DNA from: Pezizomycotina sp. ARF18 | Lineage: Eukaryota > Ascomycota | Reading direction: 5' to 3' | NCBI GenBank assembly: GCA_002224055.1 | Contig: AZLU01000025.1 | Span: 48,758 to 112,757, forward strand | DNA: 64,000 nt | Shown: positions 1-64,000 of the stretch, one piece after another | Position numbering within the stretch: the first letter of the stretch is position 1 | Layout: each line of letters opens with the position of its first letter | Made by a program: the position numbers and the translations under genes | The notes under the pieces: generated by a model | Told to the model about the DNA's origin: nothing | The model's input: only the letters and a program-made list of their open reading frames with translations | Database searches by the model: none

Positions 1-411
1 CGATAAAGTGAGACATCCAAGCTGGGAAGAGAATGATAGTGGCAGAAAGAAAAGGGAGCGTATGCTTAATTGCACGTGGGATCAGTTAGGCTGGTTAGAA
101 CACGATGAGACTGGAAAAGCTTTCAACAAGCAGGTTGTGAAAGGAGGTATAGAAATTATACAAATAAAACCAAAAAAGGGGGCGGTTAATATAATGTCTT
201 GAGCGGCCATTGGCCCAGACCATATATCCTCACGCAAGCAGGAGATCTCTTAGCAAAGCGGAGCATGAAACGAAGTGATATGTCGTTGAACGGTGTCATT
301 AAAATGGAAAGGAGAGGGAGAACACAATAACATCTCATAAAGCAAGCAACGCAGCAATAGCTTCACGTTGACTTCATTTGATGCAAGAATTTCGTTTCGG
401 AACTGGCTGTA
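1..411. other. Spacer downstream of pal1
   Basis: This stretch lies beyond the 3' end of the Pal1-like gene and probably includes its 3' UTR. A 64-codon open stretch at 8-202 on the + strand resembles no family I recognise. I see nothing else in it. Confidence 0.5.
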
Positions 412-2430
412 CTACGACGCATCCCTTTGCTTCTTGCCCTTCGATAAACTCTTAACCCTCTTCAGAATGCCACCTCCGCCCTCCGCGCCACCTGAATTCG
501 ATGCTACGCCTATAACACGGCTATCCGAGTCTGCTCTTTCCATTCCAGGGTGATGTTTCTTAGGGCTGCTAAGGACACCGGCAGTATTGATACTCTCGCC
601 TTTTGTTTCCCATGCAGCATCATAGTCGTCTCTATAAGCGTCTTGGGAGATAACGTTGGCCTTCGTTGCTCTATTCACAGGCGGCGGAGAGGCTGGCGAG
701 AATGGTGGGATCGGAGACTTGCCCTCGGTGGGCGATTGTGGCTTCTGTCGGCGATCTGGCACCGGAAGCGGTCCATCCAAGCCAGCATTGTTAGGTCTTG
801 TCGAGCTGTACGACCTTATTTTCTGAACTAGAGATTTCTTCCTTTGGAGACCACCCATCCACCTCCTAGCGGACCATTTTGACCCCCTGACGTTTTAGGC
901 CTCTGTTGTTCTTCTTCGGCAGCAGCCTTTTCAATCGCGCTCTTGGCAGCTGGTGCGCCCTCTAAAAACGTTGATGTACCTAGGCCAAGGGATTCGTCGC
1001 CATGGACAGGGGCCGGTTAATCGGATCGAAAGAATGTGTCCTTTTGGAACTCGGTTGACAAATTCGTCTTTGCCCGGTGGTAACCCGTAGTCATTTGAAG
1101 CAGCTGATCCCCTACGCCCAGCAGGCATTGAGAAGTCGAGATAAGCCTCAGGATCCCTATTGCCATAGTAGTTGCTATGGTTGCGACTGCTTCGTCTGTA
1201 TCAAAGCCCGTGAGAGCATTGTTTTTGGAGCCCTCCGGAAATGCCATCATAGGCGCCTTGACCTTGTTCTGTTCGATGAGGATTGCACGCGTCAAAAGGG
1301 CCATCGTGATGGAAAACTAATGGAATTAGCTAAAACTGCTTTTTCTTCTTTGAGAGACGCGAGTGGGAAATGAATAATAAAGAGCGTATATATTGGAACC
1401 GGTAGACCTACACGCCGCCCCATATACCCCAGTAACGTCGAGCTTATCGATTACGTCCAAAGGTGATCCTTTCTTCGCCTACTAGAGCTAGAGCCGGATG
1501 ATTTGCCCCCGTTTCCTTGGAGCGCCGCTCTCCTGATCCATCTTTAGACCGACTTTGCGAATCGTTTGGTCGTCTATCGTTCCGTCTATCCCTGTCTCTA
1601 CCCATATCCTTATTATCACGAACGGAGGACTCGGAGTTGCTTCGTTGCCTCATTCCAGGGTTGCCAGAGCCCCTTTCAGAACCTCCAAGCCCGCCGCCAG
1701 GGCCCCTTGAGGAGTAGTTTTTGCGCATATCCTTCGCCTCTCCGGAGCGAGAATGGTGATGCTGGCTGGAGGAGCCAGTGGTCTCTTGGCCGGGACGGGT
1801 CCAGGGGCGGAGGAAGCGAGCGGCCGCCGGTGGCTGGAGATTTGTTCCTAGTGTTGCTGTTGTCCACTGGGTCGAATGACAGCAGAGACTATCCAAAAAA
1901 AAAAAAGTCACAAAGAAAAGATAGAACTTGTTAGCGATATGCCCAGGCTACTAAAATAATTATCTTTCCCTTTCCTTTTCTTTGATCTCTCGGATTCACA
2001 ATTTTAGCAAACTTAAAAAGCATAAAGTTGTACACTTTAATAATAAGAGATATACCGGATAGGTATTGGATGTCCAAGTATCGGAAAATTTTTTGCTTTT
2101 TAAATGGAATTTCAGTGATAGGGGACAAAATTGAAATGGGGAAATAGGTTTTTACAAGTAGATCTGCAGGATCATTGCGCCGGCTGCATGGTTTGAGATT
2201 TTATTCCAGCTGAAGGAGGTTTGAGGTTCGCAAGTTTTATCAGCGTCTGAGTCGTTCACGCCAAGAATGTCGTCATCGAAAACGTCGAGGAATGGATTGG
2301 TCGACTGTCGTACTGAAGGGGAAGGAAGATCTGTGGAAGCTGCTGACACTCTGTTACGGAAGGGATTGTTGGACGCAAAAGGGTTGTTGGGTGCAAAGGA
2401 AGGGGACTCCCGCCGCTCTGTACAGTCCAT
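412..2430 (-). CDS. pal1: Pal1-family cell morphology protein
   Basis: Pal1 proteins act at the cell cortex and endocytic sites and help shape growing fungal cells. The start at 2430 opens with NPF tripeptides and a TNPFLDVFDDDILG stretch typical of the Pal1 N-terminus. An S/R/D-rich middle follows (about 1450-1860). The family core comes next: LDVIDKLDVTGVYG (about 1400-1460), then after an intron FHHDGPFDACNPHR and KAPMMAFPEGSKNNAL (about 1210-1320). Next are VHGDESLGLGTSTFLEG (about 960-1010), QRKKSLVQKIRSYS (about 800-850) and a glycine-then-basic tail ending KKQRDAS. These pieces fall in different frames. Some joins are introns (one about 1335-1405, one upstream of about 1900), but others, such as the one near 900, look like one-base losses. 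The family assignment is secure; the exact exon chain is not. Confidence 0.85.
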
Positions 2431-5400
2431 TGATTAGCGTGACATTTGGCTGAAAATAAAATAGGTAAATGAACCTTTAATCCTCTAAGGGGTTGCAGAC
2501 CGACAAAAGATAAGTTTTTTTTTTTTTTTTTTTTAATTTTTTTTTTTTGAAATGACAATCCGAGGGCAAAAAGAAAAAAAAAGGGGGGAAAGAAAGGAGG
2601 GAGGCAAGGAACGAAATGAAAAGGGACTCCCTCGAGAGTCATGACGGTGTCACGACTGGGATATATATATATATATATCGTCCAATATGAATAACTTTCA
2701 AACGTACGGGGAATTCGAACCGTACTGGAGGAGGTTGAATTATAGACATTGTTGCATATGTGGACGTGATACGGAAATACTAGAAAAATTTCACCAATAT
2801 CTCTACCATGAAGTCAGATTTAAGCTTTTATATATAATTTGAAGCGCGAATGCGGGTCAAAAGAAAATAAAATAAGGGTAAGTTGAACCAGACACTTGTT
2901 ATACATGAATTTACCTTCGGTTTGAATTGTTTGGACGAGCGGTCTCACGTATGGGAAGGCCTTTGAACCTAACGAGGTTGAAACAAAATGCAGCCACGAT
3001 CCACGTTCTTTTCAATGGGTGTTTCGGCCAGGACGCGGTACAAATGAGAGCTCGTCAAGGCTGAATGGTTTCCTAACACGCTTGAATATTAATGGCCTTG
3101 TAGGAAGTAAACACGAGCTAGGAATGGATGTTGGACGCTGCTGTCGACACCGCTTCAATGGAAAGCTCCGGTATAGACGTAGACCCTAGAACGAGAGGTA
3201 GAAGTTGTCAGTGCCGAAATCGAGAGCATAGTTCGGGGAGTAGTTTTCCTCCCTTCCTCCCCCTTTCTAGAGAGAAAAAAAAAAAAAAGAGGGAATAAAA
3301 GCAAATTCTTTATCTCTACCTCTGTGGTAGGCGCGAGATAAAATATAATATAATAGAATAGAACAGAATAGAACAATGCGTTGGGGAGGAAGAACATAGT
3401 TTCAGGGTATCGATCGAACGGGAGAGTGGCTCGTATTTAGTGACCTACTGGAAAAGAGAACCTAGCACTGATCCAACGCGATAATATAGCAAGGGAAGGT
3501 ACTACCACGTTAACGCCCACAACTTGTGCTGGGACTTTGACGTATTGGTATCGACCAGCAATAAGTGATTTGGTTTCCACGCCTTTTTGTTGGCGTGAAC
3601 AGTTCTGCGGAGAAAGATACGAAAAGGCAGAAAAAAGGGAGAGGGAGAGGCGGCTTATAAATACCGATTGGAAGAGAAAACGAATAGAAAGTAATAACGA
3701 TACTCAAAAGCAATAAATGAATACCAAGCAATTAATATAATATAGAAGGGTGGTTACGTTTAATATTTTGTTAGAAGGGAAAAAAAAAAAAAAAACACTA
3801 CCACGTTAAAGGAATTTGATATTTGTGGAGAGGCAGAAAGTGACGTTTCTTAACTGTTATAAAAATAAAAATAAATACTTGGTATAAAGATAATAATATA
3901 TGAATATATAAACGTATTTGTAAAAGGGTAAGTATTTGTTATGACTTTAAACAGAGCAGTTCCGTTGCATATTGCACTCGCACCGTTTAAAAAGTTACAC
4001 TGCCAATACTTCAAGGGCGGCAGGGAAGATAGAAGGGGGTTAAACGTTAATAATAACAATAATAATAACAATAATAATAATAAAGGGGTCCCTTTTCTTT
4101 TTTTCCTTTTTCTAAGATGTAAGAAAGCTTCAGAGGTTTTTTTTTTTTTTTTCTTTTTTTTTCTAAATATTGACGACAAGGACTAAGGTACAGGTATAAT
4201 AAATATTATAAAAATAATAATAAAAGGAAAAAATTAAATAAAAACAGAAAAATAATATAAGTGGAAAGGACTCAAAAGAGTAAGTAGTATTCCTTACTCC
4301 CTTAGAAATATAAAATAGGCTTAGTCTCTCGCTTATTAGATGAGGATGATTGAAAAAGGGGATTGTCAAATAATAATAATAATAATAAGTAGAGGCAAAA
4401 TTATCCTTAAGCACAACGTGCCTATTGGTAAATCACGGAATAGCTACTTAGCATATCGATATATCAAGCAACTGGTGAATTTTAGAAGCGTCTGGCTAGA
4501 CTATATATATATATATACTCTCATGTAAGCATCTACCAAGCAGTATAATAATTTCTGCAAGTATAATAGTTGTACTTAATTACCAGTAAATAAAAAAGAA
4601 AACTACTGATGTTCAAAGCCGTTAAGTTTGCACGGTATGAGTTGAATTCTACTTATATTCATGATACATTATACTATAGCTTTAATACTAGGTATCGTTA
4701 TATATTATTATTATTATTATTATGATTATTATAAAAATACCAACAGTAGTAAGTTTAAAGAAAGACAGAAACGAAAAAAAAAAGAAAAGAAAACAAGAAA
4801 AATAATAATGCTAGAAGTAGGTAGGAAATAGGAAATAGCTAAATGTATAATAATAGTAAGAAGTCATGTTATTGAGTAGGTAAGGCAGCTCTTCGAATTG
4901 TCCCAGTTTGCCATGCCTTGAGATCAAGTTAGTTTGTACTATTTTTTGCTAAGGATTGAATATACGGGTATATTATCATCGTTATTATCTACCCTTAAAC
5001 CCTCTAAGAGCACCAAGGAACATTGACCTATATATATGTGCGTGTATGTTTTACTTCTTTGGGGATATCTTCTACTGCGAATCAAAGCAAGTTTGGTGTT
5101 ATTGCTAATTATTAATTCTGAGAAGCAATGATGGAGAGAGAATGATATATTGCTTGGAAGACACAGAACTTGGAAAGACGACGATAAAATCAAGCTCCCC
5201 CATTGAATTACTTACTATAAGCGGAGTAGACCTTGAGGTATAAGAGGTGTAAATTTTCCCTTTCTTTTCTTTTTTTTCTGAAGCTTTGGATGTTTCGAAG
5301 ATGTAACCCTGGTCAAACCGTGTTAGATTTCTCTTAGCTTAGGCTAAACCAGAGGAGGATGTATGGGATTGACTTTCAAAAAAGGGTTTTAACCCTCTCT

Positions 5401-6117
5401 TAAATAGTAGTAGTAGTAGTAATTATCCAGCCTGATTGGGAGGGGTTTATTTTTTTTTAAAAAAACTTTTTTTTTTAAGCCGTCCGGGATCGTGCGGGGA
5501 GCTGAGCTGGAAAGGCACAGAGCTACGTTTTTTTTTTTTTTTTTTTAAAAAAGGCAGTCTGTTGTACCCCTACTCCTACCAACCAGTACCACCACCACAA
5601 TCTGATCTTAATTCGTGAGGGAGCATATTACTTAAAATTGGCTATCGTCCATATAAGAAATAAATTTAAAAGTGGGAGGGAGAAATTGCGCATTAGTAGT
5701 ATCCGTGATATTTCAAAAGGAGTAGTAAGTAGTGGTAATGTTGTTCAATAAAACTTGTGGGGAAGCTTGAAGCTCGAAGCTATCTAGAGCAAGTTAAGAA
5801 AAGTAGCTTGGGGTTTTATCGATTGTGGGTTTTTCATGTGGAGCAGCTGGTGCGTAGAGGTACCTAGCAATAATAATACATGAAAAAAAAGAGGATTATA
5901 AATAAAAGTAAAAAAAAGAGAATAAAACATACAAAAGTCTAGAAACAGCGGTAGCAGCAGCAAGTGCTCCTCACGTTCCTGCTTGGTGAATATAGATTAC
6001 TGTTTTGATTATCATTTATTTTTTCTAGCTTATAACAGTTAAACAGCAAAAAAGGCTTTAGGTGCTTAATAAAACAGTTAGTTACAGTTTTAAAGCGTTG
6101 ATAATAAGGAAAGAGAG

Positions 6118-6155
<38 letters not shown>

Positions 6156-6850
6156 GAGGGAACAGGAAGAAAAAAAGAAGAAAAAAAAAAAGAAACCCCC
6201 AGCGTTGACAAGTGAGAAATCGTAAATAATACTACTACTACCTTTTTTTCCCACAATTATTTTTCCCACTTTTTTTTTTCACCTCCCCATCTTCCACTTA
6301 TCGCGAGGAACATCAACCAAAATAATAATAATAATAGTGGTAATAATAACTATTCACAAGGTGGATTATTATTATTATAGAAAAAAAAAAAAAAAAAAAA
6401 AGGTATTCAAAAATTCCCATTGGTATCTCCTATATAGCCCTTCTCTTTCATCGTCCTTCTTGTTCTCTCTGATTTATCCTGCCTCCATTTCCTTTTTTTT
6501 CTTTCCCTTTTTCAGAATTCCTTTAGGACTAATAAGAGAAGAAGCAGAAAGAGAGGGAAAGCATTAAAACCACAAGAGAGAGAAAGAGATATACATATTC
6601 CACCTCTATCTTAAGGGCGTTCTTATATCACTGTATGCCCTCTCGTCTTCCCTTACATATCTACACATTCACGCTTCAGCTTTGCCTGGTACATTATAGC
6701 AAGCATTCCAAAGCATTTTTGGGACCTCTCTCTCTCTCTCTCTTCTTTTTTTTTTTTTTTTTTTTTTTTATAATATAATTTGTAATTCAGTCACTGACCT
6801 GATGGTAGTAACCAGAGCTTGAGGTGAAAGTGAGGTCTAAAGCCCTCGCG
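2431..6850. other. Divergent spacer between pal1 and stm1
   Basis: This AT-rich spacer of 4.4 kb must hold the promoters of both flanking genes. It contains an (AT)9 run at 2661-2678, AAT-type repeats near 4050-4082 and 4370-4390, a run of 33 A at 6122-6154, and a CT-rich then poly-T block at about 6727-6770 just upstream of stm1. Open stretches here are low-complexity (poly-Y, poly-N, poly-F), and I see no gene. Confidence 0.6.
6122..6154. repeat. Poly(A) run of 33 nt
   Basis: This is an uninterrupted A run in the pal1-stm1 spacer and one of the longest homopolymers in the window. Its length is unlikely to be exact in the assembly. Confidence 0.9.
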
Positions 6851-8690
6851 ATGTCTGTCGCCTCCAAGGTACGTATGCGAGATAATTCCCTTAATATACG
6901 AGCCTTGTAGAAGATTTATGTTTCATTTTTATTCTTTGACTTATTAACATCAGCTAACCACTATCGTTGATTTAGAACCCGTTCGACCTTCTAGGTAAAT
7001 CCGATCAATCTATACATGTTTTCTACCATCAGGCCGGTTTTTAGGCTATGGGATTCCGTATCTTTCCATTTCCAAAATAGGCGGCTGGTTGGGATGTTCA
7101 AATCGGCGCAATTTTCTTCTCTTCTTCCTTCAAGGCGAATGAAATCGAGGCGCTGACTCCAGGCATCTGTATTCGTAGGGTGACGGTGATGAGCCCACCG
7201 TCCCTCTGTCCCGCTTCTGCGCCTCGCAAGGATACGGTGAAGAGAGACACCACCTCGAAAAAAGAGAGACACCAGCTTCTTCTGCACCAAGTGGCGGTGA
7301 CTCGGGTCGTGGAGGATATGGCCGGGTCGTGGCCGTGGTGGAAGTGAAGGTATGAATTACTTGACATCCATCATCCTCCTCTCTTGATCTAGCATCGAAG
7401 TAGCATTTCTTGCACACGAGTACACGCAAAATTCATCTCATACCCCTGCCTTTTCTTACTGTATATATCCACTTTATTGTCTTCTCCCTTCTCCCCCCCC
7501 GCCCTTTCCTTCCCCACCTTTATCTATAACTCCGGCACTTCCACCATTTTCCCTCTTTAAAAAACCGTCGGGCTTTAACTTTTGTGTTTTACGTTCAATA
7601 AGGCCTTTCCTTCTCTTTCTTTCTTCTCTTTGGTTCTTATTGCGGAGCTTACACTCTTGTCGGTTGGACTAATGAGGAAATCATTGGAATATAGGGTATC
7701 GTGACCGTGGACAAGGAGGGTACCGCTCTTCGAACTTTGAGGATGGTGTTCCGCCCCTAGAAGGACAATAGGGAGCATAGGAGCGTTCGGACCGCCCGCC
7801 TCGCCGTGGACAAAGGGGCAGTGTGGTTATCGCGGACGAGAGATGGATCGCCACAGTGCGTCTGGCAAAGTGTAAGGTCTTATTGTAGCTTTAATTTCCG
7901 TTGTAAAATGAGTGTTCTTCAATTTCTCCCCTTTATATACGGATGTTCAAGTTTCTTCACCTTCTCCTCTTTCATCTCGTTCGCTTCCCCCCCCCCCCCC
8001 CCCCTTCCTCCCTTTCCTTGGAAGATCAGGTAACTTACTACCAATGCCCTTCAACTTCATTTAGAGACACCGAAAACAAGTTGCACAAGGCTGGGGTGCC
8101 GTTCAGGCGACAGCGAGTGGAACGATGAACAGGCTGGTCAGAACATGCCAACCAAGAAGCGAGCGAGGACTTTGTTCCCGTCGAGGCGGAGCGGAAGGAG
8201 GTGCGACTGCAGCTGCCGGTGAAGGAAATGAGGAGGCTGCTGCTGCTACGGAGCCTGAACCCGAGGACAATTCCAAATCCTTCGCTGATTACATGGCCGA
8301 ATTGGAGTTGAAGTCTCCTGTTCCGAGCTCCCCGAAGCCAGGCGCCCCAACGAAGGTCCCGAAGACAAAGAAATGGGCCGGTGCCAAAGAACTCCGAAAG
8401 GAGGAAGACGAAGAATACTTCTCAGGCGGCAAGTCGAAATCCAAGGCTACGAAACAGCGCAGAGAAGAGCTTTGTCGAAATCGACCAGCGCTACGTTGAG
8501 CCAAGGGGCGAGCGCCGTGGCGGTGATAGGGGTGGCCGTGGCGGTGGTCGCGGCGGGAGTGGTGGTGAGAGGAGAGGCGGAAGGGGTGATTACCGCGGCG
8601 GTGAAAGCGCGGAGGTTACGGCGGTCGCGGAACAACGGCGGCCCTCTCAACATCCAGGACAACAGCGCTTTCCCCAGCTTGGGTAAATAG
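6851..8690 (+). CDS. stm1: Stm1 / SERBP1-like ribosome-associated RNA-binding protein
   Basis: Stm1/HABP4/SERBP1 proteins bind ribosomes (clamping idle 80S) and RNA. The gene starts MSVASK (6851-6868), then a 19-nt exon (6976-6994) encodes NPFDLLG, the typical N-terminus of fungal Stm1. Later exons give a K/R-rich stretch and an RG-rich box (about 7300-7350), then RSSNFEDG and REMDRHSASGK (7695-7871), matching the family's ReFDRHSgtG motif. The exon from 8065 continues DTENKLHK, then GWG and GDSEWNDEQAG. After it come an acidic A/E-rich region, SKSFADYMAELELKSP, KSFVEIDQRY, a long RGG tract (about 8505-8640) and the terminal NIQDNSAFPSLGK. The stop is at 8688. Frame changes near 8110, 8200 and 8480-8640 need small indels. 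An intron carries a run of 18 C at 7987-8004. Confidence 0.88.
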
Positions 8691-9645
8691 AATTCGGTGA
8701 GGGTGTGGCGCAAGAAAAGAGCCCGCAAAAAGGTCTTCCAACCCTCTTTACTAGCAAGGAAACAATTTTTTACTGGAAACTCGAAAGGAGAGAAAAAAGA
8801 ACATAAAAAAGGAACCGGAAGATATGTTTCAAAAAGAAAGAAAAAAAATTCATATCTTTATAAAAAGGAAATAAATAATCTCGGAGACGCAAGAATAGCA
8901 GAAGAGATAATAGTCATACAGTATCTGGGCGGATCAATATCAATCGATTGACAATTTAATATATTTAAAGCCCAAGCAAAAAAAAGAAGAAACCGGATAG
9001 AGCGAATGGCTATCAATTAAATACACTCAGGGAAGGATAAAAAAAATAATTTTAAAAAAAAACTTGGGAGAATATAGCTACAGGAAAAGTACTCGGCGAT
9101 CGTGAAAGTGTATGTACTTCAAGTTACTTACAATTCTGCGGGTATTGTTACATTTCTAGTATATTATTACTACTACTACTATTATTGCTACTGTTATTAT
9201 CGTCATTGGTCATTATTGTTCTGTAATCATCATCTATTTTCTATTATCATTATTATTAACTACTTAGTATTTCGTTTAGCAAGTAATTGAAAGTTTCATC
9301 ACGCTTAATAATCACTTACAAGGTAAGATTAGTGATACAACTGACTTTTTTTAGGAATTCTATACGCATATATATACACACACACAGTAATATATATATC
9401 TAAGTATATAAATATATATATAAACTTCACTGTTTCGCGTCTACTATCCGCAGGTAGGGGAGAAGTACTATATATATTCACTTCGGAATACTAAGGGGTT
9501 ATAATATTACTATATATCTTTAGGTTAAACTTTAAAGTATTATATAAACCAAACATTTAGTACTATATATTTTGTGTTCAAGATGTAGATACCTTTTTAC
9601 CACCTATGGTCTGATTTTTTTTATTTCTCTTAGATATATAAATAT

Positions 9646-9668
9646 ATGTGTGTGTGTGTGTGTGTGTG
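9646..9668. repeat. (TG)n microsatellite
   Basis: Alternating TG, about 11 units, following an AT-rich stretch in the spacer. Confidence 0.9.
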
Positions 9669-10964
9669 ATACTATTTTATTTCTTTCTCTTCTTACTTAA
9701 GAAGTATCTATTAAATATTAAGACACAGGAATACTAAAGACCTTCTTGGAGGATATCAGATAGTAATATAATATAAGCAATAATAGATCCGTCAGTAGAT
9801 TAAACTAATTATTATTAAACCTATACTAAACTAGCTCGATCGGTAATAATAAAAGAAGGAAGGATTTAAACAAAGGTAAGAAGCTAAATAGATAATTTAT
9901 AGTAGGTAGTTTATAGTAGGTGGATAAAAATTTAATAAAACCCAAATTGGGTAACAACCGCCCATTTAATAATAATAGCGAGAAATTAAATAAATACTCT
10001 ATATACTTATATAAAACTTCTCGTAGATGTAAAAAAAAAAAAAAAAAAAAAAGCCCACCTTATATCATGTACTTTGACGTTACTCGGCTAAAAATTCTAT
10101 ATAATATAATAATGTCTAACAACGGCTACTTTATATTTCATATTATAATCTAAGACACAATCAAAAGCTCCACCGGATTGTACCACGGCGAATTACTCTC
10201 GCTCCCTTTTCTCTTCCTCTTGTTTATACATACATACATACATATAATATACGAGATCACTAATTATGAATTAGTCAAATTAATAATACTGAAAGTTATT
10301 CGTGATATAGTAGCTAGAAGGAGAGGTAAAGTAATACTTGGAATATTGAACAGGTAAAGAAGACTATAGAAAATTGCAGTAGTTACTGCTTAGTAGTGAG
10401 TCTAGTGACTGGTCAACAATGGCGAGAGAACTACTACTGCAGCGGCTAATTTTCTAGTTCGTATACAAGTTGGAGTGGGGGTAAGGGGGGGGGTTTCTCC
10501 CTTGCCATTTTTCTATTTTCGTCCCTGTTGTTTGCCGAGCTCTCTTTCTTTGGAGGCCGGGGTTGTTTGTTGTTGTTGTCTGGAGGCTAGGTATATGAGT
10601 CGTTCCCTTTTCTCCTGCTCTCCGTATACACTCACTACTCTTAACACTTCCATCATTCCTTTTGGTAACACGAACGATCATTTAATTCATTACCCGTCCT
10701 CCCATTCGCCCGGCCCGATTGTCGGGATGGCACTCTTTTTTTATTTGCTTTTTACTTTTACTGATATTTATTGGACTCTGGAGTTATTTTGTATTGTGCT
10801 TCGGTGGATATACCACTTATACCTGGCAAGTCTCCTATATAATATACCCGCATTAGCCAATACCAGACGACTAACCCGTAAACTCATATCTTTTTCTAGT
10901 TATAAATAGACGACTCGCCCTAGGAGAGTATTTTCGCTCTCATCCGAATAACAAAAAGTGGGAC

Positions 10965-10965
<1 letters not shown>

Positions 10966-10997
<32 letters not shown>
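10966..10997. repeat. Poly(A) run upstream of a start codon
   Basis: About 32 A followed by imperfect GGAAAA units, about 180 nt before the ATG at 11177. It may be a nucleosome-excluding promoter tract, which is inference. Confidence 0.8.
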
Positions 10998-10999
<2 letters not shown>

Positions 11000-11176
11000 A
11001 AAAGGAAAAGGAAAAACGCCTCTCTTAACTCAAAAACGAGGAGCAGTAGTATTCCAATCAATTACTTCATTCACTTCTACCCCTTTGCTCGGACATTGTA
11101 TACGGCATTTTAATTTGATTTTTGAGACTTTATCCTTTCTTTTTTTTATTCTGAAGAAAACAACGAACAAGAAGCC

Positions 11177-14100
11177 ATGGCGTCATCAAGCTTGGAGAGG
11201 TTGAAGAACGTCGCCGCTCATTTCTGCCGCTCAACAAACCGGTCACATCCACCCTCTGACGCCCAATATATTCCTTCCGCGGTGAGTTCTTTTGCGCAAA
11301 AGGCCAAATGCATACCTAAATATATATATATATATGGATATAATTACATATTTCACCAAACAGATATACGAATTTATATTCTGTTGTGCACCTTGAAAGG
11401 AAATTTGTACTCGCTAGAATAACCTTCGCTCGCTATCCCTGGTTACTTCCTTGTATTGTGCAATTGTTTCGCGAGCGGTTCAATTCTTTTTCTGACAGCC
11501 ATTCTTTTTTTACTCTCGAATTCAGCGCCGCGGCTATCGAGCCCAATGCGATCGCGTACAAACACAAAGCGAGCAATGGCACTCAAATTTCCAGGGTACG
11601 GAGCTTGTTTCCTCTCAATAATCCCTTGTTCAACCGGTTCTTCTCGTCGCCGTAATTAACACGTCCGAATTTTTTGGGTTTAAAAAACGTGTAGACTTAC
11701 CAGGAATTCTCCGACGAGCTCGCGCTAGCTTATGCCCTCAAGTCGCGAGGTCACCAGAGAGTTGGTATAAATAGATTCAGCTCCCTCTCTCTTCAATATT
11801 ATATATAATCAGTTTCCTCTAGGAGGTTCTCGAATCTGGGAGAGCGGAAAGGCCCAAATCTTCGAACAACTCGTCATATTATCATGGTTGAATAGCTCAT
11901 GGCTGATATATTTATGCGCAATTCAGGTCTCCTGTTGACGAACACGCCGTCGATGCTCGAAGCCTTCTTCGCAGTCGGAGTACTGAAAATGGTATACAGG
12001 TTGCTGTCAACTACAGGCTCAAGAAAGATGACGTCCAGTACATCCTAAACTTTGGCGACGTGGATTCTATCATCGTGGACAGGGAGTTCCTTCCACTGCT
12101 CGATGGTTTTTACCGATAAGATCCCTATATACATCGACGAAGACAAAGGAGACGTCTCGGACTGTGCATACGAGAATCTGATTAAGGAAGGCTTGGAGTA
12201 TGACAAAGCCAACGGCGAACACGGCTGGTAAGCGTGCACATATACACGCTTTTACGCTTCCCTCTAGTCCGCAACGGCTAATTAAGGCTATATTCACTTA
12301 TACAGGATGGTCTAGTTGTCGAACCATCAAATGAAGACCAAACAATCGCGATTCCCTTTACTTCGGGCACACAGCGAGACCTAAGGTACAATATACTACA
12401 TTGCGCGGCTGCTAGTTTTGCTTCACGGAGGAAAAAAAAAAAAAAGAAAAAAAGAAGCTGTTTTCTTTTTTGAAAGATGGGCTGACCAATAGCTACCAGG
12501 GTGTTGAACTTACGCACCGAGGAGGTTACCTGGCAGCGCTAGCTAACGTCGCTGACTCAAATTTGAACGTAGACAACGGACAATGCAGGTTTGTCATCTT
12601 TCATACCGCCATTTTTTTTTCTTTTTGAGTAGTTGTGAACGTTAACAATTCGTTAATAACTTGAACGTAGATACCTTTGGACGCTGTAAGAGAACGGTCC
12701 CGAGATATGCCATATATAGAAGATAGTGGTTTACAATTGGGCTAACACAGTCTCTTATGTCAATGAAGGCCAATGTTCCACGCTACTGGGTAAGAAGATA
12801 TTAAACCCCTCCTCTCTATGGAGCTATTCATGCAACAATAGGCTTACCGATTTTAGATGGACGTTCCCGTGGCCGTGACCGCAATTCGCGGAATCCACTA
12901 CTGCCTCCGGAAGATCAACTACGAGGAAATTTGGGACCTCCTCGATAACGAGAAGATAACCCACTATAATGCCGCTCCTACTGTCAATACTCTCCTTTGT
13001 AACTCGCCGAAAGCCCGAAGGCTGGATCACGAAGTTCGCGTTACTGTTGCAGCGAGTCCTCCCTCGGCAGCTTTGTTCGGTAGGCCTCCGGTTCTTTTAT
13101 TCCATTCTCCTTATCATTAAGGATCTTCTAGACTAACTGTGTGTAGAGAGAATGCACTCTCTCAACCTTTACCCGGTACATGTCTACGGCATGACAGAAA
13201 CGTGAGAGCCCGCTTCCTTTATCTGTCTAATATAATCTATACTATGAGCATGGGAATAATAATAAATGTCAAATTACAGATACGGCCCATCACGAAGGGA
13301 TATGCCATGCCTGACTGGGAAAACTACCGAAGGACGAAAATTCCAGAGGATGGCCCGCCAAGGTCACGGTTTCTTAACTTCTAGAGTATGTGCAACATGT
13401 ACCTTTAACTAAATCGGTTTATTATTTTTATTTTTTTATTTTTTTTTCTATCCACTCTGCTAACTTCTTACGTACAAAGGCTGTTCGAGTTATTAGGACA
13501 GATGTTCCTGAAGGCACTATCATCGATATCCCGAAGGACGGGAAATCCATCGGTGAGATCGTGTTCTCGGCAACATCTGCTGCAAGGGATACTACAAAGA
13601 CCCGGGGCCACGAAGAAGCTATTTGCGGGAGGCGTTCTGCATTCCGGAGATTTAGCGCACTGGCACGTCGATGGCAGCGTCCAGATTATCGGTTCGTGCC
13701 TTTTGGACCTATCGATAACTAGTACAATCAGCCGACCCAAAGCTAATAAATATGTGTCGGGTCTATAGATCGCGGGAAAGATATTATCATCAGCGGAGGC
13801 GAGAATATTTCGTCCGTAGCGCTCGAAGGCATGTTGGCCCGCCATCCGGATATTTTGGAAGCTGGCGTGGTATCTGTTCCAGACGAGGTAAGATTACATA
13901 AAATACGACCCCGAAAATATATCCTGTGATATATATAAGTAGCTAACCCTATTGTTTTTCTCTTCTCTCTTCCTCTTCGCGCTATAGAAATGGGGAGAAA
14001 GAGCTCGGGCGTATGTTACTCTGAAATCGAACTCCCGTGCGACCGGTGACGACATAATATCCTGGGCGAAGCAAAAATCCGACATCTCCGGCTTCATGGT

Positions 14101-14325
14101 ACCGCGTGAGGTAAGTTTACGTTTTTCGCCGTCAGCGGTGTTATTTTTTCTTCTCCTCTATTTAGTTCATGGAAAATTATCCTGGTCCTCTGTGTCTATA
14201 GCACTAACGGGCCGTTTAAAATCCCATAGGTTATCGTCGTGGATGAGCTGCCAAAGACCTCCACGGGCAAGTTGCAGAAGAATGTGATGCGAGAATGGGC
14301 TCGGAGCAATAGCCATCCCAAGTGA
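11177..14325 (+). CDS. Acyl-CoA synthetase-like AMP-binding enzyme (ANL superfamily)
   Basis: Enzymes of this family activate a carboxylic acid with ATP to an acyl-AMP and pass it to CoA. The start is [13 protein letters not shown] at 11177. Later exons carry [35 protein letters not shown] and the P-loop region FTSGT then RPK at about 12355-12388. That P-loop lacks one base relative to TSGTTxRPKG and is followed after an intron by [17 protein letters not shown]. Further motifs are [24 protein letters not shown] (the A5 motif, about 13180-13195), [20 protein letters not shown] with [12 protein letters not shown] (the A7-A8 hinge, about 13655-13815) and [12 protein letters not shown] with the A10 catalytic lysine (about 14250-14285). 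It ends NSHPK at 14325, without a peroxisomal SKL. Many introns and several one-base shifts are present. The substrate is unknown; medium-chain or plant AAE-like acids are candidates. Confidence 0.9.
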
Positions 14326-15786
14326 AAAAGGGGGAAATATCGCTGCTTTCCCCCCCTTTTTTTTCCCCTTTTCTTTTTGGTAATGGTAGTAGAAAGGTAG
14401 CGATTGGAGCTGACCTTTTCTATCGATAATGAAACAATATAGTTTTATTTTATTTTATTTTTTTGGGGGGGGGGTAAAAAGCACTGATTGAAGGAACTAG
14501 CTCGTGGGATTATTATCTCGCCTTTGTATCAATACTGGCTATGTTTTTTTTCTTTTCTTTTACTCTCCTGAATTCCTTGTCTTTTACAGTACCGCTTTTT
14601 TACCATTTGTCTCTTTTCCAATGTCTTTACCGTAGTTGCTCACATTCGCTTTCCTTCAGCCGTTGAACAATTGTATTGAAGATGCATAATAAATGAGCCC
14701 TTCGAATTGAAGACTTCTGATTGCCAGGCTGATGAGAGAGAGAGATGCCGACAGGATATATCCCGTTGCTTCCAAGTTTATTCCATATTCATGGTTCTCA
14801 TACTAAGAAAATGGGGGGGAAAAAATTCAAATATAAAGCTTTGTTGGACTTCTCAAAACGTTTCAACGTTTGGATCGAATTGCAAGCGCAAAGGTATTAT
14901 AGACATATAGAGGCTAGAAAGTGTGGCTAATGGGGAGAACTAAGCATCAAGCAGGCATGCAATGTTTATGTAACAAGTTTGAAATCTACTGACTTATACG
15001 GGTTGGACTGTCCGTCGTTCACAAACTGAAGACTCTGCGACAGGGGAAGAAATGGCAAAAAAAAAAAAGATTTGAGCGATCGATTCGTCGTATCGTGATT
15101 GAATAGAGTAACGGTAGTAACTAGTACATGCAAAGTGCTTCTTTTGTTTAGAACGAGAAAAAAAGAAGGGGAGAGAAAGACACTGTAAATGTAACATTAA
15201 TTTCTGCGACAGGGATGAGAGGGCGAAACGGACCATAAGGAATAATATGAGGTTTGAATATTCGGAAGAACCAGATCCCAAGATATAAGCTGTCGGCTGG
15301 GAGATATTAATAAAACAAGAGCAAGTAGGGAACAAAAGAGAAAAGTAACAGAAGAGTAGGTATGTATGAACGCTAGAAAGGAAGAGCAAAGGATCAAAAG
15401 AGATATCCCGTACTTTTACACTTGTACCGAGGAAGTGAAGGAGGCTGGGATGGAAAGGCTTGCAAACCGACAAGTACAAAGAAAAAGACAAGATATTCCC
15501 TATGATAATGGCCGTAACAAATCCTTCTGAGAAAGAGGAAAGCATCAAACTTAAGTCAAATGAAGATGAAAACAACAGAGGAACGCAAAGTGTAATGACA
15601 TCAGATCGCGATATTAATTTCTTTAGCGTTACAACTGCTCCCGCCGTACACTCGCCGTACACTCGCCGTATTATCGAGTTGTGTCCTTTTTTCCCCTTCT
15701 CTCTTTCTTTCTTCTTTCTTTTTTTTTTAAAAAAAAAAAAAATGTCCCAAAGTTATCTGGAAAATAACTTGCTTGTATCGCTTCGT
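14326..15786. other. Convergent spacer between the AMP-binding enzyme and grrA
   Basis: The 3' ends of two convergent genes meet here. It holds T-rich and G-rich runs just after the upstream stop (14350-14475) and mixed AT-rich sequence. An open stretch of 222 codons on the minus strand (14994-15662) is rich in L, F and S and matches no family I know. I treat it as noncoding. Confidence 0.5.
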
Positions 15787-17754
15787 TTAATCTTCTTGTG
15801 TTTCTTCCTCCTCATCTTCTTCGTCGTCATCCACATCACCGTTTTCATTGCCTTCGTCAGCATCGTAGAATACCTGATCGGAGGACGATCCTAGTCGAGA
15901 TATTTCGTTGAGGTGATTCCGTAGTTTTGCGACTCCAGGTCCGCTAAATACACAGAACACGTTCCGCTGGTGCTCGTTGAAGTCTGAAAATCGATGATTT
16001 AGTATTATAGCCAAATATATGCAAGCGCATGATATAAATACATTAATCAACGAACATACCTGCGGGGGGTGGACGACAAAACCTCGTCAGATCTTTCCGG
16101 AGGAAACAACTAACGCCAGTCAGACTCAGGTGCGTTAATCGAGTGCAAGCATTCACCAGTTCGTGTATTCCCTGTCGGGGTGGTTGGAAAAATGTTAGGT
16201 GGTTCACGAACGGGAACAAATAGTGAAAAAAGCTTATCACTTACGTGAACGGTCAAATTTGCACAATATGAAAGATGCACCCTCTCGAGCGCACACGGTT
16301 GTGTCTTGCTGGTATGCACTAAGGATAAAATTGATCTGTCTGTAATTTGTTGACATTTTACAAGTCCAATCCTGCGGAGTTTTGGGAGAGTCGAGAGTTG
16401 ACATATGCTGTTGTCCGAAAGTCTCGAACAGCAGGCCAGATCGATATACCGGATCCGGTTACACGAGCGGATGAGGTTGAGGATGGCCCTATCCGAAAGT
16501 AAAACGCAGTGGCCCAAATGAAGGTAGTGCAGATTCTTGCCTAGCTTGGTGATGTGATTCACGGCTCTGTCAGTGATCAGTCTGCACTTGGCGAGAACGA
16601 GGTTCCGAAGCCGCGGGGCGATGGCGACAATCGCCTCAACACTGTCGTCAGTGATCTTCTCGCAGTTCGTGAGGTCGAGTATCCGAAGGCAGTCGTATGT
16701 CTTCCGAGGTATGTTGGTGAACGCCGAATCCTCCAGCAGTTCGCAATGCGCTAGCCTCAGTTCCCTCAAGAACCGCAGTTTCTTGAAAACCTCCACGACG
16801 GATTTGTCGGTAATCTTGTTCACTTTGTGAAGGTCGATCTCAAGCAGGTTCGGGCAGTATGACGTGAATGCCACAACAGACTCATCGGTTAAAGAGTCGC
16901 ACTCATTAAGTTTTAGCTACGAGGAAAGCGAGCGTCATTAGTAATTGAAAAAAAAAAAGAAAAAAAAAAAGAAAGAAAGAAACAAGAAAGAAGAAACAAG
17001 AAAAGAAGAAACGGATTCTTACCCTCTTCAATTGCACACAGCTCTCAGCAACCGACACCATGGATGCGTCTGTAACTTTCGAACACCCCGTGATGTTCAG
17101 TCCTTGCAGCCTCTTGCAGTATTGGGCAATGGCATCCATTGACCTGTCCGTGATTTCCCCAAGTTTGTCAGATCCAACGCCAGCAACCGAGGGTGTTCTC
17201 CAAAACCCCAACAAGCCCGACATCCGTCACCGCGGAGCAGTTCGTTAGCGTTAACCTCTCCAGCCTCGTGCAGACGGAGAGGGGGATCATCGTCCCGTCG
17301 CTGAGGTGCTCGTATAAGAAAGTCAAGTTTAATCTCTTGATCAGGAAAGCGTAAGGGAACATTCCTTTGTCCTTCTGTATTGTCTGCACCAGGCTGAGTA
17401 GGCTGTTTTCCGTCACGTGTGGCCGCAACCACAGGAGCTCTACTGCGCACCTAGCCAGGACTTGCACACAAACAAGCACGAACGGAGGTCCTGCGGAGAC
17501 ACGAGGCGGCCGAAGATGGCGAATAAGAGTTCTGGGGGAGGTAGGCGGGTGAGTGATGGATACGCTCATCCCCCTAAAGCTGCTTAATTGATCGTCATCT
17601 ACTATCGAAGACTGGCTGTCGTTGGCTACCTCGGGTAGAAGTCGTTCTCTTCCATCTCGTCGACAGTCCGCTCCGGGCTACCGGTGCTGCTCGAATATCC
17701 CGACCGACAAGGAGCCTTTTCCATCGCTCTTGGTGTTCTTCGCAAGATGTTCAT
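15787..17754 (-). CDS. grrA: SCF ubiquitin ligase F-box/LRR protein GrrA (GRR1 homolog)
   Basis: GRR1/GrrA is the substrate receptor of an SCF E3 ligase that controls nutrient signalling, cyclin turnover and fungal development. The likely start MNILRRTPRAMEKAP is at 17754, with a second Met at 17724. An F-box follows (PPELLFAIFGRLVSPQDL, then VCKSW and VELLWLRP, about 17440-17550). About a dozen leucine-rich repeats of the LxxLxLxxCxxITDxSV type run from about 17330 to 16100. The C-terminus is FNEHQRNVFCVFSGPGV with a D/E-rich tail ending EETQED, as in fungal GrrA. Three introns are clear: 16917-17022 (T-rich), 16172-16244 and 15984-16059. All three have good GT/AG borders that restore the LRR frame. 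Frame breaks near 17640, 17455 and 17230 look like one-base losses. Confidence 0.93.
16917..17022 (-). other. Intron in grrA
   Basis: A 106-nt intron with a GTAAG donor, a very T-rich interior (seen as A runs on the + strand) and a TAG acceptor. Removing it joins CVQLKR to LKLNECDSLTDESV. Confidence 0.85.
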
Positions 17755-18292
17755 TTCCCTCTCACCTGCACCCTTTGTGCTCAAGAAAAATAAATAAAAA
17801 TAATAATAATAGTAATACTAAGAATAAAAGAGGTTGTGCACAGAGTGGAGGGTGGGAGGGGGCGAAAGGGACTGGGAAAAGAAGAGGAGGAATCGAAGGA
17901 GAGGAGGAAGAGGAGGGAAAAAAAAATTAGGCAGGTAATATTCCCTGAAATCCAAGACCAAACGGGGGTGACCGGCGGAATACACCTAAACAGAACGCTC
18001 AATGTTCGAAACCTATAGCTGTATAAGTATCGTTGGGAGTAGTAACGTATATAAAAATGCCCTCGTCTCCGCACTGTTTGAGAGGGTATTTTGGCCGAGA
18101 CCTCAGAGACTCCCGGAGAGCAAATGGAGAGCGGTTAAAGCGTGACGGAATACAGCAAAACCTGTTAGGGGGAGAAGAAAATGGGAAAGAAAAAGATGGG
18201 GGAGATCGGAGGTGTTATTGAGTGAAAGGAAGGCAAGAAAAAAATGGAAAAAGGGAAAAATAGCGGGGCGTAGTGCTTTGGCGAAGGGACCC

Positions 18293-18296
<4 letters not shown>

Positions 18297-18337
<41 letters not shown>

Positions 18338-18346
18338 TGTGTGTGT
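18297..18346. repeat. Compound (GA)n(GT)n microsatellite
   Basis: About 19 GA units run directly into about 6 GT units. It lies roughly 550 nt upstream of grrA. Confidence 0.95.
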
Positions 18347-18705
18347 AATTATTCTGTCATGTAATTTAATTGCTTTGTGCTGCTCGTAAAGTCAAGTAAG
18401 TAATTCTAATCTTTTTGAATTGTGATAGTGAATCTGGATTTGTAAACAACCGCCGAATCCGTTCAAAGAATGGTATAAGAGAAAGAGAGACACCACAACC
18501 CTCCCCCCAGTAAGTCTAAACGACGATTTATTACGATTGCAGGTTTCGAAAGGTTGGAAATAAAAATGAGGATGGAAAGGGAAGAAGACTGAGCGGGACG
18601 GATGAATTAAAGAAAGCAGAACAGATTAAAAAAAAAAAAAATACAAAGAAAAGAGAGAGGAGAAAAAGGGCAGGGACGAGGCAAGGCAAGACAAGACAAA
18701 TAGAG

Positions 18706-18706
<1 letters not shown>

Positions 18707-18750
<44 letters not shown>

Positions 18751-18759
18751 CAGCAGCAG
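18707..18759. repeat. (TAG)n microsatellite grading into (CAG)n
   Basis: About 14 TAG-type units followed by 3 CAG units in noncoding DNA. Confidence 0.95.
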
Positions 18760-20250
18760 TATTAACTTAACACACATAAAGCACGTCTAAACATGAATGC
18801 ATGTATGTATATACCGCAAATTACTGCCAAACTAGTGGAAAGTGCTTCCGGCCATGCAAGAATAAGTCCTCTACTGCTTAGTATCAATTATATTTAGCAC
18901 TGCTGATAACTACTAGTTGATTTAATAAGTATAACTGATACTAGATACGATACCTCGTTTAGGTAGCTAGGGAAGGTTATTCACTTGTAGAGAGATTTTA
19001 TAGAATTTATCTAATTACTGCTTTGTATAAATAAATCGTGGGTCTTTCGTCTCTCATTATCTAACTGGTACCTCATACTTATTATCATCTTCATCACTGT
19101 CATCTTATCATAGAGCTTGCTTTTATTGCCTGCTTCTGCGTACTTTTGGTATACACTTCTTTTCTCCGCCGCCGTATTCCTTAATCCTTACTGTCATTAC
19201 TCTGGGAAAAGAGAGTAAGTCGATATGAAGAGCAAAATTAATCACATGATATAGAAGTTGCAGTCTATACGTAAGAAGCACAGGCTGAGAAATGAACGTT
19301 ATATTATTATAATTGTAATTATGATTATGATTTTTAAATATTATCAGGTTTTCTATTTCACGAGCGTCGATCTTTGTTCGTTCACTGAAACTCCCCGTTA
19401 ATTGCTTGTGATATTCATTTTCATTCGTTTTTGTCCATTTCCGTTTTTGTATTCTGTAATACTACCAAGAAAAAGAATCTCACGATCATAGCTGTTAATA
19501 ATTGGGAACGGACCTTACGAAGAAGAACAATACGAAAATACATAGGATTTTTCCCCGAATATATCTCTTTAAGCAAGACTCCCATCTTTCGACCTCCTGT
19601 AATAAGAAAGAATACTAATCTCCAATGCTACGTATATAAATCGATATTAGGTGGGACAAATCATAGATATAGGGAAAAACACCCTGCAAGAGTGTAATAA
19701 TGCACATATTAAGCCCAGAGATATGAGGATCTATAGACCAGTTTCCATCCTCAAGTAGCTTTTTATTTACCTCCGTAACGAAAAAAGACATCTTTTTCTT
19801 TTCCTTCACTTTCATCGCCGTCCCCTGTTAACTTTACAATAGTAGCAATATATAACTTCGAAGAGCGACATAGTAAGGTATTAAGAAAGATTGTTATACC
19901 TCACCTATTCTGTATTCACAGATTTTTAATTTCAAGAGACAAAAAGAGGAAAGGCCACGAAGGGAAAAAAAAAAAAAAAAAAATCAAAGCAGGGAATTGA
20001 ATAAACGTAGATAATAGGTAGAACAAGCACGACATTAGTATTAATAATAAAAACTACCATGGACAATAAAAGAAAAACCTCGCTGGAAAGTTAATAAAAT
20101 AACAAAGTTGTGCGAAGAACGATTTCAAAAAAACAAGAAAAAAAAAAAAACAAGTAATAAAGCGTCTTGGGGTTATCAGACTGGCAAAGAGGGAATTCTA
20201 TACTTTTGTCACTGTTCCGACAGAAGTAAGACGTGCGGCTGGGCGTATCG

Positions 20251-22131
20251 CTACAATGAATGTGAACAAGATCCCAAGAAAGCGGGGAGGCGATTACGAC
20301 TCATAGATGCGATGAACGTATCTAAATTCAACTCGTCGTACTGCGTTTTCGTCCCAAAGTTCGCCAAGGTCATCAAGGATGCTCTTGGATCCCTTCTTAA
20401 GAGATTACCGTCAATATCCATTATCTCGTCGCCGCCACTGGCATCAGGCGCCTTAACCGCTGCTGTTTCTCCCAAGTTGAAGAGATCAAGTATCTGGTCC
20501 GTCTCCATTGTCTGCAATCCGGCGTTCTGCTGGTTGACCACAGTGGAAGCAACATCTAGCTTGAAACCGTTGGAGGCTATATATTTTCGAGTTGATTGTT
20601 AGTATGTAACACAAGCCCAACAGCTCATCCCACCTATATTTCCTCTTATTTATTTTTTTCTTCCTCTCTTTCTTCTTTATCTTAATTCTGTTTCAGCAGC
20701 AAAAGAACATACCTCATAATCTTCTCTTCGAGAGTACCGCGTGTAATGAGTCGGTAAACGTTCACGACCTTCTTTTGTCCGATGCGATGCGCGCGATCCA
20801 TAGCTTGCATATCCTTTTGCGGGTTCCATCATGTTCGACGAATATAACTGTGTCTGCCCCGGTCAAATTTAGACTAGACCTCCGACATGTGTTGTGAGAA
20901 GCAACACATCGATCGAGGGATCGCCGTTGAATTTTGTCACAACATCCGCCGGAGCCTGGGATCTGTACTGCCATCCAGGCGGAGGTAGGACACCGAAGGC
21001 AGGAGCTTTTTCAGCACGTCGTTCTCGACGATATCCAACATCTCTTTCAGCTGGCAGAAGATAAGCGCTCTGTGCTGGCTGATTGCGTTCGTCCCTGCGC
21101 CGAGGTCGCCATCGACTCAGCAGGCTCGACCCCTATTCCGCAGTCGACAAGCAATTCCCTGAGGGCGTTCAGCTTCGGCGCGTGCATTGGGTCCGGATTG
21201 AGGTCTTGTCCTTCTCTAATTGTTTCGAAATCAGCGCGTACTTGGGGTGCTTCTCGTTTAGAATTAATGCCGGAGAGTTGCAAAGCTTCCTCATGTATTG
21301 AAGTGCTTGGAAAATGTGTTGTTTTGCCTCCTTGCCTCCTGTGCTTGACTCTTCGGCTAGCTGCTTGCTCTGCCGCTTGGAAAAGTCCTCGTACAGCTGC
21401 TTCTGAAGTTCGCTGAGGTCGCAGTAGTAGTTCTGTATAATCTTCGGAGGAAGATCATCCAGCACGTCCTCTTTCAGGCGTCTGAGAAGGAACGGAAAGT
21501 ACTTGCTTGTGGAGGGCTTCTATTGCCAGTGCCCCTGCTTCCTGCTCTTTGGAAGAACTCTTGCTGTTTCGGCTTGCTGCGATCGGCTCGAAAACCTATC
21601 GAGGAAGACCTTTTCCGTTCCTAAGAGCCAGCATGAGGAAGTCGAATAAGGACCAAAGTTCCAACACATTATTCTGGATGGGTGTCCCGGACAGGATCAA
21701 CCGGTGATTAGCGCCAACGCGCTTGACAGCTTGGGTAAGCTTGGCCTTGGAGTTCTTGATGATGTGTCTTCATCAAGTACGCAGTAGTTCCAGCTCAGGC
21801 GGAAATATTCTCGATATCATTCCTGCATATATCGTACGACGTTATAACAATATCGTGGTCCCGAGCTTGGATCTCAGACGCTGTCGCTCCGATGGGTTGC
21901 CTACGTAAACAAGGCTGGATAGAAACGGAGCATAAGTTGCAATTTCTTGCTGCCAATGTCCAGATAGCGTTGAGGGACAGACAATGAGCGATGGCACGGG
22001 GCGAAGCTCTGGCGACTGAGTTTTTGCGAATTCTTCTGCGCGTAGGTGGTGATCGCTTGCAATGATACATATTGTTTGAAGTGTTTTGCCAAGTCCATAT
22101 CTATGTCAAGAAGGAAAAAGGAAAAAAAAAA

Positions 22132-22176
<45 letters not shown>

Positions 22177-25100
22177 TTAATATATAATTTCGCTTTCACT
22201 AGAGCTGGCAGGGTAGGCAAAACGCTTACCGTCACAAAGATACCATGCAAATGGTATTTGTTGAGGAAGGCGAGCCAGTTAACGCCTTCCTGTTGATAAG
22301 TTCGCAGCTCGGCCTTGATCGCTACTGGAAGCTGGAAGGGCTCGACTTTGTGAACGTCGAGCATCTGGATATGAATTCTCGTTCCTTGTCTCTTCCTTTC
22401 AACAATTCCTCGGGGAAACCTGGGGGATCAGGAATACCGGCCTCCAGCGGCACTAATTTTACGAGAGTAGCAAAAGTTGTCGTAGCCAGCAACCGTACAT
22501 CGTTATCGAATCGCTCATACGTCCAAGTACAGTCTATTAAGAAGATGACGAAAGGGAGGATATCGGTTTCCATAACATGGATCAAATCTATGCACCCAAA
22601 GAAAAATTACTTAAGTTAGCGAACCTTTGTCTAGCCAGAGCGATTATAAATATATTCCGAGGATGGGAGAGGAGAATATAAAGAATTGAAAGTACGTACG
22701 GTATATTAGCTCAATCGCTCCTTGCCGGGACCAAAGATCCGGGATTAGAAATTGTTGTAAAACAGATGTAACCAACATCTCCATAGCTTTAATGGTAATG
22801 ACACTGCAGATAGTAGCTAAGCATTTTGCGGCGCTATATCTCAGCACTGAAAACTTGGAGCGAAGCGCCTGAAAATAAACGGAAGCAATTCCACAATGAA
22901 CGATGCAAGCTTGGTGGAACTAGGCAGTAGTGCCCGAATAGTAGACAAGCCATCGATAATTTCCTGTCCCAGGCGATTTTCTGGATCTCGAATATTCTCA
23001 GGCAAGTCGTCATCTTGAAAAAAAAAAAAAAAGGATTAGCACATATGAGCGTATCACCATGCGGGTAAAAGGAGAGAGAATTAAACGCAAATTTATAGCA
23101 TAACTTACCGAAAACGCAACTTTCAAAGGCTGTTCCATCGACTCTTGTAGCCTAGGAACGATCGAAAACAAGTCTGCCCCAAAAGTGCTTGCCAAATTCT
23201 CAAGGGCATCTTTGGCACCACGTCGCTTGACACGTGCAGCTTTAGCCTCACGCTCAAACGCAAGGGATCGGCATGGTCTTTTCTATCTTTCTTCTTTCTT
23301 AAGTGAGAGAATAGAGTCGCATAGGTGGTCGTTAATGTGGAATTCCGGCGTCTCCGAGGTATCCACGACCAAAACGAGCATAAATTCTTGGTAAGCTTGT
23401 CTGCAACGCCGCCGCGGCCGGTCGTTGAACACAATGCAACCAAGGAGGCAACTGATAGCGCTGAGCGTCTCTGCAAGTCCAGGTTTCTTCAGATTTCACG
23501 CTGTCCATGACGCCTCTGATGACCGGATTTAGCTTCTTCGGCAGGTCTTTCGCGGCAATAAACGCGCCGGCTCCGGCGGCGACGATTCTGATATCGCGGT
23601 TTGCCTTCGCAGTCCTTGCTTCAGCAATCGCAGCAACAGCGGTAGCCCTCGCGTCCGCAAGAGCTTGGGTCGAAAGGAGCCTCTGGGTCGTCATCAACAG
23701 CCTCTTGAGTCTGTTGAATTCTTCCTCCACGATCTTTCTGCGTATGCGATACTGAAGGATTCCGGTCCGCATCGATGTCGCCTTGGACCACAACTGCCAT
23801 GTGAGGAATCTTACTTGCGTTGATACGTCCGACGTCGACGAAAGTATGAGGAGGTTCTGGCACTGGGATCGAACGATCTTTGTATAAGGCACGACATCCG
23901 ATAAGTGTCCGGTCGGTCACCGTTTAACAATGCGGCCAAAGAATCCAGGAAGATATTCTGAGCTCAGAAACTTCAGGCGCGTTCCGATTATACTCTTCCA
24001 CGATGATCGCGGTGACAAGTTGAGATGTCGAATACGGTGATTTGAGTCGGTGGACAAGTTTAGGCTGGAAGAACGCCACAACCTCCGTCTCCGGCCATAG
24101 ACTCATCGCTTTCCAGAATGCAATTGCGCAGAGATGCGTGTCCGCATCAGTACTTCTTCTCCCACGAGATCCACACGCCCTGTATGACGTGACCGTCCAC
24201 ATTGTGACGGTATGAGTTGTCGAAGGCTCCTCTGTCTTTAGCTCTTCTTCGACCTCTTCCACGGCCGGCTTTTTCTTCCACGACCGGCGGTTTCAGGCTT
24301 TGGAACAACGGGCGGGTCACATTGTACGTTGACCTGATGGTTTGATAACAGAGATGCATCCAATAGGATAAGATTGCCTCGAAATACCATCGGGTCAAGA
24401 GCAGAGTCAACAGAGGCTCTACGTGCTCTGAAATCAGTTGCAAATAAACTTGGATCTTCCTTGCTAGCTCCGTAGATATTGCAACCAGACTTCGAGGGAT
24501 AAGTTGGAAACAGCCTCGTTCCTCTCGACAAGAATATTCTGAAATATTAGCCGAACGCCGGCCGTCTATCCAACCCTTAGTTCAGAACCCTTAACTTCCA
24601 AGAAAGTGAGCAATGCTCTGAGAACAGCCACTTCGCACGCTTGTGATAGTATGTCGCAAAAATGGGAACAATCGAGGAACCAGTAGGGCGAAGGATTGAC
24701 TGCAGCGTGTGTGTTAACGACATCATCCGAAAGAAAGAGCTTATGGATGAACAAAAGCAGTGACAGTAAATGGCGGATTGAGGGAATAAAAAAACAAATG
24801 TACCTTGGATCAGTTGATGCCTTCAGCTTCATGGAATCCAACACCTGCGGAAAGGAGCAAAGCTTCGCGAGAAGATCCATAACAGAGCCTGTGCTAGCGC
24901 TCAATCGTCCTTGAGATGAGATAAACATTCCCAAACGACGTTTATAAGGCCATCTACAGAGTTTGGTCTCAAGAGACAAACTCGGACGCTATCGGATCAA
25001 AGTTGCAGCACTGACGGCTCGCACATCGTCATCAAGATCAGCTAACCCTTTCATGACCGCCTGCACAACGCCGTCTAATAGTCGGGATCTTCTAATAAAG

Positions 25101-27133
25101 ATCATTGCGTACAGCTACTAAATACTTGAGGCCAAGCATGCCGCCGTGGCACACCTCCCAGACTGGTTGCGTCAGCTCGAGGTCCTCTTGCATGACCAGG
25201 CGGTGCAGGACACGGTAAACAGAGTTTAACGGACGTCGAGGGAGGTGCATGAGTAAGGCGCCTATGTCTGGGACGCTGTCCTCGCGTATTGGCGCAACAA
25301 CCTGTTATTGAGGAGGAAAAAAGGGGGAAGGGAGCGAGTTAGAGTGACAATAGATAACAAAAGGTTCTTAATGATAGTAATAGATAGTTAAAAACAAAAG
25401 TGAGGAAGGAGGTAAATACGTTATTCGGAAATGTAGTCGCCAAAGCGGTCTAACACAATATACAACAGAGCCTGCAAGCCAAATCATCTAACCATTTACG
25501 GTTTCCTCGTTATTGACCGCCTCGACCTGCCCTTTACCCGCCCCTCCGTGACCGTGGACACGAAATGACGTCCCGAAGACCCATGGCAGCCCCGTGGCGG
25601 ATTTCCAGCGGGATCAAAGAGGTCGATCAACAAAAGCTCGCAAAGCCTACCAAACGGCCTTCGGTGCCCTCGGAAAGCGACTCTATCGCTGCGGAAGGCT
25701 CTGGCGCCGGTCCCTTATGTTCAACGATTATTTTGGTGTCGTCCGGTGGGGCCGGAAGTATTGAGATTGAAATAATCCTGATTCGCGGTCTTCTCGTCCT
25801 TGATGGCTGGATCCTGTTTTATGGCATGGGGCGCAGGATCTGTTGCAGGGGTTTGGCTTTGATCCACGCTCGGACGTCTTCAGAGCAGCCCCGAAAGGTC
25901 CACCCTCTGACCTTGTTTGCGTGGCTTTTGGCGTTCAGCTTGGCTTTCCTCTTCATCATGTCTGCTGGCGTTTACTCAAGCCCAAATCTTTCCGTCGACG
26001 CGCCGGCCTGAGCGTCCATGGGAGACATCACAGAGATCGTTGCCGGTGTCTGAAACCATTGGTGACCTTAACGGAGCTCCAGCAGACGTGTCGATCTTTG
26101 GCGTTAGAAGGTACAATGTGCGCTCCGCCCGTCACAAAATCCTTCTCGGTCACCAGATCCTCCTCCATGTACTCTCCCGCTAGACCGAGTCGGGCCGGAC
26201 GTTCTTCTTCTGCATCGCAAGTCGTTCCCGGGATCTAGATCTGCAAGCGAGTAATCGTATTCCTTGCCCAGACTGCCAGCAACTTCTTTCCATTTTTCAG
26301 GACTGGAACGATGTCGAATGTCTCAAAGTTAAGTTTTTCGTCCTCGCCGGCGAAGTCGCTTGACCCGTTTTCTATCTTGACTTTGCCCACCTTGGCCGTG
26401 TTCTCTTCCAAGTCGCGTCCTCATCTTTAATGGCGAAGTCTAGAGCGTCTGCCAGTTGTAGCTCTCGCCATCCCCGAAGTTTGGATCCCACTTTTCCGCA
26501 TTTTCAACAATACCGGCGACAGCTTTCGATGCGGCGATTCTCGTTTCCCACTGCTTGTGGCGAAGGTAAGGGACAATCCTGCCTAGGAGGTTAAAGAGTT
26601 CGTCCGGATGTGACTTTTGGACATCTGCAAGCTGGGAGGCTGCTGTGTTTCGAACGAGAGTAGTTGAGCCTGTTTCCAGGAGCCTGTGGCCATATAAAGC
26701 AGGTTTTAGCTAATGTCCCGGATCAAAAAGGTGTACATATTGCTTCCTCTTCCTGGCGATTTTGCGTAATATTCGAAAATGATAAACCTCTCGCCCTGCC
26801 CTCTCCGTAAACGAAATAATATCAATAGGTGTTACTCACGTTACAAGTCGATCAAGTCTAGTTCAGAAAAAAAATGTTAGCTTACTATTCCGGAGAAAAT
26901 CGAGGGGATGCAAGGAAATGAAAGGATACATAAAAGAAAATCAGAAACCCAAAAGAAATCGGACCTATAATATGTCTTGGAATATTTGGGTTCGAGGAGT
27001 TTTTTTTTTTTTTTTTTTTTTTTTTGTTTTTTTTTGTTACCAGAACCAAAAAGAAAAAGAAAAACAAAGAAAGGAAGGAAGGGAAAAGAAAAAGGAAAGG
27101 GAAGGAAGCTTAGATTGTGAGGTACCTTGACAT
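20251..27133 (-). CDS. mot1: MOT1, TATA-binding-protein-associated Snf2 ATPase
   Basis: Mot1 strips TBP from promoters using ATP. The N-terminus is well defined: ATGTCAAG at 27126-27133 is spliced over 26866-27125 to give MSRLDRLVT. After a second intron comes [16 protein letters not shown] and [17 protein letters not shown] (about 26570-26690), the start of the TBP-binding HEAT array, which fills the gene down to about 22600. The ATPase begins [20 protein letters not shown] and [14 protein letters not shown] (22240-22330). Walker A (MGLGKTLQT, 22081-22100) follows an intron at 22101-22229. The Walker B DEGH box lies at about 21761-21780, and GTPIQNN at about 21680. [17 protein letters not shown] starts helicase lobe 2 (about 21460). 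The C-terminus is [18 protein letters not shown] and [12 protein letters not shown]. Walker A and DEGH each lack one G, and many other shifts occur, so the frame is broken throughout although the domain order is complete. Confidence 0.93.
22101..22229 (-). other. Intron at the Mot1 Walker A codons
   Basis: This 129-nt intron has donor GTAAGC right after the GAC-G codons of the CDD motif and an AG acceptor immediately before ATATGG of MGLGKT. Much of its interior is a (TG)n/(CA)n run (22149-22176 on the + strand) and an A/T homopolymer (about 22124-22148). Confidence 0.8.
22149..22176. repeat. (CA)n microsatellite inside a mot1 intron
   Basis: About 14 CA units directly next to a poly-A run of about 25 nt. 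Confidence 0.95.
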
Positions 27134-29137
27134 GAAGTTTGGTGACTTCCGCTGGAATAGCGCTCGGCAGATTTTTCTTTTTTAACGCGGCGGCAAAGGG
27201 TAGTATTCAAAGGGGGATTGGATCAAAGAGAGGCCGGAGAGGGAGAGAGGAAGAAAGAGAAGGAGAAAAAGAGGAAGAGGAAGGAAGCAGAAAATTACAA
27301 GCCGGACGGGACGTATTAAGCAGTCAGTAGAACTTTGTAATGAAGAAAATTGGGTATATCTCCCCAATTGGGCTTTCCCCTCTCTCTTTCGGTTTGTTTC
27401 CTTCTTCTTCCTGTTCTATTATTTCTTCGCGAGTAAAGCCAGTGAAGAATTCCTAGGCGACAGAACCTATTCTCGTTGATGTCGTGTTTCGACAGTTGCG
27501 TTTGTTATATGCTCGTCGGACCGTATCGTCTCGTTCCCCGTTATTAAGGTGTCGCAGCCGGCGCTCTTCCATGTAGATGTCCTTTCTTTTTTTCCCTTTT
27601 CCGTAGGATGTTCAGAAGTGGGTATATATTCTTCTCCGCCGAAATACTTTTTGTTTAATCGATAACTGCTGTCACTTTGTCCTCTTCGTTAGTATTATAT
27701 AGTTTTATAGTATATATATATATATTATAATATTATACGTAAGTAATTAACTGTTATATCGGCTAGAAAGAAAGTGGGTAGGGAATATTCCGTTCCTCTT
27801 ATATATACTTCTACCTTAAGTACTTTAAATTTAAAGGTCGTGAGTTTTCTAACGTACGCGGGTTTAAAACTGTATGTACTTAGTAGTATATATTAAAGTT
27901 AGTTATTGCGTTGGGGTTTATTTTACTTTTTATTTTTTTTCTTCTTTTTGGGTGGGTCAGTGCGAAAACGCGAATAATTGATTCGAATAGAAAATTAATC
28001 GCCTGTTTTCAAAGATCACACATTGTAAAAATACTTAAGTACTTAAGTATAATATATATATAAAGGTCGAGAAAGGTTTGAAATCTTTTTCTGAAGTCTG
28101 GCCTTCTCTTCAAGATTTTTTGCTTTGTGCACGTATCCTTGCCAAGTAGCTTGATTTTGCTTCTTCAATATCCTGAAAAAAAAAAAAAAAAAAAAGTTTT
28201 AATTCATCTTACCCTCTATCGACTACCTTTCGAAATTCGAACTGCGCAAGAGCCTCTTCTATCTTGGTAGGGTCGGCGAATGGGAAGTTGGAATGGGAGG
28301 GAAAGAAAAAGGAAAAAAGGAAAAAAGGAAAAAGGGTGGGACATTGAAAAAGTGAAGGCCGGCCCTACCGCTTATGTACGAATGGAACACCTTTAAATAC
28401 TAACAAGAAAGTACCACCAATACGGCACCTACCACACACACACATGACAAGACTTGACGAGGACTTGTTTTTTTTTTTTTTTTTTTTATCCTGGTCCGTC
28501 CCAATAAAAGGAATGAGAAACAAAGATAGGTTAAAGTAGCGACAGAAAGAGAATATTTATTTCGTAGTAGGTGCACGGTATATACCGTTTGGGGTGCCCG
28601 CAAAGAAAATTATACGCGCAGGTATTCAACTCTTTAATTTTGCCAAGAAAAACAAGGCGCAGAAACAAAGGAAAAGAGAGAGACAAGGCAAGGATTGACG
28701 AATACTTAGGTATTATTGAATAATATATTATTATACTGATAGCGGTGAATACCCTGGATTGTTTTGAAGTATGTATATACGTACTATAGTTTTATATATG
28801 TATAGATATATATAAGTACCTGGAGTACCGTTTAATCTCAAGTGAACAATACGGGTAGTAATCCTTATAATTAATAATATTATTATTGCTGTTGCTGTTA
28901 CTGTAATTGTTGTTTTTTGATGACGATAATGATGATAATGATGATGATGATGATGATGATTATATAGATCTAATATCTTTATTCGAGATCCTTCCTAAAG
29001 GAGTGATATCGTCCAAGGTCCGCCAGCAATATACTTAATAGTAGAGAAGAATAAACAAATATTCGGACAAATACTGATTTGTATTTTCATTTTTAACCAA
29101 AGTGATATCACGTGCTCGTTGTTATATAATAGGAAAT

Positions 29138-29138
29138 C

Positions 29139-29167
<29 letters not shown>
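29138..29167. repeat. (TTTC)n microsatellite
   Basis: About 7 tandem CTTT units in the spacer upstream of the kinase gene. Confidence 0.9.
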
Positions 29168-29169
<2 letters not shown>

Positions 29170-30257
29170 TAGGTCGTGTCGAACGAGCAGGGCTGATTGT
29201 TGTTTCCCTTTGGTAGGCAGGCAGAGAATACCGGTGTGGAAGGGAGGGGGAAATAAAAGGTGTGAGCCCTGAGCCGTATTCAAGTTGCACTTCTTCGTCG
29301 CTGCTGTCGCTCTTGCTGCTTGTTGTGGTTGTTGGTTTGTGATTTTAGAGTGGACAACGAGAATATACAGGGGCAGTATGCACTAGCGCAGGTGATTACT
29401 TTTAATAGCTCGAAAATAATACTCCTCCTGCCATTGTCCTGCTATTGCTCCTGCTACGACTGCTACTTTCATCTCTCTTCGTATGTCTTCTTCTTCGTCT
29501 TCTCCCTCTTTTTTTTTTTTACTTCCCAATCTATCTATTCTTGTCTATCGTTTTCCCTTCTCCTTTTCTTTTACTCTGCTTCCTCAAACAAAACTGAATT
29601 AATTCCCACGGTATTACAAACTGATAACGCCAGGGAAGGGGGAAATAGAAACAGGAAAAAAGAAAGTGTATGTACGTATAATTTGCTATTAATTTTTTTT
29701 TTTTTCCTCTCAATACAATTCAGTTAGGTAATTTGTTCCTCGTCGATACTTCTCTATTTTTTTTTTTTTCCCTCTTCCTCTATCTCTTTCTTGTCCTCCT
29801 TTGAGTTTCCCTGGTTATTCTTTCTTTGTAAAGCAGCTTTGGTTCCTAGCGACATACTCTTTTTCTCTCTCTTATCTTCAAGTCCTCTCCTATTTATAGG
29901 TATATCAAAATTTTTTTTATTTTTTTTATATATATTTTAGGGGAGCTACATATAGTTAACCATCCTACTATATTACTCTTTCTTGGCATATCCGCGCTTC
30001 AGTTGTCCGTATAAAAGAAAAAACGAAAATATCTTAGGAGAATAAGTAGAATAAATCGATAATCTGGGAAAGGAGAAACCCCCGTTACTCTTCTTTTGCT
30101 CTATTGCTATTATCGTCAACCCTTCGTACCAATTTCTCTATAATTCAATTATTCGTCCTCCCTCCTTTCTCCGTCTCTCTTTACTTCTAAAAAAAAAACC
30201 CATTCTTAGTTTCAGTTGTCTGGGTCACCGAACGGGCCGGAATTGGATAGTCCTCGC

Positions 30258-30261
<4 letters not shown>

Positions 30262-30288
<27 letters not shown>
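30262..30288. promoter_or_regulatory. Poly(dT) tract in the promoter of the kinase gene
   Basis: A run of 27 T ends 61 nt before the ATG at 30350. Poly(dA:dT) tracts commonly exclude nucleosomes at fungal promoters, so a promoter role is plausible but inferred. Confidence 0.4.
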
Positions 30289-30349
30289 CCCTACTCGTTT
30301 AGATTTCCGGAAGCCCTTTTTCTATCATTGTCACGCCGCGCCGCGCCAG

Positions 30350-33896
<3,547 letters not shown>

Positions 33897-35790
33897 CGGT
33901 CTGATATGGAGTCAGTTCTTCAACCTCCCCGAGAATGGCCATTCATTCACGGCTTCCAATTTCGACGAGATAGCATCGACATGTTTAAGAACGGTTCCGT
34001 CACTGTAATCACGCACATTTTTGCCAACGTAAAAGTATTCTCCCTCCTAATTTTCCTAACTATTGTCTTGCTATTTTCAAATCTATTTTTCCTTTTTCTC
34101 TTTTCAGGCGCAATGTAGATGAGTGTTTTATTGTCACGAATTTATGACAGCGTTTGTAACCGAATTGTGGGCCGAAAAAGAGAACCTCCATGGTGTTTTT
34201 TTAATAAATATCTTTCTGTATCATTCTCTACATGTCTTGTTTAATATCACGCTTAAGATAATCTAAAAGCCCTTCGTTCTCTCCTTTTTTTTCCAATTCT
34301 CAATCATAGAACCATACCCAATGTTTATCGTGTTGACCTCCTCTTTGTTATTATTTTTGCTGTTGTGTTTTCTTTTATTGGAAGTATTCCCGGCGGTAGG
34401 CGGTTCATATCGGCGTTTGGATCATTTCCCTTCACTTTCTTGTTTTTGTCAAAAGAAAAGAAATAAATAACAGCTCTAAATAGTAAATACCTGAGAAGCG
34501 AGTAGGATATAAGCGCCATCAATTTCTATATCCCAAATATATATACAACTAGAACACGCATGCAGATCTTTTGAATCTCTGTAAAGCCACTTTTCAAACA
34601 AGAATGTCTCAATAATGGTTGTATTTGATGTTTGTTAAGCCTTCGGATTATACCAAAAAAAAAAAAAAAAAAAAAAAAAAAACAGGTCATTATTATTAAA
34701 TAGCGATATATTTTGAAGATTGTGTATCTAGCCTTGCGCACTTTACATCGAAAGAGTTCGGATCGCATAAGGTTTCCATTATGCAATTCCGTACTTTTTT
34801 TTTGCATAGGAGTTCGAATTCTTTGATTAAAAATCTGTAATCGCATACGCCCCACTTTGGTTACCACTCAGAGAAGCTACCACAGACGAATGGCCTCACC
34901 ATTAGTCCCTTATCGTCGTCATTCGTAGCGGTATTTTTGATTTTTTTTATTACTATGGAAGGGTATATACCAGGATATGTACTTTATGTAGTCTGCATAC
35001 ACTTACTTTATATATAATATATGGAATAAATATTTCAGAAGAAAAAAAAAAAAGCCGTGCTGTTGACGCCGTGCTTTACATACAGAAGAACATTATTTCT
35101 CTCTCTTTCCCCCATTTCTTCTCCCATGAAATAACGAAAGAAAGAGTGACGAAAAAGCAAAACGTAGACGTAAGATATCATACACGACAACTTGAAAGTC
35201 CAAGGGAAAAAAAATCAGCTGCGCGATGGTAGAAAACTAACACATGCAGTGAGAATGGAATACTTACAGAAGAAGCGTGGTAAGCGCAGGATCGAGCAAA
35301 GCAAACGAAGCAGCACGAACGAACTTTTAGGATAACTCGAAAAAAAAAAAAAAAAAAAAAAGCAGAGAGAATACTAGTATAAAGCTTGACCGTACAGGTA
35401 ACCTTTTTTTCAGAGAAGCCTCTCTCTTCTTTTGCATCTTTAAAGGGATTTTAGCCCCCAAGCTCCTTGTGGAATCTACGTGTATAACACCTACGCCAGT
35501 TTAAAAAGAAAGACGATTATCCGCGATGTTGAGATCCAAAAAGAAATGCTCGAGGCCATATCTACAGCGAATATACTCCTTTTCAAAAGTCAGAAGTTTC
35601 GGCAGTCGAAAGTCCCAGGATTAGCGCCTCCAAGAGAAGGTCCGAAGCATAAAAAAAAAACGCCGTAGTAGGTAGTGAGCCGTATCCTGAAAGAAACAAA
35701 CAAATAAATAAACACAGATAGAAAAGAAAAAATAAGGCTCAGAATGCAGTAATTTTGAACCATTTATGTTTAGTTTTTCTAGCACTTATC
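33897..35790. other. Convergent spacer between the kinase and the bZIP gene
   Basis: The 3' ends of two genes face each other here. It holds AT-rich DNA with poly-A runs at 34654-34682 and 35340-35360. A short open stretch at 33906-34118 could be a last kinase exon but carries no known motif. I see nothing else. Confidence 0.5.
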
Positions 35791-37441
35791 TCATGCTGCT
35801 TGTTGGAAGGCCTGGAAGGGTTGTTGTTGGCGCGGCGGCGTTGTGAGCATTATATTGCCCGACAATATACGGGTCGGAGAAAAGATCAACTGTCCATGAA
35901 TTTGAATTGAAAAAGGCACTCGGATTACCATCCGCAGCGCCGATCGTCGTTCCAATCTTATGAACCAGTGCCGGATCTGTGGAATAGGGTTACTCCGGAA
36001 GATACAGTCGAGACAGCGGACGCGACTGATGGCGTCGATGCCCAGAACGAAATCGGGCTTATGGGTACTTATGGGAGAAGTGTCCATATGGTCGGGCCAT
36101 GTTCCGCGTCAAAGGCGTCTGCGTCATATTCTTGATCTGATCAAAGAATGGAAATTTTTTTTCGTTAGCTGACATCGCGTAAAAGTCCCCAGAAGCTTAA
36201 AAAACATACCTAATTTATCCATGTGCGCCTGGTAAGGGACGGGTAGAATGATGAGATTGACGGCTCCGCGCCGACCTGTGTAGCCATAAAGGATTGAGCT
36301 CCGTCGCGGACGTGAACGAGGGGCTGGTAACAGTTGGAGACGCAACAAGTGGGGAGATCCCGAGTTGAAGGGCTCGGGAGGATGGATGTCGGCTCTTTCT
36401 GAACAAACGACGAATCGGAGGTCCTCCTCAATCGCTTCGACAATGGAGGCTGAATCGATTGGAAGTCGCCTGCTGCTCCCTTTGTTGCTGCTGTTGTAAC
36501 TCCGAGGCTACCTTCGCATCCTGAGACTCTGGGGCTACTTGAGGAACACCTCGGCGGTTACCTCTTCGTTGTGGTTGGGTTGCAACTGCGGCGCCGCCTC
36601 GGGAGCGGAGCCGGGGTTAGGCAATTGCGTCTGAGTTTGGGCCTGTGGCATAACTTGATTGTGAAACGTGCGCTGGATTGACTGCTTTGGTTCAAAGCCC
36701 TTTGGACATGCGGCGGATGCAGAGGAAGCGATGGGACACCGCCACCGCCCACGCTCGCAGGATCTCCCTGCGTAAAGGCTTTGAGCCGAATGCACATCAA
36801 TCTGTTTTTCCATCAATATACGTTCCAGAAGAGAATTCTGTAGCGTAGCATGAGAGTTCATCGGTGGCATTACGAGACGCTTGCTGAAGAGTTGCTAACG
36901 CTTCTTCATGGTGCTTGATAGTGGTTTCGAGGTGTTGATATATTCTGTTCTGCTTCTCGGAAAGCTATTCGTTCATTTACGTCGTGTTAGTCTACCAGGC
37001 GGATTATAAATAAGATATATCACTCTAAACGGCTAAGCAACTACGGAAGAGTAGGTGGATAGTCTTTCGAAATATATTTCGTTTTCTTTCTTTGGGGGTA
37101 TAAAGGAAAGTATTGTTTTCATGCCTATACTTCTGTCGGGGTTTCCGTGGGATTTTGCACCGGCTCCGTTTGGTTAAATTTCCCCTTCCCCCCCCCAGGT
37201 AAAGACACTATTCCCAAGCTCCGAAGCTCTTACCTGCCTGTGCTGCACGATTTCTCATCTTCCTTCTCCTGCGTCGCATAAACTGGTTTCCTGCCGCCTT
37301 TTCTCTTTTGAACGACGACCCCGTTTCCTTCGCTCCCCTGAGAGGCATTTCCAATTGGGACATCTCCATGAATAGATTCCGGTGACGAGGCAGAAGACGA
37401 AGGGAATGTTCTGGAGACAATTTGACGTCCGTTGCTGCCAT
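35791..37441 (-). CDS. bZIP transcription factor (Fcr3/Yap-like)
   Basis: This is a sequence-specific nuclear DNA-binding factor. The start ATG at 37441 is followed in a neighbouring frame by NGRQIVSRTFPSSSASS and a KRKGGRKPVYATQE stretch. The basic region is split by a 270-nt intron (36965-37234): RKMRNRAAQA precedes it and AFRER(R)TEYI follows, after allowing for one lost base. This gives the Yap/AP-1-type NxxAAxxAFR signature. The leucine-zipper side reads HLETTIKHHEEALATLQQ (about 36880-36945), then LLERILMEKQIDV (about 36780-36830). The rest is P/Q/N-rich with PPHVQRALNQSSQ and a Q tract (about 36460-36500). A second intron lies near 36160-36210. The C-terminal exon ends PFQAFQQAA at 35794. 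The family is clear; the target genes cannot be told from the sequence. Confidence 0.85.
36965..37234 (-). other. Intron splitting the bZIP basic region
   Basis: Donor GTAAGA at 37234, acceptor TAG ending at 36965. The intron falls after RNRAAQA and before AFRER, inside the DNA-contacting helix, and contains a short C run near 37190. Confidence 0.8.
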
Positions 37442-40400
37442 GGATCGAGCAACGCGAGGATTATGTAAGGCAGTTTGATATTAATAAGCTCCAAGTACCC
37501 GAAGGCGTGAGGAGAGCCACCAGCAGGAGTTGTTAAAAAAAATGAACGACTGCGTTGAAACGAATTGTCAGCACGGTGTTGTCATACATCAGATATCTCC
37601 AACGCGTGCGAGTATGATTTTTTACTCACACAAGCTGTTTCGTAGCCTCAGGTAGTCTTTCCCAAACCAACAGAAACTCCGTGAGACCTTCTGTCTCCCT
37701 TTGAGAACAGCCTATTCTCTAAGATACTAATCTCGTTTATGTAGGGGAAAATGAGCTCCCTTTTCCCTTTGCCTTCTTATTTTCTTTCTCTTTCCCCCTC
37801 TTTCCCTTCCTTATTGTCGTTCGTCGCTGAGATCGGAACGATTTCGTGATCTCCTGAGATGTAGCTTCCACTTAATTCACTTGATAATGATGCCTTCTCG
37901 TTTTCTCGACCGCTCGTCCTTCACATCAGGGACTGGAAAACTTGGACGAATGTCTTGATACGACTAGCACCTTTGTAACAAATATGGTACCTTGCTCCCT
38001 AATGTTGACATACCATTCATTAGCTTGGTCCTTTCCCCTCGATAATACATGGAATAAATAATTATTTTTGTCTTTCTCGTGTTTTATGTCATTATATATT
38101 CTACGGCCCGGAAGCCGAATTTCTCATTCCTCCTCAGCTATACCCAAATTCTTATCATTCTAAAGATGAATACACTAGGTATCATATATGCCCTCAGAAG
38201 CATATTACACCTCAACATCTGCGAGAGGATTTCTCTTTGAAATAAGAATTTCCTGAAGCAAACCAGCCCCAGAAGACCCGCAAAGTGACCGTTGAACCAG
38301 CCAATCCTTCTATTTCCTTTTCCATTTTTACACTCATTACTATATAGATCGGAATCGAGCCATTGTGTACTTACTCCTTATAAAGAGCGGTACCGATACT
38401 TGATCGCGGGGTGAAGGAATTCACATAGAGGTAATCTGAAAGACAGCTAAGGCTCGATCAATGTCCTCAATCTAGGGACGACTGGGTATAAAGCGGTATA
38501 GTAGTGAAAGCCGAAGCCCTAACGCGCAAACAACGTACTGTTAATAAAGTGCAACTTATTCTAGAAGAACAGTCCTGTTATTCACGAGGGAAATTTTATA
38601 TATCATACGGAGGTGTCTTTCTGTCTTCCTCTTTTTTTCGATGGCATAAATATTCGAAGGATGTTCACTTGAGGTTATAACATTGGCAAAGAGTAAAATT
38701 ATAGAAGAAAAAAAAAAATAACACAAGGACCACAAAAGCAATAACACGATACAAACACTGAAGTATATAAATACAATATAAGATGGAAAGGTCAAGATAG
38801 ATAAACATGCCTGTAGCGATTGTCAAAATTTAGCCCTCTATTCCCTTTACTTTTATTTGATTGATAGATTCTAACAATTCGTCCTTACCTCTTTTTTTTT
38901 TTTTTTTTTTCTTGAAAGTGTAGATTGGGGTAGGGAAGGGATAGTAACTTGTGCCTCTATATTATTAAAAGATAATAATGATGATAATTCAAAGTATAAT
39001 TATAATGCTTCTGGAAAAAGCCCCAAAAGAATAATAGCAGTGAATACTTGAAACCTACCTTTACTCAAGATGTCTTTTTGTGTATTTCTATTATCAAATA
39101 GATATAAAAAATCCTGCTCCAATGGCTATGATGGAAAAAGAGAGAAGAAAAAAAAAGAAAATGAAACAAGCAAAAGAGGTTTAAAAAGGAATTTAAAGGT
39201 AAACCCGTTGGCTTTTTGTAGGGATACTTTTTGTCCCCCTAGTAACTAGTACTTATTTGTCCAGGCCTTTCTGCAAAGTATATAACAAGTCTGTAGCGCC
39301 CACCTTACTGTTTAGCTAATTTGTTCGTCGTCGTCGTACGTTTTCTACATATATAAAGAAGATGGATGGGTTGGATTGGGGTACTGTATAGATGAGGTTG
39401 GAGGTATAAAAGATAAAAAAAAGAGGTCCAGTGGTGGTGTTAGGTTGAGGTGCGAAGAGCACGGGACCATTTCCGAATTGCTTAGAAAAATTAAAAAAAA
39501 AAAAAAAAAAGAATAAATAAATTAGGTTGTCCTGGTGGTGGTTGTTGCTTTTTTTTTCCTTAATATAGGGGAAAATTTGTATTGCTTTCCTTTTTAAATT
39601 TTTTTTCTTTTTTTTTTTCTTCCTCCCTACTAAGTACCTTAAATTTTTTTTTTTTTTCAGGTCGCCGTTAAGCAATAAAAGAAGCAAAAAAAAGAAAAAA
39701 GAAAAAGGAAAGAAGAAGAAAGAAGAAGAAAAGAAGAAGAAAAGAAGAAGAAAAGAAAAGGGAAGCAGGATTTTTTGCTGGGGGTGTTGTTGATTCTAGC
39801 TTATTCTTTGTATTGGTTAGTCTTTTGCAGAGAGGGTCGCACAGTGCAGGGAAGCAAGCCATCGCCTCCGGGATTGGTGGAAAAAACTCGAATTTCGCCC
39901 CCCCCAGAAAATAAAAATATGCATTGGATACTTTTCTGGGTATTTTCTTGTTCAAATCTGCCAGCTTTTGATATGCTTGAAATTGCACATCGCAAAAAAG
40001 GCGGGGAAAGCAAAAGTTAGAGGATAGTAAGGACTGAACCCGATTCTATCACGTATACCTATACAAATTATACACACAGGTGACAGCACACAGCACATTC
40101 CTTCTAAAGATGCTTTCTTCTCATTGCCAGGCTATACGAAGCCACGTGCTCTGGGTAAAGGAAAAGAGAAGAGAATTTATTCCCCTTTCTTTTTGTGACG
40201 GGCTTCTTGCTCTCTGCTTCTTTAGCCCTCCCCGTTTAATTATTTCGCATGTATTTCATTCTTCTTTTTTTCACCTTTATCCGTAATCCTTACTCTACCC
40301 GCCTTACGCAAAAATACCTCCGTTATACCTACATTCTACCTACTATATGATACCTTTCTACAGCGTTGAAATGGCTACACAGCCTTTTATCCCCCTGTGA

Positions 40401-40503
40401 ATTTATCAGATGAAAATTAGAGATAAATATATTGTTTAAAATCTTTTGGGTTCTTTGCTTCAGTGTCAGACTCAGCCCTAACGGCATCAAGGCCTATTGT
40501 TTT

Positions 40504-40534
<31 letters not shown>

Positions 40535-41480
40535 CTTTTTTCTTATTACCAAATCTTCGTATATAAAAATTGAGACCTCTAGGTGTAAAAGCAACTCGTT
40601 ATAAGATAGCTGCGTGCAACACCCGTGCTATAGTATATACGTATCGGCGATCTCCGCTGGGTAAAATAAGTTGCTACCTACACCACCCTCGCTACTGGCT
40701 GTTTCTATTACTTTAAACAACAATATATCACCCCTATATATATATATAATACACAAATAATATTAGTAATAATATATATACAAAGAAATAATGAATGGTA
40801 ATAATAAGAAGGGAAAGGACCCAGGATATCGTAAGATATATTAGAGAATACTTCTTATATTGCACGGAAAACCGGCACTTTTACACTAAAGTTGGTTGCT
40901 AAATATATTCGCACTTTCGAAAGCCTTGTATATATATTTATTTTTTTATATATTATTTTACAGTCGGGGAAAGAATTCCTTTTTAGGCAATATTGGTCAT
41001 ACCTTATATTTATATTAAAAAAATGGCAACCCGAATAAGATACAATTAGATTATTTTCGCCCCCCTGGTGCTTCTGAATACTTTACTTAGGTGCTTAAAG
41101 ACCCTTCCTGCTTTCTATCCTCCGTATAATCAAGTATCATCAGATTGCTCCGTATATCGGCGTGAAAAAGTATTGAAATAAAAAAGAAGAAAAACCTCGC
41201 GCCTATTTTTGCCTTTCATTCTTACGGTAAAGTCTTAGAAAATTCTATACAGTACTTCATTTTTATACTTACATACTTGTATCATTATTTGCTTAATCTG
41301 TTCTTGGAAACTCCTTGCGTGGCCAACTGGATGGTAACGAACGAAACCGAACAATAGAAAAGAAATCAGATCGTACCGTCACGCCCAGGGACCATTGAGG
41401 AGCTACTTCCAAGCACTCGTGCTCTTTTTTTTTTTTTTTTTTGGAAATAGGGCATAATTAAGGACCCGGACAAGACTGCC
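37442..41480. other. Divergent spacer between the bZIP and arrestin-like genes
   Basis: At 4 kb this is one of the longest gene-free stretches. It is AT-rich, with poly-T or poly-A runs at 38891-38910, 39494-39510, 39644-39657, 40500-40534 and 41427-41442, and an AAG-rich tract at about 39700-39760. The minus-strand open stretches at 39316-39988 translate to runs of K, F and L and are not convincing genes. Confidence 0.55.
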
Positions 41481-44359
41481 ATGGCAGACCTGGTAGTGGA
41501 TCTTCATATGGTGGTGCTGAAAGTGCACTACCACCTCGCCGATTAGAAGTCACTCACCAGGCCATCTCCGAGGAGGTGGTGGTACGGCGGCAGCAGTGGG
41601 ACTGGTGCTGGTGCTGGTGCAGCCACCCCAAGGTTGTACGTTTAAGACAGCATTCCCAATATTACAAGGGTCATTTCCGACGCCCTTTTTTTCTCCTTTC
41701 TTTTCCTGCTACCTACATTTTCATTATCATTTTTTCCCCCGGTGGTGATTATTATTTACTTCATGTTCGAATACCACTTTTTCTGCAGGAAGGATCGCAT
41801 TCTGATATACATATAAACCACCTTTTAGATATCAAAACAAGCATGATATCGCGGGAGCAGTGGATAAGCAAGATGCGACGCCACAGCATCAGCACCGTTA
41901 TTATGATACCTCTCCGCAGGAAACCTACCGTGATAATTTAGGACCTATGAATAATACTGGTTCCGGAACGCGCGGTAGCAATATCAACAACAACAATACA
42001 TATGGTGCGAAGACTAGTGGTGGAAGCTACTTTGATGATAACAATAACAATAACAATAACCACGACGAAAACCCGTAGCTTCCGGATTACCTCCGAGTCT
42101 GAGTCCTGAACCGAGACCTTTCGGGACTCTGCGTACCAATCTCCACAATTGGTTAGCGAATCCAGTCATCAGGCCGCTGCCGGATCCTTCTCAAGACTGC
42201 CCGTGCTGCAGCGCAGCCATGGGTCTGGGCATGGCAACTACCCGACATCTTCGATCAACGTCACTAGCGGACTCCCACTCCGCACCGCGAAAACTTTCGT
42301 AAGACCTCAGCCACCGCAGGAGCTCTAGCAAACCCAAGTATCCGAAATATCCACGTCGCGCTAGTATCTCAGTTTCTGCACCACTCCACAACAGCGGGAG
42401 CAAAGTCGCTGGAATCTTGAACATTAAGGTTCGGAATAACCCCAAGGGTGACGATGTTCGGCTGGGCGAATATCAATTGACTTATTAGGCGTTGAAGGTA
42501 CGTACCTGCTATATCTTTTTTCCTCTTGAGCGGGGAAACCCCCATTTGACATCCGGCTCAACATGACTGGTTGATATACTCTCTTGAAAATATTTGCGGG
42601 AAAAGAAAATAAAAGGAAGAAACAATAGCAATATTTTCTTCCTCTCCAAACTTTTCCATTTTCGCGTATTCTTTCCATCCTCCTAATTTAAATCTTGAGA
42701 GGCGTTAAGAACTTTCTTGGAAATATCGGAATATATTCTCCAGTATTGCAAGTGAATTGCTTGACGAAGATCATCCTCCGCCATCTGTATTGTTAGCTCC
42801 TACATCCTCCAATGACAACGAAAGGTCATTTTTCAGGCTCCAGCCCTCGCGAGGATCTATACTTTCGTACTACAGTTACCAAGTGATATAGGGCCTGGAT
42901 CCTTCTACTCGGCCAAAGCGCGAATTCGTTATATTTTTCATGCGCAAGTCTCTCTTCATTTTATTAACCCCCCCCATTATTTTCGTGGCGTCTGCCGTCG
43001 ATTGACAGCTGTCTAACCACTTTCTTTGCAGAACTTTGCTGTTGTCTGCAAACGGTGAGCGAAAGCTTGTGCGCTGCTGCCGCGATATCAATATCATCCC
43101 GCTGCTCGATCTTCAAACTATCTTGCGACCGTTGGAGGTTCCACTTGTAGCAAGTGAGGAGAAGAGCATTTCTGCTACAGCACCTGGGCTATTGACGATC
43201 ACGGCAAGCCTTCAAAGGTCTATATGGATCAGTGGGTCTATGGCGTACGTTGATGTTTCAATTCAGAACCAAACCATTATAACTATCAAAAATGTCCGCC
43301 TGAAATTAGTAAGTGCTTCCGAGTAGTGTCCGCCTTTTCGGTGTCCACACGTGGGAATAAACGAACCGATTTTATATACCCTTCATTTTTCAATTTACTT
43401 TATTTAACTCTATTTTCCTTTTTCCCTTCACAACTAAAAAAAAAAAGAGAAAAAAAAAAAAAAAAAAAAGATAAAAGAAAACGCTGAGTTGCTCTGCGTC
43501 ATTAGCTTACATTATAATTGAAGGTGAGGCATGTCCTCAGCTATAAAACCTCGATTGCACAATCTGCGGAACGGCCAATTGGTTATATACGTGCGCCTAG
43601 CTGGCTCTGGCGTAAACTGTTTCTCGTTCTGAACTGAACGTAGGGACTCGATGGCGTGGACTTAAAGGAGGAGCCAACGAAGATGAGAGCTTAACTTGTG
43701 AGATTGAAGTTCCAAGAGACGAAATAAGTGTGCCAATGGGTAAGCTTGCAACACCCACCAAAAATATTAAGCAAGTTAAAGGTGTTAGCGCAATTTTTAA
43801 TAATTTTACTGTCCAGGGAGATACTTTGAAGTGAAATACTTCATTGACATCGCTGCAAGCACCCGATTCTCGTGCGTTATTTCTTTTTGATTACCCCTGC
43901 GCTAAAAAAGAATATGACTCCATCATGTTTTTCGAACCTGATACATTGGAATATTGAAATAGGAACGTGAACGTGTGAGGGTCCAGCTTCCGATAACTAT
44001 CGTGCATATGGTGAGTCCCTAAATACAAAATTTGTATCGCACTGACCCCTATTCGGTGTGTATGTATATTTTCAATCGAGACAATAAGGCTTATGTGTGC
44101 TTCCTTCTCCTAGAATTCCATAGACTCCATTGTTCTCAGTCGTCACATGTACAGCGTGGACGAACTGGGGTTATCGAAATCAAAGTCACGAAATAGTGCC
44201 TCCCAGACGAGGCCATGTAATTCTATTGCATCGTCAGAACACGATCGCTCGGAGGCTGGGGATTTGCTCTTGCAAAAGCACAACTCGCAAGCGAGTAAAT
44301 TTAGTATGACCCCGGTCTCGCTGGCGTGGAAGCTAATGCACTCCACGCACCTGCGCTAA
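41481..44359 (+). CDS. Arrestin-like (alpha-arrestin) protein
   Basis: Fungal alpha-arrestins recruit ubiquitin ligases to membrane transporters and sensors for endocytosis. The N-terminal part (41481-42080) is disordered and G/S/N-rich, with NNNNTYGAKTSGG and poly-N. The arrestin N-domain appears as NIKVRNNPKGDDVRLGEYQ, then IYTFVLQLPSDIGPGSFYS and ARIRYIFHAQVSLHFIN (about 42860-42960). The C-domain appears as TASLQRSIWISGSMAYVDV and NQTIITIKNVRLKL (about 43190-43310). Later come RWRGLKGGANEDESLTC and VPRDEISVPMG, then after an intron RYFEVKYFIDIAA and VRVQLPITIVHM. The last exon starts NSIDSIVLSRHMYSVDE (about 44115) and stops at 44359. These blocks match the arrestin sandwich order. Exons are frame-shifted and the start is the first ATG before a G/S-rich frame, so the 5' end is uncertain. 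Confidence 0.72.
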
Positions 44360-45461
44360 CTAAGAGTCTTTCTTTTGTCTCTTAAAAGGCTTTAGACCTA
44401 GCTTCACAGTAGACTCTCCGAATTTTGAAAATTTCGTCAGCAATGCTGACAAAGACATTCCTCATTACAGTGTGAGAGAAGGGAAACAAACCAGCACACG
44501 TGAACGTTTTACAGTTTGGAATCTCTTGAATGTTTACTTTGAAATCTATAGGCTGCGTTATTGATACTACGGACGCAATGTTCAACACGGTAATTTTTTA
44601 CGCTTCTATGGTAGAACATCCAGTCACTATTGCAAAACAGTTGCTCTAGTTCGCTATGATCTTTTCATATATCTTGCTGGACTTCGCAATTTGTAACTGG
44701 GGAAGATATTTTGCGTCGCTATACAGGGAACTACGCCTGTTAATTTGGTGCTAGGAATTACCGTTTTCGCAGGAAAGGGTGGAAGGCGCCATTCGCAGTA
44801 CTAGGGAGAATACTTGCCTCATCCACAGTTTTTCTGCTGCTCTTCTTGCTTTAGACCCACCTAATAAGATTATAAATATCACTTGCTAGAACCGTATTTT
44901 ATTACCTAGGATCAATAATCATAAGAATGAAATGAGACAATGGTCGTTGCACTGTAGGTTTTTTTTTTTTTTTTTTTTTTTTTTGGGATATCAATAACCA
45001 AGGGAAAGGATGCCAAGATTTTAGCATGGGTACATCCTAGATATGTCTAAACATACGGCCCTTGGAGCTCTCCTTAGACCTTGCACTCCCAACGTATGCA
45101 TATCTTTAAAAGGGTTTTGCTACTTCTCGGGTTTACGGCCGTATTTGAGTACAAAATCCCGAAATATCCACGGAATATGTGATGTCCATCCCGGCTATCG
45201 TTCGCGGATTGCTGAGCCAGTCTGTGCATTCAAAGTTTTGGCCTTCTCTATCCTTTCCGTCGTTGTATATGATAATAAGGCCTTTTCTTTTTTAGATTTT
45301 ACCTCCACCGCTAGTACACCACCCTCAGAATACTCCAGAGCCGTTAGGCTCCGTTGTCGAAGATACGAAAGAGTTCTGCGTCGCATCACACCCGCTGCGA
45401 CACCAATGCTTCGCCGTTAGGTTCCAGCGATCCGTTCTCTAGCAAAAGCCGCTCACCTCCC
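44360..45461. other. Convergent spacer between the arrestin-like gene and MED10
   Basis: This spacer contains a run of about 24 T at 44960-44983. From about 45043 to 45420 a + strand frame of 125 codons stays open and the DNA is less AT-rich than the spacer. It could be a small gene or a last exon, but I recognise no motif. Confidence 0.4.
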
Positions 45462-45983
45462 TCACCTCCTCTCCACGCCGCTGGCGGGGTTAGTACTCCG
45501 CAGCACGGCCTCGACGTCCTGCTGTAGCTCCGGGAAGGAGATGTTGATCTGCTCGGCGAGGACGTCGCGGAACTCCTGGAACGCGCGCTGCTTACCGTTC
45601 AGGAACTGGTTCTGCTTGACGGCGATCTCGACGAACTCGCGGTGTAGATATCCGGATTACGGCCGTGTTCGATGTATCTTTAAAAACAAAACCAAGTGAA
45701 GAATTAGTTTCCCAACCTCCTCTCACTTGCGGTTGAACTTGGTAGATGGAAAGCGCTTACCCAATAACTTCGCGCGGTATTTGTACGTCCTTCACCGCTT
45801 CTGCTACCTTATCCACTTCGTTGAAGGTAGATGTGAGGGCGACGACCTGGTTCACCAGTATATCGGCGCTGTTTTGGGAGTTGAAGGCGTATATGCTGAG
45901 CGATATCTCGTATAGCTTCTGGACGAGGTCCTTGAGAGACTTTGCGGCGGCTTCGAGGAGTCTGCGGATGTCGATGGTGACAT
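45462..45983 (-). CDS. med10: Mediator complex subunit 10 (MED10/NUT2)
   Basis: MED10 belongs to the middle module of Mediator, which bridges activators and RNA polymerase II in the nucleus. Visible motifs are KSLKDLVQKLYEISLSIYAF, VKDVQIPREVIG, YIEHGRNPDIYT, EFVEIAVKQNQFLNGK and AFQEFRDVLAEQI, ending ASGVERR at 45465. GRNPDIYTREFVE is the family signature. An 83-nt intron (45678-45760, GTAAGC to AAG) splits VIG from YIEHGR and splices exactly in frame. Two one-base losses are inferred: one in IYT(R)EF near 45645, and one near the N-terminus, where the ATG at 45983 (MSPSTSADSS) lies in a different frame from KSLKDL. The KSLKDL frame stays open upstream to about 46176 but has no ATG there. The expected length of about 146 residues fits the family. 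Confidence 0.9.
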
Positions 45984-46974
45984 GTTTTCTTTTTGTTATG
46001 TGTAGAAAACTGCGTATAATCGACAGGATTCTGTAATCGGCAGGTTTCAAGGGATTCGAGACGGACGATTGTAATGCAGCGTATAAATATATATTGCGAT
46101 ATGCGTGGATTGTGGCTCTGATTTCTGCTATATATGCTTCGGCAGTGGTAGTAGTCGTGGTGGTGTTATTCGTCAAACTGCTATTGCGTGAAACGATTGA
46201 TGTGTTGTTGTTGTGATGTTATTATTATATGTATAAAAGAAAAATGAAATAAAGAAAAAAAGGGAGTTGAGAATTACTGCCACTGCTGCTATGATTTATT
46301 TCTATTTTAAATTTTTTTTTTTAAGCTCTCGGCTCGGGAAGTTTAGACGACACATAACTCTAACCCCACACAATCCTCCCAAAATAAAATAAAGAGCATA
46401 CGACAAAGGCTTTCAAACCAGATAGAATCTGCCTTATACAGGACGAGAGATTCGATTCCTAGCTATCATTACGCGTATAAAACGTGTTAACATTATTCAA
46501 TCAAGCTTTCCTCGCAAGCTAAGACGTTACTTATATTCTTGATCCTTCCTTCCTTCCCGGCCTTTTGCGGGTGTTGGAAGCTTGATCACGACCAAGGAAC
46601 GAATCCATAGCTTCTCCCTGAGCTAAGAAACCATATAAATACTGCAAATTCAATAGCATCAACCGGTCTAGTTTACAAAGAATGGCTACTAGCTTGGAAG
46701 CTAGAGCACGTAGGCTCGCAACGGCGGTCATGAGAGCAAGAACCGCGTTCGCTGCTTCACGGGAAAGACCCCGAGGTACGCACCAAACTGCCACAAGCTC
46801 TAATACCCCCTTTACATAGCTTCGTACCAGCTTTTAAGGATCCGCATCGAATTTCCAAATTCAAATATAGGTGGTTTGTGGTGCAGGAACCAAGCAACCC
46901 TTGTGCTTTATACCATATATATTACGCATACCTTTTTTTTTTTTTTTTTTTTTTTTCCTTGAACAATTTCGATT
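45984..46974. other. Divergent spacer between MED10 and the F-box gene
   Basis: This spacer holds an imperfect trinucleotide stretch at about 46145-46170, a run of about 24 T at 46933-46956 just before the F-box gene, and an 87-codon minus-strand open stretch at 46531-46794 that is rich in A and L and predicted helical. That stretch has no family I can name. Confidence 0.45.
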
Positions 46975-48292
46975 TTGTTAATAATAATACCTGCTTCAAC
47001 CATCAGCGTCCATAACATCGTCACGTCCACGTACTTTGACTTCCTTCCCGTTGAATTAATTGTCGACATCTTCTCGCAGGTCAACCTCGCAGACCTGCTC
47101 TCGTTGCGGTTGACGAGCCATGCATTTCAGATGATAATTGACGAGAATGAAGGTTGGGCCCACCAAACTCCAAAGAAATAGCGATTTACTTCGTTGATAA
47201 GTGGAAGAGAGCTCCACATGAGGCCCTATATTCGATAAGGGACCGTTTCTCCGATATATTATCTCTCGACCTGAGAGTGCTCCTGTCTGTCTGATGTTGA
47301 CCGACTTTCTCTTTTAATAGGCGCTATTGCTCGTCGTTTTATTCCGATTAACCGCCTAGATATTCTCACCAGACTATTCCCACCTCCGATATTACGGACG
47401 ACGGGGTCCAGAGGTATAGCTTACGATACCTGACGCAACTGAAGAAGAGGGAATACCTGTGCTCGGAGTTATCTGGCTTTTTAGCCGAAAGAATAGTAGA
47501 GCAGCGGCTATCGGATAACAGCAATATGATGATGGGAGGGAAGAAGAGGAGAAAAGAAGTTGTGCTGGACGTTACAAGACGGGTCAAGTCGATACTTACG
47601 AGCCGGATGTGCGCTTGCCGAACTCTTTTTTGCGTCGAACCAATATTCTTTTTTTTTTTTTTTTAGATTCTATTTTTCGTAAGAAGATTTCTGCTGACAT
47701 GTTCTTTTTGTACACACTTGTTATAGGTATTTCGTCTGCTTTTTCATGTCGACGCACTCGCAGGAGCGGAAGCGGCTCATGGAATCGCTGGCGATAGACT
47801 ACGACCAGAGTGGGGTCCTGCTGCCGCCGAACGAGCAGAGGACGCTGAACATACGGTCCCAGATATCGATAATATCTGTGTTCGACAGCGCCGACCTGGT
47901 GACGACGCACCACACCATGACGCTGCTGGTCCAGCACATGCGCCTGGCGACGGCCCCCGAGCCGCCGCATTTCAAAAACGACGAGTGGATATCCATGCTG
48001 CTGCACCAGTCCGGTATGCAGCGTATAGTCGAGTTTTTCGCGGCGGACGGGCCGAAGGCTCCGAGGCTTTACGAATGGCGTTCATAAAGAGGATGCAGAA
48101 CGATTGGGACGACTGGAGAAGAGGAGCATAAACGACAAGCCGCCGCCGATCCGGGAGTTTTGGTTCGATGCGGCGCTCGAGGCCATGTCGAAGAGGGGTT
48201 TGATACCTCACTCGCCTGATCTCGTGGCTGTTCCGCAGCTTGGGGTGTTTGTCAATATCGGATGTACGAAGTGCTTGCAATCCGGACAATGA
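46975..48292 (+). CDS. F-box domain protein
   Basis: This is a probable SCF substrate receptor. The first recognisable exon carries an F-box: YFDFLPVELIVDIFSQV, then LADLLSLRLTSHAF (47035-47130). Later blocks are RYSLRYLTQLKKREYLCSEL and GFLAERIVEQRLSD (about 47410-47520), VVLDVTRRVKSILTSR, then after an intron with a poly-T tract SQERKRLMESLAIDYDQSGV through HFKNDEWISMLLHQSGMQRI (about 47755-48025). The end is KRMQNDWDDWRR, SINDKPPPIREFWFDAALE and VAVPQLGVFVNIGCTK, with the stop at 48290-48292. This overall plan occurs in Pezizomycotina F-box proteins of unknown substrate. No ATG is visible just before the F-box, so a short upstream first exon is likely, perhaps ending before the AG at about 47005. 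Confidence 0.75.
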
Positions 48293-49206
48293 AATTCCTT
48301 TTCTTCCTTCTTCTTTCTGGAATGGTTTGGTCGTTCGTGCCTGTCGTTATGTCCTGTCTCATCGCGTCTTTCGGGTTTGCTTTCATTTTTGCCTTTCTTT
48401 TTTCAGATGCGTTGAATGTGCATTCATATATTTTTTCAAGTACACATACCTCTTGGCGGTGTTCATTTGAATAGTATTGGCTTAATGTCTGAAATACAAA
48501 GCGTTAGGTGTGTTTGTTGATAATGGGGTGATCTGGACGTTTTCCAATTGCGTGTCGAAGGAAGCACATACGCTCACAGGTGAACATATAAAAGTCTAGC
48601 CAGGAGACTATCTAAATCTTCGTCCCCCCCCCCCCAAAAAAAAAAAAAAAAAGAAAAAAAAAAGTATCACCCCGACAGATATCACTTATAGCATCTCTTG
48701 CGTCATATATCAGAGTTTTGTCTCGAAAGCCCTACAAGACTTCCAAGCGAAAAGGTTAATATATCTGCGCTATTTAGCGTCAATTAAAATATCATTTATT
48801 CATTGAAAAATGCTACTCTATGATTTATGAACGAGAGAACCACTTGGAAGAAACGCTTATTATCCATCTTGGAAATATATAAAGGACCCAAGAAAAGTTG
48901 CATAGAGCAAGAGTGTACGGGAATAGGAAAAGCAATTAGAAAAACACCAATAACCAATACGAGGACAACAATCTCGAATTTGAAGAGGAAAAAGGAAATG
49001 ATGATAAACCGGACAATTCGGACTTTAAGCTTAATAAAAAAAAAAAAAAAAAAAAAAAAAAGTACACGATCCAAAAGTACGGAGCCAGCGATGCCAATTT
49101 CTCAACTACGAGGCATGTCTACAAAGTTAAGATGACCAAAAAAGATGAATGAGAGTGCTGTTGTATGTTGAGTCATGCAAGCAAGTTTTCCGTGATTTTT
49201 TTACAT
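48293..49206. other. Convergent spacer between the F-box gene and the SLC35F6-like gene
   Basis: Two genes converge here. The spacer holds a C run followed by poly-A at 48627-48655 and about 24 A at 49036-49061. A 102-codon K/T-rich open stretch (48827-49135) spans the A run and looks noncoding. Confidence 0.5.
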
Positions 49207-50917
49207 TCAAAGATGCTCGATTACGTCTTCCTCAATTATAGGGTCGGGAGTAACCCTTGGCATGCATGCCTTGAGGGAGGCTGGATGACTGGTTGAAGAG
49301 GAAGGTTCCATAGACGAGGAGGGCGAAACCACCAAGCTGCAAGAAGGTAAACTTCTCCATCCGAGAGAAGCGAGATAATCCAAATGACCAATGTCCTGGA
49401 AGTATCAATGACGGAGCGGGCGGTAGCGGACACGATCGGGTAACTGAGATACGAAGAAGTTGAAAGCTTATATAATTGAAAGATAAAACTTTGTTAGAAA
49501 ACCCAAGGCGAAAGAGCGATAATGAAAATGTACATTGAGGGAAGACTTACCAATCGAGATCATAATCAAGAAGGAGGAAAGAGCAACGTCAGGCTGAGCG
49601 AGTTCCCTCAAGCCTTCCTTCGCATCAAAGTAACCGTAACGTCCGGCTTCGGTTTGACCAATGATGAGGTGGAGGATGAACATTCCAATAACAGTAACCG
49701 AGAATCCAAAAACGCCCTCCAGCCGACGACCTTGAGCGTGCGAGCGCGTACTTTTCGAGGATATTGCTCTTCCAGAACGAATTGAGTTGCCGTGAAAACT
49801 GCGCACGCGCGATAAGAAGTACTCCTACTACCGACCTGAGAACAGCGTCATCCGTCGCGAGGGCGACAACCTTCTGCTGAGCCTCCGTTCGTCTTGATGG
49901 TACAGAGCTCCAGAGAGACCGACGACGGCAACACCAAGGACTACGACGAATAGTGCGAACCATTGGAATGCGTAGAGGTGACGTTTTCAAGAACAATATG
50001 CTAAACAGTCCGACGAAGAGAACGAGCGCACCACGGGTCATCTGGTAGACTATTTTTTTTTGTTCGAATGGTTATTAGTGACTATGTTTTTCTTATACGG
50101 TTTCAAAACTACGAATTACGGGAAGTTGAAACATACTGCTTGCGGCAACGAACAAAAGGCCGACGTTCATCAAAGTTGTTCCACAGATATCGCAGACTAT
50201 ATGGAAAATAAGACTATTAGCATTGAATTCTAAGGAGTTGAATTAACAAAGGCTTCAGGCGCGACGCACTAGATGGTAAAGCCAACAAAAGGACTCTGGC
50301 ACCACGAAGTTCCGGTGCTCAGGGTGGTTCGAAACCATCGCTTTTACAGACGGACGGCGCTGGCGCAAGGGCCTAGTCTCCGGATCCGGCACTTCCCCAT
50401 CTTCTTCGCCGGCGACCGCTCGAGTTATCATTCGTAGTAACAGTTTCGTAGCCGGCACCGTGCTTCCGCCGCTCATTCCACGCATCGAAGAGGGAAAACA
50501 GACCGACGAGGATCCAAGCAGCCATTTCTCCGATGAACATTTGGAGGCTGGCAGATCGTTAAAAATTAGCATGTGGAGGCTCCACTGATTAAAATTTCCC
50601 TTTTTCGGTCGTACTCACGTTTGTATTACAGGTGCTCGAATTTCTCCCTATTGCTGGGATTAGGATCGTCGCAAGTTCCGGACACAGAAGCTGATCCTGA
50701 TACTTCGTCAAGAGGGTGTTCGACGAACCCGTCAAAAGCATACCGGCGCTATAGAAATAATTATCGTAAAAAGATGACCATGTTAGCCGTTGAAGCACTA
50801 CACTCCGATACACCAACCTCTAACCCTGTCATAGCCGATAGCTATTGAGATAAGGTAAGGGAACCGGGGGATGCTTGATTACGTACACTAGCACCAGTAT
50901 CAGACTGATGAAGGCAT
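49207..50917 (-). CDS. SLC35F6-like drug/metabolite transporter
   Basis: This is a multi-pass membrane protein of the drug/metabolite transporter superfamily. SLC35F6 relatives sit in lysosomal, vacuolar or Golgi membranes. A probable first exon begins at the ATG at 50917 and reads (after one inferred base) MAFISLILVLV. The next exon has AGMLLTGSSNTLLTKYQDQL, the diagnostic start of this family. Further blocks are FIGEMAAWI (about 50525), MTRGALVLFVGLFSILFLK (about 49985-50041), FGFSVTVIGMFILHLIIGQT (about 49660-49715) and SSFLIMISIG. The end is SATARSVIDTSRTLVIWIIS (about 49380-49430), GGFALLVYGTFLFNQSS and VTPDPIIEEDVIEHL with the stop at 49207. Repeated hydrophobic helices fit the usual 10-TM layout. 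The transported substrate is unknown. Several frame breaks are present. Confidence 0.82.
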
Positions 50918-51841
50918 GATGGCGTGTGTTGAATGGAACAGAGACGCTTGTTTTATTTATATGATCCTTTCCCCTTCTTTACACGGAAATCATGGGAGAT
51001 GGGCCGATTGTAATAAATGATGAAAGGGTAAAAAAAAGGGGACGAAGACTCGAAGCGTCGCTTATTTACTTCCCGGAAGGGTTATAGACAAAGCGGATAC
51101 ATGATAACAACAAAAAAGAATGAAAAATATCACTAACAATAATAATAGACGGATGGATTAATCGAGAAAAGAAAGAAAAATAAATAAATAAGGAGAGGAG
51201 AGTAAAAAATCAAATAGAAATAAAGAATATTCAAGTGGTTGGGCAGTTGTTTTAAGACAAAGTAGTTTTGTGTCCCCGTGGTTATGTGAGATTCCGGAAT
51301 AAGACCCGTGATGATGATGATGACAACGAGAGGGAAAAGAAGAAGAGAAGAGAGAAGAAGAGAGGAAATAAACAAAGAGAAGGGAAAGCGACTCCTCCCA
51401 ACGGGGGTCTTCGGGGAATTTCTCTATTTTTGGGGGCTGAAAGATGGTAGCTACCGTAGGAGAGGTGTATAAGAAAGAAGAAGCAAGGGAAAAGGATGGA
51501 TAAAAAGTACTTTAAGTATTTTATTTTTCTTTTTTCGGAGTTCAATGCGGCGGAGTTAAGTGGAAAGGCTGATAAAATAACGCTAGTAAGGCTATAGAGA
51601 GAGCTAAAGAGTCCAAGACTTTCAAACAACGTTAATCCCCCTATATATCTCTCTCTCCAGGCTGAGGTGCGTTGCGTCTGTCGTCTGTGCGGCTGCTATT
51701 AAAGAAGGGATCGGCCTGTATATAGAAACTTAATAGACAACCAACTAATAAAGTATGTACTTGCTGCTAGCTGCTACTTGTAGTAAATGTTTCTATTTTT
51801 TGTTTGATCAGAGTAATTATTACTAAGTAAGTGGTATATCA

Positions 51842-51873
<32 letters not shown>

Positions 51874-52165
51874 CATCATCTTTTTATTCCTCTATACTCT
51901 ACCAAGTATATAAATAAATACCTACTTACTTAGAGTAAATAAATACTTAATAATATATAGTAAAATACCACTTTATTTCTTTGTGGGTAAATTCTTTTTT
52001 TTTTTTTTTTTTTTTTTGAAATTCCATTTAGCACACAGCCTCGTAATTACATCTCCAATCCAATATCCATAAGCTCAATCTACTTGACCATTCCCAAGCT
52101 ATATATATAACAATAACTCTTTATTAATACAATCGATCGCCTGCCCTTAGATCTATAAGCGCAAA
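50918..52165. other. Divergent spacer between the SLC35F6-like gene and the parvulin
   Basis: This AT-rich promoter region holds a (TTA)n repeat at about 51842-51873, a run of about 25 T at 51993-52017, an AG-rich tract at about 51330-51390 and a CT stretch near 51643-51658. I see no gene. Confidence 0.55.
51842..51873. repeat. (TTA)n microsatellite
   Basis: About 10 ATT units in the spacer upstream of the parvulin. Confidence 0.9.
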
Positions 52166-52822
52166 ATGCCTCCAAAGGGAAAGGCGGAGACAAGGGCGGC
52201 TCGAAAGGCAAAGATATAAAGACAAAGGCGCAAAACAGATGACAAGGAAAAGGGCGGTAAAGGCGGTAAACAGAAGGGAGGCAATAGTATCAATGTTAGT
52301 ATACTCTTTTTTTTTCCTTCTCCTTTTTATAAGATATACTCTCACCGACCAATACTTACTTGAAATGTGATTCTAGGTTCGTCATATATTGACGGAGAAG
52401 CACAGCAAAGCTATGGAGGTATAATATCTCTCTATGGAAGCAACGCTACAATTCAGCGCTTCTAACTACTTCGCCGGGTCGGAAAAAAAATCTGCAGGCG
52501 ATAGAAAGACTCTGCAATGGTGAAAAGTTCGACGCCGTAGCGCGGGAGATGAGCGAGGACAAGGCTCGCCAGGGTGGGTCGCTCGGCTGGAGAACGAAGG
52601 GTTCTCTTCTGCCCGAGTTCGAAAAAGCCGCCTACGAGCTGGAAGTAAGCACGACGGACAAGCCGATATACACGAATCCTCCGATAAAGACCAGCGCAGG
52701 ATATCATATAATACAAGTGAGCTGCCCTTCTTTCTTCATTCATGTTTTTTCATGCATAATATATATTTTTTGATTGCTAAAAAGAAGCCCTTTTTCAAAC
52801 GTAGGTTGAGGGAAGAAAGTAA
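52166..52822 (+). CDS. Pin4-type parvulin peptidyl-prolyl cis/trans isomerase
   Basis: Parvulins catalyse proline isomerisation. The Pin4/Par14 type has a basic K/G-rich tail plus one PPIase domain and works in the nucleus and ribosome assembly. Exon 1 (52166-52294) is the tail, MPPKGKA then KGGKQKGGNSIN, with at least one lost base. Exon 2 (52377-52418) encodes VRHILTEKHSKAME. Exon 3 (52498-52716) encodes AIERLCNGEKFDAVAREMSE, DKARQGGSLGWRTKGSLLPE, FEKAAYELEV and TSAGYHIIQ. Exon 4 (52805-52822) encodes VEGRK and the stop. Introns are 82, 79 and 88 nt with GT/AG ends. Exons 2-4 are intact, unlike most of the window. The last intron and exons 3-4 recur in decayed form 4.3 kb downstream. Confidence 0.93.
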
Positions 52823-54335
52823 AATATCAGATTTGCGGTTCCACAAAGATTTTGATTACCTGAGTAGGTATTAGCACACTCTGAAATAAGTTGCACGCTT
52901 ATAGTTCAAGTTTCCTTGTCAACTCTTCATTCTTTCCAAGTAGTTTTCTAATTCTTTATTTCTCTTTCTCCCTTCTTGTTCTTCCCGTCCATGAACTTGA
53001 GCATCATGGCTGTCTTTGAAACTAGGAAGAAGTAGGCTAGAAATGAATCTACAAGGACATGAAGCTACGATGATCAAAGAATAAAAAGTGGAATTTGGTC
53101 ATAGAGCCAAAGAGAGCTCGAGCAAGGCAGCGCATACTGGCATACTGGGATTGTCCCTCTTATTACATGTACATATATGGTACAGTCTCAGTTTAAGCAT
53201 GCAAGTGCGAAAGTAGAATCGCGCGTCCAAAAAAAATCGGCAGAAAAGATCTCATGTCCAGTCAAGTTGAATGATCAACGATTTATTGGTGCTAGCAGAT
53301 ATTCGATTCTGAGAACAATACGCCAATATCAACCATATGGCCGTCCATATTTGGAGCAGTTCACCTGTGAACTTTGGTTAAAAATTGGTGTTTCGACGTT
53401 AAGGTTAGACGTCCTTTGCCGTTTCGTACATATACCCGTAGTATCTAGATGGTTGCTGGAAGTGTACGACGATGAAAAATGGTCGTATTTGGCCAATTGG
53501 GACATCTTCAAGGGGGAAAAACGGGAGATATATAGCACATTTTGAAAGAAGGGAAGATGCGTAACCCGCGAGTTTTCCCTCGATGGTTTCAATTCTATTG
53601 TTGTTGTAGGTTTTTTTTTTTTGTTTGTTTGTTTGTTTGTTTTGCGCCATTCACGTATATCGCCAGGGTTACCTTCACGATGTCGGCCAACGATGCCCAA
53701 ATAATAATAATAATAATAATAACATAAAAAAAAAATAGCAACACTCTCTCTAGGAAATTTTTTAATTATTTCATGATCATACCTCCTCAAAAAAAGATAT
53801 CAATGAGAAAGCCGACAATCTTCGATCCTCAAAACCATCCCCTCCTACCTCAAGTTTCCATGTCCGTTTCTTGAAAAGACGTAGATTCAGAGGCGAAGGC
53901 TGAGCTCACGATCATACGAACGTCAATAAACGTCCGCCTTCAAGGGCGGGATTTTTTCTGTTACCACTTCACCCTCATCTCCACGAAATACAAAGCGAGA
54001 GACGCGGTGTATAGACCTCAGAAAAAACACCAAATTAGACCTACGAGAAGAACAAGTTCACCAACTCTCTCGGTTGAATATATAAAGAGCTAGCTGGGCG
54101 GTTGGTATGTTAGTGGCACCTTCCACCTTGATAAATATGTACCTAGTACATTGCTGACGATATCGCAGATTAGTAAGTCGAGTACCTGCTCAGACTTTTC
54201 TGTAGGAACACATATCTCCTAATCATACCCACCTCTTTTTGTCCCTTTCGCTAGAGCTCTATGCTAGAATAAACACTCATCCAGCTCAAAAGCCATGGAT
54301 GAATAGTATACTAACTGATATGCCTAAGGCGGAAG
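52823..54335. other. Spacer between the parvulin and the GIY-YIG-like gene
   Basis: This stretch of 1.5 kb has mixed composition. It contains a 122-codon open stretch (listed separately), TTTG units at 53621-53641 and an AAT repeat at about 53701-53722. It could be the left part of an inserted unit. Confidence 0.4.
53177..53545 (+). CDS. Hypothetical small protein in the putative inserted unit
   Basis: This ATG-started frame of 122 codons is unbroken and not low-complexity. It begins MVQSQFKHASAKVESR and includes RQYQPYGRPYLEQFTCELWL and WLLEVYDDEKWSYLANWDIF. I recognise no family, signal peptide or membrane helix. It lies between the parvulin stop and the GIY-YIG-like gene. The opposite strand is also open in part, so coding status is uncertain. 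Confidence 0.3.
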   Translation: MVQSQFKHASAKVESRVQKKSAEKISCPVKLNDQRFIGASRYSILRTIRQYQPYGRPYLEQFTCELWLKIGVSTLRLDVLCRFVHIPVVSRWLLEVYDDEKWSYLANWDIFKGEKREIYSTF

Positions 54336-56390
54336 ATGGGGGATTCTCGCCGGCCTCCTAAGAAGCACGACCAGGACTGGACGGTATATATGAAGCACAT
54401 CCACGATCAGGAAGGAATTGAGACATTGTTGCTCTGGGAGAGGTCCAAGAACTGGCATTACTTCGTTCCGCAAAGACACGGGTTTCCGACAGAGGCACAA
54501 GGGGTAAACTTCTCTCATTGATCCTTCCTTGAAGCAGGAAGGAGAAGAGAAAACGTTGATAAATATCTAGTTGTTTATGAGTGTGTTTACGTTAATTTAT
54601 TTCGTCATGTTTGATGATTGTACTTTAAGTAAAGTTTTGTACTATACGGTATTCCTTTTCTTTTCCTGTCTTTTCTTTCCTGTCTTTTTTTTCCTGTCTT
54701 TTTTTTTTCTGTCTTTCCTTTCCTGTCTTTCCTTTCCTGTCTTTCCTTTCCTATCTTTTCTGCCTTGCGCTTTCTCCCTTGCCATCCTTCGTTCTTTCCT
54801 TTTGTCTTTTCTTCTTTGACTTTCTTCCTTCCCCTTTCTCATTTGCCCTTTCTTCTTTATCATTTCTTTCTCATTTTTCTCTGAAAATATCTGTCTATCT
54901 ACGAAGATATGTGCTAACAAACTTCAGCAGACGGGAAGCTACGGACGATTATTGGTTCGGGGAGACGAATCACAGATAGAATTACCGAAAAGTATGAGGA
55001 CGATGAGGCCGTAGTTGGTATGCCCTACGCTGCTCGACATCAAGCTGTTGTCGATGCCTACGACCGTTTACATAGGGACGACAACCCGGACGAGCTATGG
55101 CGTATGCTCACCAAGGCGGGAAAATATCTCTTCACAGCCGAAGCTACTGACTGTCACGCACTCGTCGGCATGGCCAGTCCTCTGTATAAAATTCCAAAGG
55201 ACATTGGAGTCTATGTTCTGCTGAATAGCGAACCCGGCAACGAGCAGGCTGGTATTACATTTTCGCGCTACAGCGGAATTACTGTCGGAGAGCATGGACT
55301 CAATGTGCGGGTTCATAATCATATGCAGGATTCTCACAGAGCAAAGTCCTCGCAGAAGGTCCACAACGAGCCGGTCGGAGATACCGCCGTTGTTGTCATA
55401 GCTCGCACATCCAACAGGACCATTCAAAACGCTGCGATCATGCAAATCATCGAGCAGTCAGTAATACTGCAGCTGGACTCGTGCGGTAGAGACCGATTTC
55501 GACAATTCATAGATCCTGGCATCGCAAACCCCATTCCTGTACTTATGGTGCGAATAAACTTAATGTCTCTCGGGTTAGAAAAGTTTTTTGCAGCCGGTTT
55601 GGTCGCTAAACAAAGGGTTGAAGAACTGAATGGTGCTGGTACCGAGTCTTTGTTCTATCTAAGCGAGGACACGTCACCCGAGGTCGGATCGGCCAAAGTC
55701 ATCGTGGGAGGATTGAAGATATATTTGGAGATAAGAGCAGATAAGGTACAGGTAGCTTGGAGCTCCTTTTGGGATGTTCTGGAATCCGCTGCAAGCGTGC
55801 GGGTACGGCTACGCGAAGATGGCTACCAGCTGTCTGTCGAGCAGGGTGGATGGGTTAATGTGGTCGCGGACGAGTGCTACTACAGGTACCTACACGAGCC
55901 TGCAGTAGCCGTCGTTGCGAGTTTGAAGAGCATAGGAAAGGAGTTACGATCGATACGGCAATGTACCCTTCAGGAAATAAATTGAGTAGCCTTCGCTCTT
56001 CGAGCCGAGCTGCAAGCTCAAGGAGAGGTTGCTCCACCAGAGTCCTGAGGTATGCGAGTAGCTGGGAAGCTCGTGTCAAAAATTACATGGAATACAATGC
56101 CAAGTTAGCGAAAGAAATTTCCGAGAATCAACAAAAAGAGCTAGAGGGAACGTTGTCCATTACATATAGCAAGCTAAATGCCGATGGGTCTTTGAATCCA
56201 AGGACCAATATCCGCTAATGAATCTGGCAAAGGCCAGAAACGAAAAGCTGGTCGAAACGTCAAGGCGACGACGGATCCTGTAGTACTGCGCGAAGCGCCA
56301 ACGAGGAAGGGAAACGCAAAGCCTATAAAGAGAAGAAAAAGGCACTTCGAAGCAAGCCAGCAAACAGCTTTAAATATTCAAACCAACTGA
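54336..56390 (+). CDS. GIY-YIG-like putative nuclease
   Basis: Exon 1 (54336-54503) reads MGDSRRPPKKHDQDWTVYM and WHYFVPQRHGFPTEAQG. A 427-nt intron filled with pyrimidine repeats follows. The main exon (from about 54931) stays open to 55985, the longest unbroken frame in the window. At about 55200-55470 it shows the GIY-YIG order: DIGVYVLLN, then RYSGITVGEHGLNVRVHNHM (a YxG strand and an Arg-His helix), and AAIMQIIEQSVI with a candidate metal-binding Glu. Later come GLEKFFAAG, RVRLREDGYQLSVEQGGWVN and, after one or two frame changes near 55985 and 56190, a charged helix SSWEARVKNYMEYNAKLAKE and a very basic end KPIKRRKRHFEASQQT (stop 56388-56390). The basic tail suggests nuclear or DNA binding. 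Joining exon 1 to exon 2 also needs a one-base shift. The nuclease assignment rests on motif order alone. Confidence 0.55.
54504..54930 (+). other. Long intron with a tandem pyrimidine repeat
   Basis: Donor GTAAAC, acceptor CAG at 54930. Positions about 54655-54765 are a tandem array of roughly 13-nt units of the type CTTTCCTTTCCTG, giving an extreme polypyrimidine tract. It is several times longer than the other introns here. Confidence 0.6.
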
Positions 56391-56815
56391 AATAAGAAAT
56401 AAGGAGCTCCAGATATTGAAGCAACTCAACAAAGGCAATTTGCGTAAGTTTCGCCGTTATGTCTGATTTCCTTTGTGCGCCAATTTCGCTGATCACTTTA
56501 CAGTACGATTTCCGTTGCGTTCTTTTTTCGCATTTCTATGTGACTATTGCGGAATTAAGCTCCGCAAACGCTGACGATAACAAACTTCGACTCCACAAGA
56601 ATAATTTTTTTTTTTTTTTAAACCTTCAATGTTTAAAAACGACGTTTTTTAGGGTACCTTATAGTTCTTTATTAAGTTACTATCTTTTGCAAAATTTCGC
56701 CTGTGAATATAAGAAATGAAGCGGCCAAATGTCATTCAAAACGCCTTTTCTCTCATTGTCCTATAATTGGATCCTCCATGTGGAATATTTGTTTCCCCTA
56801 TATTTTTCTGCTCAG
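56391..56815. other. Spacer between the GIY-YIG-like gene and the parvulin remnant
   Basis: AT-rich, with a T run at 56608-56619. A stretch around 56695-56730 weakly resembles parvulin exon 2 but not enough to claim. I see no gene. Confidence 0.4.
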
Positions 56816-57104
56816 GCAATAGTTGTCTGCCACAAATCATGGACTGGGTTTTATTGCGAAAATAGGAGCATTCCAATATTTTACAAGTTGGCTTCCTTTG
56901 TGTTTCTTGTCTTTTATTAGGATCTTATATTCTGCGTTTTTTATAAAAATAGAGCAGGCAGGCGTTTTTTTAGATGTACCACATAATACTGGTGGGCTGT
57001 CCCTCTCTCCTTTCTGACTCATGTCTCTCTATCTGTCTTACAAACAAGCGAATTAGTTTACGATTGCTAAAAAATGTTTTTAACAGGTGGAGGGAAGAAA
57101 GTGA
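56816..57104 (+). pseudogene. Decayed copy of the parvulin 3' end (last two exons and last intron)
   Basis: This segment aligns in order with 52498-52822. The left edge TTCTGCTCAG-GCAATAG matches TCTGCAG-GCGATAG at the start of parvulin exon 3. The exon end TACCACATAATACTG-GTGGGCTG matches TATCATATAATACAA-GTGAGCTG, preserving YHII and the donor. The intron shares GATTGCTAAAAA near its 3' end. The last exon at 57087-57104 encodes VEGRK plus a stop, identical in protein to 52805-52822 but with GTG for GTT and TGA for TAA. The exon 3 equivalent is only 176 nt against 219 and has lost most of its sense, so the copy is dead as a gene. The middle of the exon aligns poorly. Confidence 0.6.
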
Positions 57105-57641
57105 AATACAGATCATTATTGATCTCGCGGCGTCACATATACGTGCATTCCTGGGAGCTGGAGTTGTAGATATTTCGATGGCAGAAGAATCAACGATATT
57201 GATCCTTTTGCCGCTTTAAGGCTGAGTTGGACAAGTATGGTTCACTTGCAGCTGGCTTCATATCGTGCACAATTACTACTGTTGTCCTAACATACCTTAA
57301 GGAAACATCAAGATGTATATTCTCTAGGGAAAATCAATAGGAAGGGAGAAGATGAATAGTAACGAACAGGACCAACGTGCAGCTAACTTCTAGCTACGAG
57401 TCCGGAATTTAATGCATTGAAAAGCATCATTTGTAGTATCGAAGTTAACTACAGATGTAAAATAAAGGAAATTTTGAGATTAAGCAGCTACAATTAAAGA
57501 CAAATATATGACTGGATATTTCGAAAAATGCTTTGTCGCTAAAATTGCACTAAACAATAACAACATCAACATGCACAGCAATCACAGGGAACGAACTCCA
57601 GCACCGCACAAGCCTATGTCATAATCGTTCATTGTCAGCGT
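57105..57641. other. Spacer between the parvulin remnant and sea4
   Basis: This region lies 3' of the minus-strand sea4 gene and includes the right flank of the parvulin remnant. A + strand frame running on from the remnant stays open to 57219 but has no recognisable motif. Confidence 0.45.
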
Positions 57642-60600
57642 TTATGAAACAGTGAACCACAAAGAGAAAAGATGTAGGGTATTCTTACAGTCACAGTCTG
57701 GAACAGGACAAAGCGTGTGCTTCGAGAACCATCTCTAGCATGCCCTGCGTGGGTTCCGTGGTTACAACTCAGGCAAAGTTAAACCACCGATCGAAGCTTC
57801 TTCCTTGCTGGCTCGTCCACGCCACCGCCACCGCCGGTTTCCTTTCCTGCTGACGCAGACTTGTCGTTTTGCTGGTTCGGAAGGTAGTTTGGTGTTCCGA
57901 GTACAGGAGACACACTGCGCAACGGGGAAGAGGTTTTCGACAGTTCGGACACAGCGTTGCCTTGTGGGAGAACCCGCCATGCTAGCCTGCGAGAACGGGA
58001 CGCTGACTTGCTGGCCGTCCTTTATGCGAGAACCCGGAGTGACGGATGTGTGCGCGATACTCTATTATAAGAGGGGAAAGCGTTAGACATTATGACACAA
58101 AAGCCCCTTGAGAAGATACCTTGTTGGTTACTCACTCTATCGCAAAAATTGCAGCGAACGTAAACTTGGCGCTGCACAGTTTCTATGGTCATGTTCCCGC
58201 TCCTGTCCTTCGAGGTTTTGCCTCTCGCAATATCGAACCTTGCTCGGGCATGGAAAAAACGCCATTTGTTCAGGAGCTCACGGTAACTATGGAAGATAAT
58301 TAGCAAAAAAAAAAAAAAAAAAAAAAAAAGACAAGTAATAGCGATTAGCGGAGTCCCGTCGGCTTGCCTTTCTACCCAAACTCTACCCTCTGATCGGTAA
58401 AGTATCTGGGCACCGCAAAGCTCGCCACAAGCGCTGCGGTCTGTACGTCACTTGTCCGGTTGATGTACTCCTGCAATAGATCGATAGTTTTCTCGTTATA
58501 CCCGTGAGCAAGATTCCTTCCGGTTCTCCCATTTGATGACTGTAGCCGTAAATTCGTCGATGTATGTACCGAGCTGGAAAACCCCAATGATAAGCATACA
58601 CGATACCAGTCTAAAATATGATACTACGATTGGCCTTACCTCGTCATCGTTCAAGAATCGCAACGCAATGCCAAGCCTCTCCCTGATAGGTAGTCCAATC
58701 GATCGTCCAAATACATCCTGCCAGTCGCCGTTGGTCACGAATGCGAAAATAGCCCGACTATAAGGGTCATCCAAATCCGTTGACATCGACCTGCACATTT
58801 CCTTCCATGTGTTACTTCCCAACGAATCGTTATCTTCGTCGGAGCTGTCGCTCATACGGTGAGTGTAGTATCCCGCGACGGCGGTCGACATAAGCTTCAT
58901 CTGCCTCCCGCCTTTAGATAAAGCTTTATGCAACGCTGTATATTGCCGTGGAAAAGGGCCCACCCGCAGCCTTCGCGATATCCCCCTCTTCTCGTAACGC
59001 TCGAGTTGGGTTTCGAGCGCAGACTCGTCTTCGAAGTCCCACCCGCACATGCCAGACCAGCGCGCGCTGTTCCGGAAATGCCGTTCGGCCCTGTACCGGC
59101 CGCGCCTGTTGTAGCGTTCGTTTATTTTCTGGACTGCTACGGAAAAGGCTCTCGTGTCTGGGACGCCGGCTCCGGGAGGATTCGAGACTGAGGGACGGTG
59201 GATCTCCATATCCCGTAGACGCCTAGGTACGAAAGGTCCAAGCCGTTCGAGACCATGCCTTCCTCATCAACGGCTTCTTGCGCACCCTGGAGCCAGCGCC
59301 ACATCTCCTTTAGCTCCATTCTTCTTTTTCGATGAGGATGAACGTTCTTGCCACACTGCATTATACGTAAATTAGTATAAATATTTCGATTGTAGTGTGG
59401 AAAAGATAGTCTTATACATACGTTCATCTCATAGCCCTGTTCAGCCCTCCGCCGCATCTGAACGGATATGTCAATGCGGAGGGTGTCTGTTGGAGCGAAG
59501 AGGTAATCTTCAGGGTGATCGGAGTAAACCCTCGGGGGTTTCTGGAAGGGGTCTTGATTCGCATCGGTATCCCCTTCACCGCCGGATGAATCGTCGTTTT
59601 CTCGACTTCTCTCTGTGTCGACCCTTGATATTATGTGGTTCGGCTCCGCAACCCGGAGAGCTTTGTGGATGGCGCCGGGAGCGTCCTGATAACATCTTCA
59701 TGAGACACTACGAAATTGTTCTTGAACCAAAAGATAGAGCCGGCGTGAAAGCCGGTAAGGAGTGGACGTAGACCCCACTCCTAGATAGAGCTATTATGCG
59801 ATAGTGGTTCAGCGAACCCCCGTCGGAAATCCAGTCGAACGACGCGATGCCTTCATTTTGCCTATCAGTTGTTCGAGGTGGACCTTTGGTAGATTTTTTT
59901 GTCAGTATTCAACTTTGCCAATAGTCGAACGCGAAGGAAAAATTTTATCACATGCAAGCTAGATACGCCGTACATTCCGTCGTCCTTGTAACAAAGAGCT
60001 TATCTTGAGATTATTCCCTTGCCGTAAATCCACCACCGAATTCTCCCTCTCACGGAACGAGCGATTGCTGCAACACCACCAGACCCTCCGCCGACAGGAA
60101 GGTCCCCAAGCGTCCCAAGTTCCATATCTTCAACAACTGCGAGCTGCTTAAAACTCCAAAGGCACCACTCCTATCCCTACAGGACTCAGACTGATTATAG
60201 TAGACGACGGGCTCGGCTTGCCAAAGTTAAGGATAGGATCGTGGCCGCCCGACCTTGCAAACCGCCGTCCCAAACCGCCATGTAACCGTCGTCCGAGCAC
60301 GATGCAAAGTAATTTTGATCCCTGTCAATTGTAAGCCCGTGAACGAGCCGCGACGGGAAGTTGAGTGAAGGCGCCCTGGCGCTATCCCGGAGGTCGAATG
60401 CGCGGATGTACTTGTTACCCACACCCGCTATGAGGACCTCCGGCTGGTCTTTGAAAAACTGTATGGACGATACCATCTCGGAGCTCGCGAGTTGTCTATA
60501 CGGCTGGCGCGCTAGGTTCTGGCTCGCCGATATCGACGAAGGCGTCGAGATCGACGGTGTCGGCAGAAGCTGCGAGTTCACGTCCCATATGTTCAAGCAA

Positions 60601-61304
60601 AAGTCGTTCCTCACCTTATCCAACCCTATGGCGAGGTACCCGGAAGTAGAAAAGGCTACCGCATTGCAACCTCGTTGGTGCTTCACGGGCAGTATTACCT
60701 CTTGGTTCGTCTTTTGAGACGGCGTCATCCGTAAGACGATACATTCTCCACCGGATTTTCCAACCGCCGCAAGGTCTGCCATAGGAACCAAACAAAAGAT
60801 CATGAAATAGTGCGGAGGTTAGTCGAAATTCGTCCTGTTTGATTTCCTGAGGTAAAAATATATAGGGTTGAGCGTACCGGTTTGAATTGGTGACCAATCG
60901 AAGCACTTTTCGAATCGCAGACCTCACCAGGCTTAGCACCAAACACTTTCTCACAGGAGAGGTTTCTTTACCCTCCAAGTAATATCTGGTATATAAGTAA
61001 GGAACTCGAGGGTTTCAGGTTCCAACCTTGATGTACGGGATCTTTGTCTTCTGAACACCGGTTTATAGCTTATTTCACCCTGTTTCTATACGTTGTTCCG
61101 TTTGACATGTTGGCTCATAAGCTAGAAATATACACTCCCAATATCTTCCAAGAGGTTGATACGACCAGCAGGCTAGCGCACCTCTTTGTATTCTGTGACG
61201 TCGTACAGCCGAACTTCGTGATCGGTCGAACTAATGGTCATAAATTGCTGGCCAGTCGCGTCGGAGTGAGGCGACCACCTCACGAAGTCGGAGACAGTAT
61301 TCAT
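57642..61304 (-). CDS. sea4: SEA4/Mio, WD40 subunit of the SEACAT (GATOR2) complex
   Basis: SEA4/Mio scaffolds SEACAT/GATOR2 at the vacuole and promotes TORC1 signalling in response to amino acids. The start MNTVSDFVRWSPHSDATGQQ at 61304 is the family N-terminus, and STDHEVRLYDVTEYKEV follows. WD40 blades are clear at 60195-60803: HQRGCNAVAFSTSGYLAIGL, DKVRNDFCLNIWDVNSQ, VLIAGVGNKYIRAFDLRD and SCSDDGYMAVWDGG. The alpha-solenoid region appears as ERLGIALRFLNDDEV, LGTYIDEFTATVIKW and LLQEYINRTSDVQTAALVAS (about 58430-58680). The C-terminal zinc module has RQVYVRCNFC, CPNCRKPLPRCAVCLLYSEH, CNHGTHAGHAR and CPVPDCDC-type cysteines (57690-58130). The stop is at 57642. Introns and several frame breaks occur, but the full Mio domain order is present. 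Confidence 0.9.
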
Positions 61305-62644
61305 GGTTGCTCACTTCGCGCGGCTCCGCCGAGGGCAGAGAGCCTTTGTTTTCCTATCGGAAGAAATATTGTTAATTCCCCTGCTCTTCTATATGCTTTT
61401 TTGAAATTCGACCCAAAACCTTGAATGAGCCCTTCCTTACCTTGGCTTTCTCCCAACCTCAGATTTCCCGTTCCTTGGTTTTGTGGTTTAACTTGTAGAA
61501 TGATTGGATCGCAACAACCCTTCGGGAGATGCTGGATATAAGACAAGAAGAATTGCCAATTAAAAGAAAAGAAAAAAAAAAAAAGAAAGAAAGAAAGAAA
61601 GGACAAAAACCCTTGGGAAGTTGTGTAAGTGTAGGTAGGTTCCCTTAGGAAATGTAAAGATCGTTGTCCCAATCTAATTGATAAAAAAGAGTAGCTCTCT
61701 GCGCACATCTATCGTTCGGCCCTAAAAGAAGCGTCTGGCACAGTACCGGAACTTACCATATTAATAACACCCACCCATGACTAACGATTCTCTCAATTTA
61801 CTTGAGCTACGCGATCAAGCTACAGCTACCATGCCTACCAACGGTCTCGAAGTGTCACCATCACTTATACTTCCAACTTCTAAATAACTCGAAAATATAA
61901 CAGTAAAATAAAGCTCAAGCGTAGTTATATATATAAGCCATTGTATAATTATTCGAATGGTTTACGGCTAGTACTCTTTTAATAGTACCCCAGGCATGTT
62001 TCTATACGGTAGAAATATATATATTATTAAAAATGATAGCTTTGAAACCTTTCAGTATCCATCAAAGCTAAATTGAACGACTAACTTCTATTTCTAGTTC
62101 TAAAGGTAGCTGGATATAGTTATTCGAAAATTAAGACTTATTGATTATCGCTAGCTCGGCTTAGCTATTTAATGCTATGTACAACATGACATCGTGACAG
62201 TATTACTTGCATGAGAGTGCAGGTATTCACGTAGCATCATGACAATAATGCGTGATATATAAAAAAAAAAAGTATTCGTTAAAACGAAGAAATAAGAAAA
62301 CCAACGCCCAGTATTCAAACACCAAGGAACAAGCGAAGGAAAGAAAAAAAAAAAGAGAAGGAGAATGCAAAAAAATTGCAAAGAGGAATGGTCTCTTCTG
62401 CCATGAATGTAAGACGTAAAAACAAGTGCACTGACCAGGACTGGTGCCAAATTGGCTGTAAAGGTGATTGAAGCAACAACGGAAAAAAAAAGGGAAGAAA
62501 GGCCAATCGACATTGGCGATAAAGCAGGGAGATTTGCTTCTAGAAATATACGAAAGTTCCATATTCCTGAAAAGCTATTTTGGGCGAGAATGAAAAGCGA
62601 ATCCGTAGAATGTCCCGGATGACCGACTATAATCGGTTATGCCT
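61305..62644. other. Spacer between cysteine dioxygenase and sea4
   Basis: Two genes on the same strand are separated by 1.3 kb: the 3' flank of the dioxygenase gene and the promoter of sea4. It contains an A run plus AAAG units at 61565-61600 and AT-rich DNA. I see no gene. Confidence 0.5.
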
Positions 62645-63584
62645 CTAGGCACAAGCATCGGCGCCTTTGCCGCTCTTACCGCACTGCCGATAGCCATGGT
62701 ACTGTAGTATGCAGCCATACTGATTGTGGTTGGATTTGCCCGTTTTAGGTTGAAAGTGTGCAGCCCTCTGATAAGATGTTGTTAATAAGATGAATTTTTC
62801 TCGAAAAAAAAAAAATCGCTTCCTAGCAGGATCTCAATACTCACTTTCTTCGATGTAAGGCGATGTTGGAGGCTTACGGAATATTATGAGGCTCCATTTT
62901 CGACTTATGGATACCAAGCTATAGAATTTCGTGTCAATATAAATATATTAATTTAATGTTGAAATAAACTTACGTCGTCGTTGATATACGCAAACCTCGC
63001 ATCTCCAAATCTGGTAATCTCTTTTGACTTTAATGTTCCTCAACACCGGTTTTGGCCAATGTATTTTGTCTCCACAAGCTCCCCCTTGAGTACTCGCATT
63101 ATACAGGTGCATTTTTGGTCGTGGACTAGGAGCTTTTTCCCGATCCATACCATGATAACCTGATTGATTAAAAGCATCTGTTAGTCCTCGGCAATTCAAG
63201 CTATTTTTTTCCCTCTATAACTTAGAAGCTGAAGGTGTTTATTATTATTAAGTAAAATAGTAGACATGTATTTTACATACCAACGCATTGGCGTTGATAT
63301 CATCCACAGGTTTCTGGTATAGTGCCTGCTGAGCTATGAATGAGTACTTTTCCACTCGCTTTCGTCGCTAACGTATTCGCCTAAAACGGCCTGGAGCTTG
63401 CTGATCTACATCCTCGCTCTTCAGGTCCCGGTGCTCGCCTAAGATCTCGCGATCTTCTCCACGAGCTGTTCAAAGGCGTTGAATCTCTAGTTTTGTTGCT
63501 GGAGAAGTGGGCAGCGGCCGCGGTCTGCTTGACGGAGTAGTTTTGCACTGTCCAATAGATCACGGTGACGACGGCAGGGGCCAT
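62645..63584 (-). CDS. cdo1: Cysteine dioxygenase
   Basis: Cysteine dioxygenase is a cytosolic non-haem iron cupin that oxidises cysteine to cysteine sulfinate. The start MAPAVVTVIYWTVQNYS is at 63584. In shifted frames follow FNAFEQLVEKIA, ILGEHRDLKSEDVDQQ, YVSDESEW and YTRNL with DDINANA (about 63290-63500). After an intron comes the cupin core: VHDQ in place of VHDH, CIMRVLKGELVETKY and KEITRFGDARFAYINDD (about 62990-63165). The next exon begins LGIHK, carrying the third iron-binding His (about 62920). The last exon reads PKTGKSNHNQYGCILQ and ends GADACA (62645). The apparent loss of the second His can be explained by a missing base, since the frame slips right there. Four exons and several one-base losses are inferred. 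The identity is sound. Confidence 0.87.
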
Positions 63585-64000
63585 TGCGTGATTGGGGTGG
63601 CTCGACGAAATAAAAAGAGGTGGGGAGAGATTTTCCGCCGTATTATTAATCAATAATGCAAGCAAAATGAAAATTCAACTGCTTTTCTCTCAGCAAAGTG
63701 AAGAAATATATATATATATATATATATATCTATTAAAAATAATTATTTATTTATAAATTATTTTATTCTTATATGGTTTTAGATTTGATATAAAAAGGCT
63801 CTGACGTCCTGAGTCTTGCAAAATGAATATCTGGTGGTGGATAACGACGACTAACGGCGACGACGATGGTTGAAGAATGAGGCTTTGCTTTGGTTCAAAC
63901 CTCCTCCTTTCTTTCGCCCCTTCTCTTCGCCTTTCTACTTCCCCTTCTTAAATAATACTCCTTTCCTTTTCTACGCCGACTTTCTCGGATCTTTCCCTTC
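63585..64000. other. Promoter side of cysteine dioxygenase
   Basis: Upstream flank of the dioxygenase gene, with a (TA)n run at 63706-63729 and a CT-rich stretch from about 63900 to the window end. No gene is visible. Confidence 0.5.
63706..63729. repeat. (TA)n microsatellite
   Basis: About 12 TA units, roughly 130 nt upstream of the dioxygenase start. Confidence 0.9.

Follow-up and report, generated by a model that had tools for sequence, protein, structure and literature searches.

A repeated parvulin 3′ end on either side of an orphan gene with GIY-YIG-like motif order in Pezizomycotina sp. ARF18

The 3′ end of a parvulin gene occurs twice on one contig of Pezizomycotina sp. ARF18, as a direct repeat ∼4.3 kb apart; the repeat has sharp bounds, and an open frame lies between its two copies. 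We see about an even chance that it is an old short local duplication, to which the orphan gene between the copies need not be linked, and weigh this below against a homing element and other origins. The window is the whole stretch of DNA analyzed (64,000 nucleotides; C25:48758-112757), positions are counted from its first base, and the genome searched comprises 46.4 Mb in 408 contigs. The features of the region are:

52166-52822, plus strand: Par14/PIN4-type parvulin gene (PF00639, E = 1.2e-15, hand-joined protein)
52166-52294, 52377-52418, 52498-52716 and 52805-52822, plus strand: parvulin exons 1 (with frame breaks), 2, 3 and 4
52295-52376, 52419-52497 and 52717-52804, plus strand: parvulin introns
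52702-52832, plus strand: copy 1 of the parvulin 3′ end, by pairwise alignment
52833-54335, no strand: spacer, 40% GC, no gene recognized
54336-54506, plus strand: tentative first exon of the 355-codon gene, or a separate gene fragment (54355-54470 common to contig C244)
54918-55985, plus strand: open frame of 355 codons, stop to stop, whose residues 97-179 show a GIY-YIG-like order of motifs (GVY ... YSG ... R ... H ... E)
55986-56388, plus strand: possible C-terminal tail of the 355-residue protein, coding-looking by eye, with a lysine-rich end
56977-57113, plus strand: copy 2 of the parvulin 3′ end, made up of YHIIL, an intron (56992-57086), VEGRK-stop (57087-57104) and nine further bases
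58496-60818 (outer limits approximate), minus strand: MIOS (SEA/GATOR2) neighbor gene, convergent to the parvulin (PF21719, PF21720)

The parvulin gene and the quality of the assembly

The host gene is the single parvulin match genome-wide (up to E = 10) and encodes a PPIC-type domain; its closest solved structure is human PIN4, of which entries 1eq3 and 3ui4 match with E ∼ 5e-35 over a 94-residue core. Exons 2-4, when joined, give a clean open frame (VRHIL...YHIIQ/VEGRK-stop). The preliminary description had called this copy intact, a word that needs qualifying for exon 1, which is Lys/Gly-rich, contains a TAA in frame 0, and is readable only with the frame switches 0-2-1-0. Over its whole length, which is divisible by three, exon 1 has three frame changes.

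Two HSP70 genes are broken in a similar way (coordinates of the pieces interpreted by hand). The one on contig C49 (53036-54818) falls into seven pieces that span model positions 5-597 and abut or nearly abut, with six frame changes and no room for introns; the one on C70 (64385-65993) is likewise split into abutting pieces in different frames. This suggests an assembly rich in single-base indel errors. Because the HSP70 genes are split in this manner, the frame breaks in parvulin exon 1 and in the tail of the orphan gene are likely assembly errors as well, and they are therefore no guide to what is "intact" or "decayed".

On the far side of the repeat, the MIOS gene is recognized by PF21719 (E = 5.4e-11, 58496-59263) and PF21720 (E = 3.5e-12, 60198-60818). 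Two overlapping frames at 59140-59263 suggest, by eye, another single-base frame break in this gene. The spacer that follows the parvulin matches, besides itself, only two short stretches of the genome (38 and 35 bases), which are simple sequence on manual reading.

The 3′ end of the parvulin is present twice

Pairwise alignment, proposed in the preliminary description as a check on the repeat, was significant: 52702-52832 aligned with 56977-57113 at a score of 88, against a maximum of 54 in 1000 dinucleotide shuffles and of 43 in 408 other 601-base stretches of the window searched on both strands. The copies are 66% identical and comprise the YHII codons, the last intron (88 bases in copy 1, 95 in copy 2), the VEGRK-stop exon, and 10 bases (copy 1) or nine bases (copy 2) past the stop codon. 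The GT/AG splice sites, YHII and VEGRK-stop, said from the first to be conserved downstream, are indeed present in both copies. The signal is not confined to one part, as the pair score was reached by none of 2000 mononucleotide shuffles for the last intron alone, and by none of 2000 shuffles for the last exon plus 3′-UTR alone. Since the intron is present in both copies, an origin of copy 2 as a retrocopy is rejected.

The repeat had been drawn longer, from 52498-52822 to 56816-57104, and the part at 56816-56976 has no similarity to the parvulin. Upstream of copy 2, nothing corresponds to the remainder of exon 3 (equal scores in 144 of 500 shuffles and in 93 of 105 other stretches of the window); the 204 exon-3 bases before the repeat are matched as well by 1551 of 2000 mononucleotide shuffles, and the nearest 60 bases by 98 of 2000. 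We therefore reject an extension back to 52498/56816. Downstream of the two copies there is likewise no convincing similarity (120 bases: 887 of 2000 shuffles as good; 300 bases: 223 of 2000).

A self-comparison of the window by BLASTN, with low-complexity filtering, returned three matches below E = 1e-3. The parvulin pair (48.3 bits, complexity 0.86) is the sole high-complexity match; it is equaled in score by a repeat of complexity 0.45, and the third match has complexity 0.63.

The 11 codons shared by the two copies differ by silent changes in Y (TAT/TAC), H (CAT/CAC), V (GTT/GTG) and the stop codon (TAA/TGA), and by a single replacement (CAA/CTG, Q/L), with no indel. Relative to the M of human PIN4, the L codon of copy 2 differs by one base and the Q codon of copy 1 by three. 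Taking the intron as our clock (identical at 59 of 80 ungapped columns; seven indels, by eye), we simulated the decay of one neutral lineage (8000 runs per rate) and counted the runs in which the splice sites stayed intact and the codons had gained no indel and no more than one replacement. At rates of 0.10, 0.13 and 0.20 per site, P was 0.069, 0.021 and 0.002, respectively, with the likelier rates giving 0.02-0.07; these values come from few codons (11) and favor homing too much, because the pair was chosen for looking conserved. They hint, weakly, that copy 2 may have been a working gene end during much of the divergence.

The gene between the copies

The 355-codon frame lies between the two 3′ ends, where the preliminary description had placed it, and is the longest frame in the window (GC 0.50). 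From the parvulin stop codon it is 2.1 kb to this main frame and 1.5 kb to the tentative first exon, which joins the next exon out of frame in this assembly (examined by hand). The possible tail contains an in-frame TGA and two frame changes. Within the tentative first exon, 116 bases (54355-54470) match a gene-like stretch on another contig (L027 4987-5108, C244:43786-43907), with 78% identity over the first 94 bases and in the same reading frame (PKKH.QDWTV.MK..HDQE). A polypyrimidine tandem repeat (54656-54745) lies in what is presumed to be an intron of the orphan gene, and a similar stretch occurs on C230. The 19.6 kb searched (up to E = 1e-6) gave further matches only in the polypyrimidine repeat (one) and at 48617-48668 (seven, all short).

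Protein searches of the genome to E = 10 gave no relative of the orphan gene, of which one copy only was found, and no relative was confirmed in viral contigs or prokaryote genomes by single-sequence scans, which find close relatives only. A mitochondrial origin is unsupported, given a GC content of 0.50 against 0.27-0.31 in three GIY-YIG loci of C50 and C257 (L005, L010, L011) and no protein relative. Kinship with the GIY-YIG gene on C182 is likewise unsupported, as the pairwise score was reached by 323 of 1000 shuffles. No RNA families were found in 48000-64000, and no tRNAs in the whole window.

The description of the product as GIY-YIG-like holds for the order of motifs and not for profiles. 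The order GVY-YSG-R-H-E (residues 97-179) was met by 13 of 20,000 shuffles, and its GVY...YSG part occurs in no other frame of at least 60 residues in the window and twelve ∼10-kb loci (115,688 residues); the pattern was written after the orphan protein had been seen, and is insensitive, failing on the frames of C181 and C182, both of which Pfam detects. In Pfam, the orphan protein has no PF01541 match to E = 10 and one match in all, a meaningless one (E = 0.15); NCBIfam, PHROGs and PDB gave no match. As positive controls, the C181 frame, which we take to be SLX1-like, was found at 4.8e-7, and the C182 gene at 0.002, below the cut-off. A custom GIY-YIG profile built from 14 pieces (12 of C50 and C257, plus C182 and C181) did not recognize the orphan protein, which was outscored by ∼58 of 1000 shuffles. 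Nor was there a match to the LAGLIDADG/HO family in Pfam up to E = 10, in a search in which the HMMER filters drop most weak matches.

Two single-sequence AlphaFold models reached pLDDT of 34.5 and 38.2. The second has a strand-strand-strand-helix arrangement around the motif that would fit a GIY-YIG fold, and carries no weight at a pLDDT of 38.2; Foldseek with this model gave a best E of 1.2, and no GIY-YIG nuclease is named among the 50 of 57 matches listed. What suggests the GIY-YIG label is thus the motif order only.

Local repeats and GIY-YIG genes elsewhere in the genome

For a base rate of local repeats we used 12 control loci of 9901 bases (118,812 bases) from the same genome, which gave 12 self-matches below E = 1e-3. 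Repeats of at least 48 bits and complexity of at least 0.8 were present in three of the 12 loci: an array (L035), a 142-base tandem pair (L041), and a 99-base inverted pair at 72% identity (L043). Repeats of such strength are thus not rare in this genome. The loci were not a random sample: L027, L030, L031 and L035 contain a GIY-YIG gene or the sequence in common with the orphan's tentative first exon, and L036-L038 overlap the window wholly or partly; excluding these last three, strong repeats are present in three of nine loci. The base rate of comparable repeats is also softer than three of 12 implies, because two of the control repeats are tandem and one inverted, and the parvulin pair, dispersed and direct, has no counterpart among them. 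No gene tail bracketing another gene was recognized among the repeats of the control sample.

A genome-wide search with PF01541 gave 37 matches (up to E = 1), with 32 on C50, three on C257 and one each on C181 and C182; the orphan gene is not among them. C50 exceeds 215 kb, abounds in GIY-YIG reading frames with internal TGA codons, and has 27% GC in one measured piece; it is apparently mitochondrial, a very large intron-rich genome. The gene on C182 (L031 4843-5295) and one on C22 (L035; C22:43629-43916, minus strand) are related GIY-YIG-like genes, 39% identical over 97 residues with stops, and are weakly seen by PF01541. Both loci are taken as nuclear (GC 0.476 at the C182 locus; C22 is a contig of 321 kb). 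The C182 locus has no self-repeat at E = 1e-3 within 9.9 kb, and the C22 gene is not bracketed within the same distance, having a 63-base pair with no recognizable gene end on one side and an array on the other.

Alternative explanations

Short segmental duplication, or templated repair insertion, leaves a small local copy of a genic piece that then drifts, and needs no nuclease. On the reading to which we give even chances, ∼137 bases (the end of exon 3, the last intron and the last exon) would have been copied 4.3 kb downstream by ordinary DNA repair, or by a partial tandem duplication followed by loss; the duplicate would have drifted afterwards, and the intervening orphan gene may be unconnected with the event. 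We infer this mechanism, the age and the absence of a link to the orphan. Such a duplication is favored because it requires no unproven enzyme and because small local repeats occur in this genome, with equal-score repeats in three of the 12 loci. The region itself holds a second short shared stretch (54355-54470 with C244), no profile tried recognizes the orphan as a nuclease, and the GIY-YIG-like loci on C182 and C22 are not bracketed (E = 1e-3, 9.9 kb). However, the control repeats are tandem or inverted and none is dispersed and direct, and four silent changes to one replacement, with no indel and intact splice sites, would be uncommon under neutral decay (P = 0.021, 0.069 or 0.002, by rate). 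Ordinary duplication also makes it a coincidence that a gene with nuclease-like motif order sits exactly between the copies. A WHO-type nuclear homing element at the parvulin would account for that position, and we regard it as possible at distinctly less than an even chance. A nuclease would cut the parvulin close to its YHII codons, repair templated by a chromosome with the element would bring in a cut-resistant 3′ end together with the nuclease gene, and the old 3′ end, displaced 4.3 kb downstream, would decay. The full host gene, the candidate gene and a 3′-only host fragment do lie on the same strand; the repeat is sharply bounded at either end and stops just beyond the stop codon, the sequences that follow the two copies being unrelated; and the codon differences are mostly silent, as expected if both ends were working genes before they met. 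The L codon (CTG) of copy 2 being nearer to the human PIN4 M than the Q codon (CAA) of copy 1 points the same way, as do the motif order met by 13 of 20,000 shuffles and the uniqueness of GVY...YSG in 115,688 residues, with the pattern written post hoc. The 66% identity of the copies is close to the 63.5% given in PMC3630166 for the two 3′ ends of the Glomus mitochondrial atp6 element. Homing is a reasonable hypothesis because of the 3′-only bounds, the silent changes and the motif order. Against it stand a nuclease that neither profile nor structure supports, an orphan gene that is single-copy as far as found in the genome, GIY-YIG-like loci on C182 and C22 without such a layout, the 1.5 kb and 2.1 kb that separate the host stop codon from the tentative first exon and from the main frame, respectively, and the local repeats of equal score elsewhere in the genome.

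A tandem duplication that took in the entire parvulin gene, whether or not it included the orphan gene, followed by loss or decay of the second copy to its last 137 bases, would agree with the shared strand and order and with the retained intron. It is improbable in our judgment, as nothing of exon 3, the longest coding part, can be traced upstream of YHII even though the intron can still be recognized, so that a deletion ending right there is required; a second copy of the gene between was also not found. We give hardly any credence to a mobile element that captured pieces of host genes (the parvulin tail and the C244 exon) and carried the orphan gene. Two host-gene pieces do flank the 355-codon frame, but there are no clear terminal repeats among the repeat families listed (20 of 26 direct and 25 of 139 inverted), which, apart from pieces of the parvulin pair, consist of simple sequence or short matches. 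Furthermore, no other copy turned up when the genome was searched at the DNA level, and a transposon with further copies is unsupported for the same reason.

Comparison with known mobile elements

The analogy drawn in the preliminary description, in which an endonuclease gene inserted in Allomyces atp6 brought a replacement 3′ end and displaced the original one, agrees with the account in PMC3630166. There, mobile ORFs in Glomus atp6, atp9, cox2 and nad3 and in Allomyces atp6 are described as an inserted C-terminus, an endonuclease ORF and a displaced native C-terminus. The parvulin locus is like them in layout, and the Glomus atp9 ORF is a GIY-YIG one; they differ in being mitochondrial, in having recognizable nuclease families, in comparison with a relative that carries the native gene, and in tested transcripts (PMC3630166). 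In Ustilago maydis, a nuclear GIY-YIG remnant lies in a RecQ helicase gene (PMC7593156), and is similar in that a GIY-YIG gene adjoins a host gene in a fungal nucleus. The remnant is unlike the present case in its mitochondrial origin and codon usage, in truncating its host and in being thought nonfunctional, and the account of it in PMC7593156 mentions no replacement 3′ end.

A nuclear homing element of this design had been put forward as new; published precedent exists in the yeast WHO elements at nuclear FBA1 (PMC7282813). As the layout is that of the Allomyces and Glomus mobile ORFs and of WHO, the homing idea is sound, but the design is not new, and if homing is true only the nuclease class and the host gene would be. 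Our literature search gave no paper that combines GIY-YIG and parvulin and, among the titles and abstracts listed, no other nuclear element of this design. It seems rather unlikely to us that a nuclear homing element with a highly diverged GIY-YIG nuclease spreads by replacing the parvulin 3′ end, from the end of exon 3 through the spliceosomal intron to the last exon, and displaces the old end downstream, the WHO strategy having been invented again with another nuclease class and host. If homing were shown, 3′-end replacement would have evolved repeatedly as a means by which selfish nucleases persist next to nuclear housekeeping genes, and would extend beyond the FBA1 of yeasts; a screen for 3′-only fragments could then be made among conserved genes of filamentous fungi; if not, the locus is a caution that a small duplication of a gene tail can mimic such an element.

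In Torulaspora and Lachancea, as described in PMC7282813, a WHO gene lies between a full-length FBA1 and a 3′ fragment derived from the previous 3′ end; the FBA1 fragments are without exception 3′ ends, and many begin near one place. WHO elements have a LAGLIDADG/HO-like nuclease, clusters, strain polymorphism and shown cleavage (PMC7282813), whereas the parvulin locus, known here from its sequence, has a candidate GIY-YIG-like gene in one copy and a spliceosomal intron inside the repeat. Because it has no HO/LAGLIDADG match, the orphan element would be at most a GIY-YIG analogue and not a WHO element as such. The layout is nevertheless of the WHO type in that a 3′-only fragment lies downstream of the complete parvulin. 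Both systems are nuclear, with a nuclease or nuclease-like gene downstream of a complete host gene and then a 3′-only fragment, and for both a replacement of the 3′ end has been proposed (for WHO, in PMC7282813).
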